Shown: one piece after another, positions 1-49,982 of the stretch | Layout of the letters: the number at the start of each line of letters is the position of its first letter | How positions within the stretch are numbered: position 1 is the first letter of the stretch | Origin: an uncultured Actinomycetes bacterium | GTDB taxonomy: Bacteria; Actinomycetota; Acidimicrobiia; Acidimicrobiales; Microtrichaceae | DNA: 49,982 nt | Assembly: GCA_903925745.1 (NCBI GenBank) | Contig: CAIYGQ010000076.1 | Coordinates: 1-49,982 of the forward strand | Direction of reading: 5' to 3' | Notes under the pieces: generated by a model | The model's database searches: none | Told to the model about the DNA's origin: nothing | What the model saw: only the letters and a program-made list of their open reading frames with translations | Translations under genes and position numbers: made by a program

Positions 1-672
1 CGGCGCAAGCCGTTCTCGGTCGTGCTCTTCGACGAGATCGAGAAGGCCCACCCCGACGTGTTCAACACGCTCCTGCAGATTCTGGAGGAGGGCCGTCTCA
101 CCGACTCGCAGGGTCGTTCGGTCGACTTCCGCAACACCGTGCTGATCATGACGTCCAACCTGGGCACCGCCGACCTGCGGCGGGCCAACGTCGGCTTCAC
201 GAAGCAGGACGAGGCGATCACCTACGAGCGGATGAAGGAGAAGGTCAACGAGGCGCTGAAGCAGCACTTCCGGCCCGAGTTCCTGAACCGCATCGACGAG
301 GTCATCGTCTTCCACGAGCTGAGCCAGGAGGAGGTGACCTCCATCGTCGACCTGATGATGGGCCGGGTCTCCGAACAGCTGGCGTCGCAGGGCATCGGGC
401 TGGAGGTCACCGCCGAGGCGAAGGTCCTGTTGGGCCAGCGCGGCTACGACCCGACCCTCGGTGCCCGCCCGCTACGCCGGGCCATCCAGCGGCTGGTCGA
501 GGACCCGATCTCGGAGCGCCTGTTGTGGAAGGAGTTCCGGGCCGGCCAGACGATCGTCGTCGACGTCGAGGCCGACCCCGACGACCCGACCCAGCAGCAG
601 GTGGCGTTCCGGGCCGTCGAGGGCTTCACGCCACCGCCGCTCGAGGAGCTCGCCGCCACCACCGGCGAGTGA
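1..672 (+). CDS. clpC: ATP-dependent Clp protease ATP-binding subunit ClpC, C-terminal part (5' truncated)
   Basis: The reading frame is open from the first base, so this is the last 223 codons of a gene that starts outside the window. It carries the second AAA+ module: Walker B (VVLFDEIEKAH), sensor 1 (MTSNLG), the arginine-finger region RPEFLNRIDE, and the Clp D2-small domain with the GARPLRRAIQ sensor-2 motif. ClpC is a hexameric unfoldase that feeds proteins to ClpP. The spacing and the tail after the sensor-2 helix resemble actinobacterial ClpC more than ClpB. The next gene overlaps its stop by 4 bp, and radA and disA follow, a neighbourhood also seen in mycobacteria. Confidence 0.93.
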   Translation, partial: RRKPFSVVLFDEIEKAHPDVFNTLLQILEEGRLTDSQGRSVDFRNTVLIMTSNLGTADLRRANVGFTKQDEAITYERMKEKVNEALKQHFRPEFLNRIDEVIVFHELSQEEVTSIVDLMMGRVSEQLASQGIGLEVTAEAKVLLGQRGYDPTLGARPLRRAIQRLVEDPISERLLWKEFRAGQTIVVDVEADPDDPTQQQVAFRAVEGFTPPPLEELAATTGE

Positions 673-1400
673 CCCGACGCCACGGCCACAGGGCCGTCGG
701 CGTCACGGCGCTCCTGATCCTGACCCTGTCCATCCTGGTCACGGCCTGTCGGGCCGACGCGGACGTCTCGGTGGAGGTCCGGCCGGACGGATCCGGAACG
801 GTGCTGGCCTCCCTCACCCTGGATCGCGACGCCGCCGTCCGACTGGGCGATCCCGGGCGGCTCGACACCTCCGACCTGGTGGGCCGAGGGTGGCAGGTGG
901 ATCCGCCCGAGCAGGTCGCAGACGGCGGGCTGCGGTTGTCGATCCGCCGTCCCTTCGCGTCGCCCGAGGAGCTGGCGGTCGTGCTGGATGACCTGACCGG
1001 CGCCGACGGTCCGTTGGGCCGTCTGGACCTGACGGTGGAGTCATCGCAACTGAGCACGTCGTACTCGTTCGCGGGCACCCTGACCTCGAGCGGTGACCCG
1101 GCGGCCTGGTCCGACCCCGACGTGGCCGCGGTGCTCGGTGGCCTGCCGCTCGGCCGGACGCCCGAGGAGTTGGTGGCGATCGGTGCGGACCGGCCCGAGA
1201 CCGCCGTGCTGCGGCTCCGGGTTGACCTGCCGGGTGGCGTCGAGGAGTCCTGGTCGGTCCCGCTCACCGGAGGCCGGGCGACCGAGGTGGCCGTCGACGC
1301 CGACTCGACCGTGGTCAGCCCGGCCCGGGTGCTCGGCCTGCTCGGCGTCGCCGCGCTCCTCACCGGGGCGGTGGTCGTGGCGTTCCGGTCCCGAGGCTGA
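669..1400 (+). CDS. LppM-like lipoprotein with C-terminal membrane helix
   Basis: The GTG start at 669 overlaps the clpC stop (GTGA) and gives a 243-residue protein. It begins with a basic n-region, a hydrophobic stretch (about residues 10-24) and a lipobox VTAC with Cys27, so it should be lipid-anchored. A second hydrophobic helix near the C-terminus (LLGVAALLTGAVVVAF) precedes a short basic tail. The central part is a soluble domain on the outer face. Size, signal and terminal helix resemble the LppM/DUF3153 family, whose mycobacterial member affects phagosome trafficking; that assignment is from memory. Earlier in-frame starts lie inside clpC and would destroy the signal peptide. Confidence 0.8.
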   Translation: MTRRHGHRAVGVTALLILTLSILVTACRADADVSVEVRPDGSGTVLASLTLDRDAAVRLGDPGRLDTSDLVGRGWQVDPPEQVADGGLRLSIRRPFASPEELAVVLDDLTGADGPLGRLDLTVESSQLSTSYSFAGTLTSSGDPAAWSDPDVAAVLGGLPLGRTPEELVAIGADRPETAVLRLRVDLPGGVEESWSVPLTGGRATEVAVDADSTVVSPARVLGLLGVAALLTGAVVVAFRSRG

Positions 1401-1444
1401 CGGCGGCCAGCCCCGGGGTCCGGCCCGGTGTCACCGGTGCTCGG

Positions 1445-1450
1445 TAGCGT
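1445..1450 (+). promoter_or_regulatory. -10 element for leaderless radA
   Basis: TAGCGT ends 7 nt before the GTG at 1458, the spacing expected if transcription starts on the first base of the start codon. It supports 1458 over the two upstream in-frame GTGs at 1428 and 1437. Confidence 0.55.
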
Positions 1451-1457
1451 CCGACCC

Positions 1458-2807
1458 GTGAGTCGTCGACGCACCGTCTTCCGGTGCAGCGGGTGCGGTG
1501 CGGTGGAGCCCAAGTGGTCCGGTCGCTGCGCCGGTTGCGGTGACTGGAACACCCTGGCCGAGGAACTGCTCGAGGGTGCCGCCGTGGCGTCCCTCGCCCC
1601 GGCCGAGCCGCCCGCGCCGATCACCGCCGTGCGGGCGGGGGACGGCACGCCGGTGCCGACCGGAGTGGACGAGTTCGACCGGGTGCTCGGTGGCGGCCTG
1701 GTTCCCGGCAGCGTGACGCTCCTGGGGGGAGAGCCCGGCATCGGCAAGTCCACGCTCGTGCTCCACCTGCTCGCCTCGGTCGCCCGCTGCAGCGGCACGG
1801 TGCTCTACGTGACCGGAGAGGAGTCGGTGGCGCAGGTCCGGTCCCGGGCCGAGCGCGTCGGGGCCTTGGACGACCGACTCCTGTTGGCCTCCTGCACGTC
1901 GCTGCCCGATGTGCTCGCCCACCTTGAGTCGGTTCGTCCCAGCCTGTGCGTCGTCGACTCCATCCAGACCCTGCACGACCCGTCGCTCGGGTCGGCACCG
2001 GGTTCGGTGGCCCAGGTGCGCGAGTGCGCCCACCGCCTGGTGGTCGCCGCCAAGGCGTCCGGCGTTCCGGTCGTGCTCGTCGGCCACGTGACCAAGGACG
2101 GTCAGTTCTCGGGTCCGCAGACGCTCGCGCACGTCGTCGACACCGTGCTCTCCCTGGACGGTGACCGGCACCACGACGTCAGGCTGCTCCGGGCCGCGAA
2201 GCACCGCTTCGGTTCGACCGACGAACTCGGACTCTTCCGCACGGTCGACTCCGGCCTGGTCGCGGTACCCGACCCGTCGTCGATGTTCCTGGCCGACCGC
2301 CGGGAGGGCGTGGCGGGTTCGGTGGTGTGTGCGGCGGTTGACGGCCGGCGGCCGCTGCTGGTGGAGGTCCAGGCGCTCGTCGTTCCCTCCACCCTCCCGC
2401 AGCCGCGGCGGTCGGTGCAGGGCCTGGACGCGGGCAGGGTCGCCCTGCTCCTGGCGGTGCTGCAGCAGCGGGCCGGGGTTCTGGTCACCCAGCACGACGT
2501 CTACGCCGCCACCGTCGGGGGCGCCCGCCTGGTCGAACCGGCCGCCGACCTGGCCGTGTGCCTGGCCATCGTCTCCGCCGCGCTCCAGGTTCCCTTCCCG
2601 GGTGACGTGGCCGTGTGCGGAGAGGTCGGCCTCGGTGGGGAGCTGCGGCAGGTCGGACGGCTCGACCGTCGACTCGCGGAGGCCTCCCGCATCGGGCTCG
2701 GCGGCGCGCTGATCCCCGATGGTTCGCCCGAACTCCGCTCCGATGTCCGGGTCCAGCGGGCCTCGACCCTGCTCGACGCCGTGAGGACCTTCGTCCCGGA
2801 GGCCTGA
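1458..2807 (+). CDS. radA: DNA repair protein RadA
   Basis: RadA is a RecA-related ATPase that drives branch migration and processes recombination intermediates. The 449-residue product has the N-terminal four-cysteine zinc finger (Cys10, Cys13, Cys24, Cys27), a RecA-like core with Walker A GGEPGIGKST (about 91-99), Walker B near LCVVDSIQ, and a C-terminal Lon-like domain. The RadA signature normally written KNRFG reads KHRFG here (about 248-252), a conservative but noticeable change. I start at GTG 1458 because it places the zinc finger at the usual distance from the N-terminus and sits behind a good -10 element. disA follows with its own promoter. Confidence 0.95.
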   Translation: MSRRRTVFRCSGCGAVEPKWSGRCAGCGDWNTLAEELLEGAAVASLAPAEPPAPITAVRAGDGTPVPTGVDEFDRVLGGGLVPGSVTLLGGEPGIGKSTLVLHLLASVARCSGTVLYVTGEESVAQVRSRAERVGALDDRLLLASCTSLPDVLAHLESVRPSLCVVDSIQTLHDPSLGSAPGSVAQVRECAHRLVVAAKASGVPVVLVGHVTKDGQFSGPQTLAHVVDTVLSLDGDRHHDVRLLRAAKHRFGSTDELGLFRTVDSGLVAVPDPSSMFLADRREGVAGSVVCAAVDGRRPLLVEVQALVVPSTLPQPRRSVQGLDAGRVALLLAVLQQRAGVLVTQHDVYAATVGGARLVEPAADLAVCLAIVSAALQVPFPGDVAVCGEVGLGGELRQVGRLDRRLAEASRIGLGGALIPDGSPELRSDVRVQRASTLLDAVRTFVPEA

Positions 2808-2870
2808 GCGGTTCCAGCCGGGGATCCTCGCCAAGGTCGCTCCACCGCGTCGGGACGAGGAGCGCACCCC

Positions 2871-2876
2871 TAGACT
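2871..2876 (+). promoter_or_regulatory. -10 element for leaderless disA
   Basis: TAGACT followed by exactly 6 nt and then the GTG start of disA at 2883. No Shine-Dalgarno sequence is visible, consistent with a leaderless transcript. Confidence 0.6.
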
Positions 2877-2882
2877 GTCGCC

Positions 2883-3953
2883 GTGGACTACCGGGACCCG
2901 GAGTTGATGGAGGCCCTCGCGGCCGTGGCGCCGGGCCAGCCCCTGCGTGAGGGCCTGGACCGGATCCTCAAGGCCAAGATGGGTGCGCTGATCGTGATCG
3001 GGGACGGCCCCGAGGTCCTGAACATCTCCTCGGGCGGCTTCCTGGTCAACACCGGCTACAACGCCCAGCGCCTGTCTGAGCTGGCCAAGACCGACGGCGC
3101 CATCGTCCTGACCGCCGACGTCTCCTACATCGCCCGGGCGAACGTGCACCTGATGCCCAATCCGAACGTCCCCACCGAGGAGACCGGCACCCGGCACCGG
3201 ACCGCCGAGCGTGTCGCACGGTCCATCGGTGTCCCGGTGATCTCGGTCTCAGAGGACATGGCGGTGCTGACCGTCTACACGCGCAACTGTCGCTACCAGC
3301 TCGAGCCGATCCCGGCGATCCTCAGCCGCTGCGACCTGGCCCTCCAGACCCTCGAGCGCTACAAGCTGCGCCTGACCGAGGAGTCCAACAAGCTGAGCTA
3401 TCTGGAGGTGGAGGACCAGGTCACCCTCCGCGACGTCGTGACGCTCCTCCAGCGGGCCGAGATGGTGGCCCGGATCTCGGACGAGATCGAGCGCTACCTG
3501 GTCGAGCTCGGCACCGATGGTCGTCTGGTCCGGCTGCAGTTGAACGAGATGATGGCGGGCGTCGAGGACGAGCGGCTGCTCGTGATCAAGGACTACGTGC
3601 AGGACGATGCGGCCTGGGACCTGGAACAGGCGATCGAGACGCTCAGCCAGCTCGACACCGACCACCTCTTCGACGCCGAGGAGATCGCCCACCTGCTCCA
3701 CCTGTCCGGTGAGGCGGACGAACTCGACTCACCCGTGGCACCGAAGGGCCACCGCATGCTGGCCCGGATCCCGCGTCTGCCCGCAGAGGTGAGCGGTGCC
3801 CTGGTCCACCACTGCGGTTCGCTCGAGAAGCTGATGCGATCCTCGGTCGACGAGCTCGCCGACGTGCCAGAGGTCGGCGAGGCGTGGGCCCGCACGGTCA
3901 AGGACGCGCTGACCCGGATCGCCGAGTCGAGCATCCTCGACCGGTACAACTGA
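2883..3953 (+). CDS. disA: DNA integrity scanning diadenylate cyclase DisA
   Basis: DisA condenses two ATP into cyclic di-AMP and senses branched DNA. The 356-residue protein has the N-terminal DAC domain with the catalytic DGA (71-73) and RHR (104-106) motifs, a long helical spine in the middle, and a C-terminal helix-hairpin-helix DNA-binding region (LVHHCGSLEKLMRSSVDELA onward). All catalytic motifs are intact. It lies directly after radA, the order known from mycobacteria and bacilli; RadA/Sms is reported to modulate DisA activity. The downstream hydrolase gene begins 7 bp after its stop. Confidence 0.96.
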   Translation: MDYRDPELMEALAAVAPGQPLREGLDRILKAKMGALIVIGDGPEVLNISSGGFLVNTGYNAQRLSELAKTDGAIVLTADVSYIARANVHLMPNPNVPTEETGTRHRTAERVARSIGVPVISVSEDMAVLTVYTRNCRYQLEPIPAILSRCDLALQTLERYKLRLTEESNKLSYLEVEDQVTLRDVVTLLQRAEMVARISDEIERYLVELGTDGRLVRLQLNEMMAGVEDERLLVIKDYVQDDAAWDLEQAIETLSQLDTDHLFDAEEIAHLLHLSGEADELDSPVAPKGHRMLARIPRLPAEVSGALVHHCGSLEKLMRSSVDELADVPEVGEAWARTVKDALTRIAESSILDRYN

Positions 3954-3960
3954 GGTCGGG

Positions 3961-4632
3961 GTGCAGCTCGACCTGCCCTCTGGCACCCGAGCCTCCGTGG
4001 CCGCTGCCGAGGAACCCGACCGCGGTCTCGTGGTCGTGCCGGACGTGTGGGGGCTCCGCCCGCTGTTCGACGACCTGTGCCACACGTTGTCGGCCCGGAC
4101 CGGGTGGACGGTCGTGAGCTTCGAGCCGTTCCCCGGCCGGGACCTGCCGGGGGCCGACCACCCGGACGGGGTGGCCGCTCGTTTCGCCGCGCTCGCCGAC
4201 CTGTCGGATGACGACCTGCTCGGCGATGCCGCCGCCGCCGCCGATGCGACCGGGTGTGACCGAGTGGGCCTGGTGGGATTCTGCATGGGCGGGATGTACG
4301 CGCTGCTCGGCGCCGACCGTGGCCGCTTCGACCGGATCGTGTCGTTCTACGGGATGGTGACCGTTCCGGTGGACTGGAACGGTCCGGGCCACCGCGAGCC
4401 GTTGGAGGCCGTGGCGCGTCGGGGGCCGACCGACGTGATGGCCGTCATCGGGACCGACGACGAGTGGACCCCTGCGGACCAGGTCGACCGGCTCGAGGCC
4501 GCTGGTGCGACGGTCGTCAGGTACGAGGGGGCCGGGCACGGGTTCGTGCACGACCCGGCCCGGCCGACCCACCGGCCTGACGACGCCGCCGATGCGTGGG
4601 ACCGGGCCCTCGCGTTCCTGGCCGGCGTCTGA
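3961..4632 (+). CDS. dienelactone hydrolase family protein
   Basis: A 223-residue alpha/beta hydrolase. The nucleophile is a cysteine in GFCMGG, the hallmark that separates dienelactone hydrolases from serine esterases. The acid (GTDDEW) and histidine (GAGHGFVHD) of the triad follow at the expected places. Such enzymes open dienelactone or related cyclic esters in aromatic degradation, but many family members have unknown substrates and no aromatic pathway genes adjoin it. It starts 7 bp after disA and is probably cotranscribed. The GTG start gives a sensible beginning (MQLDLPSGTRAS). Confidence 0.85.
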   Translation: MQLDLPSGTRASVAAAEEPDRGLVVVPDVWGLRPLFDDLCHTLSARTGWTVVSFEPFPGRDLPGADHPDGVAARFAALADLSDDDLLGDAAAAADATGCDRVGLVGFCMGGMYALLGADRGRFDRIVSFYGMVTVPVDWNGPGHREPLEAVARRGPTDVMAVIGTDDEWTPADQVDRLEAAGATVVRYEGAGHGFVHDPARPTHRPDDAADAWDRALAFLAGV

Positions 4633-4648
4633 GTCGACAGTCGGTCCG

Positions 4649-5014
4649 TCAGTAGCCCATCGCCCGGCGGAACTCCTGGCCGACGACCATGGACTGGCCC
4701 ATCCGGCTGATCCACTCCTGCATGGCCGGGCCGAACACCGCCGGGTCGTAGCCGAGCTCACCCGACAGGGCGATCACCCCGCCCTCATCGGTGATGCCGC
4801 GGGCCTGGGCCTCCTTGGCGACGTGGGCGTACTCGGGGATGCCGATGCCGTTGATGGGCTGCAGCAGCGGGTCGTCCGGTGACAGCGGCTGGGTCGACGG
4901 TCCGCCCAGGATCGCCGGGTCGACCGGCATCCCCGACACTCCGAGTTGACCCTCACCGGTCGCACCGGTGCCGACCTGACCGACACCATCCTTGATCTTC
5001 TTGAACAACCCCAC
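4649..5014 (-). CDS. small hypothetical protein (121 aa) downstream of crp
   Basis: I do not recognise this protein. It begins MGLFKKIKDGVG, an amphipathic basic start, followed by a Gly/Pro-rich stretch and then a helical C-terminal half ending in QEFRRAMGY. No signal peptide or transmembrane helix is visible, and no cysteine occurs. The GTG start at 5014 has a GGGAG element about 7 nt upstream. The gene lies 41 bp behind the Crp-family gene on the same strand, so the two are likely cotranscribed, and it converges with the hydrolase gene on the other strand. Confidence 0.7.
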   Translation of the reverse strand: MGLFKKIKDGVGQVGTGATGEGQLGVSGMPVDPAILGGPSTQPLSPDDPLLQPINGIGIPEYAHVAKEAQARGITDEGGVIALSGELGYDPAVFGPAMQEWISRMGQSMVVGQEFRRAMGY

Positions 5015-5055
5015 GTCATGCTCCCGTCTGTCGTTTGTCGGACACCACGGCCGGT

Positions 5056-5715
5056 TCAGCTCGAGCGGATCTCGAGCTCGCGGCGGTTCAGGATCCGGTA
5101 CTGGCGGTCCTGCTGTTCGATCCAGCCGAGCTTCAGGAAGCTGGCGATCGCCTTGTTGACCCGTTCCCGCGAGGCGCCGACCAGGCCGGCCAGCTCCTCC
5201 TGGGTGATCGGGATCTCGAACTCGTCACGATCCCCGGCCAGGTCGAGCAGGTGCTTCGCGGTCCGGCCGGTGACGTCCAGGAAGAAGGCATCGGCCAGAG
5301 CCTCGTCGGTCGCGCGGATCCGCTGGCTCAGCAGTCGGACCACCGACCACAACAGGTCGGGGCGATCGTCCCAGACGGCGCGGAGCGCGTCGTAGGGGAT
5401 CCGGATGGCCTGGGACGATTCGAGCGCCCGGGCCTCGGCCGAGCGGCCCATGCCGTCGAAGAGGCCCATCTCGCCGAACAGGTCGCCCCGTTCCATGAGT
5501 GCCACCATCGACTCCCGTCCGTCGACCGAGCGGTTGGAGATGGCGATGCGGCCGTCGGTCACCACGTAGCACGCGTCGGCCTCGGAGCCCTCCTCGAACA
5601 GGACGTCGCCACGGACGAGGTCCAGCAGCTCGGCGGCGTCGGCCACCCGCCGGTGTTCGTCGTCGCTGAACTCGCCGAACAGATCCACGTCGCGCAGCAG
5701 GCTCATGTCGCTCAC
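5056..5715 (-). CDS. Crp/Fnr family transcriptional regulator
   Basis: A 219-residue regulator with an N-terminal cyclic-nucleotide-binding beta-roll and a C-terminal winged helix-turn-helix (ITQEELAGLVGASRERVNKA). The phosphate-binding cassette reads FGEMGLFDGMGRSAEARA; its Arg-Ser pair is the one that contacts cAMP in Crp proteins, so cAMP binding is plausible. It resembles mycobacterial Crp (Rv3676). I chose the GTG at 5715 rather than the longer form starting at 5760 because a TACAGT -10 element ends exactly 7 nt before it. Its promoter overlaps that of the divergent ispD. Confidence 0.9.
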   Translation of the reverse strand: MSDMSLLRDVDLFGEFSDDEHRRVADAAELLDLVRGDVLFEEGSEADACYVVTDGRIAISNRSVDGRESMVALMERGDLFGEMGLFDGMGRSAEARALESSQAIRIPYDALRAVWDDRPDLLWSVVRLLSQRIRATDEALADAFFLDVTGRTAKHLLDLAGDRDEFEIPITQEELAGLVGASRERVNKAIASFLKLGWIEQQDRQYRILNRRELEIRSS

Positions 5716-5722
5716 GGGCGAG

Positions 5723-5732
5723 ACTGTACCGT
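5723..5732. promoter_or_regulatory. Overlapping divergent -10 elements of crp and ispD
   Basis: On the plus strand TACCGT (5727-5732) sits 7 nt before the ispD GTG at 5740. On the minus strand TACAGT (complement of 5723-5728) sits 7 nt before the crp GTG at 5715. The two hexamers share the TA at 5727-5728, so both leaderless genes start from one nearly symmetric element. Confidence 0.65.
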
Positions 5733-5739
5733 GCCGGTC

Positions 5740-6498
5740 GTGGACTCCCTCCTCGGCCAAGGTCGGCCGCCGGATCCTCCCACCGTTGGTGTCTGGTGCA
5801 TCGTGGTGGCCGCGGGCTCCGGTCGCCGTTTCGGCGGCGCGAAGCAGTTCGAGCTCCTCGACGGCGAGCGGGTCGTCGACCGGAGCGTCCGGATCGCTGC
5901 CGCCTGCTGCGAGGGGGTGGTGCTCGTCGTCCCACCTGAACTCGTGTCGTCACCGGCCGTCAGGGTGGACGGCGCGACCAGCGTGGTGGCCGGAGGCGCC
6001 ACGCGCGCCGCGTCGGTCCGCAGTGGCCTGGCCGTCGTTCCGGAATCGGCCCGGGTGATCCTGGTGCACGACGCCGCGCGACCGGCTGCGTCGCCGGAAC
6101 TCTTCCACCGGGTCGTCGACGCGGTGCTCGGAGGCGCCGACGCGGTGGTGCCGGTCGTGCCCGTCGTGGACACGATCCGTCGGACGGACGGCACGGTCGT
6201 GGACCGGGATGACCTGCGGGCGGTCCAGACCCCCCAGGGGTTCGCATCGGCGGCGCTGCGAGCGGCGCACGCGGACGGCGACGACGCCTCCGACGACGCA
6301 GCGCTGGTGCAGGCCGCCGGTGGCCGACTCCGGCTGGTGGACGGTGAGCCCCGGAACCTGAAGCTCACCGGCCCCGACGACCTGGTGGTGCTCCGGGCGT
6401 TCCTCCGGGGCGACGACGGTGGCTCGACCGACGCGTTCGGGGATGCCCGCCGGTCGGGTGGTGCCCGGGTCGACGGTGGGGGAGACTCGGCGACGTGA
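5740..6498 (+). CDS. ispD: 2-C-methyl-D-erythritol 4-phosphate cytidylyltransferase IspD
   Basis: IspD couples MEP with CTP to give CDP-methylerythritol in the non-mevalonate isoprenoid pathway. The 252-residue product has the nucleotide-binding signature AAGSGRRFG with the following AKQF (24-37), a central ILVHDAARP motif, and VQTPQGF late in the domain. The GTG start at 5740 is set by the -10 element 7 nt upstream; longer in-frame extensions would run into crp on the other strand. The C-terminal ~30 residues are Gly/Asp/Arg-rich and probably disordered. Its stop overlaps the ispF start (GTGA), so the two are coupled. Confidence 0.94.
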   Translation: MDSLLGQGRPPDPPTVGVWCIVVAAGSGRRFGGAKQFELLDGERVVDRSVRIAAACCEGVVLVVPPELVSSPAVRVDGATSVVAGGATRAASVRSGLAVVPESARVILVHDAARPAASPELFHRVVDAVLGGADAVVPVVPVVDTIRRTDGTVVDRDDLRAVQTPQGFASAALRAAHADGDDASDDAALVQAAGGRLRLVDGEPRNLKLTGPDDLVVLRAFLRGDDGGSTDAFGDARRSGGARVDGGGDSAT

Positions 6499-6983
6499 CG
6501 TTCCGGGTCGGCAACGGCTTCGACATCCACCGCTTCAGCGACGATCCGTCGCGGCCGCTCGTCCTCGGTGGCGTCGAGATCCCGGGTGAGGTGGGCCTGC
6601 ACGGTCACTCCGACGCCGACGTGGTCGCGCACGCGGTCGCGGACGCGCTCCTCGGGTCGGTCGGTCTGGGTGACATCGGTCAGCTCTTCCCCGACACCGA
6701 CGATCGGTGGCGTGGCGCCGACAGTCTCGGCCTGCTCGCCGAGGTGGTCCGGCGCCTGGACGCCGACGGGTGGCGGGTCGTGAACGTCGACTGCTCGGTG
6801 GTGGCCGAGCGTCCCGCCATCGGACCCCATCGTGATGAGATGCGTCGCCGGTTGGCCGAGGTCGTGCGCGCGGAGGTGTCGATCAAGGGTCGTCGTGCCG
6901 AGGGGATCGGTGGCCTCGGTCGGGCCGAGGGGATCGCGTGCCTGGCCAGCGTGCTGGTCGAACGATCGGACGGCCCGTCGTGA
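6495..6983 (+). CDS. ispF: 2-C-methyl-D-erythritol 2,4-cyclodiphosphate synthase IspF
   Basis: IspF converts CDP-ME-2-phosphate to the cyclic diphosphate MEcPP, the step after IspE in the MEP pathway. The 162 residues match the usual family length. The metal-binding motif GNGFDIHRF near the N-terminus and GHSDADVVAHAVADALLG are intact, as is the Asp-rich LFPDTD loop. It overlaps ispD upstream and rlmB downstream by 4 bp each, giving one translationally coupled unit. cysS, often found between ispF and rlmB in Actinobacteria, is absent here. Confidence 0.95.
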   Translation: MTFRVGNGFDIHRFSDDPSRPLVLGGVEIPGEVGLHGHSDADVVAHAVADALLGSVGLGDIGQLFPDTDDRWRGADSLGLLAEVVRRLDADGWRVVNVDCSVVAERPAIGPHRDEMRRRLAEVVRAEVSIKGRRAEGIGGLGRAEGIACLASVLVERSDGPS

Positions 6984-7975
6984 GTGGTCCGAGGTCATCG
7001 GGCGGTCGTGGGGGCGGCCGCAGCGGGGGTGGGCGCAGCGGCGGTCGTGGCGGTGGCCGGGGTGACGCCCGCGGCGGCGGCCGGTCCCCGGGCGGATCCG
7101 GCGGCCGCAGCGGTGGACCGGGTCGCGGCCCCAAGCGATCCTCGTCCGGTCCCGAGCGTGGTCGTGGCCGGTCCACCTCCCGCCAGGTCGGGCGGACGAC
7201 CGCACCGAAGGAACGCGGGCTCGGGGGTACCCAGGTGGAGGGCCGCCAGGCCGTCCGGGAGCTGCTGCTGGCCGGTCGGCGGACCGCCTACGAGGTGCTC
7301 CTGTCGACCGAGGTGGACCGGAGCGACGTCGTCGCGGACATCGTCGACCTGGCCGACGAGTTGCGCGTCCCGGTCACCGAGGTCTCGCGCGGCCGACTGG
7401 ACTCACTCGCGCGGACCGATGCACCCCAGGGAGTCGTCGCCCGGGCCGCAGAGCTCCCCGACGTGGAGCTCGAGGTCCTGCTCCGCCCGTCTCCGGCCGG
7501 CGCCGACGGAACGGGATCCCACCCGTTCCTGTTGGCCGTCGACGGTGTGACGGATCCGGGCAACCTGGGCGCGCTGTTGCGCATCGCCGAGTGCGCCGGC
7601 GTCACGGGCGTGGTGCTCCCGCGGCATCGGGCGGTGCACGTCACCCCGACGGTCACCAAGGCGGCGGCCGGCGCCGTCGAGTACTTGTCGATGAGCCTGG
7701 TCGCCGGTCTGGCGACCGCGGTCTCCACCATGCGCGACGCCGGAGTGTGGGTGGTCGGCCTGGACGCCGAGGGTGACACGTCGATCCATGGGCTTCCGGT
7801 CGCGGACGCACCGGTGTGCCTGGTCGTCGGCGCGGAGGGCCCGGGACTCTCGACGCTCGTCCGGCAGCGCTGCGACGTCCTGGCCTCGATCCCGCTGCAC
7901 GGGCGACTGGCCTCGCTGAACGTGGCCACGGCCGGTGCGGTCGCCTGCTACGAGGTGGCCCGGCAACGCTCGTGA
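6980..7975 (+). CDS. rlmB: 23S rRNA 2'-O-methyltransferase RlmB / TrmH family, with RG-rich N-terminal extension
   Basis: A SPOUT-class methyltransferase of 331 residues, expected to methylate a ribose in 23S rRNA (RlmB, G2251 in E. coli numbering). The substrate-binding domain begins near residue 80 (GTQVEGRQAVRELL), followed by the SPOUT motifs DGVTDPGNLGALLR, VVGAEGPGLS and IPLHGRLASLNVATA, all intact. Residues 2-70 form a low-complexity Arg/Gly/Ser tail with RGGGR and GGRSGG repeats, resembling RGG RNA-binding segments. The GTG at 6980 overlaps the ispF stop. Confidence 0.9.
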   Translation: MSGPRSSGGRGGGRSGGGRSGGRGGGRGDARGGGRSPGGSGGRSGGPGRGPKRSSSGPERGRGRSTSRQVGRTTAPKERGLGGTQVEGRQAVRELLLAGRRTAYEVLLSTEVDRSDVVADIVDLADELRVPVTEVSRGRLDSLARTDAPQGVVARAAELPDVELEVLLRPSPAGADGTGSHPFLLAVDGVTDPGNLGALLRIAECAGVTGVVLPRHRAVHVTPTVTKAAAGAVEYLSMSLVAGLATAVSTMRDAGVWVVGLDAEGDTSIHGLPVADAPVCLVVGAEGPGLSTLVRQRCDVLASIPLHGRLASLNVATAGAVACYEVARQRS

Positions 7976-7988
7976 CAGACTGCCAGCC

Positions 7989-8747
7989 ATGAGCGACTCG
8001 ACTCCGACCGCAGGGGCGGACCCCGTCCAGGTCGCCCGGGCGACTGCCAGGGCGATCGGGGGCGTCCCCTCCAACTTCATGCTGGACGCTGCGACCTACG
8101 TGGCCGCCGCCGAGGCGGGTTACGCCGGCATGGACTTCTACTTCGCCGGACGGGCGGGGGCGCTCGGTGACGTGGACGCCGCCGCCGTCGTGAGCGAATT
8201 GGGGGTGTTCCCGGAACCCGCCGTGGTGGCCGCGTGGGAGGCCACGGCGGACCTCGAGTCCCGGTCGGCGGCCGCCCAACGCTTCGCCGACCAGGCCGCC
8301 CGCTGGGCCGGTGAGCACCTGGATCCCGACGCCCTCGACTACGACCGGTTGGCGGAGCTGGCCCGGCAGGTGCTCGAGGCGGCCGACCTGGGTGACGCTG
8401 CGATGGTGGCGGGCTGGCTGGAACTCGACGAGCCCGAGGCTGCTCCGGCCCGGGCGCTCCACCGGATCAACGGTCTCCGTGAGCTCCGCTTCGCACGCCA
8501 CCGTGACGAGCTGGGGGCTGCGGACGTGGCGCCGCTCGACGCCGTCATGGTCGCATCGCCGTTCATGGCCGGCATCTTCGGCTGGCCCGAGCCGCACCCC
8601 GAACCCGACGAGGCGACCCGGCAGGCGTGGTCGGCGGCCGAGGCGGCCACCGACGAGCGCTTCGCCCGGGACCTGGAGGTGCTGACCCCCCAGGAGCTGG
8701 CGGAGTTCGCCGACCTCTGCGACGGTCTCGTCAGCGCCGTGCGCTGA
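7989..8747 (+). CDS. SCO6745-type hypothetical protein
   Basis: A 252-residue soluble, mostly helical protein rich in Ala, Glu and Asp. The opening segment with DFYFAGRAGALGDVDAAAV, then AAWE, and the C-terminal HRDELGAADVAPLDAVM region resemble the actinobacterial family named after SCO6745, whose members have no settled biochemical role. No cofactor motif is evident. ATG at 7989 follows rlmB by 13 bp; a weak -10 (CAGACT, 7 nt before ATG) could give it a separate leaderless transcript. It converges with the DUF1501 gene 18 bp downstream. Confidence 0.75.
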   Translation: MSDSTPTAGADPVQVARATARAIGGVPSNFMLDAATYVAAAEAGYAGMDFYFAGRAGALGDVDAAAVVSELGVFPEPAVVAAWEATADLESRSAAAQRFADQAARWAGEHLDPDALDYDRLAELARQVLEAADLGDAAMVAGWLELDEPEAAPARALHRINGLRELRFARHRDELGAADVAPLDAVMVASPFMAGIFGWPEPHPEPDEATRQAWSAAEAATDERFARDLEVLTPQELAEFADLCDGLVSAVR

Positions 8748-8765
8748 ACACCGGCGTCGACGCAC

Positions 8766-10046
8766 CTACTGGCAGACGCCCACCCAGCCGGCGGGCGAGT
8801 TCGAGAAGCCCGGGAACACGGTGGACAGGTGGGAGCTGGTCGCTCCGAGGCGACGGGACAGCACCTCGCCGAGCACGCTCCGGTAGTCGACCGACAGGCG
8901 GAGGTCGCCGTCGACGAGCTGGTTGGAGGCCAGTCCGGGCCACGGTCCGAACACGCCGGGTCGGACGCCCCCGCCCAGGACCATCATCGGGAACGCCGTG
9001 CCGTGGTCCGTGCCCCCGGACGAGTTCACCTCGGCGCGCCTGCCGAACTCACTCATCACCACCACCGTGGTCTGGTCGACCCGGGATCCGATCCGGTCGA
9101 AGAAGGCTCCGACCGCGCCGTCGAGTTGCGCCACGAGCGACGACATGTTGGCGGTCGGTTCGTCCGGCGACCCCTGCGCACTGTGCGTGTCCCAGCCGTC
9201 GAGTTCGGCGTGCGAGAACTCGACCGGGAACCCGGCCTCGATGAGTCGGGCGATCGGCCACAGCCGCCGCCCGAGGGCAGTGTTCGGCCAGCCTGTCGGC
9301 AGGTTCGTGTCGCCGAGCGTGGCGAGGGAGTCGACCGTGTCGAGCGTCGGTGTCGTCCACGACGACAGCAGCGGGTGGGTGCCCCCCTGCGCCAGGCGTT
9401 CCACCTGGTTGGTGCGGACCTGCTGCCGGTTCGGGCCCCAACTGAGGAGCGACAGGTCCGACAGCGAGTAGGCGACCATGGATGGGTGGCCCCGCAGCGA
9501 GGCGGGAGTGGTGCCGCCGAATCCGATGGACCGCAGCACGTGGTCATTGGGGTCGGCGGTGCTGTTCAGCCACCGGCCGGCCCACCCGCTCCCGTGGGCC
9601 AGTCCGAAGGACCCGGCCTCCATCATCAACTGGGCGTCGAAGTGGCTGCGGTTGATGACGGGCAGTCCGGCCGCGGGGACGACGGCCATCCGGCCGGCCT
9701 GGTAGAGGGACGCGAGCCGGGGTGCCTGCGGGTGGAGCGCGAAGTAGGTGTTCGCTGCCGGACCGCTGAGCGCCCTGGCGGTTCCGGTCTGGACCCGGAG
9801 CGCGCCACGCCGGGCCGCGTAGCTCGGGTCGCCGAGCGGTGGCAGGAGGGTGAGGCCGTCGGCGCCGCCGCGGAGGAAGATCACGATGAGCGATCTTCCG
9901 GTGACCGGCGCCGCCGCTCCGACGGAACCGGTCCGGCCGAGCACCACGGTCGTGCCGGCCGCGGCGGCCGCTCCCACCAGGAAGTGCCGACGGGAGGGTC
10001 CTCCCACCGGTTCGGTGCCGGTCAGCTGTCCGGTGGTCGTCTCCAC
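8766..10046 (-). CDS. DUF1501 family Tat-exported protein
   Basis: A 426-residue protein of the DUF1501 family, which has an alkaline-phosphatase/sulfatase-like fold but no firmly known activity. The N-terminus carries a twin-arginine signal (SRRHFLVGAAAAAGTTVVLG, Arg19-Arg20) ending near VGAAAP. Typical family features follow: LIVIFLRGGADGL, a DxHS-type segment in ELDGWDTHSAQG, VVMSEFGRRAEVNSSGGTDH, and AFPMMVLGGGV. The GTG at 10046 places the RR pair correctly. It lies 59 bp behind the DUF1800 gene on the same strand; these two families are frequently paired and presumably act together outside the cell. Confidence 0.88.
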   Translation of the reverse strand: METTTGQLTGTEPVGGPSRRHFLVGAAAAAGTTVVLGRTGSVGAAAPVTGRSLIVIFLRGGADGLTLLPPLGDPSYAARRGALRVQTGTARALSGPAANTYFALHPQAPRLASLYQAGRMAVVPAAGLPVINRSHFDAQLMMEAGSFGLAHGSGWAGRWLNSTADPNDHVLRSIGFGGTTPASLRGHPSMVAYSLSDLSLLSWGPNRQQVRTNQVERLAQGGTHPLLSSWTTPTLDTVDSLATLGDTNLPTGWPNTALGRRLWPIARLIEAGFPVEFSHAELDGWDTHSAQGSPDEPTANMSSLVAQLDGAVGAFFDRIGSRVDQTTVVVMSEFGRRAEVNSSGGTDHGTAFPMMVLGGGVRPGVFGPWPGLASNQLVDGDLRLSVDYRSVLGEVLSRRLGATSSHLSTVFPGFSNSPAGWVGVCQ

Positions 10047-10105
10047 GTTCCGTCCCCGTGTTCTCGTGTGCGGCGGTGGTGACCGCCTGTCCGTGTGTGT
10101 GTCGT

Positions 10106-11941
10106 TCAGCGCGTCTGGTAGTCGGGCGCCTGCAGGATCTGGATCAGCAGGTTCTCCATCGCCCACTGGTTCCCCGACTGGCTCAGCGGCGAGGCGGCGG
10201 TGCGGTAGAGCTCGGCGAGCATCCGGTCCCGGGCGGTGTTCGATACGGTGACCCCGGTGCGCTGGCACGCCGCTGCGAACCACTCGCCGATCGTCGTCCC
10301 CGTGGTCCAGTTCCGAACGGCGGTCCAGTCGATGCTGAACACGCCGGACATGCCCCGGACGACCCAGGTGGCCATGTTCCAGCGGCCGATCATGGCGCCG
10401 ACCCCGACCCAGTTGGCGTCCCGGTCCGGGTAGCCGTCGGGATCCGGCCACCAGTGCGGTACCTGGTTGAGGCTGTCGGTGGCGCCGACGAGCCCCCAGC
10501 GCGACTCGCGCATCCTCGCTCCGTTCCAGCCGGTTCCGGCGGTGGCCCGCACCATCGACGCCCAGAGCTCGAGCGGTCGTCGGATCCGAGCGTTGGCCGA
10601 GGCGGCGAACTCGTTGGACGTCAGCAGGGACCGCAGCAGCGCACGGATCGAGGTGTCGGCAGCCAGGTACGCCTGTGCCGCTGTCGTCACCACGGCGTCG
10701 TTCCTGTTCACGTGGTCCCCGATGAAGCGGACGGCGAGTTCGTGGGCCAGACGCTGGGCGGTCGTCGGGTGCGAGGCGAGGTGTGAGATGAAGCCGACGC
10801 CAGCCGCCTCGCCGGTCAGGGATCCCCGCGACCAGCCGAGCACGCTGTGGGCCGGATCCTGGAACGGGCCCAGACGGTGGACGGCGGAGTTGAACACGAA
10901 GGGACCGATCGGCTGCCAGTCGACGAGCTGTCGGGTCCAGCCGCTGAGCAGGTAGGCGACCGCCTTGACGTCGTCCTCGTCGTAGCCACCGTCCACGCCG
11001 ACGGTGTGCAGCTCCATGAGCTCGCGTGCGAAGTTCTCGACCGGTACGTTCGAACCGTCGGCCCGGCTGGTCGCCTGGTTGAGGTAGTTCATCATGGCGG
11101 CGGAGCGGGCGACCTCCAGGAGCAGGTCGCGGAATCGACCGAACGCGCCCATCCGGAGCAACTGGTCGTAGGCGCCGCAGCTGGCCTGGGCGCGGTCGTT
11201 GCGCAGGTCGACGTTGAAGTGGTCCCAGAGGAACGCGACGGTCAGCTCGTGCAGCTGCCGTCGGGCGCACACGGCGCGGACGGTGGTCGCGGCCGGAAGC
11301 TCCGAGAGGATCTCCCACGCCTCACCGAGGGCGAAGTTCTGGATCGCGTCGTTGGTCGTCCGTGGGAACGAGGTGCGGATCTGTGCGTCCAGGTCCGCAT
11401 CGGTGGAGGGCGGCAGACTGAGCTGCTCGTCGATCCAGCCGACCGGTCCGAGTTGCTGGATCCGGGCGAGGACCTCTGGGGTCGGACCGTAGGTGAGTCG
11501 TCGGGCGACGTGGGTCGCCGTCAGGTTCGTCGGCGGCGCCGGGGGGTTGGGTGGTGTGGTGGTGGGCGGTGCGCCCGGGGTCGTGGTGGTGGGCGGTGTG
11601 GTGGTCGGCGGAGTGGTGGTCGGCGGTGTGGTGGTTGGTGTCGTGGTGGGCGGCGGTGTGGTGGTCGGTGTCGTGGTGGGGGGCCGCGTCGTCGGTGGCA
11701 CCGGCAGCGTCGTGGTCGATCCCGGAGGACGTGCGATCGGGGGTCGGGCGGGGGCGCCGACCTTGCGGGAGGCCGGAGCGTTCGGCCGGCACGCGGTGGC
11801 GGCGACCGCGAGTCCGCCGACCAGGAGTCCCCGGACGGCTGCTCGCCGGCCGCCGCTGGCGGGTCCGTCCTCGGCCCCGGCACCCTCCGGCCCGTCCGGA
11901 GGGGTCGTGTCGTCGAGGTCGTGGTCCGTCGCGGTCGGCAT
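10106..11941 (-). CDS. DUF1800 domain lipoprotein
   Basis: A 611-residue secreted protein. After an acidic, likely disordered start, a signal segment GRRAAVRGLLVGGLAVAATAC ends in a lipobox Cys51, so it should be lipid-anchored. A Thr/Pro-rich linker of about 75 residues (TTTPTTTPPPTTTP-like) separates the anchor from the DUF1800 domain, which starts near LTATHVARRLTYGPTPEVL and contains the family's FNVDLR, NYLNQATSRADGSNVPVENFARELMELHTVG region and HP...LA helices. Function is unknown; the family travels with DUF1501. Start ATG 11941 has GAGAGGG 6 nt upstream. Confidence 0.88.
   Translation of the reverse strand: MPTATDHDLDDTTPPDGPEGAGAEDGPASGGRRAAVRGLLVGGLAVAATACRPNAPASRKVGAPARPPIARPPGSTTTLPVPPTTRPPTTTPTTTPPPTTTPTTTPPTTTPPTTTPPTTTTPGAPPTTTPPNPPAPPTNLTATHVARRLTYGPTPEVLARIQQLGPVGWIDEQLSLPPSTDADLDAQIRTSFPRTTNDAIQNFALGEAWEILSELPAATTVRAVCARRQLHELTVAFLWDHFNVDLRNDRAQASCGAYDQLLRMGAFGRFRDLLLEVARSAAMMNYLNQATSRADGSNVPVENFARELMELHTVGVDGGYDEDDVKAVAYLLSGWTRQLVDWQPIGPFVFNSAVHRLGPFQDPAHSVLGWSRGSLTGEAAGVGFISHLASHPTTAQRLAHELAVRFIGDHVNRNDAVVTTAAQAYLAADTSIRALLRSLLTSNEFAASANARIRRPLELWASMVRATAGTGWNGARMRESRWGLVGATDSLNQVPHWWPDPDGYPDRDANWVGVGAMIGRWNMATWVVRGMSGVFSIDWTAVRNWTTGTTIGEWFAAACQRTGVTVSNTARDRMLAELYRTAASPLSQSGNQWAMENLLIQILQAPDYQTR
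11554..11698. repeat. Tandem GTGGTGGTCGGCGG-like repeats encoding the Thr/Pro linker
   Basis: Degenerate repeats of roughly 12-15 bp built from GTGGTGGTCGGC and variants. On the minus strand they encode the PTTTP-type linker of the DUF1800 lipoprotein, so copy number may vary between strains. Confidence 0.7.
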
Positions 11942-12074
11942 GGTCGGCCCTCTCGTCGACCGGTCGGTCGGGGAGGGGGTGACCGGTCGGAACCGGGGGA
12001 GTCATCGGAATCCGGGCTGCGGATCTTGATGGGGAATCTGAACGGGCACCCGGCCGTCCTGGATGGGGCGTCGG

Positions 12075-12986
12075 TCAGAGGCCGATGGGGTGCGCCGGGG
12101 GGAGCTCACCCCGACCGATCGCCTCGGCACGTTCGTGGAGCAACGCCGCGGTCGCGTCCAGATCGGTCGCGATCACGAACGACCGGCGGCACGCTCCATC
12201 GACGGCGATGCGGGCCAGTTCGCCCAGGTCGGCGATCCTCGGGGTGCGGCCGGTGGCCTTCGTGACCCGCTCGACGAGCTCGTCGAAGGTGGTTCCGGCG
12301 CGACCGGTTCCCTCACCCTGACGCTGCAGGTGCTCCGGTCGGTTGCGGGCGGCGGAGTACAGGCCGGTGTCCATCAGGCCACCGGACGGGTAGAAGACCG
12401 AGGCGCCGACATCGCCATCGGCCCGCTCCAGGTTCAACTGGAGGGCCTCGGTGAAGCAGGTGACCGCAGCCTTCGAGGCTGCGTACACCGCTGCCGTCGC
12501 GACCGGTGCGATGCCACCGTCCTTGGACGAGGTGACGACCACCTGCGACGGGCCGCCGTCGGCGAGCAGGCGCGGTACGAACTCGCTGACGCCGATGCCC
12601 ACGCCCACGACGTTGACCCCCAGGCACCACCGCCAGTCGTTCGGCTCCTGCTGCCACGGCAGGCCCCCGCCCCCAGAGGTGACACCGGCGTTCAGGAAGA
12701 CGAGATCGCAGCCTCCGGACCACTCCCAGGTCCGCTCGGCGAGCTCGCGGACACCGTCCTCGTCGGTCACATCGGTGCGCACCCCGACGACCCGTCCGGT
12801 GGCCTGGGCGCCGAGCTCGGCGACGGCCCGGTCGAGTGCCGGCTCCTCGATGTCCGCGACCACCACCCGGGCACCCCGGGTCAGCAGCTCGGCCGCGATC
12901 GCGCGACCGATCCCACTCGCACCGCCGGTGACGACGGCGGTCGCGCCGTCGGGTTCGATCGGTACCGGCGCGTTCGTCCCCGTCAC
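12075..12986 (-). CDS. short-chain dehydrogenase/reductase
   Basis: A 303-residue classical SDR. The Rossmann motif TGGASGIG, the DI pair after beta-2 (VVVADIEE, predicting NAD preference), NAG (FLNAGVTSG), the catalytic Ser (VVVTSSKDG) and Tyr-Lys (YAASK) are all present. The C-terminal part is longer than in minimal SDRs and includes a Lys/Arg-rich helix. The GTG at 12986 overlaps the stop of the amidohydrolase gene by 4 bp, so both belong to one transcript running away from tetR. The substrate is unknown; context suggests oxidation or reduction of an alcohol or keto intermediate in the cluster's pathway. Confidence 0.9.
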   Translation of the reverse strand: MTGTNAPVPIEPDGATAVVTGGASGIGRAIAAELLTRGARVVVADIEEPALDRAVAELGAQATGRVVGVRTDVTDEDGVRELAERTWEWSGGCDLVFLNAGVTSGGGGLPWQQEPNDWRWCLGVNVVGVGIGVSEFVPRLLADGGPSQVVVTSSKDGGIAPVATAAVYAASKAAVTCFTEALQLNLERADGDVGASVFYPSGGLMDTGLYSAARNRPEHLQRQGEGTGRAGTTFDELVERVTKATGRTPRIADLGELARIAVDGACRRSFVIATDLDATAALLHERAEAIGRGELPPAHPIGL

Positions 12987-14272
12987 GCGCCCGGCCAGTC
13001 GATGCCGTAGTCGTCGAACCACCAGCGGGCCGTGCGGATCGCATCCGGTGCGGTGCGCAGCGACAGGTCCTGGTGCAGGTCGGTCGGTCGCGGCCCGACC
13101 CGAGCGGCGATCTCGTTCAGCGCCGGGAGGTCGAGGTCGTAGCACCGGACGGCGTTGAGGCCGAGCAGCAGACGGGTGTCCTCGACCGAGACCTGCTGGA
13201 AGTCGGACTCGAGCCGGTCCCGCGTGTGCGGCCACGATCCTTCGGGGTGCGGGTAGTCGGTGCCCCACATGAGGGCGTCGACGCCGTTCATGTGGCGCCG
13301 CCGGATCTCCTCGGGGCTCATCGTCGACGCGCCGATGAACACGTTCGATCCCAGGTACTCCGACGGGAGTCGCTGGATGAGCCCCTTGGTCCGCGAGTTC
13401 AGCTTCTTCACCTTGAAGTTCGCCCCGAAGGTGGTGTCGGCCTTCCAGAGCAGGTCGCCGAGCCAGTACGAACCGCACTCGACCACCACGTACCGCAGAT
13501 CCGGGAACCGGTCGAACTTCCCCGACAACAACAGCTGCCACAGCGCTCGGTGGGTCCAGAACGGGACCTCCAGGACGAACTGGGCGATGTTGTCGTTGTA
13601 CGAGTCCCAATCACCCTCGCCCGAATGGGTGTGGACGACCAGGCCGGCCTCGGCGCAGGCGGCCCAGACCGGGTCGTAGCACTCGTGGCCGTAGGACGGG
13701 TGCCCGTGCCACATCGTCGGGATCATGATCCCCTTGATGCCCGGCCTGCCGGCGATCGATTCGATCTCCCGGACGGCCAGGTCGACGTCGTGGGTGATCG
13801 GCACGAGCGCAACCCCGGCGCGGCGGGCGGGGTTGGTGGCGCAGAAGTCGATCAGCCAGCGGTTGTGGGCCCGGGCGCCGGCGAAGGCGAGCGCCGGGTC
13901 GCTGATCTGTCCGGCGGCCAGCCCGGCCCCGAACGGCGGTGACTCCTGGCCGGTGACCGAGTCGCCGTCGGCGAAGATGACCTCGCCCGCCACCCCGTCG
14001 GCGTCGAGTTCCTTGTCGCGGACCTCGGGGTCGTAGGCACCGCGCAGCCCCTCGGCGTTCTCACCCTCCCACTTGGCGACGTACTCGCCGTTGACCTCCT
14101 CGACGAGTCGGCGGTGGTGGTGGCGTTCGACGACCCACTCGTCGAACTGCGGAAGGAACGCCGGGTCCAGGTACTCCCGGTACTCCTCGACCTGCAGGCC
14201 GGCGTGGGTGTCGGACGAGACGATGACGTACGGCTCGTCGCTGGTGTCGACGCCGTCGAGTGGGTTGCTCAC
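12983..14272 (-). CDS. amidohydrolase 2 (ACMSD-like) family metal-dependent hydrolase
   Basis: A 429-residue TIM-barrel amidohydrolase. Recognisable sites are SSDTHAG near the N-terminus, VVHTHSGEGDWD in the middle, VVVECGSYWLGDLLW, and the late MWGTDYPHPEGSWP with the metal-binding Asp. The usual N-terminal HxH pair is reduced to one His (DTH), a variation also seen in its paralogue at 42140. The family contains decarboxylases and hydrolases; the reaction here is unknown. GTG 14272 is preceded by GAGGAG about 5 nt upstream, a strong ribosome binding site. It diverges from tetR across 79 bp holding two inverted repeats. Confidence 0.87.
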   Translation of the reverse strand: MSNPLDGVDTSDEPYVIVSSDTHAGLQVEEYREYLDPAFLPQFDEWVVERHHHRRLVEEVNGEYVAKWEGENAEGLRGAYDPEVRDKELDADGVAGEVIFADGDSVTGQESPPFGAGLAAGQISDPALAFAGARAHNRWLIDFCATNPARRAGVALVPITHDVDLAVREIESIAGRPGIKGIMIPTMWHGHPSYGHECYDPVWAACAEAGLVVHTHSGEGDWDSYNDNIAQFVLEVPFWTHRALWQLLLSGKFDRFPDLRYVVVECGSYWLGDLLWKADTTFGANFKVKKLNSRTKGLIQRLPSEYLGSNVFIGASTMSPEEIRRRHMNGVDALMWGTDYPHPEGSWPHTRDRLESDFQQVSVEDTRLLLGLNAVRCYDLDLPALNEIAARVGPRPTDLHQDLSLRTAPDAIRTARWWFDDYGIDWPGA

Positions 14273-14311
14273 GGTGCTCCTCACCGACGTCGCTCCGGGT
14301 CGGACGGACGT

Positions 14312-14345
14312 CGTTCTTGAACGGTGTGCAAGATTGTTGCATGCT
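14312..14345 (+). promoter_or_regulatory. tetR promoter with two overlapping inverted repeats (probable operator)
   Basis: TTGAAC (14317-14322) and CATGCT (14340-14345) are 17 bp apart, and 6 nt later comes the GTG of tetR. Two inverted repeats lie in this promoter: CGTTC-TT-GAACG (14312-14323) and TGCAA-GATTG-TTGCA (14327-14341). The second fills the -35/-10 spacer, as expected for autorepression and control of the divergent amidohydrolase. Confidence 0.65.
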
Positions 14346-14351
14346 GTCGGC

Positions 14352-15080
14352 GTGACGTCCACCACGACCCGTCGAGCCGCGCCGCGACAGCCGGCTGGAG
14401 CCCGGTCCACGGGGTCCGGGTCCGGTCCCCGGCCGGACCGGCGCCCGGCCGGCCTGGAGCGCGCCGACGTCGTGGCCGCCGCCCTCGCCATCGTCGAGGT
14501 CGAGGGGGCCGACGCCCTGTCGATGCGTCGGCTGGCCTCGGACCTGGGCGTCACCACCACGTCCATCTACTGGCACGTCGGCAACCGCGAGCAGCTCGTC
14601 GTCGCCGTCGTCGAGCTCCACGCCGAGCGCCAGGCGAGGGCGTCGGTCACGGGCCGCACCCCGCGGGAGCGGGTCCACTCGTCCGCGGTCAACATCTGGC
14701 GCAGCGCCCGGGCCCACCGGAACGTGACCGCCCTGGCCTCGTCGATCGGCGCGACGACGCTGCTCGAGCTCCCGCTCGAGGTCGCGGTGCTCGCCGAGCT
14801 CGAGGCCGCCGGGGTCCGTGGAGCCGCCGCCCGTGACGCGCTCCAGGCGTTCCTCGGCTGCATCGCCGGATTCCTGGTGACCGCGTGGCGACCCCCCGGG
14901 GAGCGGCCCGATGGCCTGCGGCCGGAGCAGGTGTGGGGCCGGGTCTCCGACCCCAGGGTCCCGCGTGCCACGATCAGGGCCGTGGCCCGACCCGCCGATC
15001 TGGACCGACTGGCCGAACGGACGCTCCGGGCGGTGGTCGATGGTTTCGTCCCCGAGGCGGCGCGCGGAGGCACACGGTGA
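14352..15080 (+). CDS. TetR/AcrR family transcriptional regulator
   Basis: A 242-residue regulator. A basic, Ser/Pro/Gly-rich leader of about 38 residues precedes the DNA-binding domain: helix 1 ADVVAAALAIVEVEGADAL, then the recognition part MRRLASDLGVTTTSIYWHVGNREQL. The C-terminal ligand domain is ordinary in size and resembles the TetR_C type found in TetR-class proteins. The GTG at 14352 sits at the expected leaderless position of a good promoter. It is divergent from the amidohydrolase/SDR pair and overlaps the next gene by 4 bp, so it probably controls both arms of the cluster. Confidence 0.9.
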   Translation: MTSTTTRRAAPRQPAGARSTGSGSGPRPDRRPAGLERADVVAAALAIVEVEGADALSMRRLASDLGVTTTSIYWHVGNREQLVVAVVELHAERQARASVTGRTPRERVHSSAVNIWRSARAHRNVTALASSIGATTLLELPLEVAVLAELEAAGVRGAAARDALQAFLGCIAGFLVTAWRPPGERPDGLRPEQVWGRVSDPRVPRATIRAVARPADLDRLAERTLRAVVDGFVPEAARGGTR

Positions 15081-15853
15081 GCGCCGAGGAGGACTTCGCA
15101 CCCCGAGCGCCGGGCGACCTGATGGGGCTGCCCAAGCTGGTGATCCGCTACCCGACCGACCCGGCGGCGATCGACGCGCTGCTCCCCCCCGGCCTGACCC
15201 GCTGGGGCGATCCGCTCGTGAACGTGAACGTCTACTGCGTCCCCGTCCACGGTGAGCCCGAGTACGGGGTCAGCACGAAGGTCCCGGCGACCTACGACGG
15301 CGTGGACGGCTGGTACAGCCTGGGAATCGGGATCGACCAGGAGTCGGCGATCTTCGTGAGCCGGGAGACGAACGGGCAGCCGAAGTTCCCGTGCTCGGTC
15401 CGCTACCACCGCCTGGGCGACGAGGTCCATGCGTCCTGCACCCACCAGGGCACCACGTTCCTCACCTACTCCGGGCGTCTCGGTGCGCCGGCGGCCGTGG
15501 ACGGTGCCGAGCGCACCGAGACGGAGTGGTGGATCAAGGTGTCGAGGGCCGTCGGAGGGGTCGAGCGCGCCTACGACCTGCCGCCGCACGTCGTCGCCGT
15601 CCGCACCTCGGGCGTGCCCGAGCGGATCGTGCCGCTCGACGGCACGCTCACGTTGCGTGACAGCGCGTGGGACCCGTACACCGACCTGCTCCCACCCACC
15701 GGTGCCGCCGCCGCCGAACTCGTGGCGACCCGTCACACCGGGCGGAGCATCGAGTTGCTCGGTCCGCTCGACCCCGACGCGTTCTGGCCCTTCGCCGACA
15801 CGATCGGTGGATCGCGCTGGCCCGGGACCAGAGGGGCGCCTCGTGTCCCGTGA
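15077..15853 (+). CDS. acetoacetate decarboxylase family protein
   Basis: A 258-residue protein of the acetoacetate decarboxylase (ADC) fold. The segment ETNGQPKFPCSVRYHRLGD carries the lysine (in QPK) that forms the Schiff base in true ADC, with the preceding acidic residue also kept. Family members also include aldolase-dehydratases, so decarboxylation is likely but not certain. GTG 15077 overlaps the tetR stop by 4 bp; the downstream thioesterase overlaps its end by 11 bp. Its presence with a thioesterase and a Rieske oxygenase suggests processing of a beta-keto acid produced by ring or side-chain cleavage. Confidence 0.85.
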   Translation: MSAEEDFAPRAPGDLMGLPKLVIRYPTDPAAIDALLPPGLTRWGDPLVNVNVYCVPVHGEPEYGVSTKVPATYDGVDGWYSLGIGIDQESAIFVSRETNGQPKFPCSVRYHRLGDEVHASCTHQGTTFLTYSGRLGAPAAVDGAERTETEWWIKVSRAVGGVERAYDLPPHVVAVRTSGVPERIVPLDGTLTLRDSAWDPYTDLLPPTGAAAAELVATRHTGRSIELLGPLDPDAFWPFADTIGGSRWPGTRGAPRVP

Positions 15854-16295
15854 CCACGGCATCCCGCTGCACGACATGTTGGACTTCGAGTTCGTCTCGC
15901 CTCCGGCCGGGTCCACGACGGCCGAGGTCCGCATGCCGGTACGACCCGAGGCGCTCGGCGTCACCGGGAACCTCCACGGCGGCGCGATCGCGACCCTGGT
16001 CGACCTGGCCTGCGCCCTGGCCGCAGCGAAGCACAGTGGCGTCGACATCGAGCGGGAGTCGCTCGTGACGGCGGACCTGCACGTCCGCTACGTCGGCAGG
16101 CCCCGCACCGACGGCGTCGTCGCCCGTGCCGAGGTGCGCCGGGCGGGGCGCCGCCTGATCGTGATCGGCTGCGACGTCGTGGACGACGACGACCACCTGG
16201 TGGCGGTCGCCGACTTCTCCATGATGGTGGTGCCCCGTCGGGACCCGCTCCCGGGCATGCCGGAGGGATCGATCGGCAGAGGAGGTGCCACGTGA
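15843..16295 (+). CDS. PaaI-type hotdog-fold thioesterase
   Basis: A 150-residue hotdog protein with the PaaI/4HBT signature GNLHGGAIATLVDLACALAA, in which the Asp acts as the catalytic acid, followed by TADLHVRYVGRPRTD and ARAEVRRAGRRL. Such enzymes hydrolyse aryl- or acyl-CoA thioesters. GTG 15843 overlaps the previous gene by 11 bp, and the stop overlaps the Rieske gene start by 4 bp. It has no own promoter, so it belongs to the tetR-started transcript. Confidence 0.9.
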   Translation: MSRDHGIPLHDMLDFEFVSPPAGSTTAEVRMPVRPEALGVTGNLHGGAIATLVDLACALAAAKHSGVDIERESLVTADLHVRYVGRPRTDGVVARAEVRRAGRRLIVIGCDVVDDDDHLVAVADFSMMVVPRRDPLPGMPEGSIGRGGAT

Positions 16296-17359
16296 CCGAC
16301 ACCGAGGACCGCACCGGCGACGGGCCGGCGACCACTGCCTGGGACTCGGTCGTGCCGCGGAGCGGTGAGACCCCACCGACGGACCGGCGCACGAGCGGGC
16401 CCGGTTCCGGTCCGCCCGTCCCGGTCGAGGACCTGCCGTACGAGGTCGTCGGACGCCCCGAGCCTCCGCCCGTGCCGAACGGCTGGTACGCGATCGCGGC
16501 GTCGGCGGACCTGGCCCCCGGTGACGTCCTGTCGATCATCGCGGTCGAACGCGAGCTCGTGGTGTTCCGCACCGAGTCCGGTCAGGTGTCGGTCGTGGAC
16601 GCCCACTGCCCGCACCTGGGCGCGCATCTGGGCGGCGGCACCATGGAGGGCGAGTCGTTGCGGTGCCCCTACCACGGGTGGTGCTTCGACGTGTCGGGGG
16701 CGTGTGTCGAGATCCCGTACGTGGAGGGCCGGATCCCGGCCCGGGCGTGTGTGCCCGCCTACCCGGTGCGAGAGCAGGACGGCATGGTGCTGTTCTGGTT
16801 CCACGCCGGCGGGGCCGCACCGGACTACGAGGTGCCGACCGTCGACGAGCGCGATGCGGACGGGTGGAGTGATGCGATCGAGTTCCGGTCCGAGCTGGTC
16901 GCCTCGTTGCAGGACATGGCCGAGAACAACGTCGACTACACCCACTTCCGGTTCGTCCACGGACGCGCCGTGCTCGACGCGTCGACCTCGCAGTTCACGA
17001 CCGACGGTCCCTTCTCGACCGTCGTCGAGCGGTTCGAGGAGGAGGGCCTGACCTTCACCCGGTACACGTGGGGACCCGGGCTCGCCCTGCTCCGGGTGCC
17101 CGGGTTCATGACGGTCCACACCGCCACCACACCCATCGATCGTCGGCACGTCCGACTGCTCTGGCACTTCTACCTGCCGGACGCCACGTTGGACGTGGCC
17201 GATGAGATCATCGACGGCGTGACCGGGGCGCACGGACTCCAGGCGGACGTGCCGATCTGGCGGGACAAGGTGTTCCGGGACCGGCCCCTACTGGTCCGTG
17301 GGGACGGTCCGGTCACCGAGTTCCGCCGCTGGTACCAGCAGTTCTACGCCGGTCGCTGA
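16292..17359 (+). CDS. Rieske non-heme iron oxygenase, KshA/Neverland-like
   Basis: A 355-residue oxygenase. The Rieske [2Fe-2S] ligands are Cys106-Pro-His108 and Cys125-x2-His128 (CPYHGW). The catalytic iron site is seen in ENNVDYTHFRFVHG, with His218 and His223 in the H-x4-H arrangement. Size and the single-subunit layout resemble 3-ketosteroid 9-alpha-hydroxylase oxygenase and the Neverland/DAF-36 sterol enzymes, so a steroid or other polycyclic substrate is possible. About 50 Pro/Thr/Gly-rich residues precede the Rieske domain and look disordered. A ferredoxin reductase partner is not encoded nearby. Start GTG 16292 overlaps the thioesterase stop. Confidence 0.87.
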   Translation: MTDTEDRTGDGPATTAWDSVVPRSGETPPTDRRTSGPGSGPPVPVEDLPYEVVGRPEPPPVPNGWYAIAASADLAPGDVLSIIAVERELVVFRTESGQVSVVDAHCPHLGAHLGGGTMEGESLRCPYHGWCFDVSGACVEIPYVEGRIPARACVPAYPVREQDGMVLFWFHAGGAAPDYEVPTVDERDADGWSDAIEFRSELVASLQDMAENNVDYTHFRFVHGRAVLDASTSQFTTDGPFSTVVERFEEEGLTFTRYTWGPGLALLRVPGFMTVHTATTPIDRRHVRLLWHFYLPDATLDVADEIIDGVTGAHGLQADVPIWRDKVFRDRPLLVRGDGPVTEFRRWYQQFYAGR

Positions 17360-17437
17360 GGGGCTCCCGGGCGGCGTCCGGGGGACCCCGACTGCGTCGA
17401 GGACCGGGCCCGATCTGACGCGGGCGGTTACCGCCGG

Positions 17438-17443
17438 TAGCTT
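17438..17443 (+). promoter_or_regulatory. -10 element for leaderless acyltransferase gene
   Basis: TAGCTT ends 6 nt before the GTG at 17450. No ribosome binding site is seen. Confidence 0.55.
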
Positions 17444-17449
17444 CCTTGG

Positions 17450-18022
17450 GTGACGAAGATCCTGGCTCGGGTGTGGTTGGCGCTGTGGCGGTGGACGGTC
17501 GTGCCGGGACCGGAGCCCGTGCCCGACAAGTGCGTGATGATCGCGGCGCCGCACACGTCCAACTGGGACTTCCCGATCACGTTGGCCATGGCCGTCGTGA
17601 GCGGCGTGCGGATCAACTGGCTCGGCAAGCGCGAGATGTTCGCCGGTCCGTTCGGTCCGATCATGCGGGCGCTGGGCGGCGTGCCGGTCGACCGCAGCGC
17701 CCCCGGAGGCCTGGTCGAGTCGCTGGCCGGCCGGTTCGCCGAACGGGACCACCTGGTGCTCGTGGTGCCGGCCGAGGGGACCCGGTCGCGCACCGAGTAC
17801 TGGAAGTCGGGCTTCTACCGCATCGCCGAGGCTGCCGACGTCCCGATCGTGGCCGCCTTCGTTGACCGCCGGACCAGGTCCGGCGGGTTCGGCCCGGTCA
17901 TCCGGCCGTCGGGGGACCTGGTCGCCGACATGGACGTCCTGCGGGCGTTCTACGCCGACAAGACGGGCATCAAGCCGAACCGCTTCGGGCCGATCCGGCT
18001 CCGGGAGGAGAGCCCGTCCTAG
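17450..18022 (+). CDS. 1-acyl-sn-glycerol-3-phosphate acyltransferase-like protein
   Basis: A 190-residue member of the PlsC-type acyltransferase superfamily. Motif I HTSNWD supplies the catalytic His35-x4-Asp40, and the later PAEGTRSRTEYWKSGFYRIA matches the EGTRS substrate-binding motif. It is short compared with classical PlsC (about 240-270 residues) and lacks the usual long N-terminal membrane helices, with only a short hydrophobic start (ILARVWLALWRW). Likely acts at the inner face of the membrane on a lysophospholipid or related acceptor. The next gene, terC, has a separate promoter. Confidence 0.85.
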   Translation: MTKILARVWLALWRWTVVPGPEPVPDKCVMIAAPHTSNWDFPITLAMAVVSGVRINWLGKREMFAGPFGPIMRALGGVPVDRSAPGGLVESLAGRFAERDHLVLVVPAEGTRSRTEYWKSGFYRIAEAADVPIVAAFVDRRTRSGGFGPVIRPSGDLVADMDVLRAFYADKTGIKPNRFGPIRLREESPS

Positions 18023-18042
18023 GAATCACGTAACCTGATTCC
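18022..18042 (+). promoter_or_regulatory. terC promoter embedded in a perfect 7-bp inverted repeat
   Basis: GGAATCA (18022-18028) and TGATTCC (18036-18042) form a perfect inverted repeat with a 7-bp spacer. The -10 hexamer TAACCT (18031-18036) lies between the arms, and the second arm abuts the GTG start at 18043. A protein bound here would block RNA polymerase. Confidence 0.6.
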
Positions 18043-18846
18043 GTGGAGTGGATCAGCAACCCCGAGATCTGGACCGCCCTGCTCACCCTCCTGTTCCTGG
18101 AGGTCGTGCTGGGCGTCGACAACGTCATCTTCATCTCGATCCTGGCGAACAAGCTGCCGGTCGAGCAGCAGGACCGGGCCAGACGAACCGGACTGCTCGC
18201 CGCCGGCGGCATGCGGATCGTCCTGTTGATGTTCGTCGGCTGGATCGTGACGTTGAAGGAGGACCTCTTCGAGGTGTTCGGGGTCGGGTTCTCGGGCAAG
18301 GACCTGATCCTGCTCGCGGGTGGGCTCTTCCTGATCTACAAGGCGACGAACGAGATCCACGACAAGCTCGAGGGCGAAGAGGGCCACAAGTCGGCCAGGG
18401 TCGCGCCGACCTTCGCTGCTGTCATCGCGCAGGTGCTGATCCTCGACCTGGTGTTCTCGATCGACTCGGTCATCACGGCGGTCGGCATGACCGAGTACGT
18501 GCCGGTGATGGTCGCTGCGGTGCTCATCTCGATCGTGATCATGCTGCTCGCCAGTCGGTCCATCTACACGTTCGTGAACAAGCATCCGACGGTGAAGATG
18601 CTGGCCCTCGCCTTCCTGTTGCTGATCGGCGTCACGCTGATCGCCGAGGGGCTGGGACAGAAGATCCCGAAGGGGTACATCTACTCGGCGATCGCCTTCT
18701 CGGTCCTGGTCGAGGGACTCAACATCAGGGCCAAGTCGTCCTCGAAGCACTCCGATCCCGTCGTGCACCTGCACGAGCCCTACGTCGAGGAGCCCGTCGG
18801 CTCCGGTGGCACTCGCTCGAACCCGTCGGATCCGTCGGCGGGTTGA
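18043..18846 (+). CDS. TerC family integral membrane protein
   Basis: A 267-residue membrane protein with about seven hydrophobic helices and the TerC signatures GVDNVIFISIL in the first helix and VFSIDSVITAVG in a later one; their Asp residues lie in the membrane. Characterised members (Alx, MeeF/MeeY, TerC) export manganese or support metalation of secreted proteins. The short soluble C-terminus is Ser/Glu-rich. GTG 18043 is leaderless, and no yybP-ykoY-type riboswitch can precede it, so control would be through the DNA palindrome around its -10. The oxygenase gene follows after 4 bp. Confidence 0.92.
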   Translation: MEWISNPEIWTALLTLLFLEVVLGVDNVIFISILANKLPVEQQDRARRTGLLAAGGMRIVLLMFVGWIVTLKEDLFEVFGVGFSGKDLILLAGGLFLIYKATNEIHDKLEGEEGHKSARVAPTFAAVIAQVLILDLVFSIDSVITAVGMTEYVPVMVAAVLISIVIMLLASRSIYTFVNKHPTVKMLALAFLLLIGVTLIAEGLGQKIPKGYIYSAIAFSVLVEGLNIRAKSSSKHSDPVVHLHEPYVEEPVGSGGTRSNPSDPSAG

Positions 18847-18850
18847 CGCC

Positions 18851-19882
18851 GTGACGGGCCGAACGCCCGTGGGAGGCGACCTCCCGGTGCTGCAGCTCCG
18901 TGATCTGGAGCCGGACCGGGTCGTCGGGGCGCTGTCCACCGCCGGGGTCCTCCTCGTCGAGCGGGAAGGCGTGGGTGATGGTCGCCTGGCCCGGCTCCGT
19001 GACGCGTCGGCCAGGTGGTTTGCACAGCCCGACGAGATTCGCGCCCGTGACTCGATGGAGCGCTTCGGCCGCAGGTGGCGCGGGTGGTTCGGTGTGGGTG
19101 GCGAACTCACCCTGGGCCGGCCCGACGGCAAGGAGGGCTACTACCTGGGCGTCGACCTGCCCGAGGACGACCCGAGGGTACGCGACGGGTGGCCGCTGCA
19201 TGGACCGAACCCCGTCCCGACCGGCGTCCCGGAACTCGCTGCCGCCGTGCGGGACTGGATGGATCTCGCCACCGACGTCGGCCACCGGGTGCTCGCCGCC
19301 GTCGCCGAGGGCCTCGGCCTCGACCGCGACTGGTTCCGGCGCACCTGGTGTGCCGACCCGGTCGTCCTCTTCCGGATCTTCCGCTACCCGCCGCTCGCCG
19401 CCCTCCCCGTCGGGGTCGGCCATCGATCCGCCCGGGGCGTGGGGGAGCACACCGACTACGGGCTCGTGACCGTCCTGGCCCACGACGGCACCCCCGGGCT
19501 CGAGGTCCGACCGGACGACCGGTGGATCCCGGTCCCGGCTGATCCGGACCACCTGGTGGTCAACATCGGCGACATGCTCGAGCGGGCCACCGGTGGCCAC
19601 CTGCGATCCACGCTCCACCGGGTGTCGTCATCGGCGACGGAGCGGTGGTCGTTCCCGCTGTTCCTGGATCCGGGTTGGGACGTCCGGGTCGATCCACTCC
19701 CGCTCGACGCGGACCGGTTCCCGCCCAGCGCCCATCACCAGCGCCGCTGGGACGGTGAGGATCCGCTCCAGGACGCGTTGTTCGAGGGCACGTGGACCTA
19801 CGGGGAGTACCTCACCCGCAAGGTCGCCCGGGTGTTCCCCCACCTGGTGGACGCGACGCCGCAGTCGGGGACGTCGCAGTAG
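18851..19882 (+). CDS. isopenicillin N synthase-like 2-oxoglutarate/Fe(II) oxygenase
   Basis: A 343-residue enzyme of the IPNS/2OG-Fe(II) dioxygenase family. The iron ligands appear as GEHTDYGLVTVL (His-x-Asp) and STLHRVSS (His), and the 2-oxoglutarate-binding RxS follows in ERWSFPLFLDP. The N-terminal DIOX_N-like region (VLLVEREGVGDGRLARLRDA) is present. Homologues act on small molecules, from antibiotic precursors to ethylene formation, so the substrate is open. The GTG at 18851 lies 4 bp after terC and suggests cotranscription; an alternative GTG at 18806 would overlap terC by 41 bp. Confidence 0.87.
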   Translation: MTGRTPVGGDLPVLQLRDLEPDRVVGALSTAGVLLVEREGVGDGRLARLRDASARWFAQPDEIRARDSMERFGRRWRGWFGVGGELTLGRPDGKEGYYLGVDLPEDDPRVRDGWPLHGPNPVPTGVPELAAAVRDWMDLATDVGHRVLAAVAEGLGLDRDWFRRTWCADPVVLFRIFRYPPLAALPVGVGHRSARGVGEHTDYGLVTVLAHDGTPGLEVRPDDRWIPVPADPDHLVVNIGDMLERATGGHLRSTLHRVSSSATERWSFPLFLDPGWDVRVDPLPLDADRFPPSAHHQRRWDGEDPLQDALFEGTWTYGEYLTRKVARVFPHLVDATPQSGTSQ

Positions 19883-19898
19883 GGGTTGGACCGGCAGG

Positions 19899-20759
19899 TC
19901 AGCAGACGGGTCGGATCGAGTAGCCGGCGGCACGGATGAGCGGCACCACCTGCCGGGTGGCCTCGACCGTCGCCGGGCGCTCACCGCCTCCGTCGTGCAT
20001 CAGGATCACAGCTCCCGGCTGGAGTTGTCCCATGATGCGCTGGGTGATCGTGTCGGCGGACGGTCGCTGCCAGTCCCTCGTGTCGATGCTCCACATCATC
20101 GTGTGGTCGTCCCCGCTCGCGGCCCGGATCGCCGTGTCGACCCGGTCGTTCACAGCGCCGTACGGCGGGCGGACGCACCGGGTCTCGATGCCGCGGTAGG
20201 CGAGCCACGCGTCGAACGGTCCGATCTCGTTGGCGATCGCCTGGTCACTGAGCCGGGGCAGTTCGGGGTGCGTCGAGGTGTGGTTGGCCACGCGGTGACC
20301 CTCGGCGACGATCCGGTCCAGGAGCTCAGGGTACTGCTGGCTATTGCGACCGATGACGAAGAACGTGGCCTTGACGTCGTTCTCGGCCAGGATGTCGAGG
20401 ATCTGCGGCGTCCAGGTGGGGTCGGGGCCGTCGTCGTAGGTGAGTGACACGACCGGTTCACCGGGGAGCGCGTCGCCCGATTCGACCATGGTGGCCACTC
20501 GTCGACCCGGTGGTCTCGGGATGGTCGTCGTCGTGGTCGTCGTGGTGGTCGTCGTGGTGGTCGTCGTCGTGGTCGTCGTCGTGGTCGTCGTGGCGGCGAG
20601 CGGGCCGCCCTCGCTGAACCCCCACCAGGCGCCGGCCCCCAGTCCCAACGCGGCGAGCACGGCGGTGGTGGCTGCGAGCATCCGCCCGGTGTGTCGCTGG
20701 CGGGCCGGGGTCTCCGACCGCCGACGGCGGACCACCCGGTACTCGTCCTGCTCGACCAC
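19899..20759 (-). CDS. membrane-anchored polysaccharide deacetylase with poly-threonine linker
   Basis: A 286-residue carbohydrate esterase 4 protein. All five NodB motifs are seen: TYDDGPDP (catalytic Asp109, metal Asp110), HTSTHPE (metal His pair), RPPYG, DTRDW and LMHDGG. It probably removes acetyl groups from peptidoglycan or another cell-surface glycan. Residues 1-26 are basic and cytoplasmic, 27-47 form a membrane helix, and then 23 consecutive threonines link it to the extracellular domain. The GTG at 20759 is chosen because TACCAT sits 6 nt upstream; longer frames add an implausible Arg/Pro-rich leader. Confidence 0.9.
   Translation of the reverse strand: MVEQDEYRVVRRRRSETPARQRHTGRMLAATTAVLAALGLGAGAWWGFSEGGPLAATTTTTTTTTTTTTTTTTTTTTTTIPRPPGRRVATMVESGDALPGEPVVSLTYDDGPDPTWTPQILDILAENDVKATFFVIGRNSQQYPELLDRIVAEGHRVANHTSTHPELPRLSDQAIANEIGPFDAWLAYRGIETRCVRPPYGAVNDRVDTAIRAASGDDHTMMWSIDTRDWQRPSADTITQRIMGQLQPGAVILMHDGGGERPATVEATRQVVPLIRAAGYSIRPVC
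20523..20591. repeat. Trinucleotide tract encoding 23 threonines
   Basis: A run of 23 GGT/CGT triplets on the plus strand, read on the minus strand as ACC/ACG threonine codons in the deacetylase. Mixed codons argue for some selection, but slippage could vary its length. Confidence 0.9.
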
Positions 20760-20765
20760 GCCGTG

Positions 20766-20771
20766 ATGGTA
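20766..20771 (-). promoter_or_regulatory. -10 element for leaderless polysaccharide deacetylase gene
   Basis: Read on the minus strand, TACCAT ends 6 nt before the GTG at 20759. Confidence 0.55.
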
Positions 20772-20848
20772 GGGGCTCAGCCGACCAGTTCGGCGACAGC
20801 ATCGTCGTGGCCGAGGCCCCACTCGTCGCCCGCGCGAGACTGGTTGTC

Positions 20849-21784
20849 GTGTCGACCACGTTGGACATCGTCGAGGTGGGACCGCGTGACGGTCTCCAGG
20901 CCGAGGCACATGTGCTGCCGGTGCCGGTCAGGGCGGAGCTGATCCGGCGCCTCGCAGCGACCGGCGTCCGGCGGATCGAGGCGGTGAGCTTCGTTCGTCC
21001 CGACCGGGTTCCCCAGATGGCAGGGGCCGAGGAGACTCTGGCCCAGGCCCGTGCCTCGGTCGGCGGGGAGGTCAGCCTGATCGGTCTCGTCCTGAACGAA
21101 CGGGGACTCGACCGCGCCATCGAGGCGGGTGTCAGTGAGGTCAACACGGTGGTCGCAGCGACCGACTCCTTCGCCCGATCGAATCAAGGCCGCAGCCTCG
21201 ACGAGCTGGTGGACGCCTGCATCGCCGTGTGCCACCGGGCTCGGGCAGCAGGGATTCCGGTCTCGGTCACGGTGTCGACCAGCTTCGGGTGTCCCTACGA
21301 GGGCGAGGTGCCGGTGGCGGACGTGGTGTCGATCGTCGAACGGATCGCTGCGGCGGGCCCGGACGAGCTGTCCTTGGCCGACACGATCGGTTCGGCGGTG
21401 CCGGCCGATGTCGTGGAGCGGTTCTCCGCTGTGCTCCCCGTGATCGAGGAGAACGGAATCACTCCGAGGTGTCACTTCCACGACACGAGGAACACCGCGA
21501 TCGCGAACGTGACCGCAGCGGTCGGCCTCGGGATCGGCGTCATCGACGCGAGCATCGCCGGTTTGGGCGGCTGCCCGTTCGCCCCGGGCGCCTCGGGGAA
21601 CGTCGCGACCGAGGACGTCCTGTACCTCGCATCCCGATCGGGATGGGCGTGCGAGGTCGACCTGCGGGCCGTCCTCGACCTGGTGCCGTGGGTGGCGGAG
21701 CAGGTGGATCATCGGGCCTCGAGTTCACTCGCCGTGGCCGGGGAGTTTCCGCAGACGTCGGGGGGACCCTCGGTCGGCGGATGA
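20849..21784 (+). CDS. hydroxymethylglutaryl-CoA lyase family protein
   Basis: A 311-residue TIM-barrel lyase of the HMG-CoA lyase/DRE-TIM group. The N-terminal EVGPRDGLQ binds metal and the catalytic Arg; HFHDTRNTAIANV supplies the metal His pair; GLGGCPFAPGASGNVATED contains the active-site Cys loop of true HMG-CoA lyases. It likely cleaves HMG-CoA or a close homologue to acetyl-CoA and a keto acid, as in leucine or isoprenoid breakdown. I start at GTG 20849; a weak -10 (GAGACT) lies 7 nt upstream, and the longer frame to 20807 adds unconserved-looking residues. An acyl-CoA ligase follows on the same strand. Confidence 0.9.
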   Translation: MSTTLDIVEVGPRDGLQAEAHVLPVPVRAELIRRLAATGVRRIEAVSFVRPDRVPQMAGAEETLAQARASVGGEVSLIGLVLNERGLDRAIEAGVSEVNTVVAATDSFARSNQGRSLDELVDACIAVCHRARAAGIPVSVTVSTSFGCPYEGEVPVADVVSIVERIAAAGPDELSLADTIGSAVPADVVERFSAVLPVIEENGITPRCHFHDTRNTAIANVTAAVGLGIGVIDASIAGLGGCPFAPGASGNVATEDVLYLASRSGWACEVDLRAVLDLVPWVAEQVDHRASSSLAVAGEFPQTSGGPSVGG

Positions 21785-21832
21785 GTTCCTGGCGCACTGG
21801 ATCCTGTTTGCCAACTGGTGCGCTCGGCGACG

Positions 21833-21838
21833 TAGCCT
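21833..21838 (+). promoter_or_regulatory. -10 element upstream of acyl-CoA ligase
   Basis: TAGCCT lies 8 nt before an ATG (21847) that opens a 45-codon frame overlapping the ligase gene, and 55 nt before the ligase GTG. A TTGCCA at 21808-21813 could be a -35, at a rather long 19-bp spacing. Confidence 0.4.
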
Positions 21839-21892
21839 TCGGCGGCATGAACTCGCCGCTCAGCGGTGATCGGATGAGTGAGGGGACGGCAC

Positions 21893-23503
21893 GTGACGGA
21901 GACGGTGACGATCGATTCGGCGCAGGCGGCCGCCTTCCAGTTCAACGGCCAGGACATCCCGTGGCTCTTGGACCACCGGGCTGAGCACCGGGGTGACCAT
22001 CCCTTCCTGATCTGGGAACCCAAGGATGGATCGTCCCGTACCTGGACCTACGCGGAGTTCGCCGAGGAGACCAAGAAGGTGGCGGCCGGGCTGCACTCCC
22101 GCGGGGTCGGCGTCGGCGACACCGTCTTGATCCACGCCGAGAACTGCCCGGAGGCCGTCGTCGCCTGGTACGCGTGCGCTCGGGTGGGTGCCGTGGCGGT
22201 CACGACCAACACCAGGAGTGTTGCGGCAGAGGTCAACTACTTCATCACGCACACGAACTGCGTCGGAGCGATCACCCAGCCGCGTTTCGCCGGATTGGTG
22301 GCCGAGGCCGGGCCCGAACTGTCGTGGATCGTGGTCACCGACGACAACTCCGGCGTGCCCGCGACGGCGGACGAGTTGGCGCATGGGCGCGAGCCCTTCT
22401 CCTCTCTGGACGGGGATCCGTCGACCGCTCCGGAACGGCCCGCCGACCCGATGCTCCCCGCCGGGATCCTGTTCACCTCGGGCACGACGTCGAAGCCGAA
22501 GGCCGTGGTGCACACCCACGCCAATGCGCTGTGGGCCGCCAAGGTCAACCCGGTGAACGTCGACTTCCGGCCTGACGACGTCTACCTGGCGTCGCTCCCC
22601 TTCTTCCATGTGAACACACAGAGCTGGGCGATCTGGACGGTCCTCGGCACTGGCGGGACCGTGGTGCTTCAGCCGAAGTTCTCTGCATCCCGGTTCTGGC
22701 CGGTGATCGAGCAGTACGGGGTGACGCACATCTCGCTCATCCCGTTCGTTATCAAGGCGGCGTTCGAGCAGGGCATCCCCGAGAACCACACGGTGCGGGT
22801 CGGTGTGTTCGGGTTGATCATGCCGGTGCTCGAGCAGTTCATGAACATGCGGGTCGTGGCGGCCTATGGGATGACCGAGCTGGTCACCCACTGCATCCGG
22901 GACAACCCCTACGAGAGCTACCCGGAGCTGGCCATGGGCAGGCCGGCGCCCGGTTACGAGGTGCTGATCGTCAAGGAGGACGGGAGCCTCGCCCAAGAAG
23001 GTGAGATGGGCGAGATCTGGGTCCGGGGCATCCGGGGCGTGACGGTCTGCCTGGAGTACCTGGGCAACGATGAGGCGAATTCCAAGTTCTTCACCGAGGA
23101 CGGCTGGTGCCGGACCGGCGACATCGTCCAGGTTCTGGCGGACGGGAACCTGGTCTACCGGGATCGGGACAAGGACGCGTTGAAGGTCGGCGGTGAGAAC
23201 GTCTCGGCACGCGAGGTCGAGGACTGCATCCGACAGGTCCCCGGGCTGGAGGACATCGCCGTGGTCGCCAAGAGCCACGAGATGCTCGACATGGTGGCCG
23301 TCGCCTTCGTGATCCTGGCGGATCAGTCGGCCGACCGCGATGAGTTGTCGGAGCAGATCATCTCGGTGTGCAAGGAGAACCTGGCCGACTTCAAGGTGCC
23401 GCGTGCGGTGTACTTCGTCGAGGAGTTCCCGACCGCCGAGTTGGGCAAGGTCTCGAAGAAGGATCTGCGCGAGCTCGCGGACTCCTACCCGACCGTCGAC
23501 TGA
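21893..23503 (+). CDS. acyl-CoA synthetase / AMP-dependent ligase
   Basis: A 536-residue ANL-superfamily ligase that activates a carboxylate with ATP and transfers it to CoA. The phosphate loop ILFTSGTTSKPKAVVHTH, the YGMTE motif, GWCRTGD, the hinge KVGGENVSAREVE and the C-terminal catalytic lysine (ELGKVSKKDLRE) are intact. Overall it resembles crotonobetaine/carnitine-CoA ligase (CaiC)-type enzymes. GTG 21893 follows AGGGGA at a 6-nt spacing and begins MTETVTIDSAQ; GTG 21878 is an alternative. Proximity to the HMG-CoA-lyase gene suggests a shared role in branched or hydroxy-acid catabolism. Confidence 0.9.
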   Translation: MTETVTIDSAQAAAFQFNGQDIPWLLDHRAEHRGDHPFLIWEPKDGSSRTWTYAEFAEETKKVAAGLHSRGVGVGDTVLIHAENCPEAVVAWYACARVGAVAVTTNTRSVAAEVNYFITHTNCVGAITQPRFAGLVAEAGPELSWIVVTDDNSGVPATADELAHGREPFSSLDGDPSTAPERPADPMLPAGILFTSGTTSKPKAVVHTHANALWAAKVNPVNVDFRPDDVYLASLPFFHVNTQSWAIWTVLGTGGTVVLQPKFSASRFWPVIEQYGVTHISLIPFVIKAAFEQGIPENHTVRVGVFGLIMPVLEQFMNMRVVAAYGMTELVTHCIRDNPYESYPELAMGRPAPGYEVLIVKEDGSLAQEGEMGEIWVRGIRGVTVCLEYLGNDEANSKFFTEDGWCRTGDIVQVLADGNLVYRDRDKDALKVGGENVSAREVEDCIRQVPGLEDIAVVAKSHEMLDMVAVAFVILADQSADRDELSEQIISVCKENLADFKVPRAVYFVEEFPTAELGKVSKKDLRELADSYPTVD

Positions 23504-23546
23504 AGCGGGGCGCGGGCTGAGGTTCCGCTCACCTCCGGAGCGGTCT

Positions 23547-23560
23547 GGGTACACCTACCC
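23547..23560. promoter_or_regulatory. Inverted repeat upstream of the kinase-ABC gene
   Basis: GGGTA-CACC-TACCC, a perfect 5-bp inverted repeat with a 4-bp centre. It lies just upstream of where a -35 for the TACGTT at 23585 would be, a position typical of an activator site; no T-run follows, so it is a poor terminator. Confidence 0.4.
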
Positions 23561-23584
23561 GTAGGCCATTCGGCCCACGATCGT

Positions 23585-23607
23585 TACGTTCCTCCCGGCT
23601 GAGGAGG
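23585..23607 (+). promoter_or_regulatory. -10 element and strong ribosome binding site of kinase-ABC gene
   Basis: TACGTT at 23585-23590 is a good -10, and GAGGAGG at 23601-23607 is a strong Shine-Dalgarno sequence 6 nt before the GTG at 23614. Unlike many genes here this one has a short leader. Confidence 0.6.
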
Positions 23608-23613
23608 AGCGGC

Positions 23614-25434
23614 GTGGCTGCGTTGGATGCCGCGGTGGACATCGCGGGAGAGGATCTTGATGACGTCGAGTTCGTCGCAAGCGGCGGCTCGGGAACGGTC
23701 TACCGGGCGGTGCAGCGCTCACTCGGACGGATCGTTGCGGTCAAGGTGCTGCACGGAGTCGATCTCCGGGATGGCCGAACCGGACGGGAGGCGCGGGTCC
23801 AGGCCCAGATGTCGTGGCACGCGAACGTGGTCACGCTCTACGGGATCACAGAGCTCGTGGGTGCGACGACCGGATTGGTCATGGAGTACGTCCCCGGTGG
23901 TTCGCTGGCCGGTCGTCTCGTCAACGCCGGCCCGCTGGACATCACGTCGTGGAAGCAGCTCGCCATCGAGCTCGCATCGGCGCTCGCAGCCGCCCACGAC
24001 GCAGGGATCATCCATCGCGATGTGAAACCGTCGAACGTGTTGTTCGCTGCGGACGGCACCAGTCGACTGGCTGACTTCGGCATCTCAGGCACCGGCACAC
24101 GAACACTCGAGGAACTCGAGGCCTCGGTGGCATATGCGGCACCTGAGCTCCTCGAGGGCGACCGGCCATCGGCCACCAACGACGTCTTCGGCCTGGCGCT
24201 CACGCTGCTCGTTGCCGCATCCGGTCGGCACCCGTTTGGTGAGGACGCGCCGGTTGCTGCGCTTGCAGCCAGGATCCAGAGCGAGCGGATTCGCTTCTCG
24301 GATCACGCCCCCGACTTCCCGCCACGGCTCGTCGACTTCATGGATCGATGCCTCGACCTCGAGCCCGACGAGCGCCCAACAGCAGCCGAGATTCGCGACT
24401 TCGTGTCGGCCCATCAAGGGTCGTCGGACGTGAGCCGAACCAGTCGCGTCGAAGCTGGGTCGGTCCTCTCCCTGCGAAATGTCTCGGTGTTCGATGATCG
24501 GTACGGGTTTGAGCAGCGCCTTCTTGATGGCGTCACGTTTCGAATCCCGGCTGGGTCGATCACGGCGCTGGTCGGGGCCAACGAATCAGGAGCGCGCCTG
24601 GCCCTCAAGGTGGCTGCTGGGGAACAGGTCCCAAGTTCGGGCTCTGTCAGATGTGAACAGCGGACTGGCGATTCAGTGGAACAGGACATCCGTGTCGTTC
24701 ACCTCTCCCCATCCCCGCAGTTCTTCCCGGCTCTATCGGTTCGACGAAATCTTGCGTATATGGCGTCGCTGGCCGGCATTCGCCGGGCTGACCTTCAGTC
24801 TCGGGTTTCCGGTGTCGCCGAGCGGGCCTACTTGACCGATCACCTTGACATACGAGCTTCCAAGCTCTCCGAACTGAACCTTCGTCGTCTGCATTTCGCA
24901 ATGGCTCTCGCCGTCGAACCAGACGTTCTACTGATCGATGTAGGTGATCTGGACACCGACGTCACGCTGCGAGAGGAGGTGTTGGTGTCAATTGCGGCCG
25001 CAGCGGGGCGCGGTATCGCGATCGGGCTATTCAGCTCCGACCTCTCCTTCGTAGCGCGCACCGCTGACCGGTTCGTAGCCTTCAAGTCAGGGAGGGTCGT
25101 GGCTGAGGGAAGCAGGGAGGCGATCGCGCAGGCGCACGGCCAGAGGGTCGCCATCGTGCATCTTGATCAACCGACCGATACCTGTGGCTCTGGATGGTTC
25201 TCCAGCGGAGCGCCGAGACTCGAAGGAGGATCCGAGAGCGATCAAGGAACGATCGCCTACGAAATTGGTGCGAACGAGACGATCGATGATCTCTTGCCTG
25301 AGATCCCCGAAGTGATTCGTCGGCGCATCAAGTCGATTGAACTTGGAGCAATCGAGCTACACGAAATCCTTGGGAGGCTGGTGTCTGCCCCTACTTCGCC
25401 GTCGCCGATCCTGGCACTCGGGACGCAGCGATGA
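23614..25434 (+). CDS. Ser/Thr protein kinase fused to a degenerate ABC nucleotide-binding domain
   Basis: A 606-residue fusion. Residues about 15-265 form a Hanks-type kinase with every key element: GGSGTVY glycine loop, VAVK Lys44, HRDVKPSN (Asp136, Asn141), DFG (154-156) and APE (176-178). Residues about 284-505 have the order and length of an ABC ATPase, but the motifs are lost: Walker A reads GANESGARL (no Lys), the Q-loop Gln is absent (LSPSPQFFP), the LSGGQ signature reads LSELN, Walker B ends LLIDVGD without the catalytic Glu, and the switch His is missing (FSSDLSF). No membrane helix is present. About 100 further residues form the tail. The permease gene overlaps its stop by 4 bp. 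Codons, especially in the ABC half, end in A or T more often than in neighbouring genes. Confidence 0.9.
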   Translation: MAALDAAVDIAGEDLDDVEFVASGGSGTVYRAVQRSLGRIVAVKVLHGVDLRDGRTGREARVQAQMSWHANVVTLYGITELVGATTGLVMEYVPGGSLAGRLVNAGPLDITSWKQLAIELASALAAAHDAGIIHRDVKPSNVLFAADGTSRLADFGISGTGTRTLEELEASVAYAAPELLEGDRPSATNDVFGLALTLLVAASGRHPFGEDAPVAALAARIQSERIRFSDHAPDFPPRLVDFMDRCLDLEPDERPTAAEIRDFVSAHQGSSDVSRTSRVEAGSVLSLRNVSVFDDRYGFEQRLLDGVTFRIPAGSITALVGANESGARLALKVAAGEQVPSSGSVRCEQRTGDSVEQDIRVVHLSPSPQFFPALSVRRNLAYMASLAGIRRADLQSRVSGVAERAYLTDHLDIRASKLSELNLRRLHFAMALAVEPDVLLIDVGDLDTDVTLREEVLVSIAAAAGRGIAIGLFSSDLSFVARTADRFVAFKSGRVVAEGSREAIAQAHGQRVAIVHLDQPTDTCGSGWFSSGAPRLEGGSESDQGTIAYEIGANETIDDLLPEIPEVIRRRIKSIELGAIELHEILGRLVSAPTSPSPILALGTQR

Positions 25435-26201
25435 AATCGGTTCTGATCGTGGCTCGCCACGAGGCCGAGCTGCTTAGAAGTCGAGTACCACAGGTGGCGC
25501 TGTACTTCGTGATGCCGTTGGCGATCCTGGCTTTCGTCGAGGGTGGCTTCAGTGTCTATCTGCAGGTCGAGGATCCGTCCGCCGGGTTCAGCGGCGCCGA
25601 CCTCGCGGCTCCGGGACAGGCGACGATGTTCGGATTCATGTGCCTGGCGACGATCGGGTTCCTCTTCCTGGGCGACCACGCCTGGGGAACCTGGAACCGC
25701 GTGCGTTCGCTCGGGATCCGGCCGTGGCAGATCATGGCCGGCAAGTTGAGCGTCGCCTACCTGAACCAGCTCGCGCTGTTCGCCTTCGTGATGGTCGCTG
25801 CGACGGTGCTCTTCGACCTGAGGGTCAGGGGCCCGATCGCAGCGCTCATCGCGGTCGAGTTGCTGCTCGCACTCGTGGCTGTGAGCTACTGCCTGCTCGC
25901 TTGCGCGGTGTGCCGCAACCAGGCCGAGTTCAACGCATTCGCCTACCTGGGCGCACTGGTCATGGCAGGTTTGGGGGGAGCACTCACGCCCTTTGCGACC
26001 CTGCCCGGCTGGGCGCAGACCATTGCGCCGCTCACCCCGACCTACTGGTCGGTGCGAGGATTCGAGACGGTCATCCTTGACGGGGGAGGCCTCGCCGACG
26101 TGGCCGTTGAGCTGGTCGTGCTCGCAGTGTTCGCAGCGGTCTTCGTCACGCTCGGGACGCTGCTGTTCAACGAGGACAAGCGACGGACGACCTGGGCCTG
26201 A
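25431..26201 (+). CDS. ABC-2 type transporter permease
   Basis: A 256-residue membrane protein with six predicted helices, the usual ABC-2 permease layout (first helix about VALYFVMPLAILAFV, last VVLAVFAAVFVTLGTLLF). The cytoplasmic segment HAWGTWNRVRSLGIRPWQIMAGKL matches the coupling-helix region of the family, and LTPFATLPGWAQTIAPLTPTYW matches the conserved loop before helix 5. The ATG at 25431 overlaps the kinase-ABC stop (ATGA), so the fusion protein is the obvious partner. Substrate unknown. It converges on the MBL-Rieske gene 18 bp away. Confidence 0.9.
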   Translation: MKSVLIVARHEAELLRSRVPQVALYFVMPLAILAFVEGGFSVYLQVEDPSAGFSGADLAAPGQATMFGFMCLATIGFLFLGDHAWGTWNRVRSLGIRPWQIMAGKLSVAYLNQLALFAFVMVAATVLFDLRVRGPIAALIAVELLLALVAVSYCLLACAVCRNQAEFNAFAYLGALVMAGLGGALTPFATLPGWAQTIAPLTPTYWSVRGFETVILDGGGLADVAVELVVLAVFAAVFVTLGTLLFNEDKRRTTWA

Positions 26202-26219
26202 CCCGGGTCGTGCCCCAGC

Positions 26220-27797
26220 TCAACCCGGAGGACCGTCCGCGTGGATGCGGGTCGCGTCGATACGTAGCTCATCGCCGCTGTTGCGGCGGTCGCTGGTCAG
26301 GCACCGGCCGGTCTCCAGGTCGAACTGCCAGTGGTGCAACGAGCAGGTCAACGTGGATCCGTCGAGCTCGCCGCACACCACTAGGTCAGCCTTGCGGTGT
26401 GGGCAGTATCGCTGGATCCGCCAACCGTCCCGCTCGAACCACTCGTCGGGAGCCCCGCCGGCCTCGGCGTAGGTCTGCTCGATGAAGGCCATCCGCTCCG
26501 GCGACAGGCTCTTGAAGAACGTCATCACGTACTCGTTGAATCCGCCTTCACGGTGAGCGGTGAAGCGGGCGGAGAGGAAGAGGGCGTTCACCCAGTCCTC
26601 CAGGTGTCGTTGCACGCACGCCTCGACGAGTCGACGGTCGACCTCGATCCGGTAGACGGCGGGCTCCCCGGTCCACTCCCGGACCTTGCCGTCGACGAAG
26701 TCGATCGCAACCGAGCCATCGCCGGGCTCGCTGCCGCCGACATCCAGCACGACGACCCCGTCGACACCCTTCCGGGTCGCTGGTGCGTCGGCCAGCAACG
26801 GTTCGAACCACTCGGCCAGCGCCTCGACCAGGTCCACTGGCCCGTCGGACCACCCGTCACGTTCGGCCCGCAGCCAGTCGCCCCAGTCCGACGCGTACTG
26901 CTGCAGATACGCCAGCTTGTGCTCGAACGGGTCGCGGTCGGACCCGTCGGTCGGGTGGGTCACGGTGCACGAGCCGGGCGTCAGTTCGACGACTGAACCC
27001 GGGACGATCAGGTGGCCCGTCTCGATCCCGTGGCGCTCCAGCTCATCCAGGAACACCAACTGGTCGGGGAAGATGTTCGCAGGGCTGCCGTCGATGTCGT
27101 TCAGCGCGAACAGGTCCGGGTCCAGGAACGCCGGCGGACCAGCACACGGGAACACCGCATCGGCATCGACCCACTCGACGTACTGACGCGCTCGATCCAT
27201 CTGGTTCGAGCGCTTCTCCCGTGCCAGCCGGTCCATCTCCTGTGCGGGGAACGAGTACGCCACCGGGTACCAGATCGCCCCCGAGAACTGGACGAACTGC
27301 CCGTCGTAGGGTCCGAGACGTCGCAGCTCCTCGGCGCTTCCAGGTCGAGCGTCGTTCTGGTTGAGGATCCTCGTCTCTCCGTCGCCGACGACGATGGCGC
27401 TGTCGCCGAGCGGCCCGTCCGCCGGCTCGTTCTGCGCCAGGATCGCGACCTGCAGTCCGTCGAGGTCGACGACCTCGCCGTTCGGGCAGCGGACGAACTC
27501 CTCGAAGCCGAGCGCCCGCAGTTCCTGTTCCAGGTAGGGGACCTTGAACTCCGGCAGCAGCACCCGCGCCGATGGCTCGACGTGAGCGGCCAACCAGTCC
27601 GGATCGAAGTGGTCCTGGTGCAGATGTGAGATGTAGAGGAAGTCGGGACTGCCGAACGGGGTCACGTCGAGGCGGTCGTTCCGAGGGAACGGGAACCACG
27701 AACCGAAGTAGGCGGGGGTGAACCACGGATCGCAGAGGATCGAGCCGTGCTGCGTCTCGACGTACATGCCGACGTGGCCGAGGAACGTGATCCGCAT
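26220..27797 (-). CDS. metallo-beta-lactamase fold protein fused to a C-terminal Rieske domain
   Basis: A 525-residue two-domain protein. The N-terminal half is an MBL-fold hydrolase (MRITFLGHVGMYVET start, metal motif HLHQDH at 58-63), similar to UlaG/NAPE-PLD-like members. Around residue 458 a Rieske domain begins, with [2Fe-2S] ligands Cys465-Pro-His467 and Cys485-x2-His488 (CSLHHW). CMP-N-acetylneuraminate hydroxylase also joins Rieske and MBL-like parts, but in the opposite order. Activity is unknown; the combination suggests an oxygenase or redox-linked hydrolase. ATG 27797 is leaderless with TAGGCT 7 nt upstream, divergent from a monooxygenase gene. Confidence 0.87.
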   Translation of the reverse strand: MRITFLGHVGMYVETQHGSILCDPWFTPAYFGSWFPFPRNDRLDVTPFGSPDFLYISHLHQDHFDPDWLAAHVEPSARVLLPEFKVPYLEQELRALGFEEFVRCPNGEVVDLDGLQVAILAQNEPADGPLGDSAIVVGDGETRILNQNDARPGSAEELRRLGPYDGQFVQFSGAIWYPVAYSFPAQEMDRLAREKRSNQMDRARQYVEWVDADAVFPCAGPPAFLDPDLFALNDIDGSPANIFPDQLVFLDELERHGIETGHLIVPGSVVELTPGSCTVTHPTDGSDRDPFEHKLAYLQQYASDWGDWLRAERDGWSDGPVDLVEALAEWFEPLLADAPATRKGVDGVVVLDVGGSEPGDGSVAIDFVDGKVREWTGEPAVYRIEVDRRLVEACVQRHLEDWVNALFLSARFTAHREGGFNEYVMTFFKSLSPERMAFIEQTYAEAGGAPDEWFERDGWRIQRYCPHRKADLVVCGELDGSTLTCSLHHWQFDLETGRCLTSDRRNSGDELRIDATRIHADGPPG

Positions 27798-27804
27798 CGC
27801 CCCG

Positions 27805-27810
27805 AGCCTA
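27805..27810 (-). promoter_or_regulatory. -10 element for leaderless MBL-Rieske gene
   Basis: Minus-strand TAGGCT ends 7 nt before the ATG at 27797. Confidence 0.55.
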
Positions 27811-27875
27811 CGGGAGCCGGTCGGGGAGTCCCGGATCCACCGGGTGCGGATCGCGTGTGGCCACCGTCACCCCGA

Positions 27876-27892
27876 TGGACGCGTGGCGTCCA
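27876..27892. promoter_or_regulatory. Perfect palindrome between divergent MBL-Rieske and BVMO genes (probable operator)
   Basis: TGGACGC-GTG-GCGTCCA: 7-bp arms around a 3-bp centre, placed between the two divergent leaderless promoters. A second, weaker repeat CCGGT-CCGA-ACCGG follows at 27903-27916. A dimeric repressor or activator could bind here and control both genes. Confidence 0.5.
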
Positions 27893-27949
27893 CTGGTCCC
27901 GTCCGGTCCGAACCGGTGGCCGCCCACCCACGCCCCGCCGTCCCGGGGG

Positions 27950-27955
27950 TAGCGT
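27950..27955 (+). promoter_or_regulatory. -10 element for leaderless BVMO gene
   Basis: TAGCGT ends 6 nt before the GTG at 27962. Confidence 0.6.
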
Positions 27956-27961
27956 TTCGCC

Positions 27962-29773
27962 GTGACCGCCGACGGGACGCCGCTCACCCAGGAGGAGCGC
28001 GACGCGATCCACGCCCGGTACCGGGCCGAGCGGGACAAGCGCCTGCGGCCCGACGGAAACGACCAGTACCTCCAGCCGACGGGTCGCTTCGCCGGTCTGC
28101 TCGACGACCCATGGTGTGAACCGGCGCAACGACCGGCGGTCGAGGAGGAACTCGACGTCGTCATCATCGGCGCCGGATTCGGGGGACTCGCCACCGGCGC
28201 CCGGCTGGTGCAGGCCGGGGTGACCGACCTGCGACTCGTCGACTCGGCCGGCGGAGTCGGCGGAACCTGGTACTGGAACCGATACCCGGGTGCCATGTGC
28301 GACACGGCCGCCATGGTCTACCTGCCCCTGCTCGAGGAGACCGGCTACCTGCCGTCCATGAAGTACACCTCGGCACCCGAGATCCACGCTCACGCCGAGC
28401 GGATCGCCGAGACGTTCGGGCTGTCGGACCGGGCCCTGTTCTCGACCCGGGTCACCGATCTCCGATGGGACGAGTCGGCCCACCGCTGGATCGTCACCAC
28501 CGACCACGGCGATGAGCTACGCGCCCGCTTCGTGGCCATGGGCACGGGTCCGCTCAACCGACCGAAGTTGCCCGGGATCCCCGGCATCGACGAGTTCGCC
28601 GGACACACCTTCCACACCAGCAGGTGGGACTACGACTACACGGGTGGTGGTCCCGATGGCGCACCCATGGACGCCCTGTCGGAGCGTCGGGTCGGGATCA
28701 TCGGCACCGGCGCCACGGCGGTGCAGTGCATCCCGGTCCTGGCCAGGGATGCAGGCGAGCTGTTCGTGTTCCAGCGCACCCCCAGCTCGATCGACGTGCG
28801 CGCCAACCGCCCGCTCGACGCCGACGAGTTCGACCTGGGCCCGGGGTGGCAGCGTGACTGGCTCGTCAACTTCGCGACGCTGCAGACCGGCCAGTTCGCA
28901 GAGGTGGATCTGGTCCAGGACGGCTGGACCGACATCGCACAGCGGATCCGGGACCGGGTCGTCGCCGAGGTGGCCGCCGGAAACGACTTCACCCCCGAAC
29001 TCATCGCCAGTGCCTTCGCCGACAGTGACGACGAGAAGATGGAGCAGATCCGATCCAGGGTCGACTCGATCGTGTCGGACCCGCAGACGGCCGAGGCGCT
29101 CAAGCCCTGGTACCGGCAGCTCTGCAAGCGCCCGTGCTTCCACGACGAGTACCTGGACGCCTACAACCGGCCGAACGTCCACCTGGTCGACACCGACGGG
29201 CAGGGGGTGGAACGGATCGACACCACGGGCGTGTGGGTCGCCGGCGACCACTACGAGCTGGACTGCCTGATCTTCGCCTCCGGATTCGAGGTCGGGACCG
29301 AGTACTCGCGGCGGGCGGGGTACGAGACCGTCGGCCGCAACGGCGTCACGCTCACCGAACGATGGTCGGGTGGCATGCAGAGCCTGCACGGGATCCACGT
29401 CCACGGGTTCCCGAACCTGTTCGTCGTCGGCATGGCCCAGGGCGCCAACCTGATCTCCAACGTCACCCACAACCTGGTCGAATCCGCCACCACCATCGCC
29501 CTCGTCGTCCGTCACGCGCTGGAGGTCGGCGCCGAGGAGGTCGAGGTCACGCCTGACGCCGAGCGAGAGTGGGTCCGGGGAATCGAACAGAACCCGACCG
29601 CCTTCACCGGCAACGCCGAGTGCACCCCCGGCTACTACAACAACGAGGGGCGTCCGCTCGGACGCGAGATGTTGCTGAACGTCGCCGGCTACCCGGGCGG
29701 GCCCGTTGCGTTCTTTTCCTACATCGACACCTGGCGCAGGTCCGGCGAGTACGCCGGCCTGGAGTTCCGCTGA
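27962..29773 (+). CDS. flavin-containing Baeyer-Villiger-type monooxygenase
   Basis: A 603-residue FAD/NADPH monooxygenase. FAD-binding IIGAGFGGLATG is near residue 70, the Baeyer-Villiger fingerprint FAGHTFHTSRWD (FxGxxxHxxxW) lies mid-protein, and the NADPH Rossmann motif IIGTGATAVQ follows. It is longer than cyclohexanone monooxygenase because of about 60 extra N-terminal residues, as in cyclododecanone- and steroid/phenylacetone-type relatives. It would insert oxygen into a ketone to make an ester or lactone. No hydrolase for the ester is adjacent on this strand, but the divergent MBL-Rieske protein may act on the product. Confidence 0.92.
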   Translation: MTADGTPLTQEERDAIHARYRAERDKRLRPDGNDQYLQPTGRFAGLLDDPWCEPAQRPAVEEELDVVIIGAGFGGLATGARLVQAGVTDLRLVDSAGGVGGTWYWNRYPGAMCDTAAMVYLPLLEETGYLPSMKYTSAPEIHAHAERIAETFGLSDRALFSTRVTDLRWDESAHRWIVTTDHGDELRARFVAMGTGPLNRPKLPGIPGIDEFAGHTFHTSRWDYDYTGGGPDGAPMDALSERRVGIIGTGATAVQCIPVLARDAGELFVFQRTPSSIDVRANRPLDADEFDLGPGWQRDWLVNFATLQTGQFAEVDLVQDGWTDIAQRIRDRVVAEVAAGNDFTPELIASAFADSDDEKMEQIRSRVDSIVSDPQTAEALKPWYRQLCKRPCFHDEYLDAYNRPNVHLVDTDGQGVERIDTTGVWVAGDHYELDCLIFASGFEVGTEYSRRAGYETVGRNGVTLTERWSGGMQSLHGIHVHGFPNLFVVGMAQGANLISNVTHNLVESATTIALVVRHALEVGAEEVEVTPDAEREWVRGIEQNPTAFTGNAECTPGYYNNEGRPLGREMLLNVAGYPGGPVAFFSYIDTWRRSGEYAGLEFR

Positions 29774-29804
29774 GGGTCGACGTCCGCGGCGTGACCGGTG
29801 GCGT

Positions 29805-30893
29805 TCACGTTCCGATGCGGAGCGTGCTGCTGATTGATCGGACCATGGCCACGCCCACGACCACCGAACCGGCCAATGCGAGGGTCAGGAACAGCGGAGG
29901 GATCGGATCCAACACGTCCAGTCCCGTCTCACTGGCCACGGCGAACGTGGCGGCACCGTAGGTGGCGAGCGGGAAGACCATCGACCACTGGGCCGGGGTG
30001 AAGACGAACGGCAGGCGGTGGACCCCGTGCCGCCATACCTGGACCGCCACCATGAGCGGCAGCCAGAACGTGGCGGTGACCCACCCGACGATGACCAGAC
30101 CCTCGACGAACGGAGTGAGTCGTTCGATGAGGGGGTACTCGGCGCCGAGCGACAGGATCCGGCTGCCGGCGATCGCCGTGGTGGCCATGGCCCCGGCGGC
30201 CGTCCACGACGGCGGGTCGTCCTCGTCGGGGGTGGAGTCGGCGAACACCCACCGCAGGAACAACAGCGTCATGACGATCAGGTAGAGAACGATCCCCAGG
30301 CCGAACCCGCCCACGGCGAGCAGCTCGAGCAGCTGGTTGGAACCGGTCTGCGTGAGCAGGATCGCCGTGGTCGACACCACCGTCTGGGTCGAGACGGTCA
30401 TCAGGAACCAGGTCCCGTTGATGCCCAGGGCCAGCGGCGGCTTCGGCGCCTCGATGATCGTGCTCAGCACCGAGGCGTAGAGGAGCGGTGGCCACAGCGC
30501 CACGGCGATGGCCCAACAGATCCAGCCGAGGGACGTCCAGCCGAACACCACCACGACGGCACCGCCGATGATGCTGAAGGCCGCAACGACGCTGAGGATC
30601 GTGAACGCCGTGGCGTGGTGGGTGAGGTCTGCGACGACCTCGCCCGGGTGGCGGGCCAACCGGGCGGTCAACAGCACGGACGAGAGCAACAGGGTGACCA
30701 GGCCGAGGACCAGGATTGCAGCGGCGAGGCCGTGGAGCCCCAGTTGCTCGGAGCCGATCGAGATCGCACCGAAGGTCATCGTCGCCGTGAAGTACGTCGG
30801 CAGGAATCCGCTGACCAGGGAGTCGACCCCGTGAACCGGGGGTCTGCCGGTTCCCCCCGGGTTCCGGCGGCGTCCATCGCCCTGCGTGGTCAC
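29805..30893 (-). CDS. TDT/SLAC1 family transporter
   Basis: A 362-residue integral membrane protein with about ten hydrophobic helices. The start of the core, FLPTYFTATMTFGAISIGSEQ, corresponds to the PxxFxxxMGTG motif of the tellurite-resistance/dicarboxylate (TDT) family, and NGTWFLMTVSTQTV to the usual GtWlip.vg.q segment. Members move malate, sulfite or inorganic anions. The C-terminus is short. I use GTG 30893; no ribosome binding site precedes it, but a leaderless nine-codon mini-ORF ends 16 nt upstream and could deliver ribosomes by reinitiation. Confidence 0.8.
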   Translation of the reverse strand: MTTQGDGRRRNPGGTGRPPVHGVDSLVSGFLPTYFTATMTFGAISIGSEQLGLHGLAAAILVLGLVTLLLSSVLLTARLARHPGEVVADLTHHATAFTILSVVAAFSIIGGAVVVVFGWTSLGWICWAIAVALWPPLLYASVLSTIIEAPKPPLALGINGTWFLMTVSTQTVVSTTAILLTQTGSNQLLELLAVGGFGLGIVLYLIVMTLLFLRWVFADSTPDEDDPPSWTAAGAMATTAIAGSRILSLGAEYPLIERLTPFVEGLVIVGWVTATFWLPLMVAVQVWRHGVHRLPFVFTPAQWSMVFPLATYGAATFAVASETGLDVLDPIPPLFLTLALAGSVVVGVAMVRSISSTLRIGT

Positions 30894-30909
30894 GCTGTGG
30901 TCGGCTGGA

Positions 30910-30939
30910 TCACGGGACCAGGGGATCAACCGATCGCAC
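30910..30939 (-). CDS. putative leaderless leader peptide of the TDT transporter gene (9 aa)
   Basis: GTG at 30939 lies 6 nt after a minus-strand TAGCGT -10 (complement of 30946-30951) and opens MRSVDPLVP followed by TGA. The transporter GTG comes 16 nt later. The evidence is positional only; the peptide has no run of a single amino acid that would suggest classical attenuation. Confidence 0.4.
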   Translation of the reverse strand: MRSVDPLVP

Positions 30940-30945
30940 GCCGAC

Positions 30946-30951
30946 ACGCTA
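30946..30951 (-). promoter_or_regulatory. -10 element for the TDT transporter transcript
   Basis: Minus-strand TAGCGT, 6 nt before the leader GTG at 30939 and 52 nt before the transporter GTG. Confidence 0.5.
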
Positions 30952-31093
30952 CTCGGCAGGTCGGTCGGGGCCTCATGCCGGTGCGGGCCGAGTCCCTCGA
31001 CCACCGACCCTCGCGCCGACCACCGGACGGGCCGCCACGGCGGGTGACCGGCCCCGTCGCAGCGTGGCGCTCGGAGTGCCCGCGACGCCGATC

Positions 31094-31153
31094 GCGCGCG
31101 GATTCCTCGGGAAATTCGGCGTTTCGACGAGCATCGCCCGCGAATCCGCGCGC
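31094..31153. repeat. Long inverted repeat upstream of the 750-aa gene
   Basis: GCGCGCGGATTC (31094-31105) and GAATCCGCGCGC (31142-31153) are perfect 12-bp arms separated by 36 bp. As RNA this would form a stable stem with a large loop; as DNA it could bind a protein. It ends 47 bp before the start codon. Confidence 0.6.
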
Positions 31154-31200
31154 ACACTCGGAGTCGATCGCAACGGAGCCATCGACGAGGGGGCAGCAGC

Positions 31201-33453
31201 GTGGCCGTCATCCCGAAGCAGGTCGTGGGAGGCATCGCGACCCGACTCCTTCCGGAGTCCAGGATCCTGAACGTCGTCCTCGAGGGCGGTGCTGACGGGA
31301 CCGGTGCTCCCGTTGACACCGGCCACCTGGACCGCAGCGGTCTCGCCGAGTTCCTGCAGCTCGGCCGGGTCCTCTCGGTGACGATCGCAGTGCACGGCAG
31401 TCACCACCTGGCGGTGGTCGAGGCGACAGAGCCCGGTGAGGTCGAGGTGTGGTTGCGCTGTTCGGTGGCGATCTGTGGCAACCACCCTGAGCCGATCGCG
31501 GACCTCGTGCCGGCACGATCCGAGGCGATCGTGCAGCGGATCCTCGAGCTGGTCGAGGTCGCCGACCGGCGGGTCGGAGGCGGAGCCGGTGGCCGACGCA
31601 GCGGTCGGGCGGACCTGCCATCGGTCCGGGTGCCACCGGCGGCCGCCCGTCGCCGGCGTCGTGGAACCGCTGAGCCGGCGCCGGTTGAGCCCGACCCCAT
31701 CGACGCCGACGAGGTCGACTACGGCGAGTGGTTCGGTGACGAGGACGAGCGCGGCGACGTCCCGCCGCTCGGGAGCGCTGAGCCGCCGGACCCCGGTCGA
31801 CCCGAAGAACTCCGCGACCTGGTCGACCCGCCGCTGCGTTGGGGACCCGGGTTCGACCGTCTGGACTCCGCTGTCGCGCGGGTCGCCACCGGAGCGGACC
31901 AGCTCGCCGACCTGCTCCCCGACGTCGATGCCTGCACCGTCCGCTCCCACGGACGTCGACTGGCGCAGCAGCTGCCGACGCTACGGGCCCGGAACGCGCC
32001 GGCACCGGGCGGCGAACGGGACTGGATCGCCGGGCAGCTGCAGGTGGCCGAGCCCCCACAGCGTTCGTTGGTCGAACTCTGGGACGGCCTCGACCGTCCG
32101 GATCGCGAGTCGGTCTGCGCCGCGGTCGAGGGGGGCCTGGTGTTGTTCGACGGCTCGTCGGGTTCGGCGGCCCCGTGGTGCGAGACGGCCGCGCGACTCC
32201 TCGATGCCGCGGCCCGTGACGTCCCTCCGACCGTGCGCACCAGGGTGGGCGACCCCGTGGAGCTGGTCGCGTCAGCGGCGAGCGCGCTCGCGACGAGGTC
32301 GTTCACGGGCCAGGTGCCGGGCCGGGACGTCACCGGTGTCGACCTCTGGTTCGCCGTCGGTGCCGGGATGGCGGAACTCGCCGCCCGCGGTCCCCTGATC
32401 GGGGCGAACGAACACGGCGAACTCCCCGCAGGCGGACTGGTCGTCGTGGTCGGTGACGTGGAGCTGCGGCGCCGCTTCCTGGACGCGGTGGAGTTGGGGG
32501 CGGACCAGCGCCCGACGGTGCGCGTCGTCGCCGAGGTCCCATCGGGCCCCCACCTGGCGGCGCTCGCAACGACCCGGGGCTCGGCCCCGGTGCTGCTCAA
32601 CTCGCCGTCGGCACGCTCCCCGTTCGCAGCGCGGGCGTCGTTGCCGCACCTGCGTCGGACCCCGGACCCGGAGGGCGAGGCCCGCAGGGTGGCCGAGCGG
32701 TGGGCCGCCATCACCCCTGTCGGCCGGGACGGGTGGTGGGAGGCCATGCCGCACACCTACCTGCCCGCACTGCTCCACGGACTGATGCTCGAGAACGTCC
32801 CCGACCTGTGCGCCGGTTCCGTGGTCCCGGCCATCGATGAGGATCGGCTCGAGGACCTCCAGCGCGTGTGCCGGCACGCTGGTCGACACGACGTCGCCGA
32901 CCGGTTGGCCGGGATCATCGAACCCGGGGTCCACAGCACCACCAAGGCCTCGGTGCGGCTGACCATCTCGGCCGCCCTGCCCCAGGACCCGCCGGCGTCG
33001 AACCCTGCCCTGGACCCGGCGCGCCTCGGGCGGCGAGCGGTGGTGCTTCCCGGCGATGCCGTCGCAGTCAGGCACGCCGCGACCGATCTGGCGGAACTTG
33101 GATGTGACGTCCTGTGGGACGACGTCGGTGCCCTGGACCGAGGGGCGCTCTGGTGCTCCCGCCACCCCGGGGCCCTGACCGTCCTGGGCTACCCGACGCT
33201 GGCTGCAGTGGATCTGCCGGCCGATGTGCTGCGGTCGGCGACCGTGGTCGGGCTCCACGGCTGCGGCGACCTGTCTCCACTGGCGGGCCGCACCGTCGAG
33301 GTCGATCCCGGTGAGGCGGCGCTCGTCCGCCAGGGGACCATCACGCTCGCCGAGCCCGTGGACCGGCTGCTCGGCTCGGCCGTGGCCGAGGTCCACCGGG
33401 ACGCCTTCGTCCGACGATGCACCCGGATCGTCCGCGACCGCCGGGTGGCCTGA
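31201..33453 (+). CDS. large hypothetical protein (750 aa), no recognised domain
   Basis: I do not recognise this protein. There is no signal peptide or transmembrane helix. Residues 1-125 form a compact alpha/beta region; about 126-230 is low complexity, first Arg/Gly/Ala-rich, then acidic (DADEVDYGEWFGDEDERGD) and Pro-rich; the rest is a folded alpha/beta region with segments such as GGLVVVVGDVELRRRFLDAVE, a helical HAGRHDVADRLAG, and a final domain with RRAVVLPGDAVAVRHAATDL and CDVLWDDVG that alternates strands and helices. The two C-terminal parts resemble nucleotide- or ligand-binding folds only in general pattern. GTG 31201 follows AGGGGG. Codon use is normal for the window. Confidence 0.75.
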   Translation: MAVIPKQVVGGIATRLLPESRILNVVLEGGADGTGAPVDTGHLDRSGLAEFLQLGRVLSVTIAVHGSHHLAVVEATEPGEVEVWLRCSVAICGNHPEPIADLVPARSEAIVQRILELVEVADRRVGGGAGGRRSGRADLPSVRVPPAAARRRRRGTAEPAPVEPDPIDADEVDYGEWFGDEDERGDVPPLGSAEPPDPGRPEELRDLVDPPLRWGPGFDRLDSAVARVATGADQLADLLPDVDACTVRSHGRRLAQQLPTLRARNAPAPGGERDWIAGQLQVAEPPQRSLVELWDGLDRPDRESVCAAVEGGLVLFDGSSGSAAPWCETAARLLDAAARDVPPTVRTRVGDPVELVASAASALATRSFTGQVPGRDVTGVDLWFAVGAGMAELAARGPLIGANEHGELPAGGLVVVVGDVELRRRFLDAVELGADQRPTVRVVAEVPSGPHLAALATTRGSAPVLLNSPSARSPFAARASLPHLRRTPDPEGEARRVAERWAAITPVGRDGWWEAMPHTYLPALLHGLMLENVPDLCAGSVVPAIDEDRLEDLQRVCRHAGRHDVADRLAGIIEPGVHSTTKASVRLTISAALPQDPPASNPALDPARLGRRAVVLPGDAVAVRHAATDLAELGCDVLWDDVGALDRGALWCSRHPGALTVLGYPTLAAVDLPADVLRSATVVGLHGCGDLSPLAGRTVEVDPGEAALVRQGTITLAEPVDRLLGSAVAEVHRDAFVRRCTRIVRDRRVA

Positions 33454-33468
33454 ACACCCGGGGTCGCC

Positions 33469-35076
33469 TCAGAGTGCTCCGGGCCGGTCGCCGGTCCGGA
33501 GCACTCCCGAGCGGGTCCGGGTCCACGTGGGCGGTGGGGTCCACGTCCCGGTCCCGGGCTCACGCTCGGGCCAGCTGAACGCGACGGGCACTCCTCCGGT
33601 GACGCCCGATGCTGGCCGCCAGTCGCCGGACTCGGGCGCGAGCAGCACTCCTGTCGGTGCCACCAGAAGGTTGGTGGCCCGCAGCAGGTCGGCGTTGCAC
33701 GTCGACCGGTCGCATCCGTGTCCGTCGACCACGCTCATGGAGTTGTCGCCGTTCGCCAGCACGTTGCCGGCGACCCGGAGTCCGTCGTCGGCGCGGCGTC
33801 CGGCCGGCACGCCGCTGCCGTCCGGTGGGTCGGCGGCACCGTGGACCGACACCTGACCCCATGCGCTGGCGGCGCCCACCGGATTGACGACCACGTTGTT
33901 CAGGAATGACACGGTGTCGTTCGGGATCCACTGGCCGTCCAGACCCGGGCCGCCCCAACCTCCGAGCGCCCGGTGGGCCGCGCAACCGGCGGTGTCGCCG
34001 TCGCAGGACCTGCCACCCAGGAAGACCTCCAGGGCATGACTCCGCGACCCGACCCGGTAGGCGGTGTTGTGCGCGATCAGGACGCCGGCGGCACCGTTGA
34101 CACCCAGGGCCGCACCCTGGGTGTGGTGCACGACGTTGTTCGTGACGACCACGTCGTAGGCCTCGTGGTGGAGCCACGGAGCGGTCATGAACTCGAAACC
34201 CACGCCCTGGCCGGCGGTGAAGCCGCCGGTGCCACAGTCGTGGATCGCGTTGCCGTCGACGATGATCCGCGAGCTGCCTCCCTTGACGTAGGCGCACCAG
34301 TCGCCGGCATCCGAGATGTCGTTGCCGACCAGGTGGCCGCCGTGCACCGCCACGAAGTCGACGACGTTGTCGCCGGCCCCCGACAGGGTCGAGTCCTCGA
34401 TGAACACGTTCGTGGACTGGTTGACCTTGATGGTCTCCCATCCGGCCGCCGAGTCCATCCGGACCCGGCGGATCAGCAGGTGGTCGCAGCGCTCACAGTG
34501 GAACGCATCGCCCGGCGCGTCGATGGCGAGTCCGATCAGGTACAGGTGGTGGGTGTCGAAGACGTTCAGGTCATCGAGCAGTCGGGCCCGACCGGCCCCA
34601 TCGACGGAGTTGAACACGATGGGTGCAGTGGCCGTGCCCCACCGGTGTTCCAGGTAGTTGGGGATCGCGGACTCCAGCAGGTCCCCCGCCATCACCTGCA
34701 CCCGGATGCCACGCCCGAGGACCTGCGACTGGGGGATCCGGCGCCACGCCTCGGACAGGCTCCGCAGCGCACTCGAGCGACCCGCACCGGTCGCACCGTC
34801 GGAACCGCCGACAGGGTCCACCCACAACTCGTCCATGGGTGCCGACGTCTCCTGGAACCTCGGCGAGGTCCCGCCGGTCGGCGGAGGCGCCGGCATCGTC
34901 GTCGGGACGACCGGTGGCATCGTCGTCGGCGGCACGGTGGTCGTGCTGGTGCCGGGTCGCAGGGGCGGCGGCGGCGTGGACGGCAGGCACGCCGCAGCCA
35001 CGGCCATCGAGCCGATGACGACCGCCAGGACCGCACGCCGTGACCGTGTCCGATGCGTGGAGCTGGGCCGGTTCAT
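33469..35076 (-). CDS. right-handed beta-helix lipoprotein
   Basis: A 535-residue secreted protein. The signal RSRRAVLAVVIGSMAVAAAC ends in a lipobox Cys30, followed by a Pro/Thr linker (PPTTMPPVVPTTMP). From about residue 85 (ELWVDPVGGSDGATGAG, the usual opening of pectate-lyase-like repeat proteins) the chain shows successive beta-helix rungs with N-x-I/V-x-x-N patterns: NVFIEDSTLSG, GNDISDAGDW, IIVDGNAIHD, VVVTNNVVHH, VLIAHNTAYR. Such proteins bind or cleave polysaccharides; no catalytic set is certain. Several Cys pairs (CERC, CDGDTAGC, CDRSTC) may form disulfides. It lies 120 bp downstream of the DUF839 gene on the same strand. Confidence 0.85.
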   Translation of the reverse strand: MNRPSSTHRTRSRRAVLAVVIGSMAVAAACLPSTPPPPLRPGTSTTTVPPTTMPPVVPTTMPAPPPTGGTSPRFQETSAPMDELWVDPVGGSDGATGAGRSSALRSLSEAWRRIPQSQVLGRGIRVQVMAGDLLESAIPNYLEHRWGTATAPIVFNSVDGAGRARLLDDLNVFDTHHLYLIGLAIDAPGDAFHCERCDHLLIRRVRMDSAAGWETIKVNQSTNVFIEDSTLSGAGDNVVDFVAVHGGHLVGNDISDAGDWCAYVKGGSSRIIVDGNAIHDCGTGGFTAGQGVGFEFMTAPWLHHEAYDVVVTNNVVHHTQGAALGVNGAAGVLIAHNTAYRVGSRSHALEVFLGGRSCDGDTAGCAAHRALGGWGGPGLDGQWIPNDTVSFLNNVVVNPVGAASAWGQVSVHGAADPPDGSGVPAGRRADDGLRVAGNVLANGDNSMSVVDGHGCDRSTCNADLLRATNLLVAPTGVLLAPESGDWRPASGVTGGVPVAFSWPEREPGTGTWTPPPTWTRTRSGVLRTGDRPGAL

Positions 35077-35196
35077 CGATTCTCTGTCGGCAGGTGGGGC
35101 CCCGGACCTGTAGCAGTACCTGTCGCTGGATCAGGCGGCGGTACCTCGGAGTGGCTCGCCCGGACGCCCGGTTCGTCACGAGGCTCGAGGGTCGGC

Positions 35197-36399
35197 TCAG
35201 CTCCGTCCGAGGTACTCGTCCCAGGGGCCGGTGACCTCGTAGGTGATGCCGGCCGGGAGCGCAGAGGTTCCGACCAGCGCACGCTGCGAGCTGAAGTAGA
35301 GGCGTTGGCCGTCAGGGCTGAAGCAGGGCCCGGTGATCTCGCTGTCCGGGTTGTCGGGGCCCGTGACGACGACTTCGATCTGGTTTCCGGGCCGGATCAC
35401 CACCAGTTCCTGGTTTCCGCCGTCCTCGGCGATGAACAGCGTCTGCGAGGCCTGGTCGACCAGCAGGTTGTCGAGGCCGCTGAGCGCTCCCGAACCGGCC
35501 TGGTAGCGGAGGTCGACCGTCTGGGTGTCGATGCGGTAGTGCCAGACGCGGTTGTCGTGCTTGGTCGTGAACCACACGTCGTTGCCGGAGGTGTCGATCC
35601 CCTCGCCACCATTGAATCCAATTGTCGAGGGCACCTGCGCCCTCGTCGGGGTCGTGCTCGCCGTCGGATCCGGGACAACGACCCAGGTGACCGGCCCTCC
35701 GGCCGAGGGTCCGGTGGCGACCTCCAGCGTGCCCGACGACAGGTCACCGGGTGTGCTGGGAGTGAACCGGTAGAACCCGCCCGCCCACTCGTCCTCGGTC
35801 AGGTAGACCCGGCCGTCGGCCGCGACGGCTGCGGCCTCGTGCGTGAACCTCCCCATGGCGTCCCGCGCCACGGCGGGTGTGGCTCCGGTCGGGTCGCACT
35901 CCCACACGCGTCCGGCCCCGTACTCCTCACAGGTCAACCACGTGCCCCACGGTGTGGCTCCGCCGGCGCAGTTGTACTTCGTGCCATCGCAGATCGAGTT
36001 CGCCTCGACGATCGTGCCATCGGGAGCGAAGCGGATGCTGGTGACGCCACCTGCGACGGTCTCGTGGTTGACGGTCAGGAACCATCCACCGGCCACCGCT
36101 GCATCCGGGAACGTGGCGGCCCCATCAGGGCTCCACCGGTACGGTTCCGTCGTGCCGGGGACGATCTCGCTCGAACGCGCGATGATCCGGCTCGAGAAAC
36201 CCGGGAGCAGCAGCAGTCCGTTCTCGTCCAGTACGGGGACGACCGTCGTGGAGGTGGTGGTCGACGACGTGGTGGTGTCGGCGGGTGTCATCGGCGCACA
36301 GGCGTTGGTCACAGCTGCGCTCACCGCCAGCATCCCGGCGGTGCCCGACCAGGTCAGCAGTCGACGCCGGCTGAGCGGCTCGTTCGTCGGATCGTTCAC
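35197..36399 (-). CDS. PhoX/DUF839 family exported protein
   Basis: A 400-residue protein of the alkaline-phosphatase PhoX/DUF839 family. A Tat-type signal SRRRLLTWSGTAG (from residue 10) is followed by a possible, weak lipobox at Cys34 (TNAC) and a Thr/Ser linker (TTTSSTTTSTT). The beta-propeller shows the family's FLTVNHE, ATPWGTWLTCEE, RFTHEAAAV and YLTEDEWAGGFYRF segments, whose acidic residues bind Ca2+/Fe in PhoX. At 400 residues it is shorter than PhoX (about 580), so phosphatase activity is not assured. GTG 36399 has AGGGGGG about 6 nt upstream; a -10 lies at 36442. Confidence 0.87.
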   Translation of the reverse strand: MNDPTNEPLSRRRLLTWSGTAGMLAVSAAVTNACAPMTPADTTTSSTTTSTTVVPVLDENGLLLLPGFSSRIIARSSEIVPGTTEPYRWSPDGAATFPDAAVAGGWFLTVNHETVAGGVTSIRFAPDGTIVEANSICDGTKYNCAGGATPWGTWLTCEEYGAGRVWECDPTGATPAVARDAMGRFTHEAAAVAADGRVYLTEDEWAGGFYRFTPSTPGDLSSGTLEVATGPSAGGPVTWVVVPDPTASTTPTRAQVPSTIGFNGGEGIDTSGNDVWFTTKHDNRVWHYRIDTQTVDLRYQAGSGALSGLDNLLVDQASQTLFIAEDGGNQELVVIRPGNQIEVVVTGPDNPDSEITGPCFSPDGQRLYFSSQRALVGTSALPAGITYEVTGPWDEYLGRS

Positions 36400-36441
36400 G
36401 TCGTCCCCCCTGACGCCGGGCCACCAGGCCTCGCAGGGGTG

Positions 36442-36447
36442 ACACTA
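36442..36447 (-). promoter_or_regulatory. -10 element for DUF839 gene
   Basis: Minus-strand TAGTGT, leaving a leader of about 35 nt that contains the AGGGGGG ribosome binding site. Confidence 0.4.
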
Positions 36448-36497
36448 GCGACCTCGAGCTGTGCGGTCGCCCTCGATGGCGCCCGGTCGAGGGGATC

Positions 36498-37385
36498 TCA
36501 GGGGAGGTCGAGGAGCTCGACGGTCTCGGCGACCGTCGCCGGGCGCCGCCCGCACGACTCGACCAGGTCGACCGCCGCACGCACCAGGTCGACGTTCGTC
36601 GGCGTGGTGTCGCCCGAGTGCTCCTCCAGGCCGACGTGCAGGTGACCGCCTCGTTCGACCGCCGCCCGTGCGACGGGCGTGTCCATCAGGTCACCGCCCC
36701 ACACCGACACCGACCAGGGCAGTCCCGTCCCGGCGACGAGTTCCAGGTAGGCGTCCAGCGCGGCCAGTGTCGGCGGCAGGCCGAAGGAACACCCCGGGCT
36801 CTTGCCGAACATGCCGTAGGGCCCGCCGAAGTACAGCTTGACCATGGCCCCCTGCGGCATCCGGCCGGCGGTGATCCACGACTGGGTGGTGCGGAGGAAC
36901 CCGGGTTCGTAGATGGCCAGGCTCGGACCGAGCCGGAGCCGTTCGCAGAGCTCGAACCCGGCGCGGATGTGGTCGTAGTCGTTGCTGTAGACGACCCCCT
37001 GCGGCAGGCCGTCCGCCCCCGGCCATCCCAGGTTCGTCGACCCCGGGTCGACGACGCCGATCCGCAGCGGCACCCGGGCTGCGATCAGCGGGAAGTGCCC
37101 GAGCCGCTGCTCGTCGGTGGTCCCCCCGGCCGTGGTGGGGTACCAGAGCGTGTCGGGCCGTTCGCTCAGGACCGGCTCCCACGCCGCCAGGTAGGCGTCG
37201 GCGGCGGCCTGTCCGGTGACCGAGAAGTCGCGGTTGTGGGCGTGCACGATCGCGGCGCCGACGTCCAGGCAGGCGAGCGCGTCGCGGGTGATCTCATCGG
37301 GGTCACGGGGCACGTTCGGGTTGCGTCGCTTCGTGCTGCCGCCGTTGAGGGCGACCTCGATGATCGTCGGCTCGGTGCTGTCCAC
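36498..37385 (-). CDS. BKACE (beta-keto acid cleavage enzyme, DUF849) family protein
   Basis: A 295-residue TIM-barrel zinc enzyme. The family cleaves a beta-keto acid with acetyl-CoA to give acetoacetate and a new acyl-CoA (the founder is 3-keto-5-aminohexanoate cleavage enzyme, Kce). The N-terminal ALNGGSTKRRNPNVP, the zinc motif VHAHNRD, LAIYEPGF, KLYFGG and the late HLHVGLEEHSGDTTPTN match the family. The keto-acid side chain cannot be read from sequence. It is the last gene of a five-gene operon, 12 bp behind the aldehyde dehydrogenase, and is probably the final cleavage step. Confidence 0.9.
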   Translation of the reverse strand: MDSTEPTIIEVALNGGSTKRRNPNVPRDPDEITRDALACLDVGAAIVHAHNRDFSVTGQAAADAYLAAWEPVLSERPDTLWYPTTAGGTTDEQRLGHFPLIAARVPLRIGVVDPGSTNLGWPGADGLPQGVVYSNDYDHIRAGFELCERLRLGPSLAIYEPGFLRTTQSWITAGRMPQGAMVKLYFGGPYGMFGKSPGCSFGLPPTLAALDAYLELVAGTGLPWSVSVWGGDLMDTPVARAAVERGGHLHVGLEEHSGDTTPTNVDLVRAAVDLVESCGRRPATVAETVELLDLP

Positions 37386-37397
37386 GGCTCGACTCCG

Positions 37398-38822
37398 TCA
37401 GCCGACGCCCAGGATCGCCTGGACCTCGAGGAACTCCTCCAGGCCCTCACGACCCCACTCGCGCCCGTTGCCGGAACGCTTGAAGCCGCCGAAGGGGACG
37501 GCGAAGTCGGCTCCGGCGCCGTTCAGGTGGACCTGGCCGGTGCGCAGCCTGGCGGCCACCCGGGCGGCCCGTTCCGTCGTTCCTCCCTGCACGTAGCCGG
37601 ACAGTCCGTACTCGGTGTCGTTGGCGATGGCGACGGCCTCGTCCTCGGAGTCGTAGGGGAGGATCGTCAGGACCGGGCCGAAGACCTCCTCCCTGGCGAT
37701 GCGCATGTCGTTGCGGACGTCGCTGAACACGGTCGGTCGCACGAACCAGCCCCGGTCGATGCCATCGGGTCGACCGGTCCCACCGCAGACCAACGTGGCG
37801 CCCTCGTCGATGCCGACGGTGATCAGCTCCTGGACCCGGTCGAACTGGCGGTGGTTGGCGACGGGACCCAGGTTGGTGTCCCCGACCCCGGGTGCACCGA
37901 CCCGCAGGGCGCCAGCGGTCGCCGCCGCGATCGACTCAGCCTCTGACAGTCGGTCCCGAGGGACGAGCATCCTCGTCGGAGCGTTGCACGACTGTCCCGA
38001 GTTGACCATGCACCTGGTCACGCCCTGTCGGACCGCCTGCTCCAGGTCGGCATCGGCGAGCACGATGTTCGCCGACTTGCCGCCCAGCTCCTGGCTGACG
38101 CGCTTCACCGTTTCGGCGGCGGCCCTGGCGACGGCGATGCCGGCCGCGGTCGAACCCGTGAACGACACCATGTCGATGCCGGGGTGCGCGGCGATCGCAG
38201 CGCCGACGCCGGGACCGTCCCCGACGACCAGGTTGAACACGCCCGGCGGCACACCGGCGGCGTCGATCGCCTCGGCGATGACCAAGGCGCTGAACGGGGT
38301 GAACTCGCTCGGCTTGAGGACCATGGTGCAGCCGGCGGCGAGCGCCGGAGCGACTTTGCACATGATCTGGTTGGCCGGCCAGTTCCAGGGCGTGATCAGC
38401 CCGCAGACCCCGATGGGGACGTGCCGCAGCTCGCTCGTGCCCCGACGCTCCGTGAACTCGAACCCGTCGAGCGCCTCGGCGGTTCGGGCCAGGTGGGCCA
38501 GTCCCGCCGGCGCCTGCGCCGATTCGGCCAGCGCTCGGGGCGCCCCCATCTCACGTGAGATGAGCTCGGCGATTCGGTCCAGTCGTTCCGTGTACGCCGC
38601 CGTGATCCGATCCAGCAGGTCGAGCCGTTCGGCGACCGATGTCGCAGCGAACCCGGCGAACGCGGCGCGAGCCGCAGCGACGGCCCGGTCGACGTCGGCC
38701 GGGCCTCCGAGCTGCACCGTACCGAAGGGCTCCTCGGTGGACGGGTCGACGACGTCGACGGTGACCGGATTTTCCGGTCCCGACCACTGGCCGTCGATGT
38801 AGCAGCTGGGATGCTCGATCAC
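37398..38822 (-). CDS. aldehyde dehydrogenase (NAD(P)+)
   Basis: A 474-residue aldehyde dehydrogenase. The oxyanion Asn (PWNWPANQ), coenzyme loop FTGSTAAG, general base Glu (QELGGKSANIV) and catalytic Cys (NSGQSCNAPTRM) are all present, as is EEVFGPVLTILPY. It oxidises an aldehyde to the acid. The GTG at 38822 overlaps the acyl-CoA ligase stop by 4 bp, with GAGGAGG just upstream. In this operon it may supply or consume the acid activated by the ligase. Confidence 0.94.
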   Translation of the reverse strand: MIEHPSCYIDGQWSGPENPVTVDVVDPSTEEPFGTVQLGGPADVDRAVAAARAAFAGFAATSVAERLDLLDRITAAYTERLDRIAELISREMGAPRALAESAQAPAGLAHLARTAEALDGFEFTERRGTSELRHVPIGVCGLITPWNWPANQIMCKVAPALAAGCTMVLKPSEFTPFSALVIAEAIDAAGVPPGVFNLVVGDGPGVGAAIAAHPGIDMVSFTGSTAAGIAVARAAAETVKRVSQELGGKSANIVLADADLEQAVRQGVTRCMVNSGQSCNAPTRMLVPRDRLSEAESIAAATAGALRVGAPGVGDTNLGPVANHRQFDRVQELITVGIDEGATLVCGGTGRPDGIDRGWFVRPTVFSDVRNDMRIAREEVFGPVLTILPYDSEDEAVAIANDTEYGLSGYVQGGTTERAARVAARLRTGQVHLNGAGADFAVPFGGFKRSGNGREWGREGLEEFLEVQAILGVG

Positions 38823-40420
38823 GTCGCCTCCTCGGTGGCGTCGGTGCCGGTGGTCGTCGTGGCCACCGTCGTGGCGGGCCGGTAGCGGTCGCGCAGCCGG
38901 TGACGGTAGAGCTTGCCGTTGTCGAGCCGGGGCAGGTCGTCGACCAGGTCGACGCGGCGGGGCACCTTGAAGCTCGCCAGTCGCTCCTGGCACCAGTCGG
39001 TCAGCTCCTCGACGGTGACCGTCGCGGCGGGGTCGAGCATGACGGCGGCCGCCACCTGCTCGCCCAGGTCCTCGTCGGGAATCCCGACGACTCCGGCGTC
39101 CTCGACCGACGGGTGGGCCAGCAGGACTGCCTCGACCTCTGCCGGGTAGACGTTCACCCCGCCGCGGACGATGACATCAGCGGTCCGGTCGGTCACGTAC
39201 AGGTACCCGTCGTCGTCCAGGTAGCCGATGTCGCCGATCGTGAAGTGGTCGCCCCGACGGGCGGCCGCGGTCTTGGCCGGGTCCCCGAAGTACTCGAAGT
39301 CCGATGCGGGGTCCCGCCGGACCCGTAGTTCACCGGCGGTGCCCGCCGGGCACGGGTGGCCGTCGTCATCCACGACGAGCACGTGGTCCGGACCGGGGGG
39401 ACGACCGACGCTCCCCGGTCGCCGCAACCACTCCTCGCTCGAGATCGACGCACCCGCCCCCTCGGTCGCGGCGAAGTACTCCCAGACCACGGGTCCGAAC
39501 CAGTCGATGATCCGCCGCTTCGTGGCCACCGGGCACGGCGCGGCCCCGTGCAGCACGTAGGTGAGCGAGGAGACGTCGGCAGCGTCCCGGACCTCGTCGG
39601 GCAGCTGCAGCAGCCGGTGGAACATCGTCGGCACCATGTGGGTGTGGGTGATGCGTTCCGACTCGATCAGCCGAAGCGCCTGGGCGGCGTCCCAGCGGTC
39701 CATCAGCACCGTCCCCACGCCCGAGCTGAGGGGTGTGACCAGAGAGAATCCGAGCGGCCCGCCGTGGTGCAGCGGACCAGTGCACAGGTGCCGCTGCTGC
39801 GTCCCCGCGCGGTAGTCGGGCGCGCTCGTCAGCGCGGTCAGTCCGGTCGAGTACCCGGGCGGACGGAGCACACCCTTGGGGCGGCCGGTGGTCCCCGAGG
39901 TGTAGAGCATCCGATTGCCGAGCACGGGGTCGTCGAGCTCGGTGCCGTCCTCGGCGTCGACGACGTCGCTCCAGGCGCGGTAGCCGTCGATGTCGCCGCC
40001 GATCGCCAGCCGCAGGACCACCCGCTCGGATCGGGCGGTCGCCGCCGAGACGGTGTCGCCCCACCGCGCGTCGCCGATGACGACGGTTGCTCCGCAGTCG
40101 TCGACGATGTGGGCCACCTCGTCGGGCGTGAGGTGCCAGTTGACCGGGGTGTAGGTGGTGCCATTGCGCAGGGACGCGAACACTGCAGCCGCGAACTCGG
40201 GCCGGTTGCCGCAGACGATCGCCAGGTGTGAACCCGGTCCGATGCCGTGGCGCCGCATGGCCCGCGCCAGTCGGTTCGCCTCGGCGTCGAGCTCGGCGAA
40301 GGTGCGCTCGCCCCAGATCGAGCTGATCGCCACCTCGTCGGGCAGGTGGCGGGCCCACACCGACGTGGACGTGCCGGTGGCAGCCGCTCGCTCGAGTTCC
40401 CGACGGTCGGGCACCGACAC
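38819..40420 (-). CDS. acyl-CoA synthetase / AMP-dependent ligase
   Basis: A 533-residue ANL-family ligase with the phosphate loop MLYTSGTTGRPKGVLRPP, YFAATEGAG, FTIGDIGYLDDDGYLYVTDR, and a C-terminal catalytic lysine in LDNGKLYRHRL. It forms an acyl-CoA via an acyl-adenylate. The extra Thr-rich C-terminal tail (about 20 residues) is unusual and likely disordered. It begins 7 bp after the upstream D-aminoacylase-like gene and overlaps the aldehyde dehydrogenase by 4 bp, firmly placing it in the operon. Only about 40% of its visible motifs match the ligase at 21893, so the two are separate subfamilies rather than a recent duplication. Confidence 0.92.
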   Translation of the reverse strand: MSVPDRRELERAAATGTSTSVWARHLPDEVAISSIWGERTFAELDAEANRLARAMRRHGIGPGSHLAIVCGNRPEFAAAVFASLRNGTTYTPVNWHLTPDEVAHIVDDCGATVVIGDARWGDTVSAATARSERVVLRLAIGGDIDGYRAWSDVVDAEDGTELDDPVLGNRMLYTSGTTGRPKGVLRPPGYSTGLTALTSAPDYRAGTQQRHLCTGPLHHGGPLGFSLVTPLSSGVGTVLMDRWDAAQALRLIESERITHTHMVPTMFHRLLQLPDEVRDAADVSSLTYVLHGAAPCPVATKRRIIDWFGPVVWEYFAATEGAGASISSEEWLRRPGSVGRPPGPDHVLVVDDDGHPCPAGTAGELRVRRDPASDFEYFGDPAKTAAARRGDHFTIGDIGYLDDDGYLYVTDRTADVIVRGGVNVYPAEVEAVLLAHPSVEDAGVVGIPDEDLGEQVAAAVMLDPAATVTVEELTDWCQERLASFKVPRRVDLVDDLPRLDNGKLYRHRLRDRYRPATTVATTTTGTDATEEAT

Positions 40421-40427
40421 CGCTCGC

Positions 40428-42125
40428 TCAGCCCTGCGCGGCGGCGTGACCGTGACGGAGCAGGTGTCCCGGCGGATGTTCGATCGCCTCGGGCCGGTCG
40501 CCGTTCCCGTCGCGGACCACGATGCCGTTCACGACGACGGCGTCGACCCCGATCGGGTCGGTGACGAGCCGCTCGGCCCCACCGGGCAGGTCGGCGACCC
40601 GTCGTGGCGCCGTGGCGCCGACCGTGGCGGGGTCGAACACGACCATGTCCGCCGGCCGGCCGACCGCCAGGACGCCGCGGTCGGTCAGTCCAGCGATCGA
40701 CGCCGGGCGCTGCGTGAGGGCGTGCACCGCCGACTCGAGCGTCAGGGCGCCCTGGTCGCGGACCCAGTGGCCAAGCAGGTGGGTCGACCAGCAGGCATCG
40801 CACAACTGGTCGGCGTGGGCGCCGGCATCGGACAGGGTGACCACGGTCGCCGGGTCGCTGATCAACTCCCGCACCTCGTCGGCCCGGTGGTTCAAGAACG
40901 CGTAGCGGAAGCGGGTCCGGAGCCCGTCCTGGAGCGCCAGGTCGAGTGTCAGGTCGATCGGATCCACGCCGCGCTCCGAGGCCAGGTCGGCGACCAGCCG
41001 TTCCTCCAGGTCCGGGTCCGGGTCGTGGCGCGACACGACGGTCCGCTCCCACCACTCCTCGTTCACGTTCCGGCTGCCGGCGGCGGTGTCGGCCCGGAAC
41101 GACTGTCGGAACCCCGGATCCCGGTAGAGGGACTCCGTCTCGTCGCGGTCGGCGACCATCACCGGGGCGAAGGACGGCAGCATCTCGAACGGGTACGGCT
41201 CGGCGAGGTTGAAGTCGAACATGATCGGTCGGCACGCCACCTGGGGGATGATCCGCCGACCCGACTCCTGCTGCTCCCGGGCCGTCTCCAGGTGGCGTCG
41301 ATGCGAGCCCGGCCCCGCCATGCTCGCGAGCAGCGCGGTCCACGTGATCGTCACGTCGTGTCGGTCCGCGAGCCGGGTGAACTCGTCGTTGAACAGCGAC
41401 CGACCCATGGCGGCCTGGACGAACGGTGCCCCGTGGGCGGCGGCGGTGCCCACGAGCGCGTCGACCTCGTCGAAGGTCGAGAGCCGACTGGGCACCGGGC
41501 GTCCCCCGGCGCCGTGGTGCGTGACCGCGTGGGAGGTGCTGAAGCCGATCGCCCCGGCGTCGACGGCCTCGGCCACGAGTTTCTGCATTCGGGCGACCTC
41601 GTCGCTGGTGGCGGCCCGCTCCGTCGCGTCCGAACCCATGACGTAGAGACGCAGCGGCGTGTGGCCGACGTAGGCGGCGACGTTGACGAGCGTCCCCCGG
41701 TCCTCCAGCAGATCCAGGTACTCGGGGAAGGACTCGAATGGCCAGGACGGGCCGAGTCCGCTGCGGAGCGCCTCGTAGGACATGCCCTCGACCTTCTCCA
41801 GGGTCCGCATGACGATGTCCCGGTGCTCGGGCCGGGTCGGAGCCACCCCGAATCCGCAGCTGCCGATCAACAGGGTCGTGACGCCGTGCCACGGCGAGCA
41901 GCTCAGGGTGGAGTCCCACACGACCTGTGCGTCGTAGTGGGTGTGGATGTCGACGAAGCCGGGGCACACGACCCGGTCTGTGGCGTCGATCGTGGTCGTG
42001 GCTGCCCCGTCGATCCGGCCGACGGCCACCACGACGCCGTCGCGCACGCCGACGTCGGCCCGGACCCCGGGTGCGCCCGTGCCATCCACGACGGTGCCGC
42101 CGGCGATGAGCAGGTCGAGGTCCAC
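40428..42125 (-). CDS. N-acyl-D-amino-acid deacylase-like amidohydrolase
   Basis: A 565-residue composite-domain amidohydrolase. The beta-sandwich opening LLIAGGTVVDGTG, the metal motif DIHTHYDAQ, the metal-bridging Cys in GSCGFG, and the late SDAGAH Asp site are those of D-aminoacylases, and the C-terminal strand segment VADMVVFDP with VVVNGIVVRDG closes the sandwich. It probably hydrolyses an amide or N-acyl bond; true D-aminoacylases are shorter (about 480), so the substrate may differ. It lies 14 bp after the amidohydrolase gene and 7 bp before the ligase in the same operon. Confidence 0.9.
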   Translation of the reverse strand: MDLDLLIAGGTVVDGTGAPGVRADVGVRDGVVVAVGRIDGAATTTIDATDRVVCPGFVDIHTHYDAQVVWDSTLSCSPWHGVTTLLIGSCGFGVAPTRPEHRDIVMRTLEKVEGMSYEALRSGLGPSWPFESFPEYLDLLEDRGTLVNVAAYVGHTPLRLYVMGSDATERAATSDEVARMQKLVAEAVDAGAIGFSTSHAVTHHGAGGRPVPSRLSTFDEVDALVGTAAAHGAPFVQAAMGRSLFNDEFTRLADRHDVTITWTALLASMAGPGSHRRHLETAREQQESGRRIIPQVACRPIMFDFNLAEPYPFEMLPSFAPVMVADRDETESLYRDPGFRQSFRADTAAGSRNVNEEWWERTVVSRHDPDPDLEERLVADLASERGVDPIDLTLDLALQDGLRTRFRYAFLNHRADEVRELISDPATVVTLSDAGAHADQLCDACWSTHLLGHWVRDQGALTLESAVHALTQRPASIAGLTDRGVLAVGRPADMVVFDPATVGATAPRRVADLPGGAERLVTDPIGVDAVVVNGIVVRDGNGDRPEAIEHPPGHLLRHGHAAAQG

Positions 42126-42139
42126 CCGAGGGACCGCCC

Positions 42140-43273
42140 TCAGACCGCAGCGGCCAGCGTGGCCGGCGCGTCCATGCCGAAGAGCTCAACGGCGTTGTCA
42201 CGCAGGATGCGCCGGCGGACCACCGGGTCGACCTGCGAGGTGTGTTCCACGAGCAGCTCCTGGGACAGCGGCCAGGTCGAGTCCGAGTGGGGGAAGTCGT
42301 TGGCCCACATGATGCGGTCGGTGTTCAGCTGGTCCCGGACCCCGAAGGCGGTCCAGTCGTCCTGGAACGTGAACCACACGTTGTCGAACAGGTACTCCGA
42401 CGGTCGACGCCCGAGCTCCGCGGTCCGGTTCCAGAACCGGTGCCGGTTGTAGATGTGGTCCATGCGGTAGGCGTAGTGGGGAACCCAGCCGGCGTCCGAC
42501 TCGACGCAGACGACCTTCAGCTCGGGGAACCGGTCGAACACACCCGAGTAGACCAGCATCCCGACGATGTCCTGGCAGCTGCGGATCACGTTCAGGAGCG
42601 CGTTGATCTTCGGACCTCGGTGTCCCCCGTACGCCGGGTTCGTCAGGATGTGGAAGCACAGGGGCAGCCCGAGTTCCACAGCCGTCGCCCACAGACGGTC
42701 GTAGGAGGGGTCGTCGTAGTCGGCCTCACCGGGCGCACCCGACATCATCACGGCGTGGAAGCCCTGCTCCCTGATCGCAACGAGTTCGTCGGCGCCCTCG
42801 GCGGCGGTGCGCACTGCGGCCAGACCGGCCCCGTAGAGCCGGTCAGGGGCGAACGAACAGTAGTCGGCCAGCCAGCGGTTGTACGCCTCCATGCAGGCCC
42901 GGCGGTAGTCCAGGTCCTGGTGGCCGCACAGGGGCATTCCGACGGTGGCGAAGAGCATCTCCGCGACGACGCCGTCACGTTCCTGGTCGGCGATGCGGTG
43001 CACAGGGTCCCAACCGCTGCGGTGCCAGTCGTCGAAGTCGCGACCGTTGAAGGTCATCTGGTGCGACTCCTCGCCCGCCGCGGCCACCAGGCCCATCGGC
43101 ACCGACATCGAGTCCAGACCCGGGATCACGTAGACGTCCCCGCGCTGGTCGTCGTGGACGATGTGGGGTGCCCGATCCCGGTAGGCGGGGTCGATGTAGC
43201 GGTCGTAGCAGTCGGGTGGCTCGGTGACGTGCGAGTCGGCCGACACGAGTCCGTAGTCGAACGCTGTGGACAC
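42140..43273 (-). CDS. amidohydrolase 2 (ACMSD-like) family metal-dependent hydrolase
   Basis: A 377-residue TIM-barrel protein, first gene of the five-gene operon. It starts STAFDYGLVSADSHVTEP, with FHILTNPAYGGHRG in the middle, VVCVESDAGWVPHYAYR, and the late metal Asp region MWANDFPHSDSTWP. As in the paralogue at 12983, the N-terminal HxH is reduced to a single His (DSH). Relatives include decarboxylases and hydrolases of hydroxylated aromatic acids. GTG 43273 has AGGGGGGA about 5 nt upstream, and TAGATT at 43327-43332 (minus strand) is a likely -10. Confidence 0.88.
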   Translation of the reverse strand: MSTAFDYGLVSADSHVTEPPDCYDRYIDPAYRDRAPHIVHDDQRGDVYVIPGLDSMSVPMGLVAAAGEESHQMTFNGRDFDDWHRSGWDPVHRIADQERDGVVAEMLFATVGMPLCGHQDLDYRRACMEAYNRWLADYCSFAPDRLYGAGLAAVRTAAEGADELVAIREQGFHAVMMSGAPGEADYDDPSYDRLWATAVELGLPLCFHILTNPAYGGHRGPKINALLNVIRSCQDIVGMLVYSGVFDRFPELKVVCVESDAGWVPHYAYRMDHIYNRHRFWNRTAELGRRPSEYLFDNVWFTFQDDWTAFGVRDQLNTDRIMWANDFPHSDSTWPLSQELLVEHTSQVDPVVRRRILRDNAVELFGMDAPATLAAAV

Positions 43274-43326
43274 TCGTTCCCCCCTCGCGGTCGGCGCCGA
43301 TCCCCGTCGGCGGCCAGTGACGGCCG

Positions 43327-43332
43327 AATCTA
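43327..43332 (-). promoter_or_regulatory. -10 element for the five-gene BKACE operon
   Basis: Minus-strand TAGATT, about 54 nt before the GTG at 43273, giving a leader that holds the AGGGGGGA ribosome binding site. No -35 is evident. Confidence 0.45.
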
Positions 43333-43374
43333 GCAACGGCCACGTCCGAGACACCCCGTCGTCCGCAGGCCGGG

Positions 43375-44118
43375 TCAGTGCTCGAGCAGTTCCCCGCCGT
43401 CGATGGTCGTCACCGTGCCGGTGATGAACGCCGCGTCCTCCGACACCAGGAACGACACGAGCGCTGCGACCTCGTCGGGACGCCCGACCCGGCCGAGCGG
43501 GTTCACGCGGACCCCGTGACGCTCGGCCCACTCCAGGATCGGCTCGACCATCACCGTGTCGACCTTCCCCGGGGCGACGCCGACGACCCGGATCCGGTCG
43601 CGGGCCCACTCGAGCGCCAGTGTCCGCGTCAGCATCGTCAGCGCGGCCTTGGTGGCGTTGTACGCGCTGAATCCCACCGACGGGTACGCGGCGGCCGTAC
43701 TGGTCACGTTGACGACCACCCCACCGTCGCCCGTGGCGAGGATGGCGTCGTGCGCCCGGTTGGCCAGCCACCACGGGCCGGTCAGGTTGACGTCGAGGGC
43801 TGCGGTCCAGTCCTCCACGCTCATCCGTTCGGAGCGGGTGGCGGTCGGGAGGATCCCGGCGTTGTTCACCAGGGCGTCGAGCCGGCCGAAGTGGTCGACG
43901 GTGGTCGTGACCAGCCGGTCCAGGTCGTCGATGCGCCGCAGGTCGGTGGGCACGGCGATCGCGTGGGTCGCTCCGCCCAGCTCGGTGGCCAGTTGGTCGA
44001 GCTCCGACGCCGAGCGGGCCGCCAGCGCCACCCGGAACCCGTCGTCACGCAGTCGGTGCGCGACTGCGGCTCCGATGCCCCGGCTGGCCCCCGTGATGAT
44101 CACGACCCGACCGTCCAT
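43375..44118 (-). CDS. short-chain dehydrogenase/reductase
   Basis: A 247-residue classical SDR with TGASRGIG, the NNAG motif (LVNNAGILP), the catalytic Ser (VNVTSTAAAYP), and YNATK. The family's C-terminal ITGTVTTIDGG is present. The length is the standard one for FabG-like enzymes; the Arg after beta-2 (LAARSASEL) favours NADPH. ATG 44118 has a weak CACAAT -10 six nt upstream, so it may be leaderless. It lies upstream of, and in the same direction as, the five-gene operon but with a 101-bp gap and separate promoters. Confidence 0.93.
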   Translation of the reverse strand: MDGRVVIITGASRGIGAAVAHRLRDDGFRVALAARSASELDQLATELGGATHAIAVPTDLRRIDDLDRLVTTTVDHFGRLDALVNNAGILPTATRSERMSVEDWTAALDVNLTGPWWLANRAHDAILATGDGGVVVNVTSTAAAYPSVGFSAYNATKAALTMLTRTLALEWARDRIRVVGVAPGKVDTVMVEPILEWAERHGVRVNPLGRVGRPDEVAALVSFLVSEDAAFITGTVTTIDGGELLEH

Positions 44119-44183
44119 CGCCAGATTGTGGCCGCATCCGGGTCGCCGTGCGATCCGGGCGGGCGGTACCCGTCGGCGCGGGC

Positions 44184-44867
44184 TCAGCCGGTCGTCGTCC
44201 CGCCCCGGTCGTCGAGTTGATCCGGATCCTCGAGGTCCACCGCCTCGACCTCGCCGAGCACCTCGCGTCCCGGGCGACGCTGCACCCTCCACCAGAGCAG
44301 CAGCAGACCCACCACCAGTCCGATCGCGGCGATGACGCTCAGCGTGCCGACCACGTCGGCGGCCTGCTCGTAGGCCGCGCCGAGCGCCCACCCGGCACCG
44401 ATCAGCGCAGCGTTCCAGATCAGCGACCCGACCGTCGTGTACAGCAGGAACTGGCCACGTCCCATGCGGGTCGTTCCCGCTGGGACCGAGACGACGCTCC
44501 GGGCGAGCGGGATCATCCGGGCGACCAGCACCACCTTGGTTCCGTGTCGGTCCATCCAGTCGTCGGCCCGGTCGAGCTTGTCGGTGTCGACCCGCAGCAC
44601 CCGGCCGTAGCGGAGGACGAGCGGTCGCCCCCCGTACCGGCCGGCCTCGTAGAGCACGATGGCGCCGAGCACCGAGCCGAGCGTCGCTGCGGCCAGCGCC
44701 ACGAACGGGTTGAGCACGCCCTGTTCGACCAGGAAGCCGGCCAGGGGGAGCACCAGCTCCGAGGGGATCGGCGGGAAGACGTTCTCGAGGAACATCACGA
44801 ACGTCAGGACCAGCGGCCCGCCGCTCTCGACCGCGTCCTCGACCCAACCGGTCATGGCGAGCATCAC
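44184..44867 (-). CDS. DedA family membrane protein
   Basis: A 227-residue DedA/SNARE-associated protein, a family of undecaprenyl-phosphate and lipid flippases. Seen are the FLENVFPPIPSELVLPLAG re-entrant motif, GSVLGAIVLYEAGRYGG, RMIPLARSVVSVPAG with the conserved Arg/Pro, and several membrane helices. Its C-terminal tail is acidic (EVEAVDLEDPDQLDD). I start at GTG 44867 rather than 44876, because a minus-strand TACAGT (complement of 44875-44880) ends 7 nt before 44867 and overlaps the longer start. The PhyH gene diverges from it. Confidence 0.92.
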   Translation of the reverse strand: MMLAMTGWVEDAVESGGPLVLTFVMFLENVFPPIPSELVLPLAGFLVEQGVLNPFVALAAATLGSVLGAIVLYEAGRYGGRPLVLRYGRVLRVDTDKLDRADDWMDRHGTKVVLVARMIPLARSVVSVPAGTTRMGRGQFLLYTTVGSLIWNAALIGAGWALGAAYEQAADVVGTLSVIAAIGLVVGLLLLWWRVQRRPGREVLGEVEAVDLEDPDQLDDRGGTTTG

Positions 44868-44874
44868 ATCCGAC

Positions 44875-44880
44875 ACTGTA
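44875..44880 (-). promoter_or_regulatory. -10 element for leaderless dedA-like gene
   Basis: Minus-strand TACAGT, 7 nt before GTG 44867. It overlaps the alternative upstream GTG (44876), arguing against that start. Confidence 0.55.
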
Positions 44881-44908
44881 AACGGGTTTCCGCTGACGTC
44901 GGTATCGC

Positions 44909-44935
44909 CGGTCCGGCCCGGGTCGTTCCGGACCG
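44909..44935. promoter_or_regulatory. 8-bp inverted repeat between dedA and PhyH genes
   Basis: CGGTCCGG (44909-44916) and CCGGACCG (44928-44935), perfect arms with an 11-bp spacer, between the two divergent promoters. Either an operator or a chance GC-rich repeat. Confidence 0.35.
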
Positions 44936-44967
44936 CCGCCGGGCCGCCCGTTCACCGGCGGACCTCC

Positions 44968-44973
44968 TAGCGT
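44968..44973 (+). promoter_or_regulatory. -10 element for PhyH gene
   Basis: TAGCGT, giving a leader of about 20 nt that contains GAGGGGAG 5 nt before the ATG at 45001. Confidence 0.5.
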
Positions 44974-45000
44974 GGGTCCGGGTCCGACGAGGGGAGCACG

Positions 45001-45813
45001 ATGACGATCGAAGGGGACGAGCTGCAGGCGCACCTCGACCGGATCGCCGACACCGGCTCGACAGTCGTCCGCGGTGTCCTGGACGACGCCGGGTGCGACG
45101 AACTGCTCGCCGATCTGGCCCGTATCGAGGCGGAGCTCGACGTCCGGCCGGCCGACAACGGATTCGAGGGTCGGTCGACGCTGCGGGCCTACAACCTGCT
45201 GCGCCACGGCCCGCTGTGGGAGCGGATCCCTGTCCACCCCCGGGTGCTCCCGATCGTCGAAGGGGTGCTCGACTCGGGGTGCCTGGTGTCGAGCCTCAGT
45301 TCCATCCGGATCCATCCCGGTGAGACGGCACAGCCGATCCACGCCGACGACCAGCTGTTCCCCCTCACGCCGCCGCACCCGCCGGTGGTCTGCAACACCA
45401 TGTGGGCCCTCACCCCGTTCACCGATGCCAACGGTGCGACCCGACTCGTCCCCGGCTCGCACCTCCGCGGCAAGCCGGTGTTCGGGGGCGACTACGACTC
45501 GGTGCCGGCCGAGATGGACCGCGGTGACGTGCTGGTGTGGCACGGCAGCCTGTGGCACGGGGGCGGCGCCAACACGACCGAGGCGGACCGGGTCGGGATC
45601 GCCATGAACTACTGCGCCGGCTGGGTGCGCCAGCAGGAGAACCAGCAGTTGGGGCTGGACCCGACGCTGGTGGCGTCGTTCGAGCCCCGACTGCGTGAGC
45701 TCGTCGGCTACGGCGTCTACCAGGGCCTGATCGGACACATCGAGAAGGAGTCCCCGGAGCAGCGACTCCTGGATGTCGACGACTCCGCCGGGATGCTCTG
45801 GGACCACGCCTGA
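45001..45813 (+). CDS. phytanoyl-CoA dioxygenase (PhyH) family protein
   Basis: A 270-residue Fe(II)/2-oxoglutarate dioxygenase of the PhyH family. The iron ligands are His114-x-Asp116 (IHADD) and His186 (SLWHGGGAN), with Arg197 (EADRVGIAMNY) placed to bind 2-oxoglutarate. It hydroxylates a small substrate; PhyH relatives act on fatty acyl-CoA, ectoine and many natural products. ATG 45001 has GAGGGGAG at a good distance. A P450 and a sulfatase follow on the same strand but behind separate promoters. Confidence 0.9.
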   Translation: MTIEGDELQAHLDRIADTGSTVVRGVLDDAGCDELLADLARIEAELDVRPADNGFEGRSTLRAYNLLRHGPLWERIPVHPRVLPIVEGVLDSGCLVSSLSSIRIHPGETAQPIHADDQLFPLTPPHPPVVCNTMWALTPFTDANGATRLVPGSHLRGKPVFGGDYDSVPAEMDRGDVLVWHGSLWHGGGANTTEADRVGIAMNYCAGWVRQQENQQLGLDPTLVASFEPRLRELVGYGVYQGLIGHIEKESPEQRLLDVDDSAGMLWDHA

Positions 45814-45843
45814 TCCGGCCGGGGCTCCGCAGTGGTCCCCTGC

Positions 45844-45849
45844 TACGTT
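45844..45849 (+). promoter_or_regulatory. -10 element for P450 leader transcript
   Basis: TACGTT ends 7 nt before GTG 45857, the start of the 14-residue leader frame. Confidence 0.6.
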
Positions 45850-45856
45850 CCGGCCC

Positions 45857-45901
45857 GTGCCAAGCAGCTCCGTCCGGTCGGCTGGACCCGGAGAGGTCTG
45901 A
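45857..45901 (+). CDS. putative leaderless leader peptide upstream of P450 (14 aa)
   Basis: GTG at the leaderless position opens MPSSSVRSAGPGEV and ends with TGA at 45899-45901, just three bases before the P450 GTG at 45905. The peptide's own codons GGAGAGG serve as the P450's Shine-Dalgarno. Tight spacing suggests that ribosomes finishing the leader reinitiate on the P450. The peptide has four Ser and two Gly but no obvious attenuation codon run. Confidence 0.5.
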   Translation: MPSSSVRSAGPGEV

Positions 45902-45904
45902 CCC

Positions 45905-47233
45905 GTGGAGACGACAGGCGCCGTGCTCCCGCGGCCGCCGCTGGTCAGGTCCGTCCCGGTCGTGGGTCCCGTCCGCCCGTTCCTCGGTGACGTGCTCCCG
46001 TTCCTCAACGAGACGCGAGCGGCGTACGGCGACGCATTCCGGCTCCGCATGGTGAACCTGGAGCTGACCTGCCTGATGGGACAGGACGCGATCGCCCTGC
46101 TGCAGGCCGACACGGGCCTGCGCACCAGTACCTCCATGCACGTGCTCGACGAGGAGATGCAGAGCCACCTCCCGAGCATGATCGACGGACCCAACCGGCA
46201 GGCGATCCGCAGGTCGCACCACCAGTTCATGAACCACAGTCTCGAGTCGACCCGCCGGGCCGACATCCAGGACTGGCTCGACGAGCACACGGCACGGTGG
46301 CAGCCCGGCGTTCGACTCGACGTGCTCAGCGAGGCGCAGACGCAGACCGTCGACGTGCTCTCACGGCTGTTGAACGGCGAGCCCTTCCCGTTCTCCAAGC
46401 GCGAGCTGGGACTCGTGGTGCACACGATGATCTGGGCGACCTTCGGGCACGCGCCCCGGGCGGTGTTGCGCAACCCGGCCTACCGGTCGGTGCAGCGTCG
46501 CATGCGGGCGCACCTGCTCGACCTGGTGGCGAAGATCCGATCCGACCCCGAGCGGGTGGCGTCGACGCTGGTCGGGCACTACCTCAGCTTCCCGCCGCCG
46601 CCCGAGTTGGGCGAGTGGACCGACGCCGACCTGGTGTCGGTGCCCTACGGCGCGTACCTGGCCGGGTTCGACACGGTGGCCTCTGCCGCCTCGTTCCTGC
46701 TGTACCGGTTGCTGTCCAACCCGGACGCGCTCGCGCGGGTGCGCGCCGAGCACGACGAGCTCTCCGACGACGCAGCCGGACCGGTGGACCCGGCCGCGCA
46801 GAAGTTCCTGCGCGCCGCGTTCACGGAGACGGTACGGCTGAACCCACCCGGATCGGTGGTGCTGCGGTTCGTCGAACGGGACCTGGAGTTCGCCGGCTAC
46901 CGCCTCCGCACCGGTGACGAGGTGCTCGTCGTGATCGCCAGCGACCACCTGGATCCACAGGTCTTCGACGATCCCCAGCGGTTCGACCCCGAGCGGTTCC
47001 TGCGCCCCGGTGCCGCCGACCTGAAGCGTCGGGTCCTGCCGTTCGGCAGCGGAATCCACCGCTGCACGGGCGCAGCCCTCGGCGAACTCATCGCCGTCGA
47101 GATGGTGTCGAACTGGGTCAACCGCTTCGACCTGGAGCTCGACCTGGGTCGGCGCGGCCTGCGAGCGACGGCTCGGCCGTTCACCCAGCCGAGCGGCCTG
47201 CGGGCCCGGGTGGTGGCTCGCCGCACCGACTGA
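45905..47233 (+). CDS. cytochrome P450
   Basis: A 442-residue soluble bacterial P450. The I-helix oxygen-binding motif AGFDTVASA, the K-helix ETVR, the PERF-type segment FDPERFL, and the heme loop FGSGIHRCTG with the Cys ligand are all intact. There is no N-terminal membrane anchor. It needs a ferredoxin and reductase, which are not encoded in the window. The N-terminal PRPPLVRSVPVVGPVRPFLGDVLPFL is proline-rich as in CYP51/CYP120-like enzymes; I cannot assign a family. The substrate is unknown. Confidence 0.94.
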   Translation: METTGAVLPRPPLVRSVPVVGPVRPFLGDVLPFLNETRAAYGDAFRLRMVNLELTCLMGQDAIALLQADTGLRTSTSMHVLDEEMQSHLPSMIDGPNRQAIRRSHHQFMNHSLESTRRADIQDWLDEHTARWQPGVRLDVLSEAQTQTVDVLSRLLNGEPFPFSKRELGLVVHTMIWATFGHAPRAVLRNPAYRSVQRRMRAHLLDLVAKIRSDPERVASTLVGHYLSFPPPPELGEWTDADLVSVPYGAYLAGFDTVASAASFLLYRLLSNPDALARVRAEHDELSDDAAGPVDPAAQKFLRAAFTETVRLNPPGSVVLRFVERDLEFAGYRLRTGDEVLVVIASDHLDPQVFDDPQRFDPERFLRPGAADLKRRVLPFGSGIHRCTGAALGELIAVEMVSNWVNRFDLELDLGRRGLRATARPFTQPSGLRARVVARRTD

Positions 47234-47294
47234 GCGGATCGGCATCGTCGGGAGGACGCCGGATGTCGACCCGGGTGGTGGTCCCCTGCCGACG

Positions 47295-47300
47295 TACGGT
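47295..47300 (+). promoter_or_regulatory. -10 element for leaderless sulfatase gene
   Basis: TACGGT ends 6 nt before GTG 47307. It favours 47307 over the alternative GTG at 47301, which abuts the hexamer. Confidence 0.55.
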
Positions 47301-47306
47301 GTGGAC

Positions 47307-48641
47307 GTGCAGCCGAACGTGCTGGTCGTGCTCACCGACCAGCAGCGCCCCGATTCGTGCGGTGTGTTCGGCCAGCGGCTCGACGTGACCCCGGTCCTCG
47401 ACGAGCTCGCCGGCACCGGCGTCGCGTTCGACCACGCCCTCACCGTCCAGCCGGTGTGCGGACCGGCCCGGGCCGCGTTGCAGACCGGTCGCTACCCGAC
47501 CGAGGTCGGTTGCTGGCGAAACGGGCTGTCGCTGCCGCGCGGGGTTCCGACGCTCGCCGACCGGCTCGCCGAGCTGGGTTACTGGACGGGTTACGTCGGC
47601 AAGTGGCATTTGGCGTCGGACCGCGGCCCCGGACGACCGCGTGGTCGCGTCAGCGCCCGGTTCGAACGCCGGCCCGTCCCGCCCGACCGTCGCGGTGGCT
47701 ACCGCGACGCGTGGGCGGCAGCGGACGCGCTCGAGCACACGTCCGGCCCGATGGGCGGCCATGTGTTCGACGAGCAGGGTCGCCGTGTTCCGCTCACCGG
47801 CTACCGGGTCGACGCCGTCACCGACCTGGCGATCGACCGGCTCCGCAGGGTGGACGACCGGCCCTTCCTGCTCTGGGTGTCGTACCTGGAGCCACACCAC
47901 CAGAACAACCGGTTGCGGGTCGTCGGCCCACCCGGCGAGGCCGCACGGTTCAGGGACTTCGACCGGCCCGGCGACCTGCCGGCGTGGCGCGGCGACTGGC
48001 GCTGGAACTACCCCGAGTACCTGGCCGCATGTGCCTCGATCGACCGGAACCTGGGCCGGCTCCTGGAGGAGCTCCGGAGCTCGGGTCGACTCGCAGACAC
48101 GATCGTGGTCTTCACGAGCGACCACGGGACGCACTTCCGCACCCGGAACGCCGAGTACAAGCGCAGTCCGCACGACGCCTCGATCCGGGTGCCGTTGGTG
48201 GTTGCGGGACCCGGGTTCCGGGGTGGCCTCCGGCGTGATGACCTGGTGAGCCACCTGGACCTGCTGCCCACGCTGGTCGCCGCCGCCGGCGGGTCCGATC
48301 CGGCCCTCGACGGTCGACCGCTGCAGGCGCCGGGAGACCGGGACGACGTGCTGGTCCAGATCAGCGAGTCGATGATCGGCCGGGCGCTGCGGACGCGTAC
48401 CCACACGATCGGAGTGGCGGCAGCGACCCGTCGTCCGCTCGACGGACACCGTCATCCGGCGGCGGCGTCCTACCGGGTGACGCACCTCTACGACAACGTC
48501 ACCGACCCCCGACAACAGCGCAACCTGGCGCGGGACCCGGCGCACGCAGGAGTTCGCCGTGAGCTCGCCACCCGACTCCGCGATCGGATCCGGGACGTCG
48601 AGGGGTCCGAGGTCACGATCGACTTCGCCGCAGGCCCGTGA
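47307..48641 (+). CDS. sulfatase (formylglycine-dependent)
   Basis: A 444-residue type I sulfatase. The modification motif VCGPARAALQTGRYP has Cys51-x-Pro-x-Arg55, where Cys would become formylglycine. The metal-binding N-terminus LVVLTDQQRPD, GKWHLA and the second metal site TSDHGTHF are intact. There is no signal peptide, so the enzyme is cytoplasmic. Substrate is likely a small sulfate ester. It needs a formylglycine-generating enzyme, which is not in the window. The GTG at 47307 follows a TACGGT -10. Confidence 0.93.
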   Translation: MQPNVLVVLTDQQRPDSCGVFGQRLDVTPVLDELAGTGVAFDHALTVQPVCGPARAALQTGRYPTEVGCWRNGLSLPRGVPTLADRLAELGYWTGYVGKWHLASDRGPGRPRGRVSARFERRPVPPDRRGGYRDAWAAADALEHTSGPMGGHVFDEQGRRVPLTGYRVDAVTDLAIDRLRRVDDRPFLLWVSYLEPHHQNNRLRVVGPPGEAARFRDFDRPGDLPAWRGDWRWNYPEYLAACASIDRNLGRLLEELRSSGRLADTIVVFTSDHGTHFRTRNAEYKRSPHDASIRVPLVVAGPGFRGGLRRDDLVSHLDLLPTLVAAAGGSDPALDGRPLQAPGDRDDVLVQISESMIGRALRTRTHTIGVAAATRRPLDGHRHPAAASYRVTHLYDNVTDPRQQRNLARDPAHAGVRRELATRLRDRIRDVEGSEVTIDFAAGP

Positions 48642-48674
48642 GCTCGGCGGAGCAGGGTTCCGCCGGAGCGCTGC

Positions 48675-49565
48675 TCAGAGGCCGAGCTCGTCCCGCGGCC
48701 GCAGCAGGAAGGTGGCGACGAGGGCAACGAGGCTGAGCGCCACGAGTGCCACAGCGGGGAAGAAGGCCCGGAAGTCGAGGAACGTTCCGATCGGTGGTGT
48801 GCCCGGGGCCGTGTTCCGGAACGCCACGAGGGCGAAGATCATGGCGCCCAGCCAGGCGAGGTGTCTCGACTCCCAGTCCCGCCGACCGGCCACCACCAAC
48901 GACGACACCCCCACGGCACACAGGGCCAGGAGCCAGAACAGCGCCATCATCGCCACCACCCACGCGACCACGCTGCGCCTGCGTTCCACGTCGATCGCAA
49001 CGACGCCCAGACCGTCCCGCTCGAACGCCCGCTCCTGGATCGCGAAACCCGGGGTCGCGGCCACGCCCCGGATGGCGAGGGGGAGCGTGGGTCGCATGCC
49101 GACATCCGCCGGGGTGGCGTCCGCTCCCTGCACCAGGACGACCTGCACCTCGGCGCGGTACGAGTCGAAGGGGTACGAGCCGACGTCGCCGGCGTCGACG
49201 TCGAGCGTCAACGACGTCTCGGGAGCGAGCTGGTCGGAGCGCACCTCCAGCGACGGCAGTGCGCCGATGTCGGTGAAGAGTCGGGCCCCCTCCGGCGGAA
49301 GCGCCAGCCCCGGCTCGAGCACCGCCCGGCCCTGCAACTGGCCGGCGGACGCGTCCACCGAGTCCAGCGCGATCGTCAGTTGGGCGGCGTCCTCGGGCCC
49401 GGCTGCAGGCAGGTTCGTGAAGCGGTCGACCGGTGGTCCCGGCCGCGTCAGCACGACGGCGACCATGGCGAGCGCGAACACCACCACGAGCACGATCGCC
49501 GTCCTGGAGCCGCGGCGAACCCCCTGTGGCCTCCGACCCGATTCAGGCTCGGATGTCGTTGGCAT
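48675..49565 (-). CDS. DUF4436-like membrane protein
   Basis: A 296-residue protein with one N-terminal membrane helix (about 23-43, IVLVVVFALAMVAVVLT), an external domain of about 130 residues (SVDASAGQLQGRAVLEP to YPFDSYRAEVQV), and three further helices near the C-terminus (VAWVVAMMALFWLLALCAVG, LAWLGAMIFALVAF, FFPAVALVALSLVALVATFLL). The layout and the YPFDSYRAE segment resemble the actinobacterial DUF4436 family, whose role is unknown. ATG 49565 is chosen because minus-strand TACCCT lies 7 nt upstream; longer frames add an Arg-rich stretch. Confidence 0.78.
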   Translation of the reverse strand: MPTTSEPESGRRPQGVRRGSRTAIVLVVVFALAMVAVVLTRPGPPVDRFTNLPAAGPEDAAQLTIALDSVDASAGQLQGRAVLEPGLALPPEGARLFTDIGALPSLEVRSDQLAPETSLTLDVDAGDVGSYPFDSYRAEVQVVLVQGADATPADVGMRPTLPLAIRGVAATPGFAIQERAFERDGLGVVAIDVERRRSVVAWVVAMMALFWLLALCAVGVSSLVVAGRRDWESRHLAWLGAMIFALVAFRNTAPGTPPIGTFLDFRAFFPAVALVALSLVALVATFLLRPRDELGL

Positions 49566-49572
49566 GGACCCG

Positions 49573-49578
49573 AGGGTA
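49573..49578 (-). promoter_or_regulatory. -10 element for leaderless DUF4436-like gene
   Basis: Minus-strand TACCCT, 7 nt before ATG 49565. Confidence 0.5.
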
Positions 49579-49745
49579 GGGCCGAGGTTCCGGCGGCCAA
49601 AACCGGCAGCATCGACCCTCCCCGACCGCGTCGGCTGCTGGACCGTCCGGGAACGGTGAGCACCACGACCCGGGTGCAACGTCCGTCTCGAGTTCGACCA
49701 GCGCCTCTGCAGCTCCCGATTCATGCAGTGCTGCGGTTCGGTCAG

Positions 49746-49982
49746 TCAGGAGTCGGCCGACGTGGCGGCCACCGCAACCTGACCGAGGAGTTCCAGGTTG
49801 TCGGCCTGCTCGAAGTTCGCTGCCACCGCCACGGTCAGCGAGGCGTCGGGCAGGTGGGCGACGTTCGAGACGAATCCGGGGACCTGGCCGTTGTGTCCGA
49901 AGCCGGTGCCGAGCCCGTCGATCTCGTAGGTGGCCAGACCCTGCCCCATGCCGACCAGTCGGAGCGGCCCGGCGGGCGGCAG
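49746..49982 (-). CDS. serine beta-lactamase / D-Ala-D-Ala carboxypeptidase family protein, C-terminal part (5' truncated)
   Basis: The frame is open to the right edge, so only the last 78 residues are visible. The segment YEIDGLGTGFGHNGQVPGFVSNVAH contains the third active-site motif (HNG, corresponding to KTG/HxG) of class C beta-lactamase-family serine hydrolases, and LTVAVAANFEQADN matches the following strand. The catalytic SxxK and YxN motifs would lie outside the window, so activity cannot be judged. Confidence 0.85.
   Translation of the reverse strand: MPPAGPLRLVGMGQGLATYEIDGLGTGFGHNGQVPGFVSNVAHLPDASLTVAVAANFEQADNLELLGQVAVAATSADS

Follow-up and report, generated by a model that had tools for sequence, protein, structure and literature searches.

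Bidirectional bacterial promoters arising from symmetry of the −10 element were reportedly described by Warman et al. in 2021. As defined in the available text of PMC10268837, such promoters have divergent start pairs 7–25 bp apart, and among the distances given in the excerpt of PMC12825309, 18 bp is the commonest, with 10 and 23 bp also common. The leaderless genes of actinobacteria, in turn, are described as carrying a TANNNT hexamer a few nucleotides before an ATG or GTG, with no conserved −35 element (PMC3160421, PMC3898074), and they average 19.2% in Actinobacteria according to the text seen of PMC3160421. Divergent pairs with leaderless members have also been reported. In Mycobacterium tuberculosis, prpD and Rv1129c diverge and both are leaderless by start-site mapping (excerpt of PMC3898074), and in the csoR–cueA divergon of Bradyrhizobium the −10 elements overlap and the regulator mRNA is leaderless (excerpt of PMC5057107).

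The locus considered here lies in a window of 49,982 bp (~71% GC), the whole stretch of DNA analysed, from a 3.6 Mb assembly in 338 contigs; in it, a crp-type regulator gene and ispD diverge from start codons separated by 24 bp. Like the −10-symmetry promoters, the locus has −10 DNA that would be common to two opposite transcripts, with loading that is predicted to be mutually exclusive, and its predicted starts (5715 and 5740) are 25 bp apart, at the upper limit of that class as delimited in the excerpt; if the spacers of such a shared-TA core were 6 nt long, the starts would be 23 bp apart. Unlike the commonest form in the excerpted accounts, in which positions −7 and −11 coincide and the starts are 18 bp apart, crp and ispD share only a TA and are predicted to be leaderless on both sides. 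Both genes have a TANNNT a few nucleotides from a GTG, as do the actinobacterial leaderless genes; the latter are treated singly in the portions available of PMC3160421 and PMC3898074, whereas crp and ispD would place two leaderless starts on one element. As with prpD/Rv1129c, an enzyme gene and a regulator gene diverge, leaderlessness being mapped there (PMC3898074) and predicted here. As with csoR–cueA, where the partner is a transporter gene, a regulator gene diverges from its neighbour over overlapping −10s; unlike crp/ispD, csoR–cueA has only one leaderless side, and the box of its regulator covers the core, as far as the excerpt of PMC5057107 describes it. On its sequence, crp/ispD is best read as a probable combination of the known symmetric-promoter class with known actinobacterial leaderless starts. 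A search of a limited literature collection (leaderless with bidirectional or divergent promoters; leaderless genes in Acidimicrobiia) returned no doubly leaderless shared −10, and within the literature searched the new element appears to be the pairing of leaderless starts over one shared TA, an arrangement both conserved and recurrent in the family.

The crp–ispD intergenic region and its flanking genes

The regulator gene (5056–5715, minus strand), predicted to be leaderless with a GTG start at 5715–5713, encodes cNMP_binding (PF00027) and HTH_Crp_2 (PF13545) domains, both above the Pfam cut-off, which is the architecture of a Crp/Fnr regulator. The solved chains closest to the protein, 3h3u, 3mzh and 3d0s, belong to Crp/Fnr-family regulators, and 4cyd is also among the best; 3h3u, 3d0s and 4cyd are actinobacterial regulators (M. 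tuberculosis CRP and C. glutamicum GlxR). The NCBIfam equivalog for E. coli-type CRP, NF008732, gave 99.4 bits against a cut-off of 266, short of an assignment. On the plus strand, ispD (5740–6498), also predicted to be leaderless, with the predicted transcription start at the first base of its GTG at 5740, encodes a Pfam IspD domain (PF01128) at residues 19–223, and the NCBIfam model TIGR00453 scores slightly below its cut-off. The end of ispD is overlapped by ispF (6495–6983, plus strand; PF02542, TIGR00151 above cut-off), which is likely on the same transcript, followed by a gene for an rlmB-type 23S rRNA 2'-O-methyltransferase (6984–7975, plus strand; TIGR00186 above cut-off for 6938–7972), whose listed frame begins at 6938 and whose start at 6984 is provisional. 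Downstream of crp, a 121-aa ORF (4649–5014, minus strand) had no Pfam or NCBIfam match.

Between the two genes the sequence reads CAC (5713–5715)-N7-ACTGTACCGT-N7-GTG (5740–5742). On the plus strand, TACCGT (5727–5732) is followed after seven nucleotides by the GTG of ispD, and on the minus strand TACAGT (5728–5723) is followed, also after seven, by the GTG of crp. T5727 and A5728 belong to both hexamers, on opposite strands, and would be positions −12/−11 of each promoter. The core, ACNGTACNGT, is a near-palindrome with 8 of 10 positions self-complementary. When tested for the described sub-forms, only the TA (−12/−11) was common to both −10s and the reciprocal −7/−11 coincidence was absent, so the element does not belong to the commonest (18-bp) sub-form. 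By eye, the 20 nt upstream of each start are without a GGAGG-like stretch. Ranked against the leaderless −10 set of G010, a family member, the ispD hexamer falls at the 45th percentile and the crp hexamer at the 18th, neither being outstanding.

TANNNT is very rare in the window, with 16 copies on the plus strand and 17 on the minus (~0.3 per kb per strand); one example is TAGACT at 2871 before the GTG of disA at 2883. An ATG or GTG lies 6–8 nt downstream of 17 of the 33, and this, together with the rarity, makes the hexamer nearly a promoter mark in the window. Leaderless-type spacing, with TANNNT ~6–8 nt upstream of an ATG or GTG, is found at both crp and ispD (7 nt each). At the TANNNT density of the window, the probability of a hexamer 6–8 nt before one given start is ~1e-3, and before both starts ~1e-6.

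Conservation in the genus and start spacing in relatives

The arrangement CAC-N7-ACTGTACCGT-N7-RTG was kept in all six sampled genomes of the genus, including the CAC of the crp start and the shared TA. In the six-genome alignment, 15 of 15 columns in 5721–5735 are invariant, against two of nine elsewhere in the intergenic region, where the flanks drift; the corresponding Fisher p of 1e-4 is descriptive, as the six rows are related. This invariant 15-bp footprint, AGACTGTACCGTGCC, spans both −10s and 2–3 nt of each discriminator.

Alternative in-frame starts exist on both sides. For crp, an ATG at 5706 is kept in five of the six genus members and has become CTG in G002 (L005/L020, where the plus strand reads CAG); in most of the family, crp starts at the codon that aligns with 5715. 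For ispD, a GTG at 5731 is kept in six of six, and in G005 the start at the position of 5740 is an ATG replacing the GTG (L021/L095). The ATG of G005 and the loss of the crp ATG in G002 support GTG 5715 and GTG 5740 as the starts. These data bear on much of what the initial annotation had proposed. Its coordinates for the hexamers, spacers, GTGs and 24-bp gap all agree with the window sequence; the 10-bp core that it suggested following through related genomes is kept in six of six genus members; its choice of start codons gains from the same two substitutions; and its overlapping −10s serving two leaderless genes are supported in silico by spacing and conservation. The case that it regarded as contrary, crp starting at 5706 or 5760, is disfavoured by the CTG at 5706 in G002 and by the alignment of the 5715 codon.

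Of the 298 genomes searched from the order, 183 encode a Crp homologue that reaches E 1e-45 or better. We examined 110 family and order loci, hand-chosen and mostly one or a few per genus, which yielded 107 distinct crp upstream sequences. In these sequences TANNNT was counted 94 times at spacers of 6–10 nt before crp, five times at 11 nt and four times at 12–35 nt combined, whereas the comparison hexamer ATNNNT was counted five times at spacers of 6–10 nt. In 65 of 76 genera at least one member has a TANNNT 6–10 nt from the crp start. Outside the family (for example L058–L065 and L098–L156), GTG starts of crp lie mostly 6–8 nt from the −10 and ATG starts mostly 9–10 nt; the latter may have gained a leader of two or three bases in place of none. 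Of the 110 loci, 81 contained an ispD match, three of them at a distance above 600 nt; in 39 of these 81 a TANNNT precedes an in-frame start of ispD by 5–9 nt, a count from a search that misses some cases evident by eye, such as L029. Genome-wide, G010 (1.2 Mb, 1002 called genes) has 69, 83 and 55 TANNNT at spacers of 6, 7 and 8 nt before candidate starts, and at most 15 at any other spacer. Its 207 leaderless-type sites for 1002 genes are in line with the actinobacterial average of 19.2% in the text seen of PMC3160421; the gene calls come from a home-made caller that missed two of the three shared-TA pairs found by direct scan.

Recurrence of shared-TA cores at other gene pairs

The general pattern CAY-N6–8-ANNNTANNNT-N6–8-RTG occurs once in the window; its exact N7/N7 form occurs at two sites in the whole 3.6 Mb assembly and at 52 sites in 33 family genomes. 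The raw count in those genomes is not above its controls, with 48 for the pattern read backwards and 49 for its AT-swapped form. Since the window contains 348 TA steps against 1115 AT steps, a 3.2-fold deficit of TA, some excess of the TA pattern is likely, of a kind that is not decisive. Pattern counting alone was dropped as evidence, given 52 against 48 for the backwards control, and significance rests on the position between two genes and on conservation. A test requiring flanking ORFs of at least 100 codons on both sides was passed by 19 of 31 fetched TA sites (52 in all) and by none of 22 fetched AT sites (49 in all); it was also passed in G010 by 25 of the 77 control sites centred on GC or CG. 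The test was therefore downgraded, the chance rate in GC-rich DNA being high, and replaced by the presence of Pfam domains on both flanking proteins.

By this measure, eight of nine further distinct TA pairs had domains on both sides, against none of five CG-centred control pairs. The nine comprise seven pairs with N7/N7 spacing plus two that came from scanning G010 at spacers of 6–8 nt; the controls are five of the 25 sites that had passed the ORF test; and two sites, L067 (with a 13-codon frame) and L068, were left out of the nine. L068 has a Pfam domain on one side only, the 61-codon frame on its other side having none. L067 (1501–1570; C139:14348) is the other N7/N7 site in the genome of the window, and the frames that flank it are 182 and 13 codons long. 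The 13-codon frame lies on the plus side, and its stop overlaps the GTG of a downstream gene for an AMP-binding enzyme, an arrangement suggestive of coupling between a leaderless mini-ORF and that gene.

With spacers of 6–8 nt, G010 holds three shared-TA sites, all between two genes whose products have Pfam domains, compared with one site in total over non-overlapping hexamer distances of 0–12. Across the 33 family genomes, −10s lying 0, 1 and 2 bp apart at N7/N7 gave 0, 1 and 0 sites, and the TANNNTA form at N7/N7 gave three. Because they specify two additional bases, non-overlapping patterns are matched less often at random, a penalty that would not apply to true promoter pairs. The only family N7/N7 site with −10-like hexamers one base apart, L182 (G027:C44:115556–115588), is a near-perfect 33-bp palindrome, CACTCGATACATCGTAGTACGATGTATCGAGTG.

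The shared core is more widespread in the family between the genes for peptide deformylase (def) and a small-domain methyltransferase than between crp and ispD. It was found at the divergent starts of the former pair in 22 of 29 loci, including the window's own genome (spacers 7/6) and eight other family genera, and was not found in the remaining seven of the 29 def loci. The spacers are mostly 7/6 or 7/7, and in L069, L183–L210 and L087 the core is mostly ACGGTA[GC]CCT or ACGGTAGTCT. Another divergent pair of regulator and enzyme genes, in L254 (133–1672; from the G010:C1 800001–1200000 stretch set), encodes a GntR/FCD regulator and an enoyl-CoA hydratase; its shared-TA core is AGTCTACGAT, with spacers 7/8. 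The initial annotation had called doubly leaderless starts from one element striking; the geometry stands, and the adjective is tempered by its occurrence at several other gene pairs of the family and, further, by the M. tuberculosis divergent pair that is leaderless on both sides in the excerpt of PMC3898074.

Proposed mechanism, rival explanations and origin

We consider it very probable, judging from sequence comparisons, that the 24-bp gap between crp and ispD is a single doubly leaderless bidirectional promoter of the sigma-A type, whose −10s overlap on the TA. RNA polymerase would load in either orientation on the overlapping, back-to-back −10s. In the rightward reading, melting would begin from A5728 and transcription would start at 5740; in the leftward reading, the same two base pairs would be used and transcription would start at 5715. 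Each transcript would then carry a GTG at its very 5' end, so that both mRNAs would be leaderless, and the 30-bp element comprising both start codons and both −10s would hold all the core control DNA. As the same −12/−11 pairs would serve both directions, the two loadings are predicted to be mutually exclusive, and competition between crp and ispD transcription is possible. In the excerpt of PMC12825309, five bidirectional promoters of E. coli had too little basal transcription for their two directions to compete, and competition emerged only under strong activation of one direction; strong competition at crp/ispD is not assumed, given the percentile ranks of its −10s (45th for ispD, 18th for crp). 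A link of Crp to isoprenoid synthesis or, via ispF and the rlmB-type gene, to rRNA methylation is speculative and positional only.

Such a promoter would be near the smallest control region for two genes: both start codons fall within its 30 bp, and the gap between crp and ispD could not accommodate leaders, ribosome-binding sites or classical operators. It would offer conserved natural elements for studying the choice of polymerase orientation when −12/−11 are the same base pairs, and for studying how intergenic space can contract to the point of promoter merging when translation is leaderless. Tentatively, and as a possibility that we rate below an even expectation, TA-fused leaderless −10s may constitute a recurrent, selected promoter type of the family, in which ~24 bp hold the whole core control and orientation sets the protein ratio; at crp/ispD this type would have replaced separate promoters and the space for a Crp box, with feedback possibly exchanged for orientation choice.

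The Crp-like box has the consensus TGTGA-N6-TCACA. Taking at least 8 of 10 matches to this consensus within 130 nt upstream of crp as a box, we found that 23 of 108 sequences have one, where shuffling predicts 3.8; the sequences are related, and the matches fall in ~15 genera. This excess makes crp autoregulation plausible in the other genera. Among the six genus members, the best score upstream of crp was 5–6/10, and autoregulation by Crp through a box in the 24 bp was rejected for the genus. In L023, L101, L127, L058, L060, L063, L065 and others, the box lies 16–24 nt upstream of the crp start.

Several rival explanations bear on the same observations. Conservation could reflect protein binding instead of, or besides, the −10s, the near-palindrome being an operator for Crp or another dimer. 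The self-complementarity of 8 of its 10 positions and the excess of Crp-like boxes before crp in other genera (23 of 108 against 3.8) would fit; we nevertheless find this quite improbable, as the six genus members have no Crp-like box above 6/10, the def/methyltransferase cores are less palindromic yet conserved, and relatives keep the single crp −10 without the palindrome. It is unlikely, if somewhat easier to entertain, that the two promoters merely abut, both being real, with the gene of the weaker direction transcribed mainly from inside the neighbouring gene. The low score of the crp-side −10 (18th percentile) agrees with that possibility, whereas the invariance of both hexamers and of 2–3 nt beyond each throughout the genus, the rarity of TANNNT and the near-start −10 that crp, and often ispD, has of its own in relatives all speak against it.

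Start-codon choice provides a further alternative, in which crp begins at ATG 5706 or TTG 5760, or ispD at GTG 5731, so that one or both mRNAs would carry a short leader or have a different start. ATG 5706 and GTG 5731 are in frame and kept in five and six of the six genus members, respectively, but 5706 is lost in G002, GTG 5731 overlaps the −10 and is without a TANNNT 6–8 nt upstream, and the codon at 5740 is kept as GTG or ATG, leaving this alternative with a low probability. An arrangement due to chance, without function, is extremely improbable: the pattern alone is about as frequent in the family as its backwards control, yet the same gene pair retains it in six of six genus genomes while the flanks drift, and both hexamers at the given starts have a probability of ~1e-6.

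The doubly leaderless promoter, as the preferred reading, looks derived in the genus, since the promoters are separate in other family genera; where an ispD −10 was detected in them, crp and ispD start 34–138 nt apart and each has its own −10. The six shared-TA genomes group as a single clade (100/100 support) in a tree built from 50 Crp proteins, and the genus next to them, g3 (82/80), has separate promoters. The spacer was probably lost in the stem of the genus, two separate leaderless promoters having merged on the TA, which reads identically on both strands, so that one copy can serve both −10s. As a lead, the merging may have cost an autoregulatory site or followed its loss. The genus, with merged promoters, and its sister genera, with separate ones, would provide a ready evolutionary experiment. 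Outside the family, G037 has a shared core of its own, ATCGTAGATT, with spacers of 10 and 7 nt, and in G237 the two −10s are one base apart; from these arrangements, promoters may have merged more than once.

Follow-up and report, generated by a model that had tools for sequence, protein, structure and literature searches.

Kinases coupled to transporters and degenerate nucleotide-binding domains (NBDs) of ABC transporters are both already known. In Mycobacterium tuberculosis, the Ser/Thr kinase PknF and the ABC exporter Rv1747 are encoded by a two-gene operon and the kinase modulates the transporter, which has ATPase activity, combines NBD and membrane domain in a single chain and possesses FHA domains (PMC3908365). 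The BceAB transporter forms a complex with the kinase BceS and controls it, and signalling depends on the binding and hydrolysis of ATP by BceA (PMC10314905). In ABC exporters with a degenerate nucleotide site, one site is active and the degenerate one often still binds ATP (PMC7756269).

The window studied here, a whole 50-kb contig from an incomplete genome (338 contigs, 86% complete), encodes a kinase fused to a degenerate NBD, followed by an ABC-2 permease (Table 1). The fusion, its coordinates and the 4-bp overlap between its stop and the permease start (junction ATGA) agree with the original prediction. PknF/Rv1747, which that prediction named as the nearest theme, remains the nearest Ser/Thr kinase case; there, however, the kinase is separate and the NBD active, whereas the present pair has a fused kinase, a degenerate NBD and no FHA match in Pfam, and falls outside that type. 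BceAB-BceS is the closer functional model for the adaptor proposed below, although BceS is a histidine kinase that is separate from the NBD and has membrane helices of its own; in the present pair the dead NBD is joined to a Ser/Thr kinase and the permease is of the ABC-2 type, so that it is structurally not of the Bce type either. Degenerate-site exporters resemble it in that the loss of consensus residues is kept by selection, but the pair described here has a single NBD, and this one lacks A-loop, Walker A, Q-loop, signature, Walker B Glu and His alike. What appears new is thus the fusion with a fully dead NBD that is the sole NBD beside a permease. The searchable literature yielded no description of a kinase-NBD fusion, and no ABC domain is among the commonly tethered domains named in the accessible part of a survey of 993 prokaryotic Ser/Thr kinases.

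Table 1. Features of the fusion gene and the coupled permease gene (window positions).
Feature	Position	Strand	Basis or remark
Ribosome-binding site AGGAGG	23602..23607	+	6 nt ahead of GTG start; sequence reading
Fusion gene, 606 aa: kinase, pseudo-NBD and C-terminal domain, without membrane sensor part	23614..25434	+	
Hanks-type Ser/Thr kinase domain, residues 9-262	23638..24399	+	Pfam PF00069, PknB-like fold
Degenerate ABC NBD (pseudo-NBD), residues 284-505	24463..25128	+	Pfam PF00005, LptB/MacB-like fold, motif losses
A-loop position, Tyr to Asp (D294), all three fusions	24493..24495	+	NBD alignment
Walker A remnant GANESGARL, residues 321-329	24574..24600	+	Lys, Ser/Thr and Thr lost
Q-loop position, Gln to Pro (P366)	24709..24711	+	NBD alignment
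Signature remnant LSELNL instead of LSGGQR, residues 418-423	24865..24882	+	NBD alignment
Walker B remnant VLLIDV, Asp442 retained, Glu443 lost	24925..24942	+	NBD alignment
Switch-His position, His to Ser (S475)	25036..25038	+	NBD alignment
C-terminal domain, DrrA-type ABC-2 ATPase-like, residues 506-606	25129..25431	+	Aligns with C-terminal regions of intact module NBDs
ABC-2 permease, 256 aa, 6 predicted membrane helices	25431..26201	+	Pfam PF01061, hydropathy scan

The kinase half gave a Pkinase match at residues 20-260 (Pfam, E 1.9e-43), and its model matched PknB in Foldseek. As originally predicted it keeps its catalytic residues, with K44, E59, HRD 134-136, K138, N141 and DFG 154-156 invariant across all three fused homologues, and having the catalytic Lys, Glu, HRD, DFG and the kinase fold it is a Hanks-type Ser/Thr kinase. 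In the AlphaFold2 model of the fusion (mean pLDDT 85.3) the kinase and ABC folds are both confident, and the pTM of only 0.53 leaves their mutual placement undefined. The hydropathy scan recovered a single weak hydrophobic stretch (residues 456-474); this stretch belongs to the folded NBD, and the fusion protein is accordingly expected to have no membrane helix.

That residues 284-505 form an ABC domain is borne out by an ABC_tran match (residues 304-442, E 1.9e-12), the confident fold and the Foldseek matches of this half to the NBDs of LptB and MacB. Fold and family resemblance are therefore present, the catalytic motifs are absent in all three fused copies, and the domain is classed as a pseudo-NBD outside the active ABC ATPase family. 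Eight related intact NBDs have 67 invariant positions in common; of these, 29 are gone from every one of the three fusions and 24, mostly structural, are kept in all. The losses listed earlier (Walker A Lys, Q-loop Gln, signature, Walker B Glu and switch His) recur in every fused copy, so that the window does not hold a lone degenerate example, and the A-loop aromatic residue can be added to the list. In all three, the Walker A Lys and Thr (A327 and L329 in the window protein), the signature Gly-Gly (420, 421) and the Walker B Glu (V443 in the window protein) are gone; every residue expected to handle ATP is, to judge from the alignment, lost. An ESGxRLAL-like motif is conserved among the fusions in place of Walker A, and PQxF..L.V..NL is conserved downstream of the Q-loop. 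The region after the Q-loop is where NBDs normally meet the coupling helices of the permease. Intact motifs occur in the unfused parental NBDs and in none of the fused copies. The TIGR01188 (drrA) match in the fusion protein stops at residue 515, short of most of the C-terminal domain.

With an ABC2_membrane domain (Pfam, E 4.2e-14) and about six membrane helices, the window permease is an ABC-2 permease. It retains 81 of the 82 positions invariant in the permeases of intact modules. No second ABC ATPase is encoded in the 50-kb contig besides the pseudo-NBD, which upholds the earlier claim that no competent ATPase lies beside the permease.

Full-length homologues of the fusion (51% and 49% identical, the NBD degenerate in both) were found in two other genomes of the genus, here G028 and G030. 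Both lie on public MAG records, one of them CAIQNH010000166 (LaPlata bin-394), the other VGBZ01000043 (K_Offshore_80m). In all three species the fusion lies at the same locus, shows the same losses and is coupled to a permease, whose start overlaps the fusion stop in each. As three independent genomes carry it, an assembly error can be ruled out, and some freshwater actinobacteria evidently carry a kinase joined to a predicted dead NBD that would be made together with a permease. Beyond the genus, partly overlapping samples of 397 genomes from the order, 395 from the class and 296 from the phylum yielded no fusion, and a plasmid search found no full-length copy. A single-protein query scan of genome contigs gave no match; the alignment-based contig scan returned the two fused relatives, all other matches being kinase-only or NBD-only at no more than 42% identity. 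The three pseudo-NBDs form one clade (support 100/100) on a long stem, indicating that the loss occurred once, before the three species split.

An unfused module is found in the same bacterial family, for example at L048 and on contig C94 of a fourth species, G029. It comprises a kinase with a membrane helix and a helical C-terminal domain, both absent from the fusion, together with a GNAT-like protein, a separate NBD with Walker A and LSGGQ intact, and a related ABC-2 permease whose start overlaps the NBD stop. Its kinases fall in the same clade as the fused one and its permeases in the same family (75% identical). In G029 an intact-NBD module occupies the locus of the window fusion, between the same AMP-ligase and Rieske genes; its kinase groups inside the fusion clade (support 100/99) and its NBD with the intact NBD of G030. 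No remnant of the helical domain, the GNAT gene or the intact NBD is left at the window locus. On these comparisons the fusion derives from the unfused kinase-GNAT-NBD-permease module. The module is widespread in the family (L048:323-4794, L049-L053, L074, L076) and no description of it was found. The helical domain of its kinase (L048:1343-2194) is predicted as all-helical (pLDDT 88.9), and neither a Pfam family nor, at E < 0.001, a solved fold matches it.

In G030 the left flank and the fusion are on one contig, and an intact module with the right flank is on another; as these are the two flanks of the same locus, fusion and intact module probably stand in tandem. Between the permease genes at the end of L046 (G030:C166) and near position 3565 of L076 (G030:C169), one stretch of 61 to 100 bases is identical, suggesting that gene conversion took place recently or that the assembly broke at a tandem. 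Fusion and intact module in tandem, with subsequent recombination and loss, would account for all four species. Monophyly of the three fusion-linked permeases alone was rejected (p-AU 0.0002), while a clade of these with the other two permeases of the locus was not (p 0.54), so the permeases seem to recombine at the fusion locus.

The reading we favour, with roughly an even chance of being right, is that the dead NBD serves as an adaptor docking the kinase on the permease, in place of the lost membrane and sensor part. In the parental module the kinase carries a membrane helix of its own besides the helical C-terminal domain, and the permease is driven by an intact NBD encoded separately; in the fusion a single polypeptide takes the place of both the kinase anchoring and the separate NBD. 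The pseudo-NBD, without ATPase function but retaining the NBD shape, would bind its cognate permease from the cytoplasmic side and hold the kinase there. The permease would thereby provide the kinase with a membrane anchor and probably also with a sensor, and the permease's ligand-bound or conformational state would reach the kinase through the NBD. We infer the docking, the lack of ATP-driven transport by the pair, the direction of the signal and the kinase target, and likewise the substrate of the permease. Of the two possibilities raised originally, the NBD as docking scaffold is the one favoured, because this domain is conserved in three species, is translationally coupled to a permease and takes the place of the parental kinase's membrane-anchored helical part; a docking part is the simplest reading of a fold kept without ATP binding and co-produced with a permease. 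The presence of ATP-contacting residues among the 29 shared losses, while structural residues stay, points in the same direction, as does the near-complete constraint on the window permease. The latter could, however, also mean that an ATPase acting in trans drives the permease. Also arguing against an adaptor are the apparently much faster evolution of the pseudo-NBD than of the kinase, with the C-terminal domain faster still, and the apparent erosion of the fusion-linked permease in G028.

The main rivals are slow decay and a regulatory role towards sister transporters. Under slow decay, only the kinase would still be used, and the NBD tail and the permease would be passenger relics of a duplicated module. 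A stem of 2.66 changes per column leading to the pseudo-NBD clade is consistent with this, as is the occurrence of the fusion in only half of the genus genomes (3/6). Between the window and its fused relatives, dN/dS is 0.12-0.18 for the kinase, 0.37-0.44 for the pseudo-NBD (about 0.35-0.44 for the three pseudo-NBDs together, two to four times the kinase value) and 0.45-0.66 for the poorly conserved C-terminal domain (21-30% identity), and that of the window permease is 0.16 against G030 and 0.59 against G028, all of these being rough ratios because dS is high and close to saturation. In G028 the permease beside the fusion (L047:9306-10082, G028:C43) has 54 of the 82 invariant positions left and 28 lost; the fusion-linked permease of G030 retains 71 of 77. 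Against decay, the three pseudo-NBDs are 37-52% identical and free of stops and frameshifts, whereas neutral simulation at a pairwise depth of 1.5 left about 13% identity, 21% at most, with 3.8 stops on average. The pseudo-NBD is accordingly constrained, though less than the fused kinase, and evolves under relaxed but purifying selection. New residues common to all three fusions (e.g. S325, R328, L329, A330 and D445) and the almost unchanged window permease also fit decay poorly, and we consider it unlikely.

Alternatively, the fusion may regulate active transporters, competing or mixing with the intact NBDs of sister modules on shared permeases while its kinase phosphorylates those transporters. 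The probable tandem in G030 with its identical permease stretch would provide such partners, and a partner NBD for the fusion is possible in that species; in G028, related permeases also occur at C34, C52 and C79, those at C34 and C79 together with intact NBDs, and the permeases are alike enough for sharing. Against this, the window genome, only 86% complete, shows no other module permease or module NBD, and a heterodimer with the fusion NBD would contain no complete composite ATP site, given that Walker A and signature are both lost. No partner NBD completing such a site was found in the contig or in the closest-match search of this genome. Regulation of this kind is, in our view, similarly improbable.

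It is less probable again that an ATPase encoded elsewhere energises the permease, the fusion merely bringing the kinase near it. The 81 retained permease positions would be explained and dozens of ABC ATPases are encoded in the window genome, but the one nearest to the module NBD is only 34% identical and adjoins its own permease genes, and the docking site would be taken by the pseudo-NBD. The other possibility raised originally, transport driven or gated by kinase activity or phosphorylation instead of ATP hydrolysis, would suit an intact kinase more conserved than the NBD and physically fused beside a coupled permease, yet it found no support and is the least credible reading, as a gate possible and as a drive unlikely, since no case in which phosphorylation drives a transport cycle is known to us, nor was a conserved phosphosite identified.

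Should the adaptor reading hold, the locus may present a new receptor-kinase design, in which an entire ABC permease has been recruited to anchor and to sense, and an NBD free of nucleotide chemistry to serve as the adaptor of a Ser/Thr kinase; this broader proposal is tentative, somewhat short of an even chance. The NBD-permease interface would then be reusable as a signalling connection without an ATP cycle, the two roles of an NBD, docking and hydrolysis, would be naturally separated, and there would be a clean test of whether an ABC permease senses alone, for which the parental unfused module in sister species would be a ready-made control.

A part in anti-phage defence was considered and set aside, as the PADLOC kinase matches (mad6 and PD-T4-6) span essentially the kinase domain alone and the permease has none. 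In the kinase part of the fusion gene dS is 1.4-1.8, about twice that of neighbour genes (0.64-0.79), and the third-position GC of the fusion gene is 0.62-0.77, compared with 0.91 in the AMP-ligase gene. Elsewhere in the window, on the minus strand at 19899-20909, the translation of an open reading frame resembles a polysaccharide deacetylase and has an uninterrupted run of more than 20 threonines after its N-terminal hydrophobic stretch.
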